Assembly: GCA_022450595.1 (NCBI GenBank)
Contig: JAKUPT010000008.1
Span: 1-55,871 of the forward strand
DNA: 55,871 nucleotides
Source of the DNA: Bdellovibrionales bacterium
GTDB taxonomy: Bacteria; Bdellovibrionota; Bdellovibrionia; Bdellovibrionales; UBA1609
Reading direction: 5' to 3'
The notes beneath the pieces are model-generated. The model saw nothing but the letters and a program-made list of their open reading frames with translations, was not told the origin of the DNA and did not search any database. Below are positions 1 to 55,871 of this stretch, in pieces. Every line of letters starts with the position of its first letter. The first letter of the stretch is position 1. The position numbers and the translations under genes are program-made.

Positions 1-867
1 GCTGATCTTGAAAACCTTGTGAATGAGTCAGCTGTTATTGAGGCTCGTTCTGATAAGCTCAATGTAGATATGTCTGATTTTGAACAAGCTAAAGATAAAG
101 TGTTAATGGGATCTGAACGTCGATCCATGGTGATCAGCGATGAAGATAAAGAAATCACGGCTTACCATGAGGCCGGCCACACTCTTGTGGGAAAAACCTT
201 GGACTACATGGACCCCGTTCATAAAGTTAGTATTATTCCAAGAGGTATGGCTTTAGGTATCACTCAAACACTTCCAGACAAAGAGTCTTTAAATCTTTCA
301 AAAGATAAAGCTCGTAATATGATCGCCTTTTTATTTGGTGGGCGTGCGGCCGAAAAGCTGATTTTTGAAAACTACACTACAGGCGCTTCAAATGATATTG
401 AGCGCGCCACGAGCCTTGCAAGATCTATGGTTTGTGAGTGGGGTATGAGCGATAAAATTGGACCGATCTCTCTTGAGAGTCAAGGCGGTCCTGTGTTTTT
501 AGGAATGCAGTCAGAAAAAAACCGTGAATTCAGTGAAGCTAAAGCACAAGAAGTTGATGCTGAAATTGATCGTTTGATTAAAGAGGGCTATGAAAAAGCT
601 ATTGAGATTTTAACTGAAAAAAAGCAGATCTTAATCAACCTTTCAGAGGCATTGCTTGAACACGAAACTATTGATGGGGCTGAAGTGGACATGATCATTA
701 AGGGAGCTACCTTAGAAGAGATCAACGAGCGTCGCAAAAAGCACGAAGAAGAAATTCAAGCTGAAAACGAAAAGGCAAAAGCTGAGTACGAAAAACAAGA
801 ACAGAAAAAAAGCAAAGAGTCTAATGGATCCGACCCGGTAGGGAACACTGGACCTGTGACTGTTTAA
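1..867 (+). CDS. ftsH: ATP-dependent zinc metalloprotease FtsH (3' part)
   Basis: The reading frame is open from base 1, so the gene is cut by the window edge; the AAA ATPase module and membrane segments lie outside. What remains is the end of the AAA lid (ADLENLVNESA) and the whole M41 peptidase domain. The zinc-binding HEAGH is encoded at 166-180, and the downstream TTGASNDIERAT segment supplies the third metal ligand (Asp). The C-terminus is a long charged Lys/Glu/Gln tail ending in a Pro/Gly-rich stretch, longer than in E. coli FtsH. By family knowledge it is a membrane-anchored quality-control protease. It lies 13 nt before cdaA. Confidence 0.97.
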   Translation, partial: ADLENLVNESAVIEARSDKLNVDMSDFEQAKDKVLMGSERRSMVISDEDKEITAYHEAGHTLVGKTLDYMDPVHKVSIIPRGMALGITQTLPDKESLNLSKDKARNMIAFLFGGRAAEKLIFENYTTGASNDIERATSLARSMVCEWGMSDKIGPISLESQGGPVFLGMQSEKNREFSEAKAQEVDAEIDRLIKEGYEKAIEILTEKKQILINLSEALLEHETIDGAEVDMIIKGATLEEINERRKKHEEEIQAENEKAKAEYEKQEQKKSKESNGSDPVGNTGPVTV

Positions 868-880
868 ATGAGGTTTATGG

Positions 881-1684
881 TTGGATAGTCTGCTTGAGAG
901 TTTAAACATCATTATGAACCAGATCCAAACTAAAGATATCATTGATATCGTTTTAGTTTGGATTGTTGTTTATAGAGTTTTGATTTTAACCAAAAACAGT
1001 GGTGCTGTTCAAATTTTATCAGGCATAGGAATATTAGCTATTGCTTACCTGGGTTCTATTTGGATGGAACTAATTACTTTTAACTGGTTGCTTGAAAAGT
1101 TCTTCTCTAATTTATTTTTAATCACTGTGATCTTATTCCAAGCAGAAATCAGACGAGCTCTAGCGCAAATTGGTAGTAACCCATTTTTTAATGAAACAGT
1201 GAATATACAAGAAGCTCATGTCATTGAAGAGGTGGCTAAAGGCGTTACCTCGCTGGCACAAAAAGGCCATGGTGCTTTAGTTGTTATCGAAAGAGAAATT
1301 GGCCTTGATTATTTTGTGGAGATGGGCACTGAAGTTGATGCTGCTGTTCGGGCTGAAACCTTGTCTTCGATCTTTTTACCAACAAGTCCTTTGCATGATG
1401 GGGCTTGTATTATTAGAAATGGCCGTATTTATGCGGCCGGCTGCTTCTTACCTTTAAGTAAAAACCCCGTGGTTGATAAAAACTTAGGAACTAGGCACCG
1501 TGCTGCTATTGGTTTAACAGAAGAAACAGACGCCTTTGTTTTAGTTGTGAGTGAAGAAAATCATTCTATCAGTGTGGTGCAAGGTGGTCAGCTAACTCCA
1601 GAACTTTCCCATTCAGATGTGTTAAAACATTTGTGCCAAGTCTTTGGAGTTAAAATGAAAGACAGTAAGGTTGGGATTTCATGA
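881..1684 (+). CDS. cdaA: Diadenylate cyclase CdaA (DisA_N/DAC domain, membrane-bound)
   Basis: Predicted to make cyclic di-AMP from two ATP. Residues about 20-90 hold three hydrophobic segments, followed by a DAC domain (about 100-260) with the catalytic DGA (Asp173-Gly174-Ala175, context LHDGACII) and the RHR motif (205-207, context GTRHRAAIG). Length (267 aa) fits CdaA. The start is probably TTG at 881, with GAGG at 870-873 seven bases upstream; ATG at 877 runs into a stop, and the next in-frame ATG (914) would trim the N-terminus. It overlaps cdaR by 4 nt (ATGA), so the two are probably co-translated. Confidence 0.95.
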   Translation: MDSLLESLNIIMNQIQTKDIIDIVLVWIVVYRVLILTKNSGAVQILSGIGILAIAYLGSIWMELITFNWLLEKFFSNLFLITVILFQAEIRRALAQIGSNPFFNETVNIQEAHVIEEVAKGVTSLAQKGHGALVVIEREIGLDYFVEMGTEVDAAVRAETLSSIFLPTSPLHDGACIIRNGRIYAAGCFLPLSKNPVVDKNLGTRHRAAIGLTEETDAFVLVVSEENHSISVVQGGQLTPELSHSDVLKHLCQVFGVKMKDSKVGIS

Positions 1685-2097
1685 ATAAAGTATTTGAGTG
1701 GATATTTGCCAATGGCACCTTCAAAATTGTCGCCTTAGTAGTAAGCATTGTGCTTTGGATGACGATTATGGGGCGACGTGATTTGGTTCAAAACCATGAA
1801 ATGGAGATACAGTTTATTCTTCCTGCCGGTCATACTATAGCCAACCAGGTGACAAAGTCTGTGGAGGTGAAAGTCACCGGTCCTCGAGCCGGGCTTCAAA
1901 GGTTTACTGAAAGAGAGCGTGTGATAGGTATGGATCTTTCTAAGCTTAAGGTGGGTGATCATAAATTGTTTGTACGAACGGATAACGTCAATCTTCCTTT
2001 AGGAGTGAAAATTCTCTCCATAGAGCCACAGTTTGTAAATGTAAATCTCAGACAATTTGAGCTAACTAGAGGTCAAGATGAGTCAGAAGAAAAGTAA
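1681..2097 (+). CDS. cdaR: CdaR-like YbbR-domain membrane protein (short form)
   Basis: 138 aa with one N-terminal membrane anchor (about residues 13-31) and a single YbbR-like beta domain outside the membrane. In Firmicutes CdaR regulates CdaA and carries several YbbR repeats, so this is a one-repeat version. Position between cdaA and glmM is the classic cdaA-cdaR-glmM order and is the main support for the name. The last 20 nt overlap the glmM start. The C-terminus is short and acidic. Confidence 0.85.
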   Translation: MNKVFEWIFANGTFKIVALVVSIVLWMTIMGRRDLVQNHEMEIQFILPAGHTIANQVTKSVEVKVTGPRAGLQRFTERERVIGMDLSKLKVGDHKLFVRTDNVNLPLGVKILSIEPQFVNVNLRQFELTRGQDESEEK

Positions 2098-3511
2098 AAA
2101 AACAGGAACTAAAGCTATGACAAAAAAACAAGTGACAAAGCCAGTGGTAAAAAAACTCTTCGGCACCGATGGAATCAGAGGAACGGCGAACCAATTCCCG
2201 ATCAGAGCCGATCTTGTGCAAAAAGTAGGTCAGGCAATGGGATATTTACTCCGAAAAAAGCCCTCTCGTCGAATTGGCTCTGAAAGACTTGTTCTTATCG
2301 GAAAAGACACCAGACTGTCGGGTTATATGATTGAAACCGCGCTTGCCAGTGGTTTGAACTCCATGGGGGTGCATGTGCAGTTAGTGGGACCACTGCCAAC
2401 CCCAGGCATTGGCTTTGTGGCAAGAAACATGAGAGCCGATGCAGGGATTGTGATTTCAGCTTCTCACAATGCTTATCATGATAATGGAATTAAAATTTTT
2501 GGCTCTGATGGCTATAAGATTTCAGATGAAATGGAAAAAGAGATTGAACGTCTTGTGTTTGAAGAAGACCTCAATAACTACTTAGCAGAGGTCAACTCAA
2601 TAGGTCGCACCCGTCGTATTGACGATGCTGGTGGTAGATACATTGTTAATGTGAAAAACTCTTTTCCGATCAACTCCACACTTGATGGAATGCGCATAGT
2701 TTTAGATTGTGCCAATGGGGCTGCTTATAAAGTGGCGCCTCAAATTTTTCAAGAGTTAGGTGCTGAAGTTATTGTCTTAGGTAACCAGCCCAGTGGTTAT
2801 AATATTAACGACAAAACTGGTGCCTTGTATCCGAGTAAAACTTGTGAGGCCGTCAAAAAGTATCGTGCCGATGTAGGTATTACTCTGGACGGAGATGCGG
2901 ATCGAGTGATTATGGTCGACGAAAAAGGCAACATTGTAAACGGTGACCATATTCTAGCTATTTGTGGCTTTCATTTAAAAAAGTTGGGACTGTTAAAAGA
3001 CGACACTATTGTTGCCACCCAAATGAGTAATTTTGGTTTAGATAAAATTATGAAACAATTTGGTATTAAAGTTGTGCGCACGGATGTTGGTGATAAGCAC
3101 GTCGTAGAAGCCATGCGAAAAAAGCAATACACACTTGGTGGGGAGCAATCTGGCCACATTATCTTTTTAGATCATACCACAACGGGTGATGGCTGTGTGG
3201 CCGCACTTAATGTCTTAGCGGTTATGGCAAAAGAAGATAAAAAATTAAGTGAGCTGAATGAAATTATGGAAAATGTTCCGCAGTGTTTAATCAATGTAAA
3301 AGTGCGATCTAGAAAAACATTAGAAGAGATTCCTGGTTACAAAGAGTTGGCTAAAGACATTGAAAAAAGACTAAACGGTGATGGTCGTTTGTTTGTTCGT
3401 TTTTCTGGAACAGAGCCTGTAATACGAATTCTTGTTGAAGGGCCAGATAAAAAATTAATTTCCTCATACGCAGAAGAACTGGCAAACCTGCTTCAAAGAG
3501 AGCTTGGGTGA
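2078..3511 (+). CDS. glmM: Phosphoglucosamine mutase GlmM
   Basis: Interconverts glucosamine-6-phosphate and glucosamine-1-phosphate for peptidoglycan and LPS precursors. The phosphoserine loop ISASHN has Ser129, the metal-binding loop is DGDADRV, the sugar loop is GGEQSGH, and the phosphate-binding RFSGTEPVIRI is near the C-terminus. At 477 aa it is about 30 longer than E. coli GlmM. The excess is a Lys-rich N-terminal tail of about 20 residues before KKLFGTDGIRG. ATG at 2117 would remove part of that tail, but 2078 is the more upstream ATG. In other bacteria GlmM activity is lowered by CdaA/CdaR complexes, which fits the gene order. Confidence 0.97.
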   Translation: MSQKKSKKTGTKAMTKKQVTKPVVKKLFGTDGIRGTANQFPIRADLVQKVGQAMGYLLRKKPSRRIGSERLVLIGKDTRLSGYMIETALASGLNSMGVHVQLVGPLPTPGIGFVARNMRADAGIVISASHNAYHDNGIKIFGSDGYKISDEMEKEIERLVFEEDLNNYLAEVNSIGRTRRIDDAGGRYIVNVKNSFPINSTLDGMRIVLDCANGAAYKVAPQIFQELGAEVIVLGNQPSGYNINDKTGALYPSKTCEAVKKYRADVGITLDGDADRVIMVDEKGNIVNGDHILAICGFHLKKLGLLKDDTIVATQMSNFGLDKIMKQFGIKVVRTDVGDKHVVEAMRKKQYTLGGEQSGHIIFLDHTTTGDGCVAALNVLAVMAKEDKKLSELNEIMENVPQCLINVKVRSRKTLEEIPGYKELAKDIEKRLNGDGRLFVRFSGTEPVIRILVEGPDKKLISSYAEELANLLQRELG

Positions 3512-3517
3512 TTGCTC

Positions 3518-5026
3518 ATGAGGCTTGCAACCAGAAATCAAAGCCAAGAAATAGATGAACTTTCACAAAAAGTTTATGGTTTATCTGCTGAAGTTTTGAT
3601 GGAAGCAGCAGGTGCCACTGCAGCTCGTGAATTGGAACAGTCTTACTATCCTGAACTTAAAACGGGTGAATTAGCCGTAGTTTGCGGTCCTGGTAACAAC
3701 GGTGGCGATGGTCTTGTCTTAGCCCGGCATATGCACTCAGCAGGTTTTAGACAACTGACAGTTTACATCACTGACACTCCCTCAAGTTCCTTAAATCAAC
3801 AAAATCTTAAGCGAGCCGAGCTTCATGGTCTAAAAATAATAAACCTTAAGCAAAGCCCTGAAAAACTTGAAAAATTAAAATCTTCCAATCTTATTGTGGA
3901 TGCCATTTTTGGTATTGGCTTAAATAAGCCTGTTGAAGGGGAGTATTTGAAATTTATTGAAATGGTTAATTCTTGCAAAGTTCCAAAGGTTAGTTTGGAT
4001 GTTCCCTCAGGCCTTAACTGTGACAACGGTGTGGTGTTAAACAATTGTATCAAAGCCACTATGACAATTAGTTTTGGTCTTGCAAAGCCTGGATTTTTTG
4101 TCGCCCAAGGGCCACAATATACGGGAAGACTTAGAGTGGTTCCTATAGGCTTTCCCTTTGAATGTTTAAGAGGGGTTGCTACCTCACACTTTCTTTTTAC
4201 AGAAAAGCTAGCTAGAAGGTATTTGCCTAAAAGAAAATCTACTTCAAACAAATCAGATTTTGGCCACGCTTTAGTACTAGCAGGATCAAAAACGGCTATG
4301 GGAGCCGGCATTCTTTCCGCACAGTCTGCTTTTAGAATGGGTGCAGGATTTGTGAGTTGGATTTGTAAATCTCCCATGACTATTGATTTTTTAAAAACTC
4401 CTGAGGCCTTTTATCAAGAGTATCAAAGTGACTTTTTAAATCAGCTTCATAAGCCACCAACGGCAGTACTTATAGGTCCTGGTTTTGGTGTGGATGAAAA
4501 AACCAAAGAGGCTATTGAAACTTTAAAGTCCTTAGATATCCCTGTTGTGTTAGATGCTGATGCCATTACTTGTTGTGTAAAGTTTAATTTATTTCCTTTA
4601 CCTAAACATTGGATTTTAACTCCTCATGCCGGTGAACTTTCCAGAGTGTTAAATGTCAGCCCTCAAGATATTGAAGCTGACAGATACGCCTGTGCTTTAA
4701 AGGCTTCAAAAGTGACGGGCTGTACTGTGCTACTAAAAGGCTTTAGAAGTGTACTGGCCTATGATGAACGTATCATGGTTATACCTACAGGAAATGTAGC
4801 ACTTGCAAAGGCTGGAACCGGAGATGTGTTGTCTGGATTTCTAGTGGGGCTTTTAGCACAAGGTGGAGAGGTGTTACAAAAAGCTGCGACTGCTTCTTAC
4901 ATTCATGGCCGTATGGCCGATGAATGGGTGAGTATGGGAAGAGACTATGGAAGTTTAAATGCACACGATCTCAGTGATCACTTACCTAATCTTTTAGGTC
5001 GCCTACAATCTGGAGCGCTTTTTTAA
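3518..5026 (+). CDS. nnr: Bifunctional NAD(P)H-hydrate epimerase / ADP-dependent NAD(P)H-hydrate dehydratase
   Basis: Repairs hydrated NAD(P)H. The N-terminal half (about 1-220) is a YjeF_N epimerase with GPGNNGGDGL and the DAIFGIGLN segment. The C-terminal half is a ribokinase-like dehydratase with HAGELSR and GTGDVLSG near the end. About 500 aa is normal for the fused enzyme. I chose ATG 3518; TTG 3512 directly after the glmM stop would add two residues. It is followed without a gap by tsaE, the same nnr-tsaE order seen in E. coli. Confidence 0.95.
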   Translation: MRLATRNQSQEIDELSQKVYGLSAEVLMEAAGATAARELEQSYYPELKTGELAVVCGPGNNGGDGLVLARHMHSAGFRQLTVYITDTPSSSLNQQNLKRAELHGLKIINLKQSPEKLEKLKSSNLIVDAIFGIGLNKPVEGEYLKFIEMVNSCKVPKVSLDVPSGLNCDNGVVLNNCIKATMTISFGLAKPGFFVAQGPQYTGRLRVVPIGFPFECLRGVATSHFLFTEKLARRYLPKRKSTSNKSDFGHALVLAGSKTAMGAGILSAQSAFRMGAGFVSWICKSPMTIDFLKTPEAFYQEYQSDFLNQLHKPPTAVLIGPGFGVDEKTKEAIETLKSLDIPVVLDADAITCCVKFNLFPLPKHWILTPHAGELSRVLNVSPQDIEADRYACALKASKVTGCTVLLKGFRSVLAYDERIMVIPTGNVALAKAGTGDVLSGFLVGLLAQGGEVLQKAATASYIHGRMADEWVSMGRDYGSLNAHDLSDHLPNLLGRLQSGALF

Positions 5027-5455
5027 ATGTCTATAACAATTAAAAATATTGAAGAGCTTAAAAAATTTGTAAAATCATTAAAGCTTTCTGAAAAACAAGT
5101 GCTAGGGCTTAGTGGTCCTATGGGCGCTGGTAAGACTGAGTTCACTAAATGCTTGTTAAATATTCTTGGTGGTGAAGCCGCCAGTTCACCTACATTTTCT
5201 TTACACAATCGCTATGAAAAAGGCTCCAGACCTGTTGATCATTTTGATCTTTACCGTTTAAAAAATGACGAAGATTTAGAGAGTAGTGGTTTTTGGGACT
5301 GCTTTGAGCAAGATTCAGGATTAATTGTCATAGAATGGGCTGACCGGATAGATAAGGATTATTATCCGGCTGGTTGGGACTATTGCTTTATAGATTTCAG
5401 TGTGGATGAAAAAACATCTCACAGGCGACTCAGCTTGAGTCATTTTTCAAAATAA
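5027..5455 (+). CDS. tsaE: tRNA threonylcarbamoyladenosine biosynthesis ATPase TsaE
   Basis: ATPase partner of the TsaB-TsaD complex that makes t6A37 in tRNA. The P-loop GPMGAGKT is at residues 30-37, switch-like SSPTFSL follows, then HFDLYRL and VIEWADRI, all typical of the family. 142 aa is close to the usual length. ATG follows directly after the nnr stop codon. tsaB and tsaD are not in this window. Confidence 0.95.
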   Translation: MSITIKNIEELKKFVKSLKLSEKQVLGLSGPMGAGKTEFTKCLLNILGGEAASSPTFSLHNRYEKGSRPVDHFDLYRLKNDEDLESSGFWDCFEQDSGLIVIEWADRIDKDYYPAGWDYCFIDFSVDEKTSHRRLSLSHFSK

Positions 5456-5525
5456 CTCAGGACCTTCATCTTGTTCCAAGAAAGTTTTATTAACGCCATT
5501 TAAAGATGCTCCGATAGTAGTGTTG

Positions 5526-6971
5526 ATGGAAAATTCATACCCTTGGGCAAAGGCACTGAATGTATCTGATATTGACTTGGAAAGGTGGCAAGAAGAGGCA
5601 CCTCCTCAAGCACATTTATTAAATTGGTGTTTAGACCACGAAAAAATCAATCCTCAAGAGTATTACGAGTGGGCCAAAAATTATTATCAATTGGCGATGC
5701 TTAATGAGTCTTTTTTTAAAAATGCTCCTAATAAAGAGTTGTGGAATCAGATTCAGACGGTTTCGAACTGGTCACCCAATATGGTTCCTGTTCGTCAGTG
5801 GGATGGAGTGGTTTTTATTGCCTGTGTTGAGCCACAAACTGAAATTCCTTGGAGCTTTCCTGTACAGTTTTTATTAGCGCCAAGACGAGAGCTTTTAAAT
5901 TACTGGATGAATTTACACAATCAGTCTCAACCAGCACAACAACAGCCTCCAAAGGTGGAAGAGCCACAAACAAAGCCTGAACCAAAGGCAACAGCTCAAC
6001 CTACGGAGCCACCGCCACAGCCTTCGGTAGCTCAAGCAGCACCAAAACAAGAAACGACAACGTCAGAGCAAAATTTTACTTTAAATTCAGAGTCTGAAAA
6101 TAATCAAGCATCAGCTCAAGCAGAAGTCCCTGACGGATTTCCAGTGTTTGATGTTCCAGAAGATGAAAATCCCGCAGGATTGGATCTGTCTCAAAACTCA
6201 GAAAGTTCAGCTCCTTCATCTGATGCGCCTGCAGGTTTTGATTTTGATATGACAAATGATTCTTCTTCTAAAGAAGAAGACTTATTCAGTGGCTTTGATC
6301 AAGCTCCGGCCCAAGCTCCAGAGTCGCCAAGTATGGACAACCTCAATGTCAGTGTCGATAAGTCTCCTGAAAACCCATTAGAAGGTTTTAACTCAGACAT
6401 ACCGCAACCAACAGCTGCGCCAGAGCCCATGGCTGAGCCTGTGAGTGAGGCCCCTCCACAGCCAATGAATGATCAGCCAGTAATGCAGAATGCTGAAGAG
6501 CCTGTTGCTAACGACCTAGAAGAAGCCACGGCCATTTTAAATTCCACCAATGTGACTCAAAAACAGAGTCCACTCATTGGCGAACTAAAAACCAGATATC
6601 AAAATGTGGTGATTTTAACTTCAGAAAACAACCAACTGATCCCTTATGATTGGGACAGTGGTTTGAGTGTTAAAAGAGAAGCCATTGATATTGAACAACC
6701 AAGTTTTTTGAAAGTTGTTAATAAATCTAAAAAGCCCTACCACGGCTATTTGGCAGAAAACCAATTTCATAAAAATCTTTTTAACGCTTGGGGTATGGAA
6801 AGCTTACCTCCACATGTTACAGCGGTTCCAGTGATGGAAGGTGCGGCTTTAAAATTTGTTGTGATAGGAATTGGTGATGAGGGCTGTGCTGGTTATCAAA
6901 TGATTCATTTTGTAGAGTCCTCTATAAAAGAACACCCATTAACATCTGGCTCCAGCTCAAAAGCGGCCTAA
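5526..6971 (+). CDS. Unnamed three-part protein with Pro/Gln-rich disordered centre
   Basis: I do not recognise a named family. Residues about 1-135 form a compact, Trp-rich domain (context WDGVVFIACVEPQTEIPW) that recalls the small N-terminal domains of some secretion ATPases and social-motility proteins. About 140-335 is low complexity, rich in Pro, Gln, Ala, Ser and Glu, and surely flexible. About 340-480 is a second folded domain (YHGYLAENQFHKNLF, then IGIGDEGCAGYQM). No signal peptide, so probably cytoplasmic. Three starts sit in a row: GTG 5520, TTG 5523 and ATG 5526, none with a convincing Shine-Dalgarno. The frame stays open upstream to 5439 without a normal start codon, so the true N-terminus is uncertain. 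Confidence 0.75.
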   Translation: MENSYPWAKALNVSDIDLERWQEEAPPQAHLLNWCLDHEKINPQEYYEWAKNYYQLAMLNESFFKNAPNKELWNQIQTVSNWSPNMVPVRQWDGVVFIACVEPQTEIPWSFPVQFLLAPRRELLNYWMNLHNQSQPAQQQPPKVEEPQTKPEPKATAQPTEPPPQPSVAQAAPKQETTTSEQNFTLNSESENNQASAQAEVPDGFPVFDVPEDENPAGLDLSQNSESSAPSSDAPAGFDFDMTNDSSSKEEDLFSGFDQAPAQAPESPSMDNLNVSVDKSPENPLEGFNSDIPQPTAAPEPMAEPVSEAPPQPMNDQPVMQNAEEPVANDLEEATAILNSTNVTQKQSPLIGELKTRYQNVVILTSENNQLIPYDWDSGLSVKREAIDIEQPSFLKVVNKSKKPYHGYLAENQFHKNLFNAWGMESLPPHVTAVPVMEGAALKFVVIGIGDEGCAGYQMIHFVESSIKEHPLTSGSSSKAA

Positions 6972-7050
6972 GGCTTATATTTAGGGTAGCTTTTACAAAA
7001 AAAACCACATTTTCCATGTGAAAAAAGACGTGTTGTGTTAAATAGAGTTC

Positions 7051-8241
7051 ATGTCAGATCTCAAGCCTTTTTTATATGAAACAAGCAGTTCAAGAGTGTA
7101 TTTGGACCACAATGCCACAACACCCTTGGCAAAGTCTGTGGCTGAAAAAGTTCCTGAATGGCTCAGCCAATGGGGCAACCCAAGCTCGATTCATATGGAT
7201 GGTCGAGGCCCTAAACAGTTAGTTCGAGAGTCGCGCTTAAAGCTGTCAAAAATGCTCAATGCTCACCCCTTAGAACTTATCTTTACAAGCGGTGGGAGTG
7301 AATCGAACAATACGGTGATTAAAGGTGTCTTTGAGCATATGAAATCTCTTGGGCGCGATGAGTATTTGGTTGGTTCACTAGAACATCCTAGTGTGATCAA
7401 AGCCTATGAGAGATTAAAAGCTTGGGGCGCCAAGGTTATAACTATTCCTGTAAAGCCCTCAGGTCTTGTTGATATGCAGGTGTATGAAAAGCATTTAAGT
7501 GAAAAGACAGCTCTTGTGTCTTTTATGTATGCTAACAATGAAACTGGTATCATTTTCCCTATCGCTGAAATGTGTAAAATGGCTCATGCTAAAGGGGCTT
7601 TATTTCATTGTGATGCCGTACAAGCTTTAGGTAAAGTGAGCTTTGATCTAAAACAGCTGGGTGTGGATTTTGCCAGTTTTTCTGGGCATAAATTTTATGC
7701 GTTAAAAGGCATTGGTCTATTGTACGCCAAGAAAGGCTCTCCACAAATCAGTTTGATTGACGGTGGGGCTCAAGAACGAAGACGCCGGGCGGGCACTGAA
7801 AACACATTAGCTATTGCAAGTTTTGGAACCATGGCAGAATTTACAGGAGAGGTTTCACAGCGATCAGAAGCCGTTCAAGTCTTAAGAGACAATATGGAGA
7901 AGCAAATCTGTGAACAACTAGATGGCGTGACGGTGTTATGTAAAGAGGCTCAAAGGCTCTCAAACACATCCAATATTTTGCTAGATGGTTGTGATGGAGA
8001 AAGTCTTTTGATGAACTTGGATATGCAAGGATTTTCTGTTAGTACAGGAGCAGCTTGTAGCTCGGGGAGTATGGATCCGAGCCCTGTGCTTTTAGCATTA
8101 GGCTTGAGTCGTGATCAGGCTCAATCCAGTTTAAGATTAGGTCTTGGCTGGGGAACCACTCAACAAGACATAGATCATTTTGTAGAAACATTAATTCCTA
8201 TTGTGCATAGGCTTAGAGAACTAAAACAAAAATCAGGGTGA
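7051..8241 (+). CDS. Cysteine desulfurase (IscS/NifS-type, class V aminotransferase fold)
   Basis: PLP enzyme that mobilises sulfur from cysteine as an enzyme persulfide. LDHNATTP opens the fold, the PLP lysine is Lys214 in SGHKFY, and the persulfide cysteine is Cys336 in STGAACSSGS. 396 aa is typical. It overlaps the following mnmA region at its stop codon, so the most likely client is MnmA (2-thiouridine in tRNA), rather like Bacillus YrvO-MnmA; whether it also feeds Fe-S assembly cannot be told here. No iscU or iscR is adjacent. Confidence 0.93.
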   Translation: MSDLKPFLYETSSSRVYLDHNATTPLAKSVAEKVPEWLSQWGNPSSIHMDGRGPKQLVRESRLKLSKMLNAHPLELIFTSGGSESNNTVIKGVFEHMKSLGRDEYLVGSLEHPSVIKAYERLKAWGAKVITIPVKPSGLVDMQVYEKHLSEKTALVSFMYANNETGIIFPIAEMCKMAHAKGALFHCDAVQALGKVSFDLKQLGVDFASFSGHKFYALKGIGLLYAKKGSPQISLIDGGAQERRRRAGTENTLAIASFGTMAEFTGEVSQRSEAVQVLRDNMEKQICEQLDGVTVLCKEAQRLSNTSNILLDGCDGESLLMNLDMQGFSVSTGAACSSGSMDPSPVLLALGLSRDQAQSSLRLGLGWGTTQQDIDHFVETLIPIVHRLRELKQKSG

Positions 8242-8246
8242 GAGTG

Positions 8247-9350
8247 ATGCAAAACTCAGAGAGAAAAAAAAGAGTGCTAGTTGCCATGAGCGGTGGTGTT
8301 GATAGCTCTGTGGCCGCTTCCCTTTTGGTAGAACAAGGTTATGATGTTGTGGGAATCACCATGCAAGTTTGGGATTACACACAAAATGAATGCAAGCTTG
8401 AAGAGGGCCATGGCACCTGTTGCTCTAGCATTGATGTGGATGATGCCCGTAGTGTGGCAGACCTGTTAGGTATTCCTTTTTATGTGATGAACTGTGAAGC
8501 AAAATTTAAAACCCATGTGATTGATGACTTTGTAAGTGGTTATTTGGAAGGTAGAACTCCCATTCCCTGTGTGAACTGCAACACCTTTTTAAAGTTCGAT
8601 CACCTTTTTGATAAAATGAAAGAGCTGGGATGTGACTATATTGCGACCGGCCATTATGCACAGATTCAAAAAAGTCCTAAAACGGGAAACCTAAGTATTG
8701 TGACCAGCGAAGATGATTGGAAAGATCAAACCTATTTTTTATTCACCCTAAAACCAGAGCTTTTACAGCACATCATGTTTCCTGTTGGGGATTGGACAAA
8801 GCCTCAGCTTCGTGACTATGCTGAAGAAAAGGGCCTTGTTGTGGCCAGAAAAAAAGACTCCACAGGGATCTGTTTTATTGGAAAGTCCGGTTATGCAGGT
8901 TTTGTTGAAGAGCATATAGATAAAAAAGATATCATTAAAGGCCACTTAAAGCTTTATCCTTCAGGAGAGACTTTAGGTGAGCACAATGGAATCCATCACT
9001 TCACCTATGGCCAAAGAAAGGGCCTTGGTGTGAGTTACTCTGAACCACTTTACGTTATTAAAATAGACTCCAAAACTGGTGAGGTGTGGCTCGGGCCTGA
9101 GCAATATTTATACTCCAACACCATGAAGGTTAATAATATAAATTGGCTTGATGATATTTCAAAGGATGAGCCTTTAAGAGTTAAAATTCGTTATGCTCAT
9201 GCTGGATCTGAGGCCAAAGTTATAAGTAAAGACTCTACAAATCTTGCTTTAGAATTGGAATTTAAAGAGCCTCAAAGGGCCATCACCCCAGGCCAGGCTG
9301 CTGTATTTTATCGGGGAGGACAGCTTCTTGGCGGAGGTTGGATAGAGTGA
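8247..9350 (+). CDS. mnmA: tRNA-specific 2-thiouridylase MnmA
   Basis: Thiolates U34 of tRNA Lys, Glu and Gln. The PP-loop SGGVDSS is at residues 15-21, PIPCVNCN carries the first catalytic cysteine and STGICFIG the second; GQRKGLGV and the C-terminal beta domain (TPGQAAVFY) are present. ATG 8247 is preferred over GTG 8238, which lies on top of the desulfurase stop; a GGGTGAGAG stretch precedes the ATG. Directly downstream of its likely sulfur donor. Confidence 0.96.
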   Translation: MQNSERKKRVLVAMSGGVDSSVAASLLVEQGYDVVGITMQVWDYTQNECKLEEGHGTCCSSIDVDDARSVADLLGIPFYVMNCEAKFKTHVIDDFVSGYLEGRTPIPCVNCNTFLKFDHLFDKMKELGCDYIATGHYAQIQKSPKTGNLSIVTSEDDWKDQTYFLFTLKPELLQHIMFPVGDWTKPQLRDYAEEKGLVVARKKDSTGICFIGKSGYAGFVEEHIDKKDIIKGHLKLYPSGETLGEHNGIHHFTYGQRKGLGVSYSEPLYVIKIDSKTGEVWLGPEQYLYSNTMKVNNINWLDDISKDEPLRVKIRYAHAGSEAKVISKDSTNLALELEFKEPQRAITPGQAAVFYRGGQLLGGGWIE

Positions 9351-10675
9351 AAGACTTTAAGCTACAAACCTATGGTTGCAAAGTGAACAGCTATGACAGT
9401 GGCTTGTTGCAAAAGCGTTTGGCTCAAGCTGGTTACATTCAAAATGACAGCTCAGACTCTTTACATATTCTAAACACCTGTGCCGTCACAGCGGAAGCGA
9501 CAAAAGAAGCCCTACGCTCTATCAGAAAAATTAAAGCTAAAAACCCCCTTGCCACTGTGGTTGTAACTGGCTGTGCAGCTCAAGTAGATACGGACAAGTT
9601 TGAGTCTTTAAAAGCCGCTGATCTTGTTGTTGCCAATTCTCATAAAGGGCAATTAGAAGATATATTAAAAAAGCACTTTCGTGGTGAATTAGAACAGCGA
9701 GTATTTAAGTCAAATATTTTTAAAAAAGCAGATCTTGAAGCCGGAGGTGGTTTAGAAAACTCACACACCCGTAGTTTTTTAAAGATACAAGATGGCTGTA
9801 ACAGTTTTTGTACTTATTGTGTGATTCCCTTTGCTCGTGGAAAATCCAGAAGCATACCTATAGATGATTTAGTACAAAGAGTGAATGAGCTGTACTTTCA
9901 AGGCTTCAGAGAAGTAGTGCTAACAGGAGTTCATATTGGTGATTACGAAGACGCAGCCTTTGCTCCTGAAAAAACAAGAGGTCTTGAAGATTTAGTTGAG
10001 CAGCTGCTTATGCGCACTAAAATTCAACGCTTTCGTCTATCAAGCCTTGAGCCAGTGGAATTAACTCCACGATTGGTTGAACTCTATAAGTCAGAGCCAA
10101 GACTTTGTCGTCATTTTCATATGAGCATACAGTCTGCAAACTCCAATGTTTTAAAAGACATGAAAAGGCAATACACACAAAAAGAAGTGATTGAGTCTTT
10201 AAAGACCATTGAGTCCGAGCTTCCAGGCAGCTATGTAGGCATGGACATTATTGTGGGGTTCCCGGGAGAAACCACAGAGGAGTTTGAAGACACTTACAAT
10301 TGTTTGTCTTCCTTGGACTGGGCACGTATTCATGTTTTTCCCTACAGCCCACGACCAGGTGTTTATGCCAATAGACTTTCTGGGCAGTGGCCTCGGTCAG
10401 AGATTATGAATAGAGCAAAGAAGTTGCGCGAGCTCAGTGCCCAGCGAGCCCAACAAAAAGCCATTTCTCAAATTAATGACATTAAAGTGGCAATGCCTTT
10501 AAAAAATAATAAATCTTCTGATCATCAACAATTGCTCACCAGAGATTATTGGAATGTGTTTGTTGCCACAGATAAAGATTTAGATCCGTTAAAAGAATAT
10601 AAGGTGAAAGTCACAGGTTACGATCAATCACATGAGTCTCGTATGGATGGGGCTTTATTTGCCGAGCTTATTTAA
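9347..10675 (+). CDS. mtaB: tRNA t6A37 methylthiotransferase, MtaB-like (radical SAM)
   Basis: Adds a methylthio group to t6A37. The N-terminal UPF0004 domain has TYGCKVN, NTCAVT and TGCAAQ, whose three cysteines hold an auxiliary 4Fe-4S cluster; the radical-SAM motif CNSFCTYCVIPFARG follows, and a TRAM-like tail ends the protein. GTG 9347 is chosen because GGAGG (9333-9337) lies nine bases before it; TTG 9338 abuts the same GGAGG and is sterically unlikely. The GTGA overlap with the mnmA stop suggests coupling. The stop overlaps the stop of the convergent gene by 4 nt. Confidence 0.93.
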   Translation: MKDFKLQTYGCKVNSYDSGLLQKRLAQAGYIQNDSSDSLHILNTCAVTAEATKEALRSIRKIKAKNPLATVVVTGCAAQVDTDKFESLKAADLVVANSHKGQLEDILKKHFRGELEQRVFKSNIFKKADLEAGGGLENSHTRSFLKIQDGCNSFCTYCVIPFARGKSRSIPIDDLVQRVNELYFQGFREVVLTGVHIGDYEDAAFAPEKTRGLEDLVEQLLMRTKIQRFRLSSLEPVELTPRLVELYKSEPRLCRHFHMSIQSANSNVLKDMKRQYTQKEVIESLKTIESELPGSYVGMDIIVGFPGETTEEFEDTYNCLSSLDWARIHVFPYSPRPGVYANRLSGQWPRSEIMNRAKKLRELSAQRAQQKAISQINDIKVAMPLKNNKSSDHQQLLTRDYWNVFVATDKDLDPLKEYKVKVTGYDQSHESRMDGALFAELI

Positions 10676-13359
10676 GAAGCTGATGGAAAAAGTTTAATAC
10701 ACATTTTTCCAGAAGCATTGCTTTGCTGCTTTTGTATTTTTATCTGTTTGTTGATTTCGTAAAGATTCATTGGAAGAATTAATTTTTTTGGAGCAATCTT
10801 TTCATTATTATAAATCATTTTGTAGAGCTTATCTAGCTCTTCAAGAGTGAAAAAATCATTGTTAACAGCCAGCCTAAGTGCTTTTAGGCGCTCACTCGTT
10901 GTTGAAATATTCATCATTTTTAAAACCCACAACAGTTCATAATCCGAAGGGTTTTCTCTTGAGATCAAATGCTTTAAATATACAATAGGCGCAAATCGCA
11001 CATAGGTTTGAAGAAAGTTTTTAGTTTGTCTGTCAAAAAGCTCAGACAAAATATCAGACTCAAGCAGGGCTATTAATAGTTCTGATTTTTTTAAAGTTTG
11101 GGTCGAAGAGTCGAGATGTAGTACTTGCGCGGCCATTTTTGTGTTTCCAGCCAGTTCAATATCAGATATCAGTTGTTGTAAGGAGCGTGTGTTGTACACA
11201 ATTTCTTTTTTAAGTGGTTCAGATATAGGATATCTTCTGATGATTTTCATGAGTTTTGCAAGTCCAACTCTGACTTCTTCCACACGATGTTTGACTTGAT
11301 CTTCGTAACGTAGACTTTGTTTTCTTTCGCTAAATTCTGCAAAATCATTAACAGCACGTTTAAGCATATTTATGTGATGCATATCTATATTGTTTAAGTT
11401 CTGCCTGATCTCATCAAGAACCTTATTGATATTAAAAGGACCATAGCCTGAGTTGGCCATAGACTCATTGATCATTTTATCAACATGAGAGGGGCTTTGA
11501 TTTAAAATTAAAATTTGATTATAAAGTCGTTTAATAAACTTTGAGGTGTAATTGATCTCATTGCTGTCTTTATTAAGTAAGTAGTTATGTTTTGAATACT
11601 GAGTGGCGAGCTTATAACTGGTGTGTATCATGCTAGGTGCAAAATCCCATTTTTGTAATGAATGATACATCTGAGGTCTGTAAAGTGCGGCTGAAATCAC
11701 ATAGGTGTTTATATCAGCAAAGGCCATGGATCTAAGCAAGGGGGTTAAAACCTTAATGCCAAATCTTTTTGAAGAGTAAGTGTACCCCTTCCAGTGAAAG
11801 CCGTAAATAAATTGAAGGGAAATTTCAAAACGTTCGCCTTTTTCGTTAAAGTAATCAAGCTTAGCTTTGCTAAAATCTTCTAATTTTAATAACTCATCAA
11901 GACTCCAAACTTTACCTGTTTTTTTATCAACAAACTCTCCATCTAAAAACTCTTTTTCAGACAAGTAAGGGTGTTCAAGATAGGCTGAGTAATTGGATTG
12001 CTTTTCTTTGTACATCAAGGCATCTGATCCAATTCTTAACTCAATCAATGAAAGTTTGCCCTCTTGGATAAGATTTTTAATGTGTCCAAATACATACTTA
12101 TTAAACTGAATGGTAGCAAAATCTCTAGCCTGTTCATAAGAGCGGATGGAATCTGGCACATAGACTAAAGAGTTAAGGGCTAAATCATAGTCACCTGGAA
12201 ACATAAAACTTCTGCTTAAACTTGAGGCGTACAAGCCAAAACCTGAGTGAATGTACTCGTTACTTGGAAACTTTAAATTCTTAATTTTATCAAAAACTTC
12301 AAAAGCGCGGGCAGGGTCCCTGTCTGCATTAAAATGGCTTGGAAAATACACTTCCATTCCTTGTGATCTCATTTCAGAAGGTTTAAGAGATTCTGGCACT
12401 TGATCAGCTACTTTTTGCCATAGGGCTTGGTTTTGGGGCAGCAACTGTTGTTGTTTGGCGCTGATATCAAAGTTTGGATAAACTCTAAAAGCCGTCATAA
12501 GACTCTCTTTGCCGCGACTTTCTTTGCCCGTTTTAGAGTTATATTCGGAAACAATGACCTCTTCTTTGTTTTCAATTTCTCTCCATCTATAGACATCACT
12601 AAATTTAAATTGATTGGGTTTAACTTTAAAAGCCGAGACAACAAATGGAGGTTCAGCTAAGCTCATAGCAGGAAGAACTGTTTGAATGTTGTGATTTTTT
12701 GGATTGAAGTGCAACTTTGTGAACTGATGCACTTGGTGGGCTTTTGTGATCTCTTCAAACATCAGTCTTTTCATGTTTTCAACTTCTTGATCACTTAAGT
12801 TTAATCCAAACTTCTCACCCCATTGAAATAGTGAAATATGAACGGCGTGTTCACTGGTAGCATTTCCACCTAAGTTTCTATGGGCTTGATGCTTTTCATA
12901 AATGCTGGGGGCGTGTTCTTTTAGCATGTCCCAAAACCTCATTTGCCAAGCCACAAACTCTGGATGAGGCTTTAATGCTAAAAATCGGCTTTGAGTTCCG
13001 ACCACGCTAAATTCTATTCTCTCAGGATCTATCAGTAAGACGGTTTTATCTAGTTTGTACTTTTCGATCACTTCAGGTGGAAGTTTTTTTAATATTTCAA
13101 AAAACTCATATATGGAGCTTTTGTCCATGTCATCTAAGTAGACAAGGGTGGAATGGAATCTTCGGCCCAAAGTGTTTAATTTTAAATGCGGAAAATGCTT
13201 TGGAATGACAGAGGCTATATGACCTAAAATGTTTCTGTCTTTATCAATCAAATGAGAAGGGAAGCTGATTTGTACAGTGCTTGATGTAGTTGCAGCAATA
13301 ACTATGTTTGAAACACAGATTAAAACTACTAGTAATATCGCCCTCAGCAACGCCACCAA
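10672..13359 (-). CDS. Large exported protein with an N-terminal 2H-phosphoesterase-like domain
   Basis: 895 aa with a clear N-terminal signal peptide (hydrophobic residues about 5-22, ending near IAA). I do not know a named family. The N-terminal 200 residues contain two motifs spaced 105 residues apart, HSTL (69-72, context RRFHSTLVYL) and HISL (174-177, context EHAVHISLFQW). This is the H-x-T/S-hydrophobic pair that defines 2H phosphoesterases. The remaining 650 residues are largely helical, with no metal site I can name. TTG 13359 is preferred, with a GGGGGG run seven bases upstream; GTG 13356 is the alternative. Lies 48 nt behind an exported HD protein, likely one transcript. Confidence 0.75.
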   Translation of the reverse strand: MVALLRAILLVVLICVSNIVIAATTSSTVQISFPSHLIDKDRNILGHIASVIPKHFPHLKLNTLGRRFHSTLVYLDDMDKSSIYEFFEILKKLPPEVIEKYKLDKTVLLIDPERIEFSVVGTQSRFLALKPHPEFVAWQMRFWDMLKEHAPSIYEKHQAHRNLGGNATSEHAVHISLFQWGEKFGLNLSDQEVENMKRLMFEEITKAHQVHQFTKLHFNPKNHNIQTVLPAMSLAEPPFVVSAFKVKPNQFKFSDVYRWREIENKEEVIVSEYNSKTGKESRGKESLMTAFRVYPNFDISAKQQQLLPQNQALWQKVADQVPESLKPSEMRSQGMEVYFPSHFNADRDPARAFEVFDKIKNLKFPSNEYIHSGFGLYASSLSRSFMFPGDYDLALNSLVYVPDSIRSYEQARDFATIQFNKYVFGHIKNLIQEGKLSLIELRIGSDALMYKEKQSNYSAYLEHPYLSEKEFLDGEFVDKKTGKVWSLDELLKLEDFSKAKLDYFNEKGERFEISLQFIYGFHWKGYTYSSKRFGIKVLTPLLRSMAFADINTYVISAALYRPQMYHSLQKWDFAPSMIHTSYKLATQYSKHNYLLNKDSNEINYTSKFIKRLYNQILILNQSPSHVDKMINESMANSGYGPFNINKVLDEIRQNLNNIDMHHINMLKRAVNDFAEFSERKQSLRYEDQVKHRVEEVRVGLAKLMKIIRRYPISEPLKKEIVYNTRSLQQLISDIELAGNTKMAAQVLHLDSSTQTLKKSELLIALLESDILSELFDRQTKNFLQTYVRFAPIVYLKHLISRENPSDYELLWVLKMMNISTTSERLKALRLAVNNDFFTLEELDKLYKMIYNNEKIAPKKLILPMNLYEINKQIKIQKQQSNASGKMCIKLFPSAS

Positions 13360-13407
13360 AACTCATCCCCCCGGATAGATGAATAGATCTTTCGGGTTAT
13401 CCCAACC

Positions 13408-14280
13408 TCACAACAACTCTAAATACTCTTTCTCATGGTAGGAGAGTATTTCTTTTAGAGTGTTTGAATCTTTTATAAGGTTTTTTAACGACATTCTTAC
13501 ATCGCCGTTATTTCTATAGAGTTCAAGTGCCATCTTATAGGGGCCAATGCTTATTCTTTGATCAGATGCCACTCTGCTGTATGCTTCGGAATATAAGTAG
13601 GTTAAGATTTTTTGAACTTCAGCTGACTTTATTTGTGCCATGGCATTGCCATAGAACTCATAATACTTAGGGGTAAACTTTTTATATCTCAAAGCTTGAA
13701 TGGCGGCATCTGCTTTATCGAGGTCTTTTACAAGTTTCGCCTCTGGAGTGCGGGCATATTCATAATCAAGCCATAGTTTATAAAGGTAACGTCCTTCTTT
13801 ACCAAATTTCTTTTTAAGTTTACGAAAGACATGTTTTTCCATGCGATGTTTTGTGTTTTTATCGATACGATCATTGGGGGTAAAGTCTGGTACTACAAAT
13901 TCAGCGATATCATGGACTAGAGCTAGGTCTTTCATAATTCTTAAATTTAAGTTTTTATGATTAACAGCAAAGGCCACAATTCCAGCTTTTAATTTAGTGA
14001 TATGATCATAAATGGATTCCATTCGAAGAGCTTGTTGCTCAGATATGCCTATGGAAATTGCGCCAGAGCGAGGTTTAGTGCTTAATTTGTAGTATATGTC
14101 GGTAAATGTAAGACCTGGAGTGAAAAGATCTATAATTATTGGATCACCGGCAAAAAGCACATTGCAGGCTTTACTCCTTATTTTGGAGTTTTTAAAATCA
14201 GAACGAACAGATGGTATTCCCCCATAGCTCAGCTGTGGTAGGAGTCCAACCAGGAGCAGTATAGTCAACCCTAACTTCAC
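13408..14280 (-). CDS. Exported HD-domain hydrolase resembling HDDC2/YfbR 5'-nucleotidases
   Basis: 290 aa with a signal peptide (residues 1-20, cleavage near SYG-G). The mature part has the HD-superfamily ligands in the right order: His93 (ESIYDH), His123-Asp124 (LALVHDIAE) and Asp188 (LVKDLDKADAAIQA). The run from LVHDIAE through LWLDYEYARTPEAKLVKDLDK matches the pattern I know from HDDC2-type 5'-deoxynucleotidases, which are normally cytoplasmic; a periplasmic copy is unusual. The C-terminal 80 residues are an extra helical part. Start GTG 14280 has GGAG seven bases upstream. It is the first gene of a two-gene minus-strand unit with the 2H-like gene. Confidence 0.8.
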   Translation of the reverse strand: MKLGLTILLLVGLLPQLSYGGIPSVRSDFKNSKIRSKACNVLFAGDPIIIDLFTPGLTFTDIYYKLSTKPRSGAISIGISEQQALRMESIYDHITKLKAGIVAFAVNHKNLNLRIMKDLALVHDIAEFVVPDFTPNDRIDKNTKHRMEKHVFRKLKKKFGKEGRYLYKLWLDYEYARTPEAKLVKDLDKADAAIQALRYKKFTPKYYEFYGNAMAQIKSAEVQKILTYLYSEAYSRVASDQRISIGPYKMALELYRNNGDVRMSLKNLIKDSNTLKEILSYHEKEYLELL

Positions 14281-14493
14281 AAGACATCTCCACGTTTGTG
14301 TGAGCGATTATTGTTAACCTAGTGTGACTTTTATGAATATCTCTTTTTTTGCTAATGTAATAAATATACAAATCTAAGGGGTTATAATTATTGAAGAATT
14401 TTTATGATGCAAAATGTAAAGTGATGTGCTAGACATCTAAAATTGTGCGTAAGCAAAATAACTAATTGGGCCCAGTTTTTAAGGAGACCCTTG

Positions 14494-15195
14494 ATGACCT
14501 CAGATACTAACAAATTCAAGGCCTTGCATGTATTTGCAAATCCAGAACTTGAAGAAATCGCTTTTACTCATAAAAGTTGGTTTTTTGAAAACCCAAACAA
14601 AACACCGCAGCAAAATGAAAGATTTGAATTCTTAGGGGATTCTGTCCTTTCCCTTGTTATGTCAGAAATCCTGATGAATAGACAAGATAGTGTCACCGAG
14701 GGGGTTCTTTCTCGTCAACGGGCCAGCCTTGTTAATGAAAACACTCTCTGTGAAATAGCCTATCAGTTTGATTTTAACAAAGCTTTAAAGCTAGGAAAAG
14801 GCGAAGAGGCCACCGGTGGAAGAGAAAAACCAAGGCTGTTGGCTTCTGTGGTAGAAGCCTATATTGGTGCCGTGTATTTAGACGCTGGCCTTCAAGTGGC
14901 TAGCGATCTGATTTTAAAAATGTATGAAAAAACTCTGTCTGAACTCAAGCAGGTACAAGAAAGCTTTGATTATAAAACCTTGTTTCAAGAACGAGCCCAA
15001 GATGTTTATAAATACACCCCGGTGTATGAAGTCACTTCCACTAATGGCCCCGATCACAACCGAGTCTTTGAAGTGGCTGTTTTAGTAAAAGATGAAGTGT
15101 TTGCTAAAGGACAAGGCGGCAGCAAAAAGCAAGCCTCTCAATTGGCTGCCAAACAAGCTTTAGAAATTTTAGAAAAAGGAGAATCTCGTGTTTAA
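14494..15195 (+). CDS. rnc: Ribonuclease III
   Basis: Cleaves double-stranded RNA, including rRNA precursors. The signature NERFEFLGDSVLSLVMSE is near the N-terminus, and a double-stranded-RNA-binding domain ends the protein (GGSKKQASQLAAKQALEIL). The start is ATG 14494, with AAGGAG at 14481-14486 at ideal spacing; the frame extends upstream to a TTG at 14443, but that part has no such site. About 233 aa, the usual length. A TATAAT at 14383-14388 lies upstream, but I see no convincing -35 for it. Confidence 0.96.
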   Translation: MTSDTNKFKALHVFANPELEEIAFTHKSWFFENPNKTPQQNERFEFLGDSVLSLVMSEILMNRQDSVTEGVLSRQRASLVNENTLCEIAYQFDFNKALKLGKGEEATGGREKPRLLASVVEAYIGAVYLDAGLQVASDLILKMYEKTLSELKQVQESFDYKTLFQERAQDVYKYTPVYEVTSTNGPDHNRVFEVAVLVKDEVFAKGQGGSKKQASQLAAKQALEILEKGESRV

Positions 15196-16081
15196 AGTTG
15201 GTTATGTAGGAGTTATTGGGTTTCCCAACTCTGGTAAAAGTACACTTGTAAACGCCTTAATTGGCGAAAAGGTTTCTATAGTAAGTAGTAAGCCACAAAC
15301 CACAAGAAAGCGCATTAAAGGCATTGCCACCGGCATGAATTACCAAATGATTTTTTTAGATGCCCCGGGGATTGTAAAAGCACAGTCTGGGCTGAATCAG
15401 TTTATTCAGCAAGAGTATGAGTCTGTGATTGAAGAGTCAGATATATTAGTAGCAACCCTTAATATCGATGAAAAAGATCCTGATAAACTTAAGAGTATTG
15501 TGGAGCTTTGTGTGGCTTCAAACAAACCTTGGATTCCGGTGATCACCAAAAAAGACATTTCTGCTAAAAAACATCGTGTTCAAATTTTAAAAGATCAGTT
15601 GGCAAAATATAATCCTATTGCCATTTCTTCAGATAAAAATCCAGAAGATGCAAAACAAATTCTTCTTGAAAAATTGATTGAAATGCTTCCAGCGGCAGAA
15701 TCGCCACTGTATTTTGATGATATTTACACCACACAAAACTTAAGAGAGATGTGTGAAGAGATTGTGCGTGAAAAATGTTTTCATTTCTTACATCAAGAAA
15801 TTCCTTTTGGCTTGGCTGTAAAGGTGAATAAGTTTGATGAGTCGAATCCAAAGCTAATTAAAATTTATGCCGACATTGTTTTATCAAAGCCTAATCATCA
15901 GTCGATTGTGATTGGCGAAAAAGCCAGTAATTTAAAGCGCATTGGTCAGTCTTCTCGAATTGAAATGGAAAATCTTTTGGGAACAAAGGTCTTTCTGGAT
16001 TTACATGTGAAAGTTAGAAAAAATTGGACAAAACAATCCAACTGGATGAAGGAGTTTGGATATGAAATCAAGACTCTATAA
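15188..16081 (+). CDS. era: GTPase Era
   Basis: 16S rRNA-binding GTPase for small-subunit maturation. G1 is GFPNSGKS (11-18), G3 is DAPG, G4 is TKKD, and a C-terminal KH domain contains VVIGEKASNLKRIGQ. GTG 15188 follows a GGAG and overlaps rnc by 8 nt. About 297 aa, normal length. rnc-era is a widely conserved pair. Confidence 0.97.
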   Translation: MFKVGYVGVIGFPNSGKSTLVNALIGEKVSIVSSKPQTTRKRIKGIATGMNYQMIFLDAPGIVKAQSGLNQFIQQEYESVIEESDILVATLNIDEKDPDKLKSIVELCVASNKPWIPVITKKDISAKKHRVQILKDQLAKYNPIAISSDKNPEDAKQILLEKLIEMLPAAESPLYFDDIYTTQNLREMCEEIVREKCFHFLHQEIPFGLAVKVNKFDESNPKLIKIYADIVLSKPNHQSIVIGEKASNLKRIGQSSRIEMENLLGTKVFLDLHVKVRKNWTKQSNWMKEFGYEIKTL

Positions 16082-17501
16082 AAATCGTGTGGCAATCATT
16101 GGAAGACCTAATGTGGGTAAGTCCACTTTATTTAATATTTTAACCAGAACTCGAAAGTCTGTGGTTAGAAACGAGCCCGGCGTGACTAGAGATATTATTA
16201 TCGAGCCCGCTGAGTGGTGGGGGCATGATTTTGAAGTGCTCGACACTGGTGGGCTGACTGAGGCCACAGATATTTTTTCTCAGCTTATTAAAGAGCAAGT
16301 AAGTGAAATTCTAAAAAGCGTTGATGTTTTAGTTGTGGTAATGGATGGCAAATCCGGACTCATGCCTGAAGATCGTGATATCATTAAAATCGCTAAGCAA
16401 ACGGGACTTCCTATGTGCTTAGTGGTCAATAAAGTGGATCAAGCTCATAAGTCCGATTTAACAATTAGTGAGTTTTATGAGTTTGGTTTGGATATTATTG
16501 CAGCTTCCTTTGAGCGACGTGAAAATGTAGATGAAGTCATAGAATGGGTGATTCAGCACTTGCCTGAAAAATCCACTGAAATAAGAGAAGGAGTCAGGCT
16601 TACAGTTGTTGGTAAACCCAATGTTGGGAAAAGCTCACTTTGTAATAAGTTATTGAATGAAAAAAGAATGCTTGTGTCAGATAGAGCCGGCACCACTGTT
16701 GACGCTGTTGAATCTCAGTTTTTTTACAATGACAACCCTTATATTTTGGTTGATACAGCTGGGCTAAGAAGGCAGTCTAAGCGAAAAGACGGAGTAGAGT
16801 TTTTATCCGCTCATATGTCAATGAAGTCTATTGAAAGATCTGATGTAGTGCTACTTATGGTGGATGTGATGGAAGGTCCTACGGTGCAGGATGCTAAGCT
16901 TGTTGAGGCCGTGATAGCAAACCATAAGCCTGTGATACTTGTTGGAAATAAGATTGATATTGCAAAATCAGAAAAAGAGGCTTTTAGGCAGCAATTTCGT
17001 CAAAAAACCGCTGATATTTTTCACTTTTTTCCGGATATTCCCATCACCTTTGTAAGTGCTGAAACGGGCAGTGGGCTTGATAATCTTTTTGCTTTGATAG
17101 AAGAGGTTTGGGATAAAATTAATATAAAAATTAAAACCTCAAAATTAAATGACTTCTTCTTTCAGGTGATCAGAAAAGCACCGGCTCCAGTCATAGGAAC
17201 TAAGAACGTGAAGTTTTACTACTTAACACAAACACATCAACGACCACCAAGTTTTATTGCTTTTGCCAATTATCCAGAAGGTGTGACAAATTCTTACCGT
17301 CGCTTTTTAACCAAAAACATTCAAAAGCAATTCGGACTAGAGGGAATTCCATTGAGAATATTTTGCATGAAGAGTCGTCATGCTAAAAAAGGCAACGATA
17401 TGACTCCTTCTGAATTTAAAAATGAATTTCAAGATGAAAACTTAGAGTCTGGAATTAAGTTTAAAGGAGCCTACGATTTAAATGAATTTGCCGACGACTA
17501 A
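16062..17501 (+). CDS. der: GTPase Der (EngA), double G-domain ribosome assembly factor
   Basis: Two tandem G domains: GRPNVGKS, DTGG and NKVD in the first, GKPNVGKS, DTAGL and GNKID in the second, followed by a KH-like C-terminal domain. Needed for 50S assembly. Start ATG 16062 sits seven bases after GGAG (16051-16054); TTG 16056 is too close to it. Overlaps era by 20 nt and the next gene by 20 nt. Confidence 0.97.
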   Translation: MKSRLYKNRVAIIGRPNVGKSTLFNILTRTRKSVVRNEPGVTRDIIIEPAEWWGHDFEVLDTGGLTEATDIFSQLIKEQVSEILKSVDVLVVVMDGKSGLMPEDRDIIKIAKQTGLPMCLVVNKVDQAHKSDLTISEFYEFGLDIIAASFERRENVDEVIEWVIQHLPEKSTEIREGVRLTVVGKPNVGKSSLCNKLLNEKRMLVSDRAGTTVDAVESQFFYNDNPYILVDTAGLRRQSKRKDGVEFLSAHMSMKSIERSDVVLLMVDVMEGPTVQDAKLVEAVIANHKPVILVGNKIDIAKSEKEAFRQQFRQKTADIFHFFPDIPITFVSAETGSGLDNLFALIEEVWDKINIKIKTSKLNDFFFQVIRKAPAPVIGTKNVKFYYLTQTHQRPPSFIAFANYPEGVTNSYRRFLTKNIQKQFGLEGIPLRIFCMKSRHAKKGNDMTPSEFKNEFQDENLESGIKFKGAYDLNEFADD

Positions 17502-18822
17502 AAAAATTCATATTTTTGTAGCTGCCATCGGTGTGGCCTTTGGCTTGGGCAACATATGGCGCTTTCCTTACGTGGTGGCAGAAAACGGAGGGGGTGCCTT
17601 TGTTCTCATTTATGTTTTTTTAACAACTATTGTGGGGGCTCCGCTTTTAATCGGTGAAATGCTTTTAGGGAAATCGACTGGGAAAAACTTAATAGGCAGT
17701 TTAAAGCTATTAAGTGCTAATAACAAAGTTCTCAGTGTGGGCTTTTCTACTTTGGTTTTGATTTTATGCCTCTTGGTGCTGTCTTACTATTCCGTGATCA
17801 GCTCCTGGGTGATGCATTTTTTTACACAGTTTATTTTTGGTTTATTTTCTTCAGATTTTGAGCCACGGTTGATCTTTTCAAGTCTTAAATCTCAAGGCTA
17901 TTTACAGTTATTATTAACAAGTGTTCATCTTATTATTACTTGTGCCTTAGTTAAATACAAAAAAGAAGAGCTGCTAGAAAAGTGTATTGCTTTTGTTTTG
18001 CCTTTTTTTACAATCGTGGTAATCACCATGGCCTTTCGGGCTTTGTCTTTAGAAAATGCCATTGAAGCTGTCAGGTTTTTTCTTTATCCAGATTTTACCA
18101 AAATCAGCACAAAGTCTTTTTCTGCAGCATTGGGACAAATGTTTTTTACATTAAGTATTGGATTTGGTGCCATGGTCACCATTGGGGCCAATCAATATAA
18201 AGATCAGTCCATACCCAGTGCAGGATTTAGGTTGGCCACTTTGGACTCTTTGTTTTCATTGGTGGCAGGGCTATTGATCTTCCCGTTAGTTTCTAGTTAT
18301 TTCCTGTATTATGACAAAGTGGCTGGGCCAGAGTTGTTATTTTTAACAACCCCGAATCTACTTAATTCTCTTCATTTTGGGACTTTGTTAGGAGTGATCT
18401 TTTTTCTATTCTTATACTTGGCAGCCCTTGGAGCAAGTGTGGGGCTGGTTCACACGGTGACCAACAACTTAGCTGAGTCAAAAAGACTTAAAAATAAAAA
18501 CAATTACTGGATTGCCGGTGGTATGGCTTGGCTTTTTTCTTTAGCGCCAGCCTTTTCTTCTAGTTTTTTAAAAGACTTTAGTTTTAATGGAAAGCCCTTG
18601 ATTGTTGTTTGGGATCAAGTTTTGATTGATTGGATTCTACCTATTGTTGCTTTGGTGCTCAGTCAGGTGATTTTGTATTTTGTAGATGAGAAAAAAGTTA
18701 AAGCAGAGATTCAAAGTCAAACTCCTCAAAACGCACATACTATTTTTACCCACTGGCGCTTTTTAGTGCGCTGGGTAATTCCACCGGTCATTATTTTTTC
18801 AATGCTACTTCGACTTGTTTAA
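17482..18822 (+). CDS. Sodium-dependent transporter of the NSS/SNF family
   Basis: Inner-membrane sodium:amino-acid symporter of the LeuT family. The first helix has the hallmark GVAFGLGNIWRFPYV, followed by GGGAF. About 11-12 hydrophobic segments fill 446 aa. The substrate cannot be read from sequence; an amino acid is most likely. The start overlaps der by 20 nt, with AAAGGAG twelve bases upstream inside der, so it is probably read from the rnc-era-der transcript. Confidence 0.92.
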   Translation: MNLPTTKKIHIFVAAIGVAFGLGNIWRFPYVVAENGGGAFVLIYVFLTTIVGAPLLIGEMLLGKSTGKNLIGSLKLLSANNKVLSVGFSTLVLILCLLVLSYYSVISSWVMHFFTQFIFGLFSSDFEPRLIFSSLKSQGYLQLLLTSVHLIITCALVKYKKEELLEKCIAFVLPFFTIVVITMAFRALSLENAIEAVRFFLYPDFTKISTKSFSAALGQMFFTLSIGFGAMVTIGANQYKDQSIPSAGFRLATLDSLFSLVAGLLIFPLVSSYFLYYDKVAGPELLFLTTPNLLNSLHFGTLLGVIFFLFLYLAALGASVGLVHTVTNNLAESKRLKNKNNYWIAGGMAWLFSLAPAFSSSFLKDFSFNGKPLIVVWDQVLIDWILPIVALVLSQVILYFVDEKKVKAEIQSQTPQNAHTIFTHWRFLVRWVIPPVIIFSMLLRLV

Positions 18823-18860
18823 TAACGCACTTAATTGCTGCTTTCGCTTCCACTTTATTT

Positions 18861-18872
18861 GCACTACAGTGC
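18861..18872. promoter_or_regulatory. Short palindrome upstream of the outer-membrane gene
   Basis: GCACTACAGTGC is an interrupted palindrome (GCACT / AGTGC around AC), 18 nt before the ATG at 18891 and just before its GGGAG site. It could be a small operator or a weak hairpin. Nothing else supports a function. Confidence 0.25.
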
Positions 18873-18890
18873 TTCTAAAGGGAGTGGGGT

Positions 18891-19793
18891 ATGCTGGCTT
18901 TTATCTTAATTTTTGCTTTTAACACCAATGCGGATGTCTTCTCTTTGCTCTCAGGTCGAGTGGATGGAAAACTTAAAGTAGATGTTGGTGTGGAAAAGGA
19001 AATTTCATCTCGGGGAAAAGATCATAAGCTTGAAACCATTGAAGTCAGTAAAAGCATTAAAGCTAAAAGCAGTAACTCTTATTATTTGTATGCAAGGTAT
19101 AAAAACTTTCAGTTTCGTCCAACAAAGCTTTTTTACGATTCAAAATCTGTGTCTTTAGATCAATTAGAAAGTGCAAAACTTGGTTTTGGTTATAGAAATA
19201 CAGACTATGGAGCCTTTATAGATTTTGGCAGTGAGGGTGATAAATTATTCTCAGGTGACAGCCAAACGATCTCTGTCACTGGTTTTTCTGAGTATAATTC
19301 TTGGGTATATTTTTTAAACTACTCCAACAACAGAACTTTTTTAAATCACTGGCCACTACCTGGGCTTGCCTACAAATGGCGTTCTGAAGATAAGAAATGG
19401 AACATGTATATTGGTGCTCCATTCTTTTTTGCCTCTTGGAACCCTATAACACCATTAATTTTTAGCTATTTCACTCTACTGCCATACACTCATAAGCTAT
19501 CTGCTATGTATATGATCCAATTTGTTCGGGTGTTTGCAGGCATTAATACGGGGCCTAAATCTTTTGTGGCCAGTTTTCTAGATCCTGATGATGCCCGTAT
19601 TTATTATGATGAAAAAACAGCTTATATTGGAATTGCGGTGCCTTTTTCTAGGAGAGGTGCTTTTGTATTAAGGTTTGATAGAAGTTTTTCTCAAAAGCTT
19701 TCATTGTCTAAAAGCTATCAAAATTTGTATTCAAATGAGGTTCGTTTTTCTGATGCTTCAAAAGCATCACTGCATTTAAAATTAAATTTTTAA
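18891..19793 (+). CDS. Exported protein, probable outer-membrane beta-barrel
   Basis: 300 aa. A short hydrophobic N-terminus (MLAFILIFAF, then NTNADVF) looks like a signal peptide. The rest alternates polar and aromatic residues, with many Tyr/Phe/Trp girdle-like positions, and ends in Phe (LHLKLNF), the typical C-terminal signature for BAM-assembled barrels. I do not recognise a family. ATG 18891 follows GGGAGTGGGGT. The stop overlaps the stop of the convergent barrel gene by 4 nt. Confidence 0.7.
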   Translation: MLAFILIFAFNTNADVFSLLSGRVDGKLKVDVGVEKEISSRGKDHKLETIEVSKSIKAKSSNSYYLYARYKNFQFRPTKLFYDSKSVSLDQLESAKLGFGYRNTDYGAFIDFGSEGDKLFSGDSQTISVTGFSEYNSWVYFLNYSNNRTFLNHWPLPGLAYKWRSEDKKWNMYIGAPFFFASWNPITPLIFSYFTLLPYTHKLSAMYMIQFVRVFAGINTGPKSFVASFLDPDDARIYYDEKTAYIGIAVPFSRRGAFVLRFDRSFSQKLSLSKSYQNLYSNEVRFSDASKASLHLKLNF

Positions 19794-20500
19794 AAATTAG
19801 AACCAAGTGTGACCTGTAAGTTTAATAGGTCTCCACTGGGTTTTATGCCTGTTGGAGATGACCCCAATGAGATTTCCGTGTTTTCATCTGGAAACTGTAC
19901 AAGGTTATAAACCACTTGAAAGCCAATAAACATCTCTTTTCGGAGTATGGGAAACTCAATGCCGGCTCCAAGGTTAAAGCCTGAAGTGTTTTGTTTGGCA
20001 ATTTCAAGACTGTTTTGTGAAGAGCCGGTTTTTGAGGTTTGGTTGAGTCCTGCTAATATATAAGGGTTTAAATCTGCTAAACCTTTTGTCACATTTTGAG
20101 TGTTAAGAAAGTATTTAAAGTCTAAATTTAGAGTTGAGAACTTAGCTTGTGCATTTGCTGAGGCAGTCCCATCTAAAGATTTAACACTGAGATCGTTACT
20201 GCTGTTAAAGTAGCTAAATTGCATGGCCAGTCTTAAATCAAAAAAGTAACTTAAAAACAGCCCGTATCCCATGCCCGGGGAGTACACCTTTGAAAGGTTA
20301 CTGGTTCCTTGGGTTTGACCCAACATAAAACCTAAGGTGAGAAAACGTCCATTTCGAAAAAAGTGAAGATCGGCTTCTTCCTCGCCAGACTCTTCAAATT
20401 CGCTATAATCGGCAAAAGGGTTGTAGGTTTCATCCTCAGCTTGAGCTGAGGCTAGAATGGGTGAAAATACTAAACAAAATATAAATAAAAACTTAAACAA
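19790..20500 (-). CDS. Outer-membrane beta-barrel protein (OmpA/OmpW-like size)
   Basis: 236 aa with a signal peptide ending near ASA, an acidic linker (YNPFADYSEFEESGEEEAD), then about eight amphipathic strands with repeated Gly/aromatic residues, ending in Phe (LQVTLGSNF). This is the layout of the small porin-like barrel superfamily (OMP_b-brl). Start TTG 20500, with GGAGGAG a few bases upstream on the minus strand. No OmpA peptidoglycan-binding domain. Function unknown. Confidence 0.8.
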   Translation of the reverse strand: MFKFLFIFCLVFSPILASAQAEDETYNPFADYSEFEESGEEEADLHFFRNGRFLTLGFMLGQTQGTSNLSKVYSPGMGYGLFLSYFFDLRLAMQFSYFNSSNDLSVKSLDGTASANAQAKFSTLNLDFKYFLNTQNVTKGLADLNPYILAGLNQTSKTGSSQNSLEIAKQNTSGFNLGAGIEFPILRKEMFIGFQVVYNLVQFPDENTEISLGSSPTGIKPSGDLLNLQVTLGSNF

Positions 20501-20544
20501 AACACTCCTCCATGCGTGTTATTTATTATAAACCCTATGGGCTT

Positions 20545-20573
20545 TTGATGCCTATAGAGATCTTTTTTTTAAT
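20545..20573 (+). promoter_or_regulatory. Putative sigma-70-type promoter of the purine operon
   Basis: TTGATG (20545-20550), a 17-nt spacer, then TTTAAT (20568-20573). It lies about 80 nt before the purM start, in the gap between purM and the divergent barrel gene. Match is 4/6 and 5/6 to the E. coli consensus. I see no purine riboswitch in the short leader. Confidence 0.45.
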
Positions 20574-20651
20574 GCTGACACTGAGACTTAGGTATTGAAA
20601 AAAGTCTAGAATTTGGTTAGCTTTAAATCTCTTTTACAAAAGGAGCGCCAC

Positions 20652-21665
20652 TTGGCTATCGATTATAAGAAAGCCGGTGTTGATGTTGAAAAAGGCGACA
20701 AGCTTGTTGACTGGATCAAATCACAATCGGAAACCACATCTCCTTTCAAAAATAACCTAATTTCAGGTGTGGGCGGATTTGCCTCTATTTTTAAAGCCAA
20801 TTTCCAAGATATGAAATCTCCCTGTTTAGTCAGTTGCACAGATGGGGTGGGAACAAAGGTTTTACTAGCCAATGAATTTCATAGATTTTTTGAAGTTGGT
20901 ATTGATCTTGTGGCCATGTCTATCAATGACATGATTTGCTCAGGAGCAAAGCCTTTGTTCTTTCTCGATTATTACGCGTGCGGAAAGTTAGAGCTAAACC
21001 ATGCTCAAAAGTTTATCTCTGGAGTAAAACATGCATGTGACGAAACTCAGTGTCTTTTGATTGGTGGTGAAACGGCAGAAATGCCTGGTGTTTACAAAGA
21101 TCAAGACTTTGACTGTGCCGGTTTTGCTGTGGGAGTGGTTGATGAAGAAAAAATCATTGGTAAACACAAAGTTGAAGAGGGCAATGTTCTTATAGGCCTT
21201 TCAAGCTCAGGTTTTCACAGCAATGGTTACTCTTTGGTTCGTAAACTGTTCGATAAAGATATGGATCAATGGATTGATGATATTATTAAGCCCACTCACT
21301 TATATGCAGATATTATTTTAAACCTGTACAATAAAAACCTCCTAAATGCCGTCGCTCACATCACGGGTGGTGGTATGGATAACCTTCTCAGAGTGATGCC
21401 GGAAGGCTTTGAAGTGAGTTTATCACCCTGGAAGTTGCCAAAAATATTTCAAGAGGCTCAAACGCGATCAGAACTATCAGACATTGAACTTCTTAAAACC
21501 TTTAACTGTGGCGTTGGTATGATTTTAGTGGTGCCCTCTTCTCGTCACCTAGAGGTGATCAATGAGCTTAAAGCCAGCCCCTTTGAAGTTTACAATCTTG
21601 GTGTGTTAAAAACAGGAAGTTCTAAACAGCCTAAGTGGACCCTTGATGGAGAGTTGCAAAAATGA
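20652..21665 (+). CDS. purM: Phosphoribosylformylglycinamidine cyclo-ligase (AIR synthetase)
   Basis: Fifth step of purine synthesis, FGAM to AIR. Begins YKKAGVDVEKGDKLVDWIK; the glycine-rich GVGGFASIF, SCTDGVGTK, IGGETAEMPG and SSGFHSNGYSLVR are all PurM motifs. I place the start at TTG 20652, six bases after AAGGAG, which gives 337 aa in line with the family; a TTG at 20613 in frame would add 13 residues without a ribosome site. It overlaps the next gene by ATGA. Confidence 0.95.
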   Translation: MAIDYKKAGVDVEKGDKLVDWIKSQSETTSPFKNNLISGVGGFASIFKANFQDMKSPCLVSCTDGVGTKVLLANEFHRFFEVGIDLVAMSINDMICSGAKPLFFLDYYACGKLELNHAQKFISGVKHACDETQCLLIGGETAEMPGVYKDQDFDCAGFAVGVVDEEKIIGKHKVEEGNVLIGLSSSGFHSNGYSLVRKLFDKDMDQWIDDIIKPTHLYADIILNLYNKNLLNAVAHITGGGMDNLLRVMPEGFEVSLSPWKLPKIFQEAQTRSELSDIELLKTFNCGVGMILVVPSSRHLEVINELKASPFEVYNLGVLKTGSSKQPKWTLDGELQK

Positions 21666-22924
21666 TTGAGAATAAGGATGTGACAATTATATCTGCCTTT
21701 GGGCGTGGTCATTGGTTGGCTTCGGAACTCAAAGAAAATGGTTATAAAGTGTCCTTGGTGGATGTGACCAGCCACTTGGGGCGATGGGCTCCAGAGGATT
21801 GGGAAGGACCCTTTGGCTTTTTTCATACCGAGCAGCTCAAGGCCTCTCAAATTGAAAGGTTGACGGAAGAAGATTATCACGAAGCCGTTGATGAAGGTTT
21901 TACCTTGCTGTTAAAAGATGGCCCTATTGAGTTTAAAGGAGCTTTGAGTCAGTTTTGGTTGAACCAAAAATCTCTACATGGGTTTTGCTCTGACTACCTT
22001 TCAAGCTTTGATCATATCAAGCCAGAAGATCGAAAAAAAGTGGCTCAGCAAATTATGGACATCAGTTTTTCAAAGACATGGTTAATTCATCTTGCTCATC
22101 AGTTAGCAGCCAACACTTATTCATCGAATGCCGAGTCAGTAAAACATTCCTCTCCGCTGCCTTTATTTGCATCATACTCTTTAAGAAGAGTCTCAAGAAG
22201 GGGTTTGGAAAAGTCACTGAACTGGTGTCAAAGTAAAGGTGTTGATATTTATAAGCTTTCTGAACTGCAAGACTATTCAGTGGATGAAAACAAAAAACAC
22301 TGTGTAGAGCTAAAAAGTGATGACTGGAGTGGGGTTTTAAAGTCCGAAAATTTAATTTGGTGCTTAAGCTCTGAAGAGTCTGAGCATATTTTATCTTCTA
22401 AGTTTTTAAAGATGGTTTACCCGAAGTCTTTATTACAATCTAGCTGGTCTTGGGTCAGATTTCGAGTTCAACTAGATAAGGTACCCGCCACTCAAAACTT
22501 ACCCATGAAGTTTTTTATGATTCAGTCACTACAGGTGCCTTGGACTCACGATAATTTCTTGGCCATTCAACAAACAGTAAAAGTTGAAGACTACGATGTC
22601 TGGTTAAAAATCCCAAGTCAGCATCGGTTTCGAAGAGACTATTTAAAAACTTTAGGCGACAAGATCACTGAAACGTTATCTCATCGCATTCCTCAAAGTC
22701 AGGCTCAAATAATAGATATGCCTCAAGACTATCAGTACGATTACCAAGTTCTGGGGCCCAGTCGTTTTTGCCTTTATGACAATGAAGAATTGAAAAGACA
22801 TTTATCTAAATTAAATAAATCCATCTCCTACTCAACACCTGAAACATGGGGACGTATGGATTGGGTGGGGCGTTTTCAGCATGATGAAAAAATACTACAA
22901 AACTTTTTACAGGTGAGCACATGA
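21662..22924 (+). CDS. Unknown protein inside the purine operon, possible FAD/NAD-binding fold
   Basis: 420 aa, no signal peptide or membrane segment. I do not recognise a named family. The N-terminus (VTIISAFGRGHWLASELKEN, then YKVSLVDVTSHLGRW) looks like the first beta-alpha-beta unit of a dinucleotide-binding domain, although GxGxxG is modified to AFGRGHW. A later segment (KSENLIWCLSSEESEHIL) could be the second strand of an amine-oxidase-like FAD domain. The C-terminal DMPQDYQYDYQVLGPSRFCLYD is distinctive. It overlaps purM by 4 nt at its start and purB by 4 nt at its end, so it is co-translated with purine enzymes. A flavoprotein role is inference only. Confidence 0.7.
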   Translation: MIENKDVTIISAFGRGHWLASELKENGYKVSLVDVTSHLGRWAPEDWEGPFGFFHTEQLKASQIERLTEEDYHEAVDEGFTLLLKDGPIEFKGALSQFWLNQKSLHGFCSDYLSSFDHIKPEDRKKVAQQIMDISFSKTWLIHLAHQLAANTYSSNAESVKHSSPLPLFASYSLRRVSRRGLEKSLNWCQSKGVDIYKLSELQDYSVDENKKHCVELKSDDWSGVLKSENLIWCLSSEESEHILSSKFLKMVYPKSLLQSSWSWVRFRVQLDKVPATQNLPMKFFMIQSLQVPWTHDNFLAIQQTVKVEDYDVWLKIPSQHRFRRDYLKTLGDKITETLSHRIPQSQAQIIDMPQDYQYDYQVLGPSRFCLYDNEELKRHLSKLNKSISYSTPETWGRMDWVGRFQHDEKILQNFLQVST

Positions 22925-24216
22925 TAGATCGTTATACTCGTGATGAAATGAAGCAGTATTGGACACAAGACTTTAAGTTCCAATGTATGTTAGAAGTAGA
23001 ACAGTCTGTGGCCGAGGTGCAGGCAGAGCTTAATATCATTCCAAAACAGGCAGCCATTGATATTCGAAAAAAATCTAAATTTAAAATTGATGAAATTTTA
23101 GAGATTGAAAAAACCACTCGTCATGATGTGATTGCTTTTGTGACCAACGTGGCCTCATATGTGGGGAAAAATGGAAGATATGTTCACTATGGCTTAACTT
23201 CATCAGATGCTTTAGACACAGCACTAAGTTTACAAATAAAACAGGCCAGCCTTTTAATCTTAAAAGACATAAAAAATTTAAAGGCCAGCATCAAAAAACA
23301 AATCCGCAAACACAAAACCACACTTTGTACAGGGCGCACCCATGGTATGCATGCAGAGCCTACCAGTTTTGGGCAAAAGCTTGCGGGACATTTGGCTGAG
23401 ATCAGTCGCTGTGAAGAAAGATTTATTCGCGCCTATCAACAAATTCTTATTTGTAAACTCTCAGGAGCGGTTGGGACCTACTCAAGTTTGTCACCAAAAG
23501 TTGAGTCAAAGGTGGCTAGAAAATTAAAATTAAAAACTGAAAACATTGCCACTCAGGTTGTGCCCCGAGATCGCCATGCTGAGCTTTTTACAGCCATGGC
23601 CTTTATGGGGAATGCCCTTGAAAGATTGTCAGTTGAATTAAGGCACCTACAAAGAACCGAAGTGTATGAAGTGCTAGAGGGTTTTAAAAAGGGACAAAAA
23701 GGTTCAAGTGCAATGCCTCATAAAAAAAATCCTATCAGCGCAGAAAATCTAACCGGATTGAGCAGGCTACTTCGCTCCTATGCCAATGCCGCTATGGAGA
23801 ATGTGCCCTTGTGGCATGAAAGAGACATCTCTCACTCCTCTGTAGAACGAGTAATCTTTCCCGACGCCTTTATTGTTTTAGATTATGCTCTAAACCGAAT
23901 GAAAGATCTTATTGATGGTATTGTTGTTGATCCAAAACGCATGATTGAAAATATGAACCTATCTCAGGGCCAGCTTTTTAGCTCTCATGTTTTATTAGCT
24001 CTAGTTGAGAAGGGTCTAAGTCGTGAAGAGGCTTATAAAAAAGTTCAGTCACTATCACACAGCTTAAAGCCCGGTGAGCATCTAGAAGATCTTTGCTTAA
24101 AGGATCATGAGTTGAGCGCTTTATTAACTAAAAAAGAAATCAAAGATATTTTTTCAGGTGTCAGACATAAAAAGAATATCACCCAAAACTTAGATCGTTT
24201 TTTAAAGGAGAATTAG
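22921..24216 (+). CDS. purB: Adenylosuccinate lyase
   Basis: Cleaves SAICAR and adenylosuccinate, releasing fumarate. RYTRDEMKQYW opens the protein, TTRHDVIAFV and HYGLTSSDALDTA follow, GRTHGMHAEPTSFG carries a catalytic His, and the fumarase/aspartase signature GSSAMPHKKNPISAEN is intact. 431 aa, of the Bacillus-like short type. Two nt before purC. Confidence 0.97.
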   Translation: MIDRYTRDEMKQYWTQDFKFQCMLEVEQSVAEVQAELNIIPKQAAIDIRKKSKFKIDEILEIEKTTRHDVIAFVTNVASYVGKNGRYVHYGLTSSDALDTALSLQIKQASLLILKDIKNLKASIKKQIRKHKTTLCTGRTHGMHAEPTSFGQKLAGHLAEISRCEERFIRAYQQILICKLSGAVGTYSSLSPKVESKVARKLKLKTENIATQVVPRDRHAELFTAMAFMGNALERLSVELRHLQRTEVYEVLEGFKKGQKGSSAMPHKKNPISAENLTGLSRLLRSYANAAMENVPLWHERDISHSSVERVIFPDAFIVLDYALNRMKDLIDGIVVDPKRMIENMNLSQGQLFSSHVLLALVEKGLSREEAYKKVQSLSHSLKPGEHLEDLCLKDHELSALLTKKEIKDIFSGVRHKKNITQNLDRFLKEN

Positions 24217-24217
24217 T

Positions 24218-24943
24218 ATGTATCAACGGGGGGATTTTTTATACGAAGGTAAAGCCAAAAAGCTTTACAAAGTACAATCCTTTGATGATCTTATTTGGGT
24301 GGAGTTTAAAGACTCATTGACGGCTTTTAATGCCGAAAAAAAAGGTCAGTTTTCAGACAAAGGCTTAATTAATTCTAAAATCAGTCATTATATCTTTAAT
24401 TATTTAACCGAACAAAACATCAAAACCCATTTGGTGGAACTTGTTGAGCCTCAAGTGTGGGTGACTAAAAAGTTGGATATGATTCCCTTAGAGGTGGTAG
24501 TGAGAAATCAAGTGGCCGGCTCTCTGGCTAAAAAGTTTCATCTTCCAAAAGGTAAAAAACTTAAAAAACCGTTAGTTGAGTTTTATTATAAAAGTGATGA
24601 ACTGCAAGATCCATTTGTAAGTGCTGAGCAAATTGAGTGCTTAGATCTTTATTCGAATTTAGAGATTTTGTCAGATTTAAAATCTTTAGGCTTAAAAGTG
24701 AATGAATCACTTAAATCATTTTTTAAAAAAATTGATCTGGATCTTATAGATTTCAAACTTGAGTTTGGATGCAATGACAAGGGTGAGATTGTTTTAGCTG
24801 ATGAGATATCTCCAGACAGTTGTAGACTTTGGGACTCAAAATCTGGTGATAATTTGGATAAAGACCGCTTTAGATACGATCAAGGCAAAGTGGAAGAGTC
24901 TTACAAAGAAGTTTTGAACAGAATTGAAAGGGTGTATGCATGA
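24218..24943 (+). CDS. purC: SAICAR synthetase (phosphoribosylaminoimidazole-succinocarboxamide synthase)
   Basis: Joins aspartate to CAIR. FLYEGKAKKLY is the N-terminal signature, VVRNQVAGSLAKK and LADEISPDSCRLWD are the substrate and metal regions. 241 aa is the standard bacterial size. Overlaps purS by ATGA. Confidence 0.97.
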   Translation: MYQRGDFLYEGKAKKLYKVQSFDDLIWVEFKDSLTAFNAEKKGQFSDKGLINSKISHYIFNYLTEQNIKTHLVELVEPQVWVTKKLDMIPLEVVVRNQVAGSLAKKFHLPKGKKLKKPLVEFYYKSDELQDPFVSAEQIECLDLYSNLEILSDLKSLGLKVNESLKSFFKKIDLDLIDFKLEFGCNDKGEIVLADEISPDSCRLWDSKSGDNLDKDRFRYDQGKVEESYKEVLNRIERVYA

Positions 24944-25182
24944 AAATTTTAGTAAAAATTCTTCCTAAACCTGAGGTTTTAGACAGTGCTGGTCGAGCTA
25001 CTTTTAATGCTTTAAAGGCCGACTTTGAGTCTTTATCTGGCTGTCATTTAGGTAAGCTTGTGGAGCTAGATTTTAAAGAAGGTGTAACAGAAAAAAAAGC
25101 CCTAGAAGAGGCCGAAAAAATGGCCAACAGCCTTTTAATTAACCCACTGGTTGAGATCTGTGAGTTTGAGGTGAAAGAATGA
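24940..25182 (+). CDS. purS: FGAM synthase subunit PurS
   Basis: 80 aa dimeric bridge of the three-part FGAM synthase. Reads VKILPKPEVLDSAGRA, then KLVELD and ends NPLVEICEFEV, all typical. Overlaps purC and purQ by 4 nt each. Its presence explains why PurL here is the short form. Confidence 0.95.
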   Translation: MKILVKILPKPEVLDSAGRATFNALKADFESLSGCHLGKLVELDFKEGVTEKKALEEAEKMANSLLINPLVEICEFEVKE

Positions 25183-25811
25183 AGATCGGAATCCTTCGTT
25201 TTTTAGGAACTAATTGTGATTATGATATCTGGGAGTATGCCAAGGCCTTAGGTCATGACTGTGAGTGGCTTTGGTACAAAGACCAATTTAATCCCACAGC
25301 CTATGATCGCATTATCATACCCGGTGGTTTTAGCTATGGAGACTACTTAAGATCAGGAGCTCTTGCCAGCCGCACTCCCGTAATGGCCTCTGTTAAACAG
25401 GCCGCCCAAAATAATATTCCCATATTAGGAATATGTAATGGTTTTCAAATTTTATGTGAAATAGGTCTTTTGCCAGGAGCCTTACTTGCCAATAACAATC
25501 GTAGATTTATAGACAAGTGGGTGGATTTAGAAGTGGTCAGTGAAAATAACTATTGGAGTTGGGGGCAGCAAAACATTCGACTTCCTATCGCCCATGGGGA
25601 AGGCCGCTATTTTATTGATGAGCAGGGCTTAAAAAACCTTGAAGACCAAGGCGGTATTTGGATGCGGTACAATGACAACCCCAATGGCAGTGTTGCAGAT
25701 ATTGCCGGTGTGACTCAAGGAACTGTAGCAGGGCTTATGCCTCACCCAGAAAGCGCTATTTATGAATGGATGGGTGGAACAGATGGCTTAAAACTTTTGA
25801 GGGAGTCATAA
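25179..25811 (+). CDS. purQ: FGAM synthase glutaminase subunit PurQ
   Basis: Class I glutamine amidotransferase supplying ammonia to PurL. IPGGFSYGDYLRSGALA, the nucleophile elbow ILGICNGFQIL, and the His/Glu pair in MPHPESAIY are present. 210 aa, slightly shorter than many. TAATG couples it to purL by a 1-nt overlap. Confidence 0.96.
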   Translation: MKIGILRFLGTNCDYDIWEYAKALGHDCEWLWYKDQFNPTAYDRIIIPGGFSYGDYLRSGALASRTPVMASVKQAAQNNIPILGICNGFQILCEIGLLPGALLANNNRRFIDKWVDLEVVSENNYWSWGQQNIRLPIAHGEGRYFIDEQGLKNLEDQGGIWMRYNDNPNGSVADIAGVTQGTVAGLMPHPESAIYEWMGGTDGLKLLRES

Positions 25812-27865
25812 TGTTAGAACAAAATTTAAAAAAATATAGAATCTCAAAAGCTGAATACGAGACCATTTGTGATCTTTTAGGAAGATCCCCTGAGGGGCTT
25901 GAGTGGGCTGTTTTCTCAGCCCTTTGGAGTGAGCACTGCAGTTATAAAAGTTCAAAAGTTCATTTAAAAAAGTTTTATAATAAAAATAAAATTGTTGTAG
26001 GTGACTCCGATGAAAATGCTGGAGTGATTGACCTGGGACAAGGTGAGAGACTGGCCTTTAAAATGGAAAGTCATAATCATCCAAGCTTTATATCACACCA
26101 CCAGGGGGCTGCCACCGGTGTTGGCGGGATTTTAAGAGACATTTTCACCATGGGAGCTAGGCCCATTGCTCTTGGAAATTACCTATGTTTTGGTGAAGCT
26201 AACAACTCCAATATGCCACGACTTGTAGATGGTGTGGTTCGTGGTATTGCTGATTACGGCAATTGTGTTGGGGTGCCGACAATCACTGGTAGAACTCATT
26301 TTCATAAAGAGTATAATAATAATATTTTAGTGAACGCTTTTGCCTTAGGTTATTTTGCTCCCGATCAGAAGGTGGTTTCTTCAAAAATTCCCGAAAGTGG
26401 ATTAAGTATTATGTATGCCGGAGCAAAAACAGGACGTGATGGCATTCATGGAGCCAGTATGGCGAGTGAGTCTTTTTCAGAAGATTCTGAGTCCAAAAAG
26501 CCAACCATTCAAATTGGTGATCCGTTTTTTGAGAAACTCTTGATCGAAGCCTGTATTGAAGTGATTGATAAAAACTTGGTGGTTGCTATGCAGGACATGG
26601 GAGCTGCAGGGCTTACAAGCTCTAGTTTTGAAATGAGTGTAAAAGACGGCGTAGGTCTTTTGATGGACTTACAAAAAGTACCATTAAGAGATAATACTCT
26701 TACACCTGAAGATATACTGTTGTCTGAAAGCCAGGAGCGAATGCTCTTAGTTTGCAAGCCTGAGCATCAAGAGCAAATTCAACAGGTGTTTGAAAAGTGG
26801 GGACTTGATGCGGTTGAAATTGGACAAACACAAAAAGACAAAAACATAACTCTGACTTGGGGAGAGGATAAGCTTCTTGAAATTGACCCTGAACTTGTTG
26901 TTGAACACGCTCCACGCTATGAAAGAGATTATGAAAAACTAAGTCCTAAATGGGAGTCTCCAAAGCTAAACACTCAAAGGCCGAGTTTGCCTGATGTGGC
27001 CAGCAAAGAGTGGATCTACCAACAGTATGATCAAAGAGTTGGAGTAAGAACAGCAAAAGACTGCTCGCAAGATATTGGAGTGGTTAGGCTTCCCCATTCA
27101 CACCGCTTTGTGGGAGTGGCTATGGGCTGTGAGCCTGAGGTTATGCGTGACAATGCATGGCTTGGAGGACGTGATGCGGTGGTAAGACCTTGTTTAAAAC
27201 TGGCATTTAATGGTTTTACACCTCTGGCATTAACTGACTGTTTGAACTTTGGAAATCCTGAAAAAAAACCAATTATGTCTGAGTTTGTAGAAAGCGTTGA
27301 GGGAATCTCTGAAGTTTGTAAGATTTTAGACGTTCCTGTGATCAGTGGTAATGTGAGTTTTTATAATGAAACCCAGGGGCAAAATATCATTTCCACTCCT
27401 GCAACCGTTGTGGTTGGCTTGTCAGATAACATTTTAAATTTTAACTCATCTTTTACTCAAGCTGAAGACAATGTGTTTGTATTGAGCATTGAAACACAAA
27501 AGCTATATGAAAATCTTGCAAGTACAATGAGTGCTATAAAGAGTTGGTCTCAAAATGCCGACATTTCAAGTCTTGCTATGGTAAGTCTTAAGGGATTGAG
27601 TTATACTCTAGAGAAGATGAGTCTTAAAGGAGATGGTGTGAAAACTCAAAGCATGCCACCAACGGAGTTTTATCAGTTTGTTGTAGCCACAGGTCAGGGT
27701 AAAGAGATCTTTGATGAGCTTTTAAAATTAGAGTTTATATGTGTCAGTGCGATTGGCAAAACACAAAAGGCTCAAATAAATATTGAAGAACAGTCGCTTT
27801 CAGCAAAGCAACTGAATGAAAAGCATTCTAAAGTATGGAGGGATTTTCTTGGCCGGTTTGCGTGA
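25811..27865 (+). CDS. purL: FGAM synthase synthetase subunit PurL (small type)
   Basis: ATP-dependent conversion of FGAR to FGAM, with PurS and PurQ. Starts at ATG 25811, overlapping the purQ stop; the frame is open further upstream but that part lies inside purQ. ALWSEHCSYKSSK, KMESHNHPS, TGVGGILRDIFTMGARP and QDMGAAGLTSSSFEM are the expected motifs. 684 aa is the small Bacillus-like form lacking fused PurS and PurQ domains. Confidence 0.97.
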   Translation: MLEQNLKKYRISKAEYETICDLLGRSPEGLEWAVFSALWSEHCSYKSSKVHLKKFYNKNKIVVGDSDENAGVIDLGQGERLAFKMESHNHPSFISHHQGAATGVGGILRDIFTMGARPIALGNYLCFGEANNSNMPRLVDGVVRGIADYGNCVGVPTITGRTHFHKEYNNNILVNAFALGYFAPDQKVVSSKIPESGLSIMYAGAKTGRDGIHGASMASESFSEDSESKKPTIQIGDPFFEKLLIEACIEVIDKNLVVAMQDMGAAGLTSSSFEMSVKDGVGLLMDLQKVPLRDNTLTPEDILLSESQERMLLVCKPEHQEQIQQVFEKWGLDAVEIGQTQKDKNITLTWGEDKLLEIDPELVVEHAPRYERDYEKLSPKWESPKLNTQRPSLPDVASKEWIYQQYDQRVGVRTAKDCSQDIGVVRLPHSHRFVGVAMGCEPEVMRDNAWLGGRDAVVRPCLKLAFNGFTPLALTDCLNFGNPEKKPIMSEFVESVEGISEVCKILDVPVISGNVSFYNETQGQNIISTPATVVVGLSDNILNFNSSFTQAEDNVFVLSIETQKLYENLASTMSAIKSWSQNADISSLAMVSLKGLSYTLEKMSLKGDGVKTQSMPPTEFYQFVVATGQGKEIFDELLKLEFICVSAIGKTQKAQINIEEQSLSAKQLNEKHSKVWRDFLGRFA

Positions 27866-29234
27866 AGAGTGTGGAGTTTTTGCCGTTTGGAACGATCCAG
27901 AAGCGGCAAAAATAACTTACCTTGGATTATATGCCCAACAACACAGAGGACAAGAATCCTGTGGTATTATTTCTTGTGATGAAGAAAAGTTTTACGAGCA
28001 TAAAGGCCTAGGGCTTGTTGGTGACGTTTTTAAAGAAGAGAGCTTTAAAAAGCTTTATGGTCACTCAGCCATTGGCCATGTTCGGTATTCCACAACAGGT
28101 CAAAACCATCTATCCAATGCTCAGCCTTTACAGGCCTTGCTTAAAACTGGCCCTGTCGCCATTGCTCATAACGGAAATTTAGTCAATGCCGCGCAATTAA
28201 GACATCAGCTCATACAAACTGGTGCTATCTTCCAGGGGAGCAATGATACAGAGTGTTTGTTGCACTTAATAGCACAAAGTCCAAAGCATGATTTTTTAGA
28301 ATCCTTAAAAGATGTGTTAACCAAAATTGAGGGTGCGTTTAGTTTAGTCATTCAAACAAAAGATAAAATTATTGCAGCCCGTGACCCGATGGGATTTCGC
28401 CCTTTAGTGATCGGACAACGAAAATTAGATGACGGAGGCAGCTCTAGAGTGATCGCTTCTGAAAGCTGTGCTTTTGACCTCATCGGAGCTCAGTATGAAA
28501 GGGAAGTGAGTCCTGGTGAACTTTTAATTATTGATAAAAACGGTGAAGAATCTTTTGAATTTGGTACTTCTGAAAGAAAAGCTCATTGTGTGTTTGAGCA
28601 CATTTACTTTTCACGCCCTGACTCTTATGTGTTCTCAAAATCTGTTTACATGATGCGAAAGTTGATGGGACAGGCTTTGTACAACGAAAACCCCATAGAG
28701 GCTGATTATGTGATTCCAGTGCCTGACAGTGGGGTGCCGGCAGCTCTTGGTTATAGTGAAGAAAGTGGAATCCCTTTTGAGTTGGGGATTATTAGAAACC
28801 ACTATATAGGTCGGACTTTTATCTTGCCTTCTCAATCTATTAGAAGCTTTGGCGTAAAAATTAAGCTCAACCCGCAAAGGCATATTTTAAAAGATAAAAA
28901 GGTGGTTGTGGTTGACGACTCTTTGGTGAGAGGCACTACCAGTCAAAAAATTATTCAGTTAGTAAGACAAAGTGGAGCTAAGGAGGTGCACTTTTGTATA
29001 GCAAGCCCTCCCACTAAAGCCTCCTGCTATTACGGGGTAGACACGCCCAGAAGAAAGCAATTAATTGCTTCAGAGATGGAGCAAGAAGAGATTCGTAAAC
29101 ATATTGGTGCCGACAGTTTAACTTACTTAAGTGTAGAGTCTATGCTTAAAGCCATCGGCGAGAGCAAGCAAAATTATTGTGCGGCTTGCTTTGATGAGGA
29201 TTATCCTACTAAAATTTATGATTTACAAAAATAA
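27849..29234 (+). CDS. purF: Amidophosphoribosyltransferase PurF (Bacillus-type with propeptide and Fe-S cysteines)
   Basis: First committed step: PRPP plus glutamine gives phosphoribosylamine. I place the start at TTG 27849, six bases after GGAGGG. It gives a 7-residue leader (MAGLREE) before the catalytic Cys of CGVFAVW, which is exposed by processing in the B. subtilis enzyme; ATG 27816 would give a longer leader inside purL. The PRPP loop is VVVDDSLVRGTTS. Cysteines in HCVFEHIYFSRPD, KASCYYGVD and NYCAACF match the four 4Fe-4S ligands of the B. subtilis type. Last gene of the operon. Confidence 0.95.
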   Translation: MAGLREECGVFAVWNDPEAAKITYLGLYAQQHRGQESCGIISCDEEKFYEHKGLGLVGDVFKEESFKKLYGHSAIGHVRYSTTGQNHLSNAQPLQALLKTGPVAIAHNGNLVNAAQLRHQLIQTGAIFQGSNDTECLLHLIAQSPKHDFLESLKDVLTKIEGAFSLVIQTKDKIIAARDPMGFRPLVIGQRKLDDGGSSRVIASESCAFDLIGAQYEREVSPGELLIIDKNGEESFEFGTSERKAHCVFEHIYFSRPDSYVFSKSVYMMRKLMGQALYNENPIEADYVIPVPDSGVPAALGYSEESGIPFELGIIRNHYIGRTFILPSQSIRSFGVKIKLNPQRHILKDKKVVVVDDSLVRGTTSQKIIQLVRQSGAKEVHFCIASPPTKASCYYGVDTPRRKQLIASEMEQEEIRKHIGADSLTYLSVESMLKAIGESKQNYCAACFDEDYPTKIYDLQK

Positions 29235-29271
29235 CTGAAGGCTTAAAGCTTTTCCTATTTATATCTATTGA

Positions 29272-29289
29272 AGACTAAGTTTATAGTCT
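29272..29289 (+). terminator. Weak hairpin after purF
   Basis: AGACTA and TAGTCT form a 6-bp stem with a 6-nt loop about 38 nt after the purF stop, followed by CGTCTTT. The stem is short and the T tract poor, so this is at best a weak end to the purine transcript. Confidence 0.3.
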
Positions 29290-29345
29290 CGTCTTTATGC
29301 AATAAAAAATTCTAATTTTATTAAAAAGTTTGCTGACTATATAAC

Positions 29346-29373
29346 TTGATAATTCATTAAAATATTGTATAAA
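29346..29373 (+). promoter_or_regulatory. Putative sigma-70-type promoter before the 74-aa gene
   Basis: TTGATA (29346-29351), a 16-nt spacer and TATAAA (29368-29373), both 5/6 to consensus, end 31 nt before the ATG at 29405. One of the best consensus promoters in the window. Confidence 0.55.
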
Positions 29374-29404
29374 GACCCCTTAAGCAACGAGGGTTACAAC
29401 AACT

Positions 29405-29629
29405 ATGGGGTTATTAAACTACATTCGTTACATTGAGACCTTAGATACCGGTGAAGCCTTTTTTGAAGTCTGTGAAAAGGGTGAGTTAAAAAATCAAGTG
29501 GCCTTTCTTCATGAACTAGATGAAGTGCAAAGGTTGGCTCTTGAACACTCCTATCGTAATGATGGCAGAGCCGTTGATTTAGTTGAAGTCATTTATTATA
29601 AAAAGCTTTTGCAACAACCTGAGCTTTAA
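29405..29629 (+). CDS. Small acidic protein of unknown function
   Basis: 74 aa, no signal peptide or membrane segment, mostly helical and acidic (ETLDTGEAFFEVCEKGEL, then FLHELDEVQRLALEHSYRN). I recognise no family. Support for a real gene is the good promoter just upstream, a GAGGG site before the ATG and normal codon usage. The following 64 nt lead to ldcA. Confidence 0.7.
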   Translation: MGLLNYIRYIETLDTGEAFFEVCEKGELKNQVAFLHELDEVQRLALEHSYRNDGRAVDLVEVIYYKKLLQQPEL

Positions 29630-29693
29630 TGGCGGAGAGTTTCATTTTAAAGACTACTTTACTTCCCACTAAATAATACGACATACTATATAT

Positions 29694-30605
29694 ATGAAAA
29701 TTCAAAATTGGACTCCTTTAAAAAAAGGAGACTTAGTCGATGTGGTCGCTCCTGGAGCAAGGTCTGAAATTGAAGATTTAAATAAGTCTTTAGCGATTTT
29801 AAACTCTTGGGGGCTAAGAGTTCGTCTTCAAAAGGGGATGAACGGCAAAACTCCTTATTATTCGAACAATGATGAGGTAAGAGCACTTGGGTTGTGGGAA
29901 GCCATTCGCGCGAAAGACTCACAGGCTATATGGTGCCTTCGAGGAGGCTATGGCTGCCAAAGGCTACTCCCTTTTTTCAAGAATAAAAAACCACAGCCAG
30001 TAAAACCTTTTTTAGGCTATAGTGATATTACAATTTTACATCAATTTTTTAGTCAGAATTGGGGCTGGCAAAGCTTGCATGCCCCTGTATTAGACGGACT
30101 TCATGAAAAGACAGCTAAAACAAAACAGCTTACAAAGCAGGTACTTTTTGGCGAAAAATCTGAGTTTGAATTTAAGGGGTTAAAGCCATTAAATTCTAAA
30201 GCTAGTTCTGTAAATGTGAACGCTCGACTTGCTGGTGGTAACTTAAAAGTGATTACTTGTATGCTTGGCACTGACTTTAGCCCAAGCTTTAAAAACAAAG
30301 TGATATTTTTTGAAGATGTGCATGAGCGTGGTTACTCTTTAGACAGAATGTTTGTTCAACTGCAGCAGTCAGGAAGTTTAAAGGGAGTTAAAGGAATTGT
30401 GTTTGGAGACTTTACTGGCGGGATTGAGCGAGATGGAAAAGACCATAAAAATTGGGCTTTAAAATCATTTGCAGAGTCAGTGCCATTTCCTGTTTGGAAG
30501 GGGGTTAAAGCCGGTCATAATCAGGTCAATTACCCACTTCCCATTGGCGGCAAAGTGAGTCTTTCAAAGAATCAAATGACCGTGTTTTATGGAAATAACA
30601 AATGA
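29694..30605 (+). CDS. LD-carboxypeptidase (peptidase family S66, LdcA-like)
   Basis: Removes the terminal D-Ala from murein tetrapeptides in recycling. LKKGDLVDVVAPG opens the fold, RGGYGCQRLLP follows, the nucleophile Ser lies in GYSDITILH, and the C-terminal Glu/His pair lies in the FEDVHERGYS and KAGHNQVNYPLPIG segments. No signal peptide, so cytoplasmic like E. coli LdcA. Overlaps the next gene by ATGA, and mpl, another recycling gene, lies 3 kb downstream. Confidence 0.92.
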   Translation: MKIQNWTPLKKGDLVDVVAPGARSEIEDLNKSLAILNSWGLRVRLQKGMNGKTPYYSNNDEVRALGLWEAIRAKDSQAIWCLRGGYGCQRLLPFFKNKKPQPVKPFLGYSDITILHQFFSQNWGWQSLHAPVLDGLHEKTAKTKQLTKQVLFGEKSEFEFKGLKPLNSKASSVNVNARLAGGNLKVITCMLGTDFSPSFKNKVIFFEDVHERGYSLDRMFVQLQQSGSLKGVKGIVFGDFTGGIERDGKDHKNWALKSFAESVPFPVWKGVKAGHNQVNYPLPIGGKVSLSKNQMTVFYGNNK

Positions 30606-31639
30606 GTTTTTTTAATGAAGTTGAAAAACGCTTTGACCATAAAATTTCATCTGCCACAGAAGGCTTTCAAATTGCGGTTTTAAAAAACAATCATTTAGTT
30701 TTTAAAGAAAATTTTGGCAAAACTTATCGCTACTATGATTTGGCCTCATTGACCAAAATATTATATACGGTCAGTGCTATTCAGTTTTTAAATGAGTTTG
30801 AGCTACTAATGCCAGATCACTCTGTTAAAGACTATATCTCTGACTGGAAAAATCCAAACACAAAAATTAAGCATCTTCTCACGCACACAGCAGGCCTTGA
30901 CTGGTGGCAGCCGTTTTATAAAAAAATACCTAGGGCTCTGCCCATAGAGGAGAAAAAGCATATTGTTTATGACCATATTGTTCATTCAAAATCTAAGCTT
31001 ACAAAAAAAAGCCAGTACTCGGACTTAGATTTTATTTTGCTCAATGCCTTAATTGAAAAGTCTGTGGGTATGCCCTCCGAAGAGTTTTCAAAAGTGCTTT
31101 TTGAGTGTATTGATTCGCCAGAATTATTTTTTCAAAAAAATAATCGTTTAAAATATAAAATATCTGATTATGCTCCTACAGAAAAATGTCCTTGGCGCAA
31201 TAAACAACTACAAGGACAAGTTCATGACGACAACACATGGGCTATGGGTGGAGTGAGTGGGCATGCGGGGCTGTTTGGTAGCCTTGAGGCCGTGATTCAG
31301 TGGTCGCAATATTTTTATCAGTCCCTTCATAACAATGAAGATTCTTGGAGTAGAGCCAGCACTATTCAGTCTTATTGTCATAGAGCCATTTCAAAAAGCC
31401 GTGGAGATTGGGCTTTGGGGTACATGATGCCAACTGAAGGTAGAGCTAGTTGTGGTCGACATTTTTCAAAGGCCTCTATTGGTCATACCGGTTTTGTAGG
31501 TACCTCCTTTTGGCATGATCCAAAAAATAAATTTACAGTGATTGTTTTAAGCAATCGTGTGTTCCCCACAAGAGAGAATCAACTTTTTGTAAAACTTCGG
31601 CCCATCTTACATGATGTTGCTTTTGAGCTTTTTAATTAG
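30602..31639 (+). CDS. Serine beta-lactamase-fold hydrolase (class C / esterase-like)
   Basis: 345 aa. The active-site SxxK is SLTK at residues 49-52 (context YDLASLTKILYT), the Tyr motif is YSD (QYSDLDFILL) and the third element is HTG (IGHTGFVG). HLLTHTAGLDW is typical of the penicillin-binding-protein-like hydrolases. No signal peptide is seen, so it is not an ordinary periplasmic beta-lactamase. Translational overlap with the LD-carboxypeptidase suggests a role in muropeptide or D-amino-acid peptide handling (inference). Confidence 0.85.
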   Translation: MSFFNEVEKRFDHKISSATEGFQIAVLKNNHLVFKENFGKTYRYYDLASLTKILYTVSAIQFLNEFELLMPDHSVKDYISDWKNPNTKIKHLLTHTAGLDWWQPFYKKIPRALPIEEKKHIVYDHIVHSKSKLTKKSQYSDLDFILLNALIEKSVGMPSEEFSKVLFECIDSPELFFQKNNRLKYKISDYAPTEKCPWRNKQLQGQVHDDNTWAMGGVSGHAGLFGSLEAVIQWSQYFYQSLHNNEDSWSRASTIQSYCHRAISKSRGDWALGYMMPTEGRASCGRHFSKASIGHTGFVGTSFWHDPKNKFTVIVLSNRVFPTRENQLFVKLRPILHDVAFELFN

Positions 31640-31680
31640 TTTATAATGCTTTTTTTAAAAGCTTCAAAGGGGCAATCAAT

Positions 31681-31704
31681 AAAAATTATGCCCGGGCACA
31701 ATGG
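31681..31704 (+). repeat. Degenerate copy of the CCCGGG-centred palindrome
   Basis: TTATGCCCGGGCACAAT has arms matching outward from the CCC/GGG centre with one mismatch. It shares the flank TAAAAATT(A/G)TGCCCGGG and the rest of the core with the perfect palindrome inside the HNH gene, 1.6 kb downstream, in the same orientation. Confidence 0.7.
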
Positions 31705-31931
31705 CATTATTTTAAAAAGTTTTTAGTTATGAAAAGCGGAAAGATCTAATCCACAGTGACGTAGCATCTCGTGGCTTATTAGATTTAGGCTTTAATCTTT
31801 CTTTGAAGAACATTTAAGTTTACAGTTCTTAGCGTTTAAAACAATAAATTACCAAATGCCTTACTCATAAAGTCTTAGTAGAGTTTACTTTTCTTATTTT
31901 ATCATATGGCAAAGGGGTGTTGTTTAAATTA

Positions 31932-31958
31932 TAGAATAAATAGAATAAATAGAATACA
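31932..31958 (+). repeat. Three tandem 9-bp units
   Basis: Two exact TAGAATAAA units followed by TAGAATACA. Short, AT-rich and probably produced by slippage. Confidence 0.7.
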
Positions 31959-32257
31959 TATAACTCAGTTTTAACTATAACTTAAAATTAAAATTTTCAG
32001 TGAGGTAGGATTTATCTATTTCAATCTTTAAAAGTAGGAAAATCTTGTTTCCACTTTTTATTTAATAACTGTAATATAAAAATTCTTTTAAAATCTTCTG
32101 TGTTGACACGTGGTATAAATATATTATATTTATTGACGAGTTTTCAAATTAAAAATTTGCCCTTTATTAAGCCAGTGATTTGATTTTTTAACTCTTTTCA
32201 AGACCCCACTCCTGTTAAAAAAAACAGACTCTCTAGTAGGCTTTTAGAGGTCTGAAG

Positions 32258-32278
32258 AAGGCTTTATTAGGCCTTTTT
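32258..32278 (+). terminator. Weak terminator-like hairpin
   Basis: AAGGC (32258-32262) pairs with GCCTT (32271-32275) around an 8-nt loop and the second arm runs into TTTTT. It might stop read-through into the HNH gene. The stem is only 5 bp. Confidence 0.3.
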
Positions 32279-32291
32279 AACTTTTAGGTGT

Positions 32292-32314
32292 GTTTGAAAA
32301 AAGTAATTTCAAAC
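32292..32314. promoter_or_regulatory. Inverted repeat upstream of the HNH gene, possible operator
   Basis: GTTTGAAA and TTTCAAAC are a perfect 8-bp inverted repeat separated by 7 nt. TATAGT (32323-32328) lies 8 nt further on and could be a -10, which would put the repeat across the -35 region, where a repressor would act. The ATG is at 32371, after AAAAGGAG. Confidence 0.4.
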
Positions 32315-32370
32315 CCCCATGTTATAGTCTTTTTGAAAAGTAATAATTCTTTTAAAAGGAGCTAAACCCT

Positions 32371-33516
32371 ATGTACACATCCACTCAAAAAGCTTTTAAA
32401 CAATACTCTGATATAGACTTTATTAGATTTAATAAAAAAGCGGTTCAAGCCTCAATGGATTTAAAACAAAAAGAACAAGAACTGATTAAAGCCCTACAAC
32501 AAGTTTGGCTGTCTAAAACCTATATGTACTTTAAATATAAGTCCTTGTTTGATTATGCCATGAAGCAATTAGAACTCACTGAGTCTCAAGCTTATAGCTA
32601 TACGGCTGTGGCTAAAAAGTCCCTTCATTGTGAAGAATTAAACTTAGCTATTAAAACAGGCTCTTTAACTGTGAGTAAAGCCCACCGTATTGTCTCTATT
32701 GTGGATGAAGCCAATCAAAGGGAGTGGGTCCAAAAAGCACAACAGCTCACCAAAAGAGAGTTAGAAAAGCAGATTTCCAAAAAATATCCGAGAAAGTCCG
32801 TCCCGGATCACTTTAGAGTTCTCACAGAGGATTTAGTTCATATGCAGGCCACTATAGAGGAGAAGACCTTTAAAAAGCTTCAAAGGGCCCAAGAGCTGTT
32901 GAATCAAAAACAAGGCTATAAGAATAAACCCATTAAAACCAATGAAGTCTTAAGTTGGGCCTTAGATGAGCTGCTAGAAAGACAAGATCCCGTGCGTAAG
33001 GCTCAGAGGGTTTTAGCCAAACAGAAGAAAAAGCAATTTAAGCTTGAAGCTACAAATAAACTGAACGGGAAAAATACAAAGGTATTGCCGCAGATAAATA
33101 CAAAAATAGAAAAAATAAAAGAAGTAGAGCAAGTAAAGGAAGTTGAACAAGAGCAAGAAAAAACAGAACAAGACTCTAAGGCTTTAAAAAGTAGACAAGA
33201 ATCAGAAAGTTTAACAAAAACTAATACAAACTCAAACTGTTCACAAGGGCCACAACAGGCAAAAAGTAAAAATTGTGCCCGGGCACAATTGGGAGCATTA
33301 AAAAGAAAGGCTCTTCCCAGTGAGATCTTTTATAAAGTGATACTTAGAGATCATGGAAGGTGTCAGTTTAAAGTTCGGCGTGATGAGATTTGTGGGAGTT
33401 CTCAATACTTACATATTCATCATAAGCGTCCTAAAGCTTTAGGAGGTGGAGATCATATGGAGAATCTTGTTGCTGTTTGTAGTGCTCATCATCGGTATTT
33501 GCATCGGAAAGAGTAA
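32371..33516 (+). CDS. HNH endonuclease with helical N-terminal domain
   Basis: 381 aa. Residues about 1-190 are helical (ESQAYSYTAVAKKSL, SKAHRIVSIVDEA) and resemble the N-terminal part of HNH proteins that I associate with Bdellovibrio. About 195-310 is a Lys/Glu/Gln/Ser-rich linker. The C-terminal 65 residues are an HNH domain with Cys pairs (CQFKVRRDEICG and VCSAHH), the core HIHHKRP, Asn in HMENLVAVC and a terminal His. The linker DNA carries a perfect 20-bp palindrome. The target is unknown: it may be a solitary mobile nuclease or a defence enzyme. Base composition is slightly more AT-rich than the neighbours, and a gene-poor stretch precedes it, both consistent with transfer. Confidence 0.88.
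   Translation: MYTSTQKAFKQYSDIDFIRFNKKAVQASMDLKQKEQELIKALQQVWLSKTYMYFKYKSLFDYAMKQLELTESQAYSYTAVAKKSLHCEELNLAIKTGSLTVSKAHRIVSIVDEANQREWVQKAQQLTKRELEKQISKKYPRKSVPDHFRVLTEDLVHMQATIEEKTFKKLQRAQELLNQKQGYKNKPIKTNEVLSWALDELLERQDPVRKAQRVLAKQKKKQFKLEATNKLNGKNTKVLPQINTKIEKIKEVEQVKEVEQEQEKTEQDSKALKSRQESESLTKTNTNSNCSQGPQQAKSKNCARAQLGALKRKALPSEIFYKVILRDHGRCQFKVRRDEICGSSQYLHIHHKRPKALGGGDHMENLVAVCSAHHRYLHRKE
33271..33290. repeat. Perfect 20-bp palindrome inside the HNH gene
   Basis: AATTGTGCCCGGGCACAATT lies in the codons for NCARAQL, at the junction between the disordered linker and the HNH domain. A degenerate copy lies at 31681-31704. Confidence 0.9.
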
Positions 33517-33614
33517 AAAATGAGTTAATTATTTTATATCAGAAAGAGCAAAAAGCCGAGCGCTTTACCAGGCAAGTTTTAGTGGGAGAGGAGATGTAAC
33601 ACTATGTTCTTCAA

Positions 33615-33642
33615 TGGACAATTGTTTTTGGATTGATAGAAT
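33615..33642 (+). promoter_or_regulatory. Putative sigma-70-type promoter of mpl
   Basis: TGGACA (33615-33620), a 16-nt spacer and TAGAAT (33637-33642), each 5/6 to consensus, about 105 nt before the TTG start of mpl. Confidence 0.45.
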
Positions 33643-33747
33643 AACTATGTGATGATTTAATAGATGTAATTATATAAAAATATTAGAGCCATATGATCTA
33701 AGTTATTTAAAATTGTGGATGTTAAATGGCAATGTTGGAGCAAAGTT

Positions 33748-35145
33748 TTGAAAAGTATTAGTCATATACATTTAATGGGAATTTGTGGAACAGCTATGGC
33801 ATCACTAGCAGGTCTTTTGAAGCAAAAAGGCTATCATGTGACCGGCAGTGATCAGAATGTCTATCCCCCTATGTCCACTCAGCTTGAAAGTTTAGGTATT
33901 GATATTATGCAGGGTTATAAAAAAGAAAACCTTGTTCCTCGTCCGGACCTCGTGATTGTAGGAAATGTCATTGCTAAAAGGTATGAAGAGGCTCAAGCCT
34001 TATTAGAATCAGATATTCCTTATACAAGTCTTCCAAAGGCTATGGCTGATTTTGTGATAGAGGACCGAAACAGCATTGTTGTGGCGGGTACCCATGGTAA
34101 AACCACCATGACCTCCATGATCAGTTGGGTGGCGGATCAATGTGTAGAGGGCAGTGGGTTTTTAGTTGGTGGAATCCCCTTAAACTTTAATCAGTCTTTT
34201 AAAGTCCCAACTGGTGACTGGTTTGTGATTGAAGGAGATGAGTACGACACCGCTTTTTTTGATAAAGTGCCTAAGTTTATTCACTACAAGCCCAAGTATG
34301 TGATTTTAAGTTCTATTGAGTTTGATCATGCTGATATTTACAACTCTATTGATGATATTAAAAAAGCTTTTATTATGCTACTTGAACGCATTCCAAAAGA
34401 AGGTGTACTTGTCTACAACGCTGACGATAAAAATATTCTTTCCATCTTAAAGCACGCAAACTGTAAAACCGTCGGTTATGGTCAAAATAATGGGGACTAT
34501 CAAATACATAACCGTGACTTTGTTGTTGGAAGAAATCAGTTTGCCGTGAACTATCAAGGAAAAAACATTGCTGACATTGCAGTTAAACAAATTGGCGAGT
34601 ACAACTCTATGAATGCTCTTGCAAGCTTTGCACTCAGTCTTGAGATGGGCTGGGATAAAATTAAAGTCTTACAAGCCTTGGCTGGATTTAAAGGTGTTAA
34701 AAGAAGACAAGAGTTGATTGGTGAGCCTATGGGCATACCAATATATGAAGACTTTGCTCATCACCCAACAGCTGTAAAGCTCACATTGAAGGCTTTTAGA
34801 GAGTCTTTTAAAGACAAAAAAATCATTGCTGTTTTTGAGCCAAGATCAGCCACTTCCCGGCGTAAAATTTTTCAAAACGACTATGCTGAAGCCTTTAAAC
34901 TCTCGGATGTGGTGGTCATTGCAAAGCCTTTTGACACTTCAAAGATCCCCGAAAATGAGCGTTTCTCCTCTGAAGAACTGATCTCTTCTTTAAAGCAGAG
35001 CAATCAACATGTCTATTTGGGGGAGTCAACTGAGCAAATGATCTCTATGATCCAATCAGAGGTCGATGAAAACTCTGTCATCGTCATTATGAGCAATGGT
35101 GGCTTTGATAATATTTACGATAAGCTGCTTCAGGCTCTGAAGTAA
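33748..35145 (+). CDS. mpl: UDP-MurNAc:L-Ala-gamma-D-Glu-meso-DAP ligase (Mpl), murein recycling
   Basis: Attaches recycled tripeptide to UDP-MurNAc. IHLMGICGTAMASLAGLL is the Mpl N-terminus (compare HILGICGT in E. coli), GTHGKTTMTSM is the ATP-binding loop of Mur ligases, and FAHHPTAVK and FEPRSATSRR are typical of the Mpl branch. The start is TTG 33748, eight bases after GGAG (33736-33739); a GTG at 33715 lies in frame upstream but has no ribosome site. 465 aa. The LD-carboxypeptidase upstream belongs to the same pathway. Confidence 0.93.
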   Translation: MKSISHIHLMGICGTAMASLAGLLKQKGYHVTGSDQNVYPPMSTQLESLGIDIMQGYKKENLVPRPDLVIVGNVIAKRYEEAQALLESDIPYTSLPKAMADFVIEDRNSIVVAGTHGKTTMTSMISWVADQCVEGSGFLVGGIPLNFNQSFKVPTGDWFVIEGDEYDTAFFDKVPKFIHYKPKYVILSSIEFDHADIYNSIDDIKKAFIMLLERIPKEGVLVYNADDKNILSILKHANCKTVGYGQNNGDYQIHNRDFVVGRNQFAVNYQGKNIADIAVKQIGEYNSMNALASFALSLEMGWDKIKVLQALAGFKGVKRRQELIGEPMGIPIYEDFAHHPTAVKLTLKAFRESFKDKKIIAVFEPRSATSRRKIFQNDYAEAFKLSDVVVIAKPFDTSKIPENERFSSEELISSLKQSNQHVYLGESTEQMISMIQSEVDENSVIVIMSNGGFDNIYDKLLQALK

Positions 35146-35269
35146 AAAAGGTAGGCTTTAAAATTAGGGACTCAATTTCAGTAAGTGTCGTTAGAAACAT
35201 GACGAGTTGATAATGAGCTAAGGCAGTTTTTACAGTTTCCTTTGATGGGAGGAGCCTTTCAGCATTTTC

Positions 35270-35629
35270 CTAGTTTAAAATATTGGTGATTTTTCCACTT
35301 TTTAAATTGATTGCAATACTTTTGTATTTAGAGTCGATTGGAGATTCAATATATACATAATTTGTATCAGAATCAAAAGTGACATCTTTAGCTAGGATTG
35401 TTGTTGGATTGGAAAGTTCTTTGTTTTTAAACACCACTATAGTCGCTTCTTTAAAGCTAATGTAGTTGCTGATAAAAGAATGTTCAGATTGAGAAGATGA
35501 AATGCGAATACACATTTTTTGTGAGCAACTTTTTAAGTTGACCTTGTTCATCTGTGCTGTAGATGCATAGAGTTTTGTTAGAGGGAAGAGGCCCCCTAAC
35601 AAAACTAGTATTGAAATTATTGTCCGCAT
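35270..35629 (-). CDS. Small exported protein, unknown
   Basis: 119 aa with a signal peptide (about residues 1-22, ending LYAS). The mature part is about 95 residues, with two cysteines close together (SCSQKMC) that could form a disulfide, and beta-rich sequence. No family recognised. Its start overlaps the end of the upstream lipoprotein gene by 13 nt and it has no clear ribosome site of its own, so translation is probably coupled. Confidence 0.7.
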   Translation of the reverse strand: MRTIISILVLLGGLFPLTKLYASTAQMNKVNLKSCSQKMCIRISSSQSEHSFISNYISFKEATIVVFKNKELSNPTTILAKDVTFDSDTNYVYIESPIDSKYKSIAINLKSGKITNILN

Positions 35630-36954
35630 GAGTGCTTTCTCATTTTGATAAGAAGATTCACGTCACCTTGAGGGAAAACGCCATCCATATAAACGTCATC
35701 TACACTCTCTATAGCATTACATCTGTTAAAGTTGATGCCTAGTGATTTTAGGTCGTTAACTTGGCCATTGATAAAGGCACTCGGGTTTACTGTTGTTTTG
35801 TAAACTTTTGGAGCTTCAACAATGTTATTTAAGTTTTTAGTTTCAATTTGTAGTTTTTTCCCAGAGAGTCCATCTTCAATAAGAGCCACCATTTTATCAA
35901 ACTTTGCCACTTCTTCTTTATTTGAACGGTCAATACAGATTGGGTCAGTGAACATATAGCCTTTGCGTTTTGGTTCTTCATCCTTGTTTTCTGTGCAAAT
36001 CTTTTGTGTTTTTTTAAGCCAATTCATTCCAGCAATGGCATCAAGTCCTAATTCTGAAATAATTTGAAGTGCTTTAGGATTTCTAAGTTGACCAAAATTA
36101 TTGTCATTCATCACAATCAGTTGTCTTATGAGTGAGTCTTTAATGACCCCACCTTCTAAATCTTGGTATACGGCAAGAGCATTAATGAGACCGTCCAAGT
36201 TATAGGCGTTTGATATACTTAGTGATAGAATATAAGCTGCAAGTGTATGTTGAATTATTTCTTGATCTACACGTGCAAGTTTAACATTCGTGCTTTCATA
36301 AATATCACATGAGTTTTGGTAAACTCCATCTTTGATTTCTGTCCAGTCGCATTGGTTTAGTTTTTCATTAACATCTTCAACAATTAAGGCAGCCGGAAGT
36401 TTAATGTTTAACTCATTATTTTTATTTGTTTTAAAGAATTTTCTTAAGTCTTCTAAACCTGAGATCAGTTGATCAATAAATTTTTGAACATCCTGTTCAT
36501 TTTCAATATCAGCTTTATTTGATTCTAAAAAAAACATTCCAGCTGTTGTTTGTGTACGTAATTTTTTACGTCTCTCTATGTCCTGTGAGTAAGAGTAATT
36601 TTCTCTACTTGAATCCCATGAGAACTGATCTGCTATAGGGGTTATTCTTCCAAAAAAGCCTTCTACAAGCATAACTGGGTTTGTTAAAAGAACCACCAGT
36701 TCGGCTTGTTTGTTGTCAGAGTCAAGAAGAAGAGACTTTTTGGCGACATTGTTTGCATACATAAAGGATTCATCTGTTAACAACTCAGTTGCCATGTCAG
36801 AAAGCCGTTGAGACTTCTCTTTTTGACTAATTTTTTGATTTAAAACTTTGTTTGTATCAAGTGTATTGCTTTTTGAAGATGATTTATCGCTACATGCTGT
36901 ATGAAGTGTGAGCATGCCGACAATAAATGTCAGTGATAATGCTTTTTTTAACAT
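35617..36954 (-). CDS. Probable lipoprotein, unknown function
   Basis: 445 aa. The N-terminus has a hydrophobic stretch ending TLHTAC, an acceptable though imperfect lipobox with Cys at about residue 21, then a Ser/Lys linker. The body is helical, with a repeat-like acidic segment around QDVQKFIDQLISGLEDL. No catalytic motif seen. GAGAGG precedes the ATG. It is divergent from mutS and co-transcribed with the small exported gene behind it. Confidence 0.75.
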   Translation of the reverse strand: MLKKALSLTFIVGMLTLHTACSDKSSSKSNTLDTNKVLNQKISQKEKSQRLSDMATELLTDESFMYANNVAKKSLLLDSDNKQAELVVLLTNPVMLVEGFFGRITPIADQFSWDSSRENYSYSQDIERRKKLRTQTTAGMFFLESNKADIENEQDVQKFIDQLISGLEDLRKFFKTNKNNELNIKLPAALIVEDVNEKLNQCDWTEIKDGVYQNSCDIYESTNVKLARVDQEIIQHTLAAYILSLSISNAYNLDGLINALAVYQDLEGGVIKDSLIRQLIVMNDNNFGQLRNPKALQIISELGLDAIAGMNWLKKTQKICTENKDEEPKRKGYMFTDPICIDRSNKEEVAKFDKMVALIEDGLSGKKLQIETKNLNNIVEAPKVYKTTVNPSAFINGQVNDLKSLGINFNRCNAIESVDDVYMDGVFPQGDVNLLIKMRKHSCGQ

Positions 36955-37087
36955 TTAGACCTCTCTTATTTTAGTTTTCGCTTAATAGTGTCCAAGATAT
37001 ATGCCAAAGATTTTTCTAGTAGCTCGCAAGATCTAATATTTCACAAAATATCTATGTAATATCAGTAAGTTAACGCTTTGTGGCCCG

Positions 37088-37108
37088 AAAAGGAACTTGG
37101 TACCTTTA
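37088..37108. repeat. AAAGG...CCTTT hairpin in the mutS leader, possible member of the repeat family
   Basis: AAAAGGAACTTGGTACCTTT forms an imperfect hairpin with AAAGG and CCTTT arms, 40 nt before the GTG of mutS. It resembles, but does not match, the AAAAGGTAC repeats at 52568 and 55375. Confidence 0.3.
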
Positions 37109-37149
37109 AAAGCGGAGATGGTGTATTGCTAGGGGCTTAGGAGAGGTTT

Positions 37150-39648
37150 GTGGCAAAGGGTAAGTTAACACCATTAATGGAGCAATATTGGAGCGTTAAA
37201 GAGCAGCACCCTGATAAGGTGGTGTTGTTTCGAATGGGTGATTTTTTTGAAATGTTTCATGAAGATGCCATTATTGCAGCTCCTATTTTAAATATTGCCC
37301 TCACTCAAAGAAATAAAAAGTCAGATGATGAAACTCCTATGTGTGGGGTGCCTCACCATAGTGTGGCCATACCTATTTCAAAGCTTTTAAAGGCCGGACA
37401 CAAGGTGGCCATTTGTGATCAGGTTGAGGACCCAAAAGAAGCAAAAGGACTTGTTAAAAGAGCTGTCACTCAAATTTTAACCCCAGGTATGGTGTTTGAT
37501 CCTGACAGTTTAGAGGCCGGCCATTCTAATTATATATGTGCCTTTGATGCTAATACGGTGAGTTTTTTAGAAGCCTCAACCCATGAAGCTTTTTATTTTA
37601 CTTATAAAAACAGCTATCAACTATTAAATTTAATTGAAACTCTCAATCCTGCAGAACTTTTGCTAGATAAAAAACAAAAAGCCATGCTGCAATCTTTAAA
37701 GTCTGGTTTTTTGATCTGGCACACCACAATTGTCGATGCTGTGATTGAAGACAGTCAAAATGAACTTTTAACTTATGTTAAAAAACTTCAGCCAGAATTA
37801 AAGGTTGAGTTTCAATTTGAACATAAAAAAACACAAAACAATTTAGAGCTGAGTCCCACGGTGATTAGAAACCTGGAGTTGTTTGAAACCTATAGTGGTG
37901 AAAAAAGGGGGAGCCTTTTTCAAGCTATCAATAGATGTAAAACCAGCATGGGGGCTCGTAAGTTAAAGTCTTGGATTCAGTTTCCACTTCTTGACTCTAA
38001 AGAAATTGAAAATCGCTATGACTGTGTTGAGTTTTTTATAAAAAACATGGCTGAGTTAAAGTCCGTTCGTGAGGCTTTGACAAAAATGTACGATATTGAA
38101 AGGCGCTTGTCGAAAATTGAATCCAGACAGGCCAATCCTTTAGATATGATCTCTTTGAAAGATTCACTTCTTGCTGGATTAAGAGCTCATAAAGAGGTTC
38201 TAAGTTTGCCTTACAACTTTCAATACAATGTTGATGATATTCAACAGGTGATTGAAGACATTGACCATGTCATTGTGGAAGAGCCTCCTTCTCAAATGAA
38301 AAATGGCGGATATATTAACAAAGGTGTATTTGCTGAGCTGGATGAATGCATTGAATACGATGAAAGGGCTCAAGAAAAACTTAAAGCTCTTGAAGAAAAA
38401 GAAAGAGCTGAAACAGGCATTTCTACTTTAAAAATCCGTCATAATAATGTGTTTGGTTATTACATTGAAGTAACTAAAGTACATTCTAATAAAGTACCAA
38501 GCCATTATCATCGCAAGCAAACACTGACCAATGCGGAACGATATATTCACGATGAATTAAAAAAGATTGAAGATAAAATTTATTCTTCAAAAACTAAAAG
38601 GTTGAGTTTAGAGCAAAAGATTTTTGACGACTTAAAGTCTAAAATTTTATCAGCCAGTCAGAGTTTGCTGTTAGCAGCCGGTGACTGGGCTTTTATAGAT
38701 GTGATGGCCTCGTTTGCTTGGCTTGGTATTGAATACAACTATGCACGGCCGGCACTTCATAATGACCAGAGCTTAATGAGTTTAAAGTCTAGTCGACATC
38801 CTGTGGTTGAGCAATTTTCTAAAACACAATTTGTCAGCAATGATTTTGATTTTCATAAAGGAGAGTGTTTGCTGTTAACCGGGCCAAATATGGCTGGTAA
38901 GAGTACGTTTATGCGTCAGATTGCCTTAACGGTTATAATGGCGCAAATTGGTTGCTATGTGCCTTGTCACTCTGCAAGCCTGCCTGTGTTTCATCATATC
39001 TTTACCCGAATTGGCGCCACCGATAACTTAGCTGAAGGTCTTTCGACTTTTATGGTAGAAATGCAAGAGGCTTCCGAAATCCTTGAGCGCTGTGATGAGA
39101 ATAGCCTTGTTGTATTGGATGAAATTGGTCGAGGAACTTCAACCTACGATGGTATGAGTTTGGCGCAGTCTATTTTAGAGCATCTAGTTCAACATAAACA
39201 GTCGCTGGTGTTATTTGCCACTCACTATCATGAGCTGACTCAGCTTTCGGCACAATGGCCTAAAATTCACAACGCTCATATGTCTATTAAGGACACCGGC
39301 AAGGGGCTAAGCTTTTTGTACAAGCTTGAAGAGGGGCCTGCTAATAAGTCTTATGGAATTCATGTGGCAGAACTGGCTGGCCTTCCTAAGTCTGTTGTAA
39401 GGCGTGCAAAGAAAGTGCTGGAGCAATTGGAAAACTTTAGTGGTTCCTCTAATGGACAAATGAGCTTTTTAGAAATGAGCGCTTCAGTGGATATGATTCC
39501 TGAAGAGAGCTCTTCAGATTCCTCATCTTTAGAGGAACTTAAGCGCTTAAAGCCTATTGAGGAAGATTTAAAGAAAATCAGTCTACAACAGATGACACCG
39601 TTGGATGCTTTAAATACAATAGCTAAATGGCAACAAGATCTTTACTAA
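37150..39648 (+). CDS. mutS: DNA mismatch repair protein MutS
   Basis: Recognises base mismatches. The mismatch-contacting FRMGDFFEMF is at the N-terminus; the C-terminal ATPase has GPNMAGKST, TRIGATDNLAEGLSTFMVEM, DEIGRGTSTYDG and a helix-turn-helix dimer region (SYGIHVAELAGLP). 832 aa, usual for MutS1. Start GTG 37150 follows AGGAGAGG. It overlaps glnD by 22 nt. Confidence 0.98.
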   Translation: MAKGKLTPLMEQYWSVKEQHPDKVVLFRMGDFFEMFHEDAIIAAPILNIALTQRNKKSDDETPMCGVPHHSVAIPISKLLKAGHKVAICDQVEDPKEAKGLVKRAVTQILTPGMVFDPDSLEAGHSNYICAFDANTVSFLEASTHEAFYFTYKNSYQLLNLIETLNPAELLLDKKQKAMLQSLKSGFLIWHTTIVDAVIEDSQNELLTYVKKLQPELKVEFQFEHKKTQNNLELSPTVIRNLELFETYSGEKRGSLFQAINRCKTSMGARKLKSWIQFPLLDSKEIENRYDCVEFFIKNMAELKSVREALTKMYDIERRLSKIESRQANPLDMISLKDSLLAGLRAHKEVLSLPYNFQYNVDDIQQVIEDIDHVIVEEPPSQMKNGGYINKGVFAELDECIEYDERAQEKLKALEEKERAETGISTLKIRHNNVFGYYIEVTKVHSNKVPSHYHRKQTLTNAERYIHDELKKIEDKIYSSKTKRLSLEQKIFDDLKSKILSASQSLLLAAGDWAFIDVMASFAWLGIEYNYARPALHNDQSLMSLKSSRHPVVEQFSKTQFVSNDFDFHKGECLLLTGPNMAGKSTFMRQIALTVIMAQIGCYVPCHSASLPVFHHIFTRIGATDNLAEGLSTFMVEMQEASEILERCDENSLVVLDEIGRGTSTYDGMSLAQSILEHLVQHKQSLVLFATHYHELTQLSAQWPKIHNAHMSIKDTGKGLSFLYKLEEGPANKSYGIHVAELAGLPKSVVRRAKKVLEQLENFSGSSNGQMSFLEMSASVDMIPEESSSDSSSLEELKRLKPIEEDLKKISLQQMTPLDALNTIAKWQQDLY

Positions 39649-41975
39649 AATCTGAAGAAATTGAATTAGCTGAAAAGCTCCTTGAGCCCTTGAAGGGCAC
39701 AATGACCTCTGTCAATGAGCAGATGGCCTCAAAGATCACTCAGCAATTGTCTTTATTTATCAGTAACTCCCTTCAAAACGAACTTATGAGCTGTAGCTAT
39801 TTTGATAAGGTTCATATTATTGAAACCGGCAGTTGGAGTCGACAAGAGTTGACCCCAAAATCTGATATTGATGTGTTAGTGCTTGGCACAGATCAAAATG
39901 TTACAGGCTTTATCACTGAAATGAATGAGAAGGGGGTGAAGTTTAGATACCGTACTCCTAAAAACTCTGAAGATTGGACGGAGGGCGTTGGGGCTTTTGA
40001 TATTTTAGGGCTACTACATGCTAAAGCCTTAGATCGTGGTGGTGAGCTGGCTTTAGAAGAGCAAAAAGAAATGATTCTCTCTAAAGGGTTGAAATCTTAT
40101 AAGAGCATTGTAAAAGCCATGGCTGATGAGCGGGCCTCTAGAACTCATCGCTATGATTCGATTAGTAATTATCTAGAGCCAAATATTAAGTATGGCCCAG
40201 GTGGGCTTCGCGATTTACAACAAGCGCTATATATTCTTGAGCTGTTTTATGATCGCTTTGAGTTTTACAACGAAATTCAGCAGCGTTTGATTTTAATAAA
40301 AAGTTACTACTTGGTGATAAGAGCAAAGCTTCACTTATCCGGGCTTTCTGATTTATTAATTGCCACTGAGCAAAAAGACTTAGCACTTTGGCTGGGATTT
40401 GAAACGGCCAAAGATTTTATGCGTTACCTGCAGACTCTTTTAAGTGATGTGAGTTTTTATACGGACTATGCATTTGCTGTGGCTTTAAGTTCTAAATCTA
40501 CAGTTGAGGCTTATAAAAACAAAGAGATTCAGAGTTTAACTGAGGCTTTAAAGCTTATTTCAAAAGATCACTCTTTGCTGGCTCAAGGGCAAATTAGAAA
40601 GTATTTGCAAGACACTATGGAGCTTCAGATCACAGAGGGTAAGAGTCGTAAGCAATTAGGAAAGCTGTTAAAGTCAAATTTTAAAATTAGCCAGTCAGAG
40701 GGTTACTTTGTAGCTCTATTTAATTCCGGAGTGTTGGAGCAGTTTGTGCCAGCTTTAAAGCAGGTAAAGGGGCTTGTGCAGCACGATCAATATCACAGGT
40801 ACAGTGTAGATGCTCATTTGCTCCAAGCCATTAAAGTCGTTAAGCGTGTTTATGAAAATAACTTCTCACTGGGAAGGCTAGACGAGTTAAAATCTTTTAT
40901 TGATGAAAAAGACTGGAACATTTTGTTGTGGAGTTGTTTGTATCATGACCTTGCCAAGGGGATGGGGGGAGACCACTCTGAGCAAGGATCTGAACTTGTA
41001 AAACAAGACTTCACTGAGATGGGGCTGCCTTTAAGGCAAACTTTAGAGGTAAGCTGGATTGTCGAAAACCATTTATTATTATCTCTTGCTGCTTTTCGAT
41101 TAAATCCACAATCTTCATCAACCTGGAAAAGACTTCACCGCAAAGGGGTGAAGGGCAAAAGGCTTTTAAGGTTAGCTCTTTTCACCGCTGTTGATATCAT
41201 TGCCACAAATCCTGATGCTTGGACGGATTGGAAGGAGCGACTACTGTATGATTTGGTTGCGGCCATGAGGTCAAAGCAGGCCACGCACTTTATGCGATTT
41301 TTTCAAAAAGCAGATGAGTCTCAAGTGGATGTGAGTTCTGATTTTATTAAAGGGCTTGATGGGGAGCTTTTAGCTGCTGTTGATTATAAAACTTTAATTA
41401 AAGACTATAAGAAGTTAAAAACGGCAGACAACGATTTGCCCGTGCTGGTTATCCCTGCCAAACACAATGAGTTTTGGATTCGTTTTCACTCAAAAAAAGA
41501 TCAGCCAGGTCTGTTTTTAAATTTTGTTCAAAAGCTACACTCATTAGGTGGTGTGGTTCGTCAGTGCTCTGTACAGACATTTAGTGAATACGGGGTTTAT
41601 GACTGGTTTAAAGTTAAAAGTGATAAAAGCATTCATCAAATTGAAAAGATCCTCTCTATTGTAAAATTAAATGATGTGACAGTGCCTGATGTCAGTTTTG
41701 ATCGTTTAAAGCTGATGAGTGAAGCTGAAGATGAGAGTGTTATTAGCTTTAGGGGACGAGTACAACCCGGCGTGTTAATATCTGCGGCTCATCACTTATT
41801 TGATGTGGGAATGGAGATTAGATGGGCTAAAGTCCACACTTGGGGGCGGCAGTTTGAGGGGGTCTTTAGTGTTAAAACACCAGCAAATATTAAACAAAAG
41901 TTTACAGATCTTAAAAATATTATGATAACAAAAGGCCACTTGGTAGAGCCTTCCGAGGATGCGGACTTGTTATAA
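39627..41975 (+). CDS. glnD: [Protein-PII] uridylyltransferase / uridylyl-removing enzyme GlnD
   Basis: Nitrogen sensor that adds UMP to and removes it from PII. The nucleotidyltransferase core is ETGSWSRQELTPKSDIDVLVL, followed by NIKYGPGGLRDLQ. The HD domain has YRYSVDAHLL and LYHDLAKGMGGDHSEQG. Two ACT-like regions follow, the last with RVQPGVLISAAHHLFDVG. The P-loop-like start (GSWSR instead of GGYGR) departs from enterobacterial GlnD. 782 aa, a little short. No glnB or glnK lies in the window. Confidence 0.88.
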   Translation: MATRSLLKSEEIELAEKLLEPLKGTMTSVNEQMASKITQQLSLFISNSLQNELMSCSYFDKVHIIETGSWSRQELTPKSDIDVLVLGTDQNVTGFITEMNEKGVKFRYRTPKNSEDWTEGVGAFDILGLLHAKALDRGGELALEEQKEMILSKGLKSYKSIVKAMADERASRTHRYDSISNYLEPNIKYGPGGLRDLQQALYILELFYDRFEFYNEIQQRLILIKSYYLVIRAKLHLSGLSDLLIATEQKDLALWLGFETAKDFMRYLQTLLSDVSFYTDYAFAVALSSKSTVEAYKNKEIQSLTEALKLISKDHSLLAQGQIRKYLQDTMELQITEGKSRKQLGKLLKSNFKISQSEGYFVALFNSGVLEQFVPALKQVKGLVQHDQYHRYSVDAHLLQAIKVVKRVYENNFSLGRLDELKSFIDEKDWNILLWSCLYHDLAKGMGGDHSEQGSELVKQDFTEMGLPLRQTLEVSWIVENHLLLSLAAFRLNPQSSSTWKRLHRKGVKGKRLLRLALFTAVDIIATNPDAWTDWKERLLYDLVAAMRSKQATHFMRFFQKADESQVDVSSDFIKGLDGELLAAVDYKTLIKDYKKLKTADNDLPVLVIPAKHNEFWIRFHSKKDQPGLFLNFVQKLHSLGGVVRQCSVQTFSEYGVYDWFKVKSDKSIHQIEKILSIVKLNDVTVPDVSFDRLKLMSEAEDESVISFRGRVQPGVLISAAHHLFDVGMEIRWAKVHTWGRQFEGVFSVKTPANIKQKFTDLKNIMITKGHLVEPSEDADLL

Positions 41976-41992
41976 TTTATTTCAGTAAAATT

Positions 41993-42024
41993 AAAAGCTT
42001 ATTAGACAAAACAAAAAAGCTTTT
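41993..42024 (+). terminator. Possible hairpin after glnD
   Basis: AAAAGCTT (41993-42000) and AAGCTTTT (42017-42024) form an 8-bp inverted repeat with a 16-nt spacer, 18 nt after the glnD stop. AT-rich and without a long T tract, so termination is uncertain. Confidence 0.3.
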
Positions 42025-42076
42025 CGGTTAATTGAATTTAAGAAAAACAAAAATATGCTTAAAAATTAAGAACCAA

Positions 42077-42175
42077 ATAAAAGTCTCGTCCAGTTTTCTT
42101 AAAAAAAGTGAACAGAATACTTGCGGTTCGACCAAATTCTTGTAAGACTTTTATATAGGCAAAGGGTAATGCCTA
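42077..42175 (+). promoter_or_regulatory. Structured leader of the LuxR-type regulator gene
   Basis: Within the 240-nt gap before the regulator, ATAAAAGTCT (42077-42086) and AGACTTTTAT (42145-42154) form a perfect 10-bp inverted repeat 58 nt apart. Directly after it, TAGGCA (42056+100 = 42156-42161) and TGCCTA (42170-42175) make a hairpin with an 8-nt loop. It could be an RNA leader or a pair of operator sites. Confidence 0.4.
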
Positions 42176-42215
42176 AAGGTCTTAACAAAAACAACTAAAT
42201 TGGGGAGGAGCAAGG

Positions 42216-42635
42216 ATGCTCAGAGATATACTAATCCAAAAAGGATTATCAAACAGAGAGTCTGAAGTCGCTGAACTAGTAACAAAAGGTCTTTCAAATA
42301 AGGAAGTTGCGAACCAACTATTTGTTACTGAAAAAACTGTAAAGTTTCATTTAACAAACATTTACAAAAAAATGAGCGTTAAATCACGTGCACAGTTAAT
42401 CGTTTGGTGTCTGCCACACATGGGTTTTGTTGATAAAGAAGAACAACAAGTTTCTAACAATCAACAGCCAATTCAAAACAATAACCAAAATATGGGTGCA
42501 GGTGCTCAGGCGTCTCAAACTATTCCTGCTGGAAACTCTACTGTAGGTGGAGATAATAACACTGCTGGAATTACACTTCCAAACAATAACATTGGTTTTG
42601 ACAGAAATAACGAAGGCGGCGTAGGCTCCTTCTAA
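42216..42635 (+). CDS. Small LuxR-type HTH regulator with Asn/Gln-rich tail
   Basis: 139 aa. Residues about 10-68 form a GerE/LuxR helix-turn-helix (LSNRESEVAELVTKGLSNKE, then KTVKFHLTNIYKKM). There is no receiver or autoinducer-binding domain before it. The remaining 70 residues are low complexity, rich in Asn, Gln and Gly, and probably disordered. A very strong GGGGAGGAG site precedes the ATG, suggesting high expression. A stand-alone LuxR HTH with such a tail is a transcription factor whose input must come from another protein or from its own level. Confidence 0.88.
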   Translation: MLRDILIQKGLSNRESEVAELVTKGLSNKEVANQLFVTEKTVKFHLTNIYKKMSVKSRAQLIVWCLPHMGFVDKEEQQVSNNQQPIQNNNQNMGAGAQASQTIPAGNSTVGGDNNTAGITLPNNNIGFDRNNEGGVGSF

Positions 42636-42659
42636 GTTTTAATCTTAAGGAGTATGGGA

Positions 42660-43142
42660 ATGAGTGCTAGACCTGTTTCAAATTCAATAGTGAATATGAC
42701 AGAAATGGTGCTTCCTTCCCATACTAATTCTTTTGGCAGTGTATTTGGTGGAACGGTGATGTCTTGGATTGATATCGCCGCAGCCATTTCCGCACAACGC
42801 CACTCAAGTTCTCCCGTCGTAACAGCAAGTATAGATGACTTACATTTTATTCAACCCGTATATCAAGGCTGGGTAGTCAATTTAAAAGCTTGTGTGAATT
42901 ATGTTTCTAAAACTTCAATGGAAGTAGGTGTGCGCGTGGATGCAGAAAACCCTATAAGTGGTGAAAAGTTCCATACAGCCAGTGCCTATTTAACTTTTGT
43001 TGCCCTCACCAAAGATGGCAAACCTAAATCCGTACCAGAGCTCTTACCAGAATCTGAAGATGAAAAGCGTAGATACAAAGAAGCTGAACAAAGAAGAGCA
43101 TGGCGTCTTCACCGAAGGAAATTGTTTAGTGAGCATGCTTAA
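42660..43142 (+). CDS. Acyl-CoA thioesterase, hotdog fold (YciA/BACH-like)
   Basis: Hydrolyses acyl-CoA. The hotdog signature is clear: VLPSHTNSFGSVFGGTVMSWIDIAAA (positions about 18-43), ASIDDLHFIQPVYQGWVV and SAYLTFVAL. About 160 aa with a charged C-terminal helix. ATG 42660 is preferred because AAGGAG (42647-42652) lies seven bases upstream; ATG 42654 is too close. It overlaps the following gene. Confidence 0.92.
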   Translation: MSARPVSNSIVNMTEMVLPSHTNSFGSVFGGTVMSWIDIAAAISAQRHSSSPVVTASIDDLHFIQPVYQGWVVNLKACVNYVSKTSMEVGVRVDAENPISGEKFHTASAYLTFVALTKDGKPKSVPELLPESEDEKRRYKEAEQRRAWRLHRRKLFSEHA

Positions 43143-45384
43143 AACGCTTATTTTTTTATGTATTTCTTTTCTCTCTTTAAATTTAATGGCTAAGCCTACG
43201 GCTTGTATATTCACCTTGAATTCAAAACATGAACCACGTTCTTTTAAAAACTATTTTGAAAAGCAAGGTGTTCATGTTGAAAATCCTGTTTCAACAGATC
43301 CCAGTAAAAAAACAGACATCACAGAGTTGTTTAAACGCTTTGTTGAGCAGAAAGCTAATAGTGGAGAAAAATGTGATCTTATAACTATATCTGGTCATCA
43401 CTCTGGTTCTTTTTGGGGAGATAATACTTTTGGGCAACTAGATTTAAAATCAATTTACGAAATGTCTTGTAATCCAAAGTACAAAGACTTCTTTAATAAC
43501 ATTAAGGCATGGTGGTTGCTTGGGTGCCAAACTGATGGCTTAAATGTTAAAAGTGCTGAGTCTGAAGCAGAAAGGCTTATGCAAGAGTGTGCGCGAGATC
43601 CAAATCCTCAATATTGTGACTTCTCTAATAATTTAATTCTTTATGGGGGACTTTTTGACAGTGACACTAATTACCTGTCGTCTCTTCAAGCCATTTCTCC
43701 AAAAGCTTATATGTTCGCATACACTAAAAAAGCTCCTTTAGACAGTCAAAGCTTGGATACTTTTGAAGTTCAATTTGAAAAAACCGCAAGTTTATTGCAA
43801 CAAGAGCTTAAGGCCTCAACCAGTGCACAAGATCTTTCTAACATAGTTGTTAGTGCTAATTCTGTTATTCATAAGTTGTTAAGTTCAAACAGTGATCGCT
43901 GTCAAAACTGTTCTACTGAAGATGAAGCTTTACAAAATGCGCTGGTTGAAGGGTGGGAAAGCCATCTTGGGGCTAGGTATCAGCCCAACACCATGACTCC
44001 ACTTAATCCAAATGCTCGCCAATGTAGCTATGATAATAAAACCCTGTTAGCACAAAAAGATATTTTAGCTTCTATAGATGAAAAAGAGCTGGCTCAATGT
44101 CATCATAATATTGACTGCTTACTTATGAATCAAATTGAAGGGCTACAGTGCAAACAGAATAAAACTAAAAACTGTAAAAACACTTATGATCGTGACACTT
44201 CTAAAGCTCTTTTAGATATTATTACTAACAGTAAAAATAAAAATGCAATTTCACTGCTGTCTAAATCTTTTAATAATGTTGAAGCACTTATACGAGAACT
44301 GCGAAGAACTGATCCTGGATATTGGAAAAACACCATTCGACCAATGCTTCAAGATAATTATAAAGGCAAGTCTGTATTAAAGCGATTTTTTGAAAGAAAA
44401 ATATCTCCAACTGAATCAGACTTCAAAGAGGAAGGCTTTGTTGAAACAACCTCTTTAAGAAAGATGGCCATATATACAGTTGAAAAGGCGATTTTAGAAG
44501 GTGCCTCAGTAGAAGTTGTTGATGAACATAGAAAAAATATTATTGCCGAAGTTAAGGGAATTTTAGGTAAAGAAAATATTCAAAAAATTGAGTTTGCTGA
44601 GTACCGTCAAGAATTAATTCGTTCACTTTATTATTCAGAAATTTTAGATGTTAATAATTTAACATCAGAGCTACCTCCTGGGATGGATTATAAAAATGGA
44701 GAGATTCGAGTTGAAGACACCAGCCAAATTGTTGGTATTATAGAGCATCTTTCAAATACAAACATTCCAGATTTAACTGAAGGTGACCGACAAAAAATTC
44801 TAGTTAATTTAATGGAGAAGTTACCAAGCTCTGAGTTGGATAAATTGAGCCGAAGGCAAAAAGTTGATTATAACAATGCTTTTGATACAGTCTATGACTC
44901 AGAATTAGTTCGTAAAAGAAATAAAATATTTATGCAAAAAAGAAGCTCTCAATCGGTATGGGGCATTGGAGGCTTTCTAGAAACAGCCTCTGGTAGTGAT
45001 ATAAATAAAGTTGTAAATGGGCTTGATGGCTCAAAACTTGGTTTTGGAGAAAAGCTCTTGTTGATTAGGTCTTTGCCTAAAATGTTGGAAAATCCGCAGT
45101 TGTCACAAAGTACTCCTAATATGGGACGACTTATTAACTCTGTTCGCTCTGACAGTTGGGGGGCTAGAGAAGACGCAATTCTATTTGCTGCATCTAATAG
45201 GTATGCCGACCCCATCCAAAGAGTCACATTTCAATTGCATTTAAAGGAAAAAATAAAGTCTGGTAAAAGAACATATACAAAAAATAGCATGGACGCATAT
45301 ATAGACCGACTTTCTATATCTGGGGCTGAAAAACAAAAATTAAAGAAAACCTACAGCGACTTAATTTTAGAAGCCCTAAACTAA
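43129..45384 (+). CDS. Exported protein with caspase-like (clan CD) His and Cys motifs
   Basis: About 752 aa. The N-terminus (MLKTLIFLCISFLSLNLMA) is a signal peptide. The first 200 residues have two motifs in caspase-like order: TISGHHSGSFWG with His codon at 43396-43398, and WWLLGCQTDG with Cys codon at 43525-43527, 43 residues apart. Both follow hydrophobic beta strands as in caspases, gingipains and CHAT proteases. Acidic and Cys-rich segments follow (CHHNIDCLLMNQIEGLQC), then a helical C-terminal half. GTG 43129 has AAGGA nine bases upstream; ATG 43135 is the alternative. Overlaps the thioesterase; the stop overlaps that of the convergent hflX. No named family recognised. Confidence 0.75.
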   Translation: MSMLKTLIFLCISFLSLNLMAKPTACIFTLNSKHEPRSFKNYFEKQGVHVENPVSTDPSKKTDITELFKRFVEQKANSGEKCDLITISGHHSGSFWGDNTFGQLDLKSIYEMSCNPKYKDFFNNIKAWWLLGCQTDGLNVKSAESEAERLMQECARDPNPQYCDFSNNLILYGGLFDSDTNYLSSLQAISPKAYMFAYTKKAPLDSQSLDTFEVQFEKTASLLQQELKASTSAQDLSNIVVSANSVIHKLLSSNSDRCQNCSTEDEALQNALVEGWESHLGARYQPNTMTPLNPNARQCSYDNKTLLAQKDILASIDEKELAQCHHNIDCLLMNQIEGLQCKQNKTKNCKNTYDRDTSKALLDIITNSKNKNAISLLSKSFNNVEALIRELRRTDPGYWKNTIRPMLQDNYKGKSVLKRFFERKISPTESDFKEEGFVETTSLRKMAIYTVEKAILEGASVEVVDEHRKNIIAEVKGILGKENIQKIEFAEYRQELIRSLYYSEILDVNNLTSELPPGMDYKNGEIRVEDTSQIVGIIEHLSNTNIPDLTEGDRQKILVNLMEKLPSSELDKLSRRQKVDYNNAFDTVYDSELVRKRNKIFMQKRSSQSVWGIGGFLETASGSDINKVVNGLDGSKLGFGEKLLLIRSLPKMLENPQLSQSTPNMGRLINSVRSDSWGAREDAILFAASNRYADPIQRVTFQLHLKEKIKSGKRTYTKNSMDAYIDRLSISGAEKQKLKKTYSDLILEALN

Positions 45385-46655
45385 TGCTTGTCTAAGAACT
45401 CACCCCATTTACTAACTTGTGCCTCTGTGAGTAGGGCTTTACAAACTGTGCCTGAACGTCCTTGTTCTGCATTTAAAACTTGAGCTTCGCGTTTTAAATC
45501 AAACAGTTTGTATTCATCGGCTTTTGGAAAAAATAAATCATACTCTTGTTTGAGAGACTGCACTTGGTCGGCCATGATTTTTTTTAACTGATGCAAGTTC
45601 TCGCCTTTTTGTGCCGAGATAAAAACACGAGGCGTTTGTTTGATTTGAAATTGTCTTTCAACAGGAGCTTGATCTAACTTATTGAACACATAAATTATTG
45701 GCTTTTTATCCCACTGAAGCTCTTGAATAATATTATCTACTACATCTATGTGGGTTTGCATCTGTGGATTTGATAGATCAATGACATGTAAAAGTATGTC
45801 AGCCTCGCCAGACTCTTCTAAAGTGGCTTTAAAGGCTTCAATCAGATTAGGAGGAAGCTTTCTGATAAACCCCACAGTGTCTGTAATAATAGCTTCCCCC
45901 ACTTCGTTGAGATGAAGCTTTCTGGTGGTAGGGTCTAATGTGGCAAACACTTGATCTTTGGCCACCACGTCAGATTGAGTTAAGGCATTTAGTATTGTGC
46001 TCTTGCCGGCATTGGTATAGCCAATCAGGGCAAAACTTGGGACATTGAATTTCTGTCGTTGAGATCGGTGCTGTTTACGGTGCTTTTTAACCTCATCAAG
46101 TTTCTTTTTAATGGCTTGCACACGGTCACGAATTCTTCGTCGGTCCAATTCAAGAGCGGTTTCACCAGGGCCTCTAGTGCCAATACCACCACCTTGTCTA
46201 GACAGGGAGCCAAGCCACCCACCAACCATTCGTGGAAGCTGGTCCATCATTTGCGCCAATTCCACTTGAAGCTTACCCTCATAGGTTTGTGCTCTTTGTG
46301 CGAAAATATCTAAAATCAGCTGACTGCGATCTAGTATTCGAACGTCTTTCCATTCTTGAGAGAGGTTTTTAGCCTGAACCCCACTAATTTGGTGGTCCAC
46401 AATCACAAGAGTGGCGCCAGTCTCTTCAATTAGTTTTTTGACTTCCTGAACTTTACCCTTACCTAATAGGGTGGAAGGTGTGTACTTTTCTAAAAGTTGA
46501 GTGAGGCTTGCAACCACCTCACCACCTGCGGAATAAACCAACTCTTCGAGCTCTGACAGGCTCTCTTTGATCTCAACTAGGTCTTCTGTCTTAAGTCCTA
46601 CACCAACAACAATAGCTTTTTCGTTAGTGGCTTTAGGACTTTGATTCATTTTCAT
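45381..46655 (-). CDS. hflX: GTPase HflX
   Basis: Ribosome-associated GTPase that rescues or splits stalled 70S ribosomes. The N-terminal HflX domain has STLLGKGKVQEV and ILDRSQLILDIFAQRA; QGGGIGTRGPGETALELDRRRI is the family hallmark; the G domain has GYTNAGKST, DTVGFI and NKLD. Start ATG 46655 has GAGG nine bases upstream; TTG 46670 overlaps that site. It overlaps the end of maeB by 23 nt. Confidence 0.96.
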   Translation of the reverse strand: MKMNQSPKATNEKAIVVGVGLKTEDLVEIKESLSELEELVYSAGGEVVASLTQLLEKYTPSTLLGKGKVQEVKKLIEETGATLVIVDHQISGVQAKNLSQEWKDVRILDRSQLILDIFAQRAQTYEGKLQVELAQMMDQLPRMVGGWLGSLSRQGGGIGTRGPGETALELDRRRIRDRVQAIKKKLDEVKKHRKQHRSQRQKFNVPSFALIGYTNAGKSTILNALTQSDVVAKDQVFATLDPTTRKLHLNEVGEAIITDTVGFIRKLPPNLIEAFKATLEESGEADILLHVIDLSNPQMQTHIDVVDNIIQELQWDKKPIIYVFNKLDQAPVERQFQIKQTPRVFISAQKGENLHQLKKIMADQVQSLKQEYDLFFPKADEYKLFDLKREAQVLNAEQGRSGTVCKALLTEAQVSKWGEFLDKH

Positions 46656-48918
46656 AAGCTTGGGCCTCAAGTGCAGTCATTACTACTGTGTTAATTATGT
46701 CGTCCACAGTACATGTTCTTTGTAGCACATTGGCTGGTTTTTTTACACCCATCAAAAATGGTCCCATAACCTCGCCGCCGCCTAATTGTTGTAAAAGCTT
46801 GTAGCTGATGTTACCAGAGTCAAGATTGGGGAAAATTAAAATATTAGCACCATTTTTTAATTCACAGAATGGGAAAATTCGCTCAACAATTTCGGGGTTA
46901 ACAGCCGTGTCGGCTTGCATCTCGCCATCCACATTTAAAGTCGGATACCTTTCTTTGACAAGTCTTGTGGCCTCTCTCATCTTTTCGGGGTTGGTATTTT
47001 TGCCTGAAAAGTTTGAGTAGCTAAGCATTGCAATATGTGGCTCAATTTTAAAATAACGAGCCACTCTTGAGGCGTGGACTGCGATAGTAGCAAGCTGTTC
47101 TGCAGTGGGTTCAATGTTTACAGTGGTGTCTGCAAAAAATAACATTTTGTCTTTAATCAAAACAATATTTAATCCCGAAGCGGTTTTTCTCGCACCAGTT
47201 CCTACAACTTGTAAAATAGGCCGTACACTTTCAACGTAATTTCTAGTGGCCCCACAGACGATACCATCGGCATGACCTTTATGAAGCATCATAGAGCCAA
47301 AATAAAAAGGATCAGCAATTAATCGTTCGGCTTCCGCATGTAGTATACCTTTTCTTTTTTTAAGCTCATAAAACTCATCAACATACTTACTAAAGTTTTC
47401 ATGACAAGAGGGATGAATGATTGGAATGTTTTTAAGGCTCTCAAGTTCGAGTTCATCAATTTTTTCTTTAATTTGATCTTCATAGCCAAGTAGAATAGGG
47501 TTTGCCACGCCTTCGTAAACAATGGTGTTAAGGGCTTTTAAGATTTTTGAGCTACGACCTTCTGGGAATAAAATAGTTGGCACATCTTTACCTGTGGCTT
47601 TGGCTTGATGTTTAACACGGTTAATGATGGTTCTCACAAATCCACGTCGAAATCCTTGCATGGCCTCTAAGCGCTCAACATAACTTTCAAAGTTTTCTAT
47701 GGGCTTTTGTGCCACACCTGAATCCATAGCCGCTTGTGCCACCCTTGGAGCCACGCGCATAAGGACGCGTGAGTCAAAAGGCTTTGGAATGATGTAATTA
47801 GGACCAAAGAAAAACTTCTTATTGTCGTAGGCTTCCGACACGCTCTCGGGCACATCTTCTCTTGCAAGTTCTGCAAGAGCCTCCACAGCCGCAAGCTTCA
47901 TCTCTTCATTGATTTGAGTGGCTCTAACGTCTAAAGCTCCTCTGAAAATTGATGGAAAGCCCAATACGTTATTGACCTGGTTTGGAAAGTCACTGCGGCC
48001 GGTGGCAATAATTACATCGTCACGAATTTCTTTCGCCAAGTTTGGATTTATTTCAGGTTCAGGGTTGGCCATGGCAAAAACAATGGGGTTTTTAGCCATG
48101 GAAAGTAGCATATCCTTGTCTAAGATATTACCCACACTTAAACCTATAAAACAGTCAGAGTCTTTTAAGGCATCTGTTAAAGTTCTGTTTTTTGTTTTAA
48201 CAGCAAACTCTTGTTTGTATTTATTCATACCTTTTTCACGGCCTTCATAAATAACACCGCTTGAATCACAAAGTGTGATGTTGGCTTTTTTCACACCTAG
48301 CTGATGAAGAATTTTTGCACATGCTATAGAAGCCGCTCCGGCTCCATTAAACACTACTTTCGTGTTTTTTATTTTGCGCTTTGTAATATGACAGGCATTA
48401 ATAAAAGCCGCAGCTGTAATGATCGCCGTTCCGTGTTGATCATCGTGGAAAACCGGAATGTTCATTTGCTTTTTAAGTTGCTCTTCCACTTCAAAACATT
48501 CAGGGGCTTTAATATCTTCTAAATTAATGCCGCCAAAAGTGGGCTCTAGAGCTTTTACTGCAGCTACAAACTCATCCGTAGTGTCGGCATTAAGTTCAAG
48601 ATCAAAAACATCAATTCCGGCAAACTGTTTGAAAAGCACGCCTTTGCCTTCCATTACAGGTTTACCAGCAAGGGGGCCGATATTTCCAAGGCCAAGAACA
48701 GCCGTTCCATTTGTCACAACCGCGACAAGGTTACCTTTAGTTGTGTACTCAAAAGCTTTTAAAGGATCTTTTGCAATTTCATTACAAGGAGCTGCAACCC
48801 CTGGGGAGTAGGCTAGCGATAGGGCGTATTCTGTGTTGCATTCTTTACTGGAGTTAACGTCAACTTTACCGGGCTTTCCCTTAGAGTGATAAATCAGTGA
48901 CTCTTTATAAATGTCCAT
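46633..48918 (-). CDS. maeB: NADP-dependent malic enzyme with C-terminal phosphotransacetylase-like domain
   Basis: Oxidative decarboxylation of malate to pyruvate. The malic domain (about 1-420) has [34 protein letters not shown] and the HDDQHGTAI segment; the NAD(P) region [15 protein letters not shown] follows. The last 330 residues are a PTA-like domain, as in E. coli MaeB, thought to bind acetyl-CoA as a regulator. 761 aa, normal. AAAAGGA precedes the ATG. Divergent from the beta-oxidation genes. Confidence 0.97.
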
Positions 48919-49027
48919 AAATATTCATCCTTTTATACTAAAATTTAAGGGCCCGATATTATCAATGCTGAAGAGCAGGAACAACGTTTAGTTGTGATTG
49001 TGTTGACGCGGTCATGAATGGCTCCCT

Positions 49028-49046
49028 CATTGACTTTAGGTCAATG
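49028..49046. promoter_or_regulatory. Perfect 7-bp hairpin or operator upstream of the thiolase gene
   Basis: CATTGAC and GTCAATG are perfect inverted arms around TTTAG, 53 nt before the thiolase ATG, in the region shared with the divergent maeB. It is a good candidate for a repressor site acting on fatty-acid degradation. Confidence 0.4.
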
Positions 49047-49098
49047 CGGATGCAATTTATATAGTGATCAACTTAATATTACACACCTGGGGGCCCTC

Positions 49099-50388
49099 AT
49101 GAGCGATAACGACGTAGTTATAGTAGGTGGAGTCAGAACTCCATTTGCCAAAGCTGGAAGCAAATTAAAAGATGTTCACCCTGTTGATTTAGGTCAAACA
49201 GCACTTAAACAACTACTTGCAGAAGTTGACATCGATGTGAATGAAATCGATGAAGTGATAATTGGAAATACCGGAAATCCCTCGGATGCAGCTAATATAT
49301 CACGTGTGATTGCTTTAAGATCAGGAATACCTCAAAAAACCTCTTGTTACACTGTGCATAGAAACTGCGCTTCGGCTTTAGAAAGCATCACTTCTGGATT
49401 TGATAAAATCAAATCAGGAACAATGGATGTGGTTGTCGCCGGTGGAACTGAAAGCATGTCACAAATGCCGCTACTTTTTTCAAAACAGTTTCAAGATTTA
49501 TTTTCAGAATTTGCCTTTGCAAAAAGCATGGGGCAAAGAATGGCCGCTTTAAAAAAATTAAAATTAAAGTACTTAAAACCACGCATTTCAGTGATGGAAG
49601 GCTTAACGGACCCCTTTAGTGGAATCAATATGGGGCAAACTGCTGAAATTTTAGCCAAAGAATTTTCAATCTCTAGACAAGAGCAAGACGAATATGCGGC
49701 TGAAAGTCACAATAAAGCTGTTAAAGCCAAAGACAAATTGGCAGAAGAAATCACCCCAGTGTTTTTACCGCCAAAATACAAAGATGTGGTGAGTGAAGAC
49801 ATCGGCCCAAGAGAAGGTCAGAGTGTTGAAAAGCTTGCTAAACTTAAACCATACTTCGACAGAAAATTTGGTAGTATTACTGTCGGAAATGCCTGTCCTA
49901 TTACTGACGGTGCTGCCATGGTGATGCTAATGAGTCGTAAAAAAGCCAATGAATTAGGTTTAAAGCCCATAGCTACCATTAAGGGTTATGGCTTTGCCGG
50001 TCTTGATCCAAAGCGTATGGGGCTAGGTCCTGTGTACTCCACACCAATTGCATTAAAGCGAGCTGGTGTTAACTTTAAAGACATTGGACTGATTGAATTA
50101 AATGAAGCCTTTGCAGCTCAAGTATTAGCCTGTACTAAAGCTATGGCCGACAAAGACTACTGTAAGAAAAACCTAGGTCTTGATGAAGCCATTGGTGAGG
50201 TTGATATGTCAAAGCTTAATGTGAACGGTGGAGCTATAGCTTTAGGGCATCCTGTTGGCGCCACAGGCACACGAATTGTTTTAACTTTAATGAAAGAAAT
50301 GCAACGTCGTAAGGAACAATATGGGCTTGCCACTCTTTGTATTGGTGGTGGACAAGGCGGAGCCATTGTTCTTGAAAGAGAGGCCTAA
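49099..50388 (+). CDS. Acetyl-CoA C-acyltransferase (beta-oxidation thiolase, FadA/FadI type)
   Basis: Thiolytic cleavage of 3-ketoacyl-CoA. VIVGGVRTPFAKAGSKLKD opens the protein; the nucleophile is the Cys in HRNCASALES, GHPVGATGTR and CIGGGQGG hold the catalytic His and second Cys. ATG 49099 gives 429 aa, the usual size; the frame upstream to 49018 adds 27 unlikely residues. GGGGG precedes the start. The insertion after SMSQMP fits the FadI/trifunctional-beta branch. Two nt before the next gene, with which it should form a complex. Confidence 0.94.
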   Translation: MSDNDVVIVGGVRTPFAKAGSKLKDVHPVDLGQTALKQLLAEVDIDVNEIDEVIIGNTGNPSDAANISRVIALRSGIPQKTSCYTVHRNCASALESITSGFDKIKSGTMDVVVAGGTESMSQMPLLFSKQFQDLFSEFAFAKSMGQRMAALKKLKLKYLKPRISVMEGLTDPFSGINMGQTAEILAKEFSISRQEQDEYAAESHNKAVKAKDKLAEEITPVFLPPKYKDVVSEDIGPREGQSVEKLAKLKPYFDRKFGSITVGNACPITDGAAMVMLMSRKKANELGLKPIATIKGYGFAGLDPKRMGLGPVYSTPIALKRAGVNFKDIGLIELNEAFAAQVLACTKAMADKDYCKKNLGLDEAIGEVDMSKLNVNGGAIALGHPVGATGTRIVLTLMKEMQRRKEQYGLATLCIGGGQGGAIVLEREA

Positions 50389-50390
50389 TT

Positions 50391-52538
50391 ATGAGCATTC
50401 AAGAAAGTATTCAAATTAAAAAAGTCGAAGACAATATTGCCTATGTAGAATTGGATCTTGTAGGGGAAAAAGTGAACAAACTCTCTTCTCCTGTGATGGA
50501 AAGATTACGTGAAGTGATTGAAGAGTTAAAATCATCTTCTTACAAGGCAGTAGTTTTAATCTCTAAAAAGAAAAATATTTTTATTGCTGGTGCAGATATT
50601 GAAGAGATTAAGAAGATGAATAAAAAAGAAGATTTTATGGATGCTGTAACTAAAGCTCATGAAATCATTAATGCTTGGGAAGATCTTCCGATGCCAACAC
50701 TGGCAGCAATCAATGGAGCCTGCTTGGGTGGAGGATGTGAATTGTCGCTAGCCTGTGACTATCGTATTGCCACGGATTCAAAGTCATTACGCATTGGCCT
50801 TCCTGAAGTTCAATTAGGTATTATACCTGGTTTTGGTGGATGTATAAGGATGCCAAGACTTATTGGTTTGCCAAACAGTTTGGATATTATTTTAGCTGGG
50901 AAGTCCGTAGACTCCCGAAAAGCGGAGAAAATTGGTTTGATCGACAAGCAAGTTCCAGAAGCTTTGTTTGAAGAGACGGTGAAGAGCTTTGCTCAAGATA
51001 TGGCCTCTGGAAAAAAATCAAAGCGAAAGACTTACTTTAAACCAAAGTCCATGATGGATAGCTTTTTACACTCATTTGCTGGTCGCCCTGTGGTTTTTAA
51101 ACAAGCAAAAAAAACAGTGATGAAACAATCAAAAGGTTTTTATCCTGCTCCATTAAAAGCACTTGAAGTGATTAAATCCACATATGGTTTTTCTAACAGA
51201 CAAAGAGCTCTTATTACAGAAGCCAACGGATTTTGTGAGGTGGCTGTAACAGATGTGAGTAAGCATCTTATAAACTTATTTTTTGTTTTAGAAAATGTAA
51301 AAAAACAAACCGGTGTTGAAGCAGATGTAGAGTTTAACAAAGTTCAAAGCATGGGTGTTTTAGGTGCCGGTGTTATGGGTGGTGGAATTGCCTACGTTGG
51401 TGCGGATAAAGGCGTGAGTGTTCGGATGAAAGATATTAATAATGATGCTCTTTCTAAAGGATTTAAAGCAGCCCGTGACATTTGGAATAAAAAGTTAAAG
51501 CGCAAGCGTTTAACTAAATATGAACTGGCTCAAAAAGAAAGTTTGATCTCTGGCACGTTAGATTATTCAGGCTTTAAATCTTTAGATCTAGTGGTTGAAG
51601 CCATTGTTGAAGACATGAACATAAAAAAGAAAGTCATTGAAGAGACAGCTAAGCACTGCAAAGAGGATTGCATTATAGCGACAAACACCTCCTCATTAAG
51701 CGTAACTGAAATGGCGGAAGCTCATCCAAAGCCTGAGCTTTTTGCTGGCATGCACTTTTTTAACCCAGTTGATAAAATGCCATTGGTGGAAGTCATTAAA
51801 GGGCCAAAAACCTCTGATTCCACTGTGGCCTCAATTTTTGAACTCTCAAAAAGAATGGGTAAAACTCCAATTGTTGTAAAAGACGGACCCGGCTTTTTAG
51901 TTAACAGACTGTTGCTTCCTTTACTTGCAGAGGCTCTGTACTTTTTAGAAGAGGGTTGTGATATAGCAACTGTTGATAAGTACTACACTCATACTTTTGG
52001 GCTTCCTATGGGGCCTTTCAGACTTATGGATGAAGTGGGTCTTGATGTTTGTATTAAGGTGCTTAAGATTTTCAAAAAAGCTCTAGGTGAGAGAGTTGAA
52101 GTCTCTGACTTGGCCGAAAAACTTGCCGGCACGGACCGCTTAGGTAAAAAGAACTCTAAAGGCTTTTATAATTATGATGAAAAAGGCAAAGAGACCTCTG
52201 TTGATAACAGTGTTTATGCAGACTTAGGGCTCAGTTCTCCAAGTGGCAGCATCACTTCCAAAGAGGCCATTGAGCGTGGAATATTCTTAATGATTAACGA
52301 AGCCTCTCGTGTACTCTTTGAAGACCATATTGTGGAAAAACCTGAAGACGTTGATCTTGGTATGATTATGGGAACCGGCTTTCCACCATTTAGAGGAGGC
52401 CTACTGCGCTACGCCGACTCTCTAGGTGCTGAGTACGTAGTTCAAGAGTTAGAGCAATACGCCACCAAATGCGGCCCACGCTTTAAACCTTGCCAGTCCC
52501 TAGTAAACCTAGCCAACGCCAAAAAGTCCTTCTACTAA
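50391..52538 (+). CDS. Multifunctional fatty-acid oxidation alpha subunit (enoyl-CoA hydratase / 3-hydroxyacyl-CoA dehydrogenase, FadJ-like)
   Basis: 715 aa. The N-terminal crotonase domain has IFIAGADIEEIK and the oxyanion GACLGGGCELSLACDYRIA with PEVQLGIIPGFGG. The dehydrogenase domain starts at LGAGVMGGGIAYV, with ATNTSSLSV, GMHFFNPVDKMPLVEV and the C-terminal GTGFPPFRGG. This is the FadJ/FadB architecture. Paired with the thiolase upstream. Confidence 0.95.
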   Translation: MSIQESIQIKKVEDNIAYVELDLVGEKVNKLSSPVMERLREVIEELKSSSYKAVVLISKKKNIFIAGADIEEIKKMNKKEDFMDAVTKAHEIINAWEDLPMPTLAAINGACLGGGCELSLACDYRIATDSKSLRIGLPEVQLGIIPGFGGCIRMPRLIGLPNSLDIILAGKSVDSRKAEKIGLIDKQVPEALFEETVKSFAQDMASGKKSKRKTYFKPKSMMDSFLHSFAGRPVVFKQAKKTVMKQSKGFYPAPLKALEVIKSTYGFSNRQRALITEANGFCEVAVTDVSKHLINLFFVLENVKKQTGVEADVEFNKVQSMGVLGAGVMGGGIAYVGADKGVSVRMKDINNDALSKGFKAARDIWNKKLKRKRLTKYELAQKESLISGTLDYSGFKSLDLVVEAIVEDMNIKKKVIEETAKHCKEDCIIATNTSSLSVTEMAEAHPKPELFAGMHFFNPVDKMPLVEVIKGPKTSDSTVASIFELSKRMGKTPIVVKDGPGFLVNRLLLPLLAEALYFLEEGCDIATVDKYYTHTFGLPMGPFRLMDEVGLDVCIKVLKIFKKALGERVEVSDLAEKLAGTDRLGKKNSKGFYNYDEKGKETSVDNSVYADLGLSSPSGSITSKEAIERGIFLMINEASRVLFEDHIVEKPEDVDLGMIMGTGFPPFRGGLLRYADSLGAEYVVQELEQYATKCGPRFKPCQSLVNLANAKKSFY

Positions 52539-52567
52539 GCAAGGACTCACATCCCATGCGTCGTCCC

Positions 52568-52650
52568 AAAAGGTACGGACTACCTTTTTCTGCTCCGTAC
52601 CAAAAGGTACGGACTACCGCAGTCCGGACTACCGCAGTCCGCACCTTTTG
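52568..52650. repeat. Hairpin repeat cluster (GGTACGGACTACC family)
   Basis: First unit at 52568-52589: arms AAAAGGTA and TACCTTTT around CGGAC, then an extra T, which could also terminate the fadJ transcript. Second unit at 52601-52650: outer arms CAAAAGGT and ACCTTTTG enclose two direct 15-bp hairpins GGACTACCGCAGTCC (52611-52625, 52626-52640), giving a three-way junction. Related element at 55375-55466. Confidence 0.85.
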
Positions 52651-52690
52651 TGGTTAGTGTAAATATGCTGATCAATGAGGGGAAAAATTT

Positions 52691-52715
52691 CATCCTGACA
52701 TCCGGCTCTAGGATG
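52691..52715 (+). promoter_or_regulatory. Small hairpin in the alaA leader
   Basis: CATCCT and AGGATG form a 6-bp stem with a 13-nt loop, 28 nt before the ATG of alaA. A possible operator or leader structure; no other support. Confidence 0.25.
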
Positions 52716-52743
52716 GCTAATTTCTGCGTGATATAAGGGTTTT

Positions 52744-54000
52744 ATGTATAAATTTAAAAAATCCTTAAAGTTGACTCAAGCCTGCTATGAAATTCGTGGT
52801 GAAGTTGTAAAACAAGCAAATATTTTAGAAGCTGAAGGGCACCGGATTTATAAGTTAAATATCGGCAATCCCGCACCATTTGGCTTTGAGGTTCCTGAAG
52901 AAATTGTTCAAGACGTAAAAAGAAATTTATCTTTGGCACAAGGTTACTCTGAATCTAAGGGGATCTTTTCAGCTAGAAAAGCCATCATGCACGATTGCCA
53001 GCGTAAAAAAATTCAAGGTGTTGAAATCGAGGACATTTTTATTGGAAATGGAGTCAGTGAGCTTATTTTAATGTCTATGCATGGACTATTAAATAATGGC
53101 GATGAGGTTTTAATTCCTTCTCCAGATTATCCTTTGTGGACGGCCTCTGTACATCTAGCTGGTGGTAAACCAGTTCATTACCGTTGTGATGAGTCTAATG
53201 ATTGGGAGCCGGATTTAGACGATTTGGAGCAAAAGATATCAAAAGAAACTAAAGCCATTGTTGTGATCAATCCCAATAATCCTACAGGTGCTGTTTACAG
53301 CAAAAAAACTTTAGAAGCCATCATTGAAATGGCTCGTAAGCACAGCCTTATTATATATGCTGACGAAATTTATGATCAGATCGTTTATGATGAAAACAAG
53401 CACTATCCAATGGCTTCACTTGCAGATGATGTGGTTTTTGTGACTTTCAATGGTTTGTCTAAGGTTTATCGAGCGGCCGGGTTTAGATCTGGATGGATGG
53501 TTGTGAGTGGAGCAAAACACAAGGCCCTAGATTATATGCAAGGTCTTGAAATGCTTGCCAGTATGAGGCTTTGCTCAAATGTGCCCGTACAACATGCCAT
53601 TCAAACGGCTCTTGGTGGCTACCAAAGCATACAAGATTTAGTACGCCCAGGTGGAAGATTGTATGAACAACGAGAGCTTGCCTATAATATTATCTCTAAT
53701 ATTCCAGGTGTTAGCTGTGTGAAGCCTAAAGGTGCGATGTACTTATTCCCAAAGATGGATCCCAAAATGTACCCTATAGAACGTGACAGTCAGTGGGCTT
53801 TAGACTTATTGAAGCAGCAAAAAGTTTTAGTAGTTCAGGGCAGTGGATTTAATTTGAATGATCAACAGCATTTTAGAATTGTATTCTTGCCAAGAGTCGA
53901 TGAACTCAAAGAGTCTTTGAATCGAATTTCTGAATTCTTAGATGACTACCGGACATCTATACCTTCTCAACTGGCCTCGATTGAGGAATTACACCTATAA
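52744..54000 (+). CDS. alaA: Alanine-synthesising aminotransferase, AlaA-like (class I, PLP)
   Basis: Very close to E. coli AlaA in motif order: IYKLNIGNPAPFGFEVP, LAQGYSESKGIFSARKAIM, PSPDYPLWTASV, NPNNPTGAVYS, the PLP lysine in FNGLSKVYRAAGFRSGWM, and QHAIQTALGGYQS. Makes alanine from pyruvate and glutamate. 418 aa with about ten extra C-terminal residues. AAGGG precedes the ATG. Set between two repeat elements. Confidence 0.95.
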   Translation: MYKFKKSLKLTQACYEIRGEVVKQANILEAEGHRIYKLNIGNPAPFGFEVPEEIVQDVKRNLSLAQGYSESKGIFSARKAIMHDCQRKKIQGVEIEDIFIGNGVSELILMSMHGLLNNGDEVLIPSPDYPLWTASVHLAGGKPVHYRCDESNDWEPDLDDLEQKISKETKAIVVINPNNPTGAVYSKKTLEAIIEMARKHSLIIYADEIYDQIVYDENKHYPMASLADDVVFVTFNGLSKVYRAAGFRSGWMVVSGAKHKALDYMQGLEMLASMRLCSNVPVQHAIQTALGGYQSIQDLVRPGGRLYEQRELAYNIISNIPGVSCVKPKGAMYLFPKMDPKMYPIERDSQWALDLLKQQKVLVVQGSGFNLNDQQHFRIVFLPRVDELKESLNRISEFLDDYRTSIPSQLASIEELHL

Positions 54001-54085
54001 ACTGATTTCATTTTATTAGCCTATTGAAAAATAAGATTTATATATGATAGCCTTTATATGATTAATTTTGTTTAAGGGAATTTCA

Positions 54086-54505
54086 GTGCTAAAATATTTT
54101 GTTTTTTTATTAACTTTTACATGGGCCTTTAATCTTTACTCAAAAGATCTTGTACTTATTACTCATGAAAAGACAAAGGTGAGTGATTTAAAACTTGAAA
54201 AGGTCAAAAAAGTCTATATGGGACAACCCAGTGGGATAAAAGGAGAAAACATTCGTCCTTTGATGCTATCTATGTCTCATTCTGACACAAAAGTGTTTAT
54301 ACAAGACTATTTAAAAATGAGCATGTTTGAATTTGACCAATATTGGCTTGAAAAAGAGCTCTCAGGACAAGAGAACACTCCTAAAACCTTTTATTCTTCT
54401 GAAAAATTAATTGAATATATTAAAAGTAATAAGGGTTATATTGCTTATATAAGCAAGAATTCTGTGAAAAAAAATGGGCTTAAAGTGATAGATCTTAAAC
54501 TGTAA
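54086..54505 (+). CDS. Small PstS-like periplasmic protein
   Basis: About 139 aa with a signal peptide (LKYFVFLLTFTWAFNLYSK). The mature domain, from LVLITHEK and LEKVKKVYMGQ to KGYIAYISKNSV, resembles the half-size PBP-like proteins related to phosphate-binding PstS (VYMGQ..., GYIAY...). Only one lobe seems to be present. GTG 54086, six bases after AAGGGA, is the start; TTG 54068 is the next upstream option. Without a transporter nearby, ligand and role are unknown. Confidence 0.75.
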   Translation: MLKYFVFLLTFTWAFNLYSKDLVLITHEKTKVSDLKLEKVKKVYMGQPSGIKGENIRPLMLSMSHSDTKVFIQDYLKMSMFEFDQYWLEKELSGQENTPKTFYSSEKLIEYIKSNKGYIAYISKNSVKKNGLKVIDLKL

Positions 54506-54612
54506 AGACTTTTGACAGCTGAAAACCATTGTCGATCAAAAATTGTCATAACTTGGCACACTCCAAAAACACCCCTTCAAACCTCAATAGATTTCAGCTC
54601 ACGCAAAAATCA

Positions 54613-54628
54613 TGGCACCTTCCTTGCC
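54613..54628 (+). promoter_or_regulatory. Sigma-54 (-24/-12) promoter of the lipoprotein gene
   Basis: TGGCACC-TTCC-TTGCC: GG at 54614-54615 and GC at 54626-54627 are 12 nt apart, matching TGGCACG-N4-TTGCA in all but two peripheral bases. It ends 34 nt before the ATG at 54663, leaving room for a short leader. Confidence 0.75.
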
Positions 54629-54662
54629 TTATATAAAGTCAAAAGGAATGGGAGATAGTGTT

Positions 54663-55367
54663 ATGAAACATATTTTATTACTTATTATATCAGTGGTGTT
54701 CTTGTCTGCCTGTAGTAATGGACGCAAACACAACGCCACTATGCAAAGAGGCGGTGGAGTAGGAGATGTGCCACAAGACCGCGAACATGTATTAACAGAC
54801 ACAAGTACTGTTAATGGTTGTTATTATGGATCAGGTGAATTGCCTGGAACTGTTTGGATTCAAGACAGCAGTATGGATGGACAGTTTCAAGATGATGTTT
54901 ACGATTTAGCAACAGCTAAAGGAGACCCTGATGGCACGGGTGAAAACGGTTTATCATTAGGTAATGTGAGCGGTGTTTGTGGTGCCAGTACTGGTGTGCG
55001 CTTTTCTGGAAAAGTGAATGTGGAAGGAGGCTTTAGACAAGGTCAACCTGGACGCGTTCAAAGTGCGGCTGAATTTATACTTGTTATTTTTGACCATTAC
55101 GCCGTTGAGTCAGAAAATTCTGAAAATAGAATTCCAGGCATTGGTTTTTATGCCCCACGTGCCTATGGTCAAGTGAACTCTGATGGTGCTACAGTTGAAA
55201 TGTCTTGGGAGGGTGGTGTGATCACTCTTGAAGGTTGGTTTGATGGTGAGGACTTTTTAGGAACCATTCACTACAAAAACTCTAAGCACTTTGCTGGTCA
55301 ATCTCCAGCTCAGGGAAGCCTAGGTAAATTTATTGTTCCAACTTGTAGCTTCTTTAATTGCCAATAA
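54663..55367 (+). CDS. Lipoprotein of unknown function
   Basis: 234 aa. Signal peptide II with a good lipobox (VFLSAC, Cys near residue 18). The mature part begins with a Gly-rich linker (MQRGGGVGDVP) and ends in a beta-rich domain with several Cys, including the final TCSFFNCQ. No family recognised. ATG 54663 has GGGAG at ideal spacing; the frame open back to 54612 crosses the sigma-54 promoter and is not used. A repeat element follows. Confidence 0.8.
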   Translation: MKHILLLIISVVFLSACSNGRKHNATMQRGGGVGDVPQDREHVLTDTSTVNGCYYGSGELPGTVWIQDSSMDGQFQDDVYDLATAKGDPDGTGENGLSLGNVSGVCGASTGVRFSGKVNVEGGFRQGQPGRVQSAAEFILVIFDHYAVESENSENRIPGIGFYAPRAYGQVNSDGATVEMSWEGGVITLEGWFDGEDFLGTIHYKNSKHFAGQSPAQGSLGKFIVPTCSFFNCQ

Positions 55368-55374
55368 TTAAATA

Positions 55375-55466
55375 GTACGAAAAGGGGAAGAGGTACGGAC
55401 TACCTTTTGATGCAGCAGCTCAGCAGAGGCGCGTCGCATTAAAAGGTAGTCCGTACCTTTTCGTAC
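55375..55466. repeat. Large inverted repeat of the GGTACGGACTACC family
   Basis: A 92-nt element. Outer arms GTACGAAAAGG (55375-55385) and CCTTTTCGTAC (55456-55466) enclose longer inner arms at 55392-55413 and 55436-55457, 22 nt with one mismatch, around a 22-nt GC-richer loop. It shares the GGTACGGACTACCTTTT core with 52568-52589. It can act as a terminator after the lipoprotein gene and also looks like an intergenic repeat. Confidence 0.85.
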
Positions 55467-55513
55467 GGTGCGTCTGGAGTGTGTTGGTGGCTTTTTTGGG
55501 GTATGATGTTTGG

Positions 55514-55871
55514 ATGTCTAGGGAATATGATTTTGATCAGGATGTGTTTTCAACTTTGCTTGCTGGGCTTTCTGCCATTGATGTTCCAAAGCTGAGCATT
55601 CAAAACTTAGAAGAGGCTCATCACTTTTTAGCACAATACGGTTATGACATTCATTCTGAAGATGATGTTGAGGATATGTGGCGTTTACACGCTAGAGCCA
55701 AAAAATTCTTAGAGACAAAATTACTTGAGACTAATGAGGAGATTCCCAAAATACTAGCACATCGTAGTGAGTTAAAAGATGTGGGATACCTATTGATCTA
55801 CTCCAGCAGTGAGCCAAAACCCAACTCTTTGCAACAATGGTCCTGTGCCATATTAAGAATTATGCATATAT
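55514..55871 (+). CDS. Truncated gene, TIGR04552-like protein (5' part)
   Basis: Open to the window end, 119 codons visible: MSREYDFDQDVFSTLLAGL, then SAIDVPKL, EEAHHFLAQYGYDIHSEDDV and MWRLHARAKKFLETKLL. The arrangement recalls the TIGR04552/TIGR04562 family of uncharacterised proteins in deltaproteobacteria and Bdellovibrio, but I rank that as a recollection. No signal peptide. Start ATG 55514 has no clear ribosome site; GTG 55487, seven bases after GGAG (55476-55479), is an equally good alternative that adds nine residues. Confidence 0.7.
   Translation, partial: MSREYDFDQDVFSTLLAGLSAIDVPKLSIQNLEEAHHFLAQYGYDIHSEDDVEDMWRLHARAKKFLETKLLETNEEIPKILAHRSELKDVGYLLIYSSSEPKPNSLQQWSCAILRIMHI

Follow-up and report, generated by a model that had tools for sequence, protein, structure and literature searches.

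Closest described systems

The 2H phosphoesterases (LigT, CNPase and 2'-5' RNA ligase-like enzymes, PF13563) constitute a superfamily that is defined by two Hx[ST] motifs (PMC5283653). Recognition by a Pfam profile is not strictly defining, as the members share little sequence identity. The nucleotidyltransferase (Pol-beta) fold is defined by a GS/GG motif, three acidic residues, and a sheet of four to six strands backed by two helices (PMC11646218). Mobile elements are known to deliver proteins of several domains, nucleotidyltransferase and 2H domains among them; these are the polyvalent proteins found in phages and conjugative elements (PMC5512222).

A protein of 895 residues that, like the polyvalent proteins, appears to draw on these two kinds of domain is encoded in the window, the whole stretch of 55,871 nucleotides that was analysed (contig JAKUPT010000008.1 of a Bdellovibrionales bacterium). 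Unlike the polyvalent proteins, it lies in a locus without mobile-element context, and no homologue was found in phage, plasmid and viral collections or contigs. It is best read as an exported, bifunctional protein with a 2H and a nucleotidyltransferase domain, very rare and restricted to a few Bdellovibrionota. Both component domains are of already known kinds, and their exported combination is the unusual part. To our knowledge there is no described example of this exported architecture, and no matching record was found in the collections searched.

Gene layout and export signals

Two open reading frames were found on the minus strand, 48 nt apart, as the original prediction had described. 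The first (13408..14280) encodes an HD protein of 290 aa. It starts with GTG and has a GGAG Shine-Dalgarno sequence 7 nt upstream. The second (10672..13359) encodes the large protein of 895 aa, and its TTG start codon follows a G-rich stretch. No minus-strand promoter match was found between the two. The flanking genes, named by inspection of their translations, are both on the plus strand: an rnc-like gene from 14443 beside the HD gene, and an mtaB-like gene that ends at 10675 beside the large gene.

Judged by their sequences, both proteins begin with signal peptides. That of the HD protein, MKLGLTILLLVGLLPQLSYG (14221..14280, minus strand, from the GTG start), is supported by its hydrophobicity, the Shine-Dalgarno sequence and the exported relatives. 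That of the large protein, MVALLRAILLVVLICVSNIVIA (residues 1-22; 13294..13359, minus strand), is supported by its hydrophobicity and by both relatives, so that all three members of the family carry a predicted signal peptide. Among the 44 open reading frames of the window, the N-terminus of the large protein ranks first in hydrophobicity and that of the HD protein ranks fifth. With the segments kept in relatives, the signal peptides proposed earlier for both proteins are upheld.

Family and overall build of the large protein

Three members of the large protein family are known: the window protein and its homologues in G005 (Bdellovibrionaceae UBA1609; 36% identity) and G359 (Bacteriovoracaceae UBA4573; 23% identity). 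The contigs were scanned for two short peptide motifs of the 2H region, a scan that remote members outside the phylum may escape. Weak matches to the large gene in G149, G242 and G243 were short and low-scoring, two of the three contained stop codons, and they were dismissed as chance. Searches of the large protein against Pfam, NCBIfam, PHROG, PADLOC and PDB sequences gave nothing above chance.

The full-length AlphaFold model is poor (mean pLDDT 48) and mainly helical, and Foldseek with this model returned no match below 1e-3. Its helices include a C-terminal region, residues 560-895 (10675..11682, minus strand), in which the best part reaches pLDDT 80-90. The 2H motifs on which the original description of the large protein was built are present. 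That description was incomplete, since most of the remainder consists of a nucleotidyltransferase-like domain and a long tail of helices.

It could be that the domains are degenerate and that the large protein has a structural or binding function in the envelope. The failure of any sequence family to recognise it and the mainly helical, low-confidence full model are consistent with such a role, as is the absence of ATP from the periplasm. However, H69, T71, H174, S176, D390, D392 and E440 are invariant across the three members. Invariance of catalytic positions at identities down to 23% argues for retained chemistry, and a degenerate envelope protein is considered unlikely.

The membrane proteins encoded after the homologues in G005 and G359 were compared as a possible shared partner and showed no similarity. 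An exported protein of 430 aa beside the G005 homologue (L008:6224-7516) has relatives in the window's genome, on contigs C82 and C114 (E=1e-14 and 7e-5), at positions unrelated to the locus described here.

The 2H-like domain

Residues 25-238 of the large protein (12646..13287, minus strand) are likely to form a 2H domain, as suggested by conserved Hx[ST] motifs and by profile alignment. The motifs are FHSTL (HST 69-71; 13144-13158, minus strand) and VHISL (HIS 174-176; 12829-12843, minus strand), so that H69-S-T71 and H174-I-S176 provide the two Hx[ST] motifs of the superfamily. Each family member contains three to six Hx[ST] sites, and only those at HST 69-71 and HIS 174-176 are conserved in all three; conservation, instead of the motifs alone, was therefore used as evidence. 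In hhalign against PF13563 proteins of the phylum, the HST falls on the first HxT, and 4 of 208 column shuffles were as good (p ~0.02). The order of strands and helices in residues 25-238 of the full-length model fits the 2H pattern, at low confidence.

The domain has in common with 2H phosphoesterases a pair of conserved Hx[ST] motifs, at a distance of 105-124 residues, and, as far as the model shows, a similar strand and helix order. It differs from the usual members in being exported, in its N-terminal position in a protein of 895 aa, and in being missed by PF13563. No Pfam family profile matched it even at E=10. The proposal of a 2H-like protein is borne out in its motifs and their conservation, but none of the library models picks the domain up.

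Exported 2H proteins are, by their N-termini, common in Bdellovibrionota, though a PF13563 search of the window's genome found nothing. A separate family of exported proteins or lipoproteins of ~200-270 aa (RGEAHITVITPPE…PHVTLGYTxRDLH…SC) recurs across Bdellovibrionales (loci L130-L149, in G199, G219, G249, G210, G209 and others). All 20 inspected members have an N-terminal hydrophobic segment, and many have a lipobox; this is the basis for calling such proteins common. The family shares with the window protein its export, the two Hx[ST] motifs and the phylum, but it is stand-alone, unlike the window domain. Descent of the window domain from this lipoprotein family is unsupported, as their profiles are not significantly similar (30 of 177 shuffles were as good). 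In G222 (L129:2435-5584), a member stands at the C-terminal end of a frame of 1049 aa. The upstream part of this frame runs antisense to another gene, and translation probably begins at the internal MTITCSRFIFICALGLSSLAMLSC. G006 has a frame of 944 aa (L128:3571-6405) with an N-terminal 2H domain (PF13563), no signal peptide, and a long region after it.

The nucleotidyltransferase-like domain

Residues ~325-530 of the large protein (11770..12387, minus strand) contain the motifs LYAS (376-379), GD390xD392 and E440LRxGS, and the lysines K498/K500. Residues 373-392 read GFGLYASSLSRSFMFPGDYD. G373, L-Y-A-S, G-D-x-D and E440-L-R-x-G-S are invariant in all three members. The GS/GG-like motif is followed by DxD at canonical spacing (LYAS379, GD390xD392), though A replaces G. 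The candidate for the third acid, E440, is invariant and on a predicted strand, and is assigned by position only.

In hhalign against MNT proteins (PF01909), LYASSLSRSFMFPGDYDL was superposed on LYGSRARGTYKHGSDIDL, and 2 of 188 shuffles were as good; PF01909 did not detect the large protein in a single-sequence HMM search. The GS-like motif, the DxD motif and the spacing between them are common to the window domain and the MNT/NTP_transf_2 nucleotidyltransferases, the distance from S379 to D390 being 11 in both. The window domain has LYAS, not the LYGS of MNT proteins, and belongs to a far larger, exported protein.

A model of the cropped residues 325-600 has a pTM of 0.62 and a core pLDDT of 70-90. 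Its main elements are five strands and two helices, which corresponds, at moderate confidence, to a sheet of four to six strands with two back helices. Foldseek of this model against PDB gave only two matches below 1e-3, the Megaviridae nucleotidyltransferases 4amq and 4ams (E=5e-5 and 6.5e-5; probability 1.00). In the viral library, 12 proteins fell below 1e-3; those whose records name an organism come without exception from giant viruses or virophages. A pithovirus nucleotidyl transferase matched best (2e-8). With Foldseek TM-scores as low as 0.3-0.4, support extends to the fold class and not to its details. These proteins, the closest fold match of the domain, are viral and only ~10% identical to it, and their record titles mention neither a 2H domain nor export.

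A nucleotidyltransferase fold of residues ~325-530 is well supported as a prediction by the invariant motifs, hhalign and the Foldseek matches of the crop model. The large protein had been taken for a hydrolase only, and this no longer holds, because its core is nucleotidyltransferase-like as well.

Weaker, non-significant PDB fold matches of the crop model were MiD51, OAS1, cGAS and TUT7. The first three would fit a nucleotide-signal enzyme, one that synthesises a 2'-5' or cyclic oligonucleotide with its nucleotidyltransferase domain and degrades it with its 2H domain, comparable to OAS and 2H phosphodiesterases or to RelA/SpoT. 2H enzymes act on cyclic oligonucleotides. They also act on 2'-5' links (PMC8406329; PMC5512222). 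However, the matches to OAS1, cGAS and MiD51 fall short of significance (E 0.07 to 0.6), and no effector gene lies near the locus. We know of no receptor for a signal made outside the inner membrane. A role of this kind is regarded as quite improbable.

The exported HD protein

The HD motif noted earlier was confirmed by Pfam and PDB sequence matches. The protein matches Pfam HD_3 (PF13023) with E=3.6e-20 and 73 bits (curated cut-off 22.5). Among PDB sequences, it matches human HDDC2 (4dmb, E=4.2e-20) and yeast YGL101W (5yox, E=6e-16), and archaeal structures too. In the alignment to 4dmb, the metal ligands H…HD…D are all in place. The motif residues are H93 (of YDH), H123 and D124, E127, the D of PDFTP, and the LD of KDLDKAD (185-191).

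The HD protein shares with the HDDC2/YfbR 5'-deoxynucleotidases the sequence family, the H…HD…D ligands, and HDxxE with the following D. It differs in its signal peptide and in a C-terminal extension of ~50 residues. On these sequence features, it is a true HD hydrolase; the enzyme family is known, and the member found here is uncommon in being exported. Its likely activity is the dephosphorylation of (deoxy)nucleoside monophosphates; it would be an exported metal-dependent 5'-(deoxy)nucleotidase, converting (d)NMPs to nucleosides.

HD_3 genes are present in 43 of 369 Bdellovibrionota genomes. Their products are mostly cytoplasmic, unlike the window protein. Among the loci with a readable frame, HD_3 proteins with a signal peptide were seen in only three of the 369 genomes (the window's, G006 and G044), about eight inspected loci having given no readable match. 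The exported HD proteins of G006 and G044 are 31-33% identical to that of the window, and their neighbourhoods are unrelated. A further relative of the exported group, in G317 (L061:1366-1926, minus strand), has no evident signal peptide; it may be truncated or mis-started.

Relationship between the two genes

The original prediction joined both proteins in one breakdown path, for example for prey nucleic acid, and proposed a search for the pair in other Bdellovibrionota. In such a path, the 2H domain would trim oligonucleotides and the HD protein would dephosphorylate the mononucleotides. The genes are on the same strand, 48 nt apart, no terminator-like site was found between them, and both products are predicted to be exported. 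Exported nucleotide digestion would also suit the lifestyle, given the secreted nuclease Bd3507 of Bdellovibrio bacteriovorus, reported to be upregulated late in prey growth (PMC12546842).

The distribution of the genes speaks against this path. G005 and G359, the two other holders of the large gene, have no detected HD_3 gene, and G006 and G044, the two other holders of an exported HD gene, lack the large gene. The partners are apart in all four informative genomes, the outcome that the original prediction had itself named as refuting the pair. On present data, the pair is peculiar to the window's genome, so a joint pathway is unsupported. Comparably strong N-terminal hydrophobic segments are found in ~10 of the 44 open reading frames of the window, and because about a quarter of its genes start in this way, two exported neighbours are unremarkable. 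The synthetic-type domain of the large protein is a further point against a purely degradative path. A common breakdown path is very unlikely, and the adjacency of the two genes is probably due to chance.

Proposed action and meaning

In the explanation that we prefer, with a little less than even confidence, an exported protein composed of a 2H domain, a Pol-beta nucleotidyltransferase domain and a helical region acts on the ends of RNA or oligonucleotides, with the HD protein as an independent nucleotidase that is likewise exported. The large protein would be exported by Sec. Its 2H-like domain would be followed by the transferase domain, with D390, D392 and probably E440 as metal ligands, and then by the helical region, which may bind RNA or a partner. 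Action would take place outside the inner membrane of the predator, probably on prey material. Opening of 2',3'-cyclic phosphates or cleavage of 2'-5' links may fall to the 2H site; the transferase site may attach a nucleotide, either at the exposed terminus or on a protein of the prey. The genes, the signal peptides at the level of sequence, the membership in the HD family and the conserved motifs are established; the substrates, the site of action and any cooperation of both proteins are no more than inferences. That the organism is a predator is suggested by its relatives.

Nucleotidyltransferases need NTPs and are normally cytoplasmic. The scarcity of NTP outside the inner membrane is the main difficulty for the preferred explanation, since the large protein, unless it is inactive, must gain access to the cytoplasm of the prey or to NTP that has been released. 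Delivery into prey or the use of prey NTPs would meet this need.

It is possible, if rather doubtful, that a predatory lineage exports a nucleotidyltransferase of the giant-virus type joined to a 2H domain, for use on prey RNA ends, on prey proteins or in a nucleotide signal. If true, the architecture of this exported effector would be one not described before. The resemblance in fold to proteins of giant viruses and virophages also raises the question of where that viral family came from. Were such a fusion to exist in predatory bacteria, it would suggest chemistry carried out directly on prey RNA, on protein or on nucleotide signals, and it would provide a candidate effector open to testing in a group of which few effectors are well understood.
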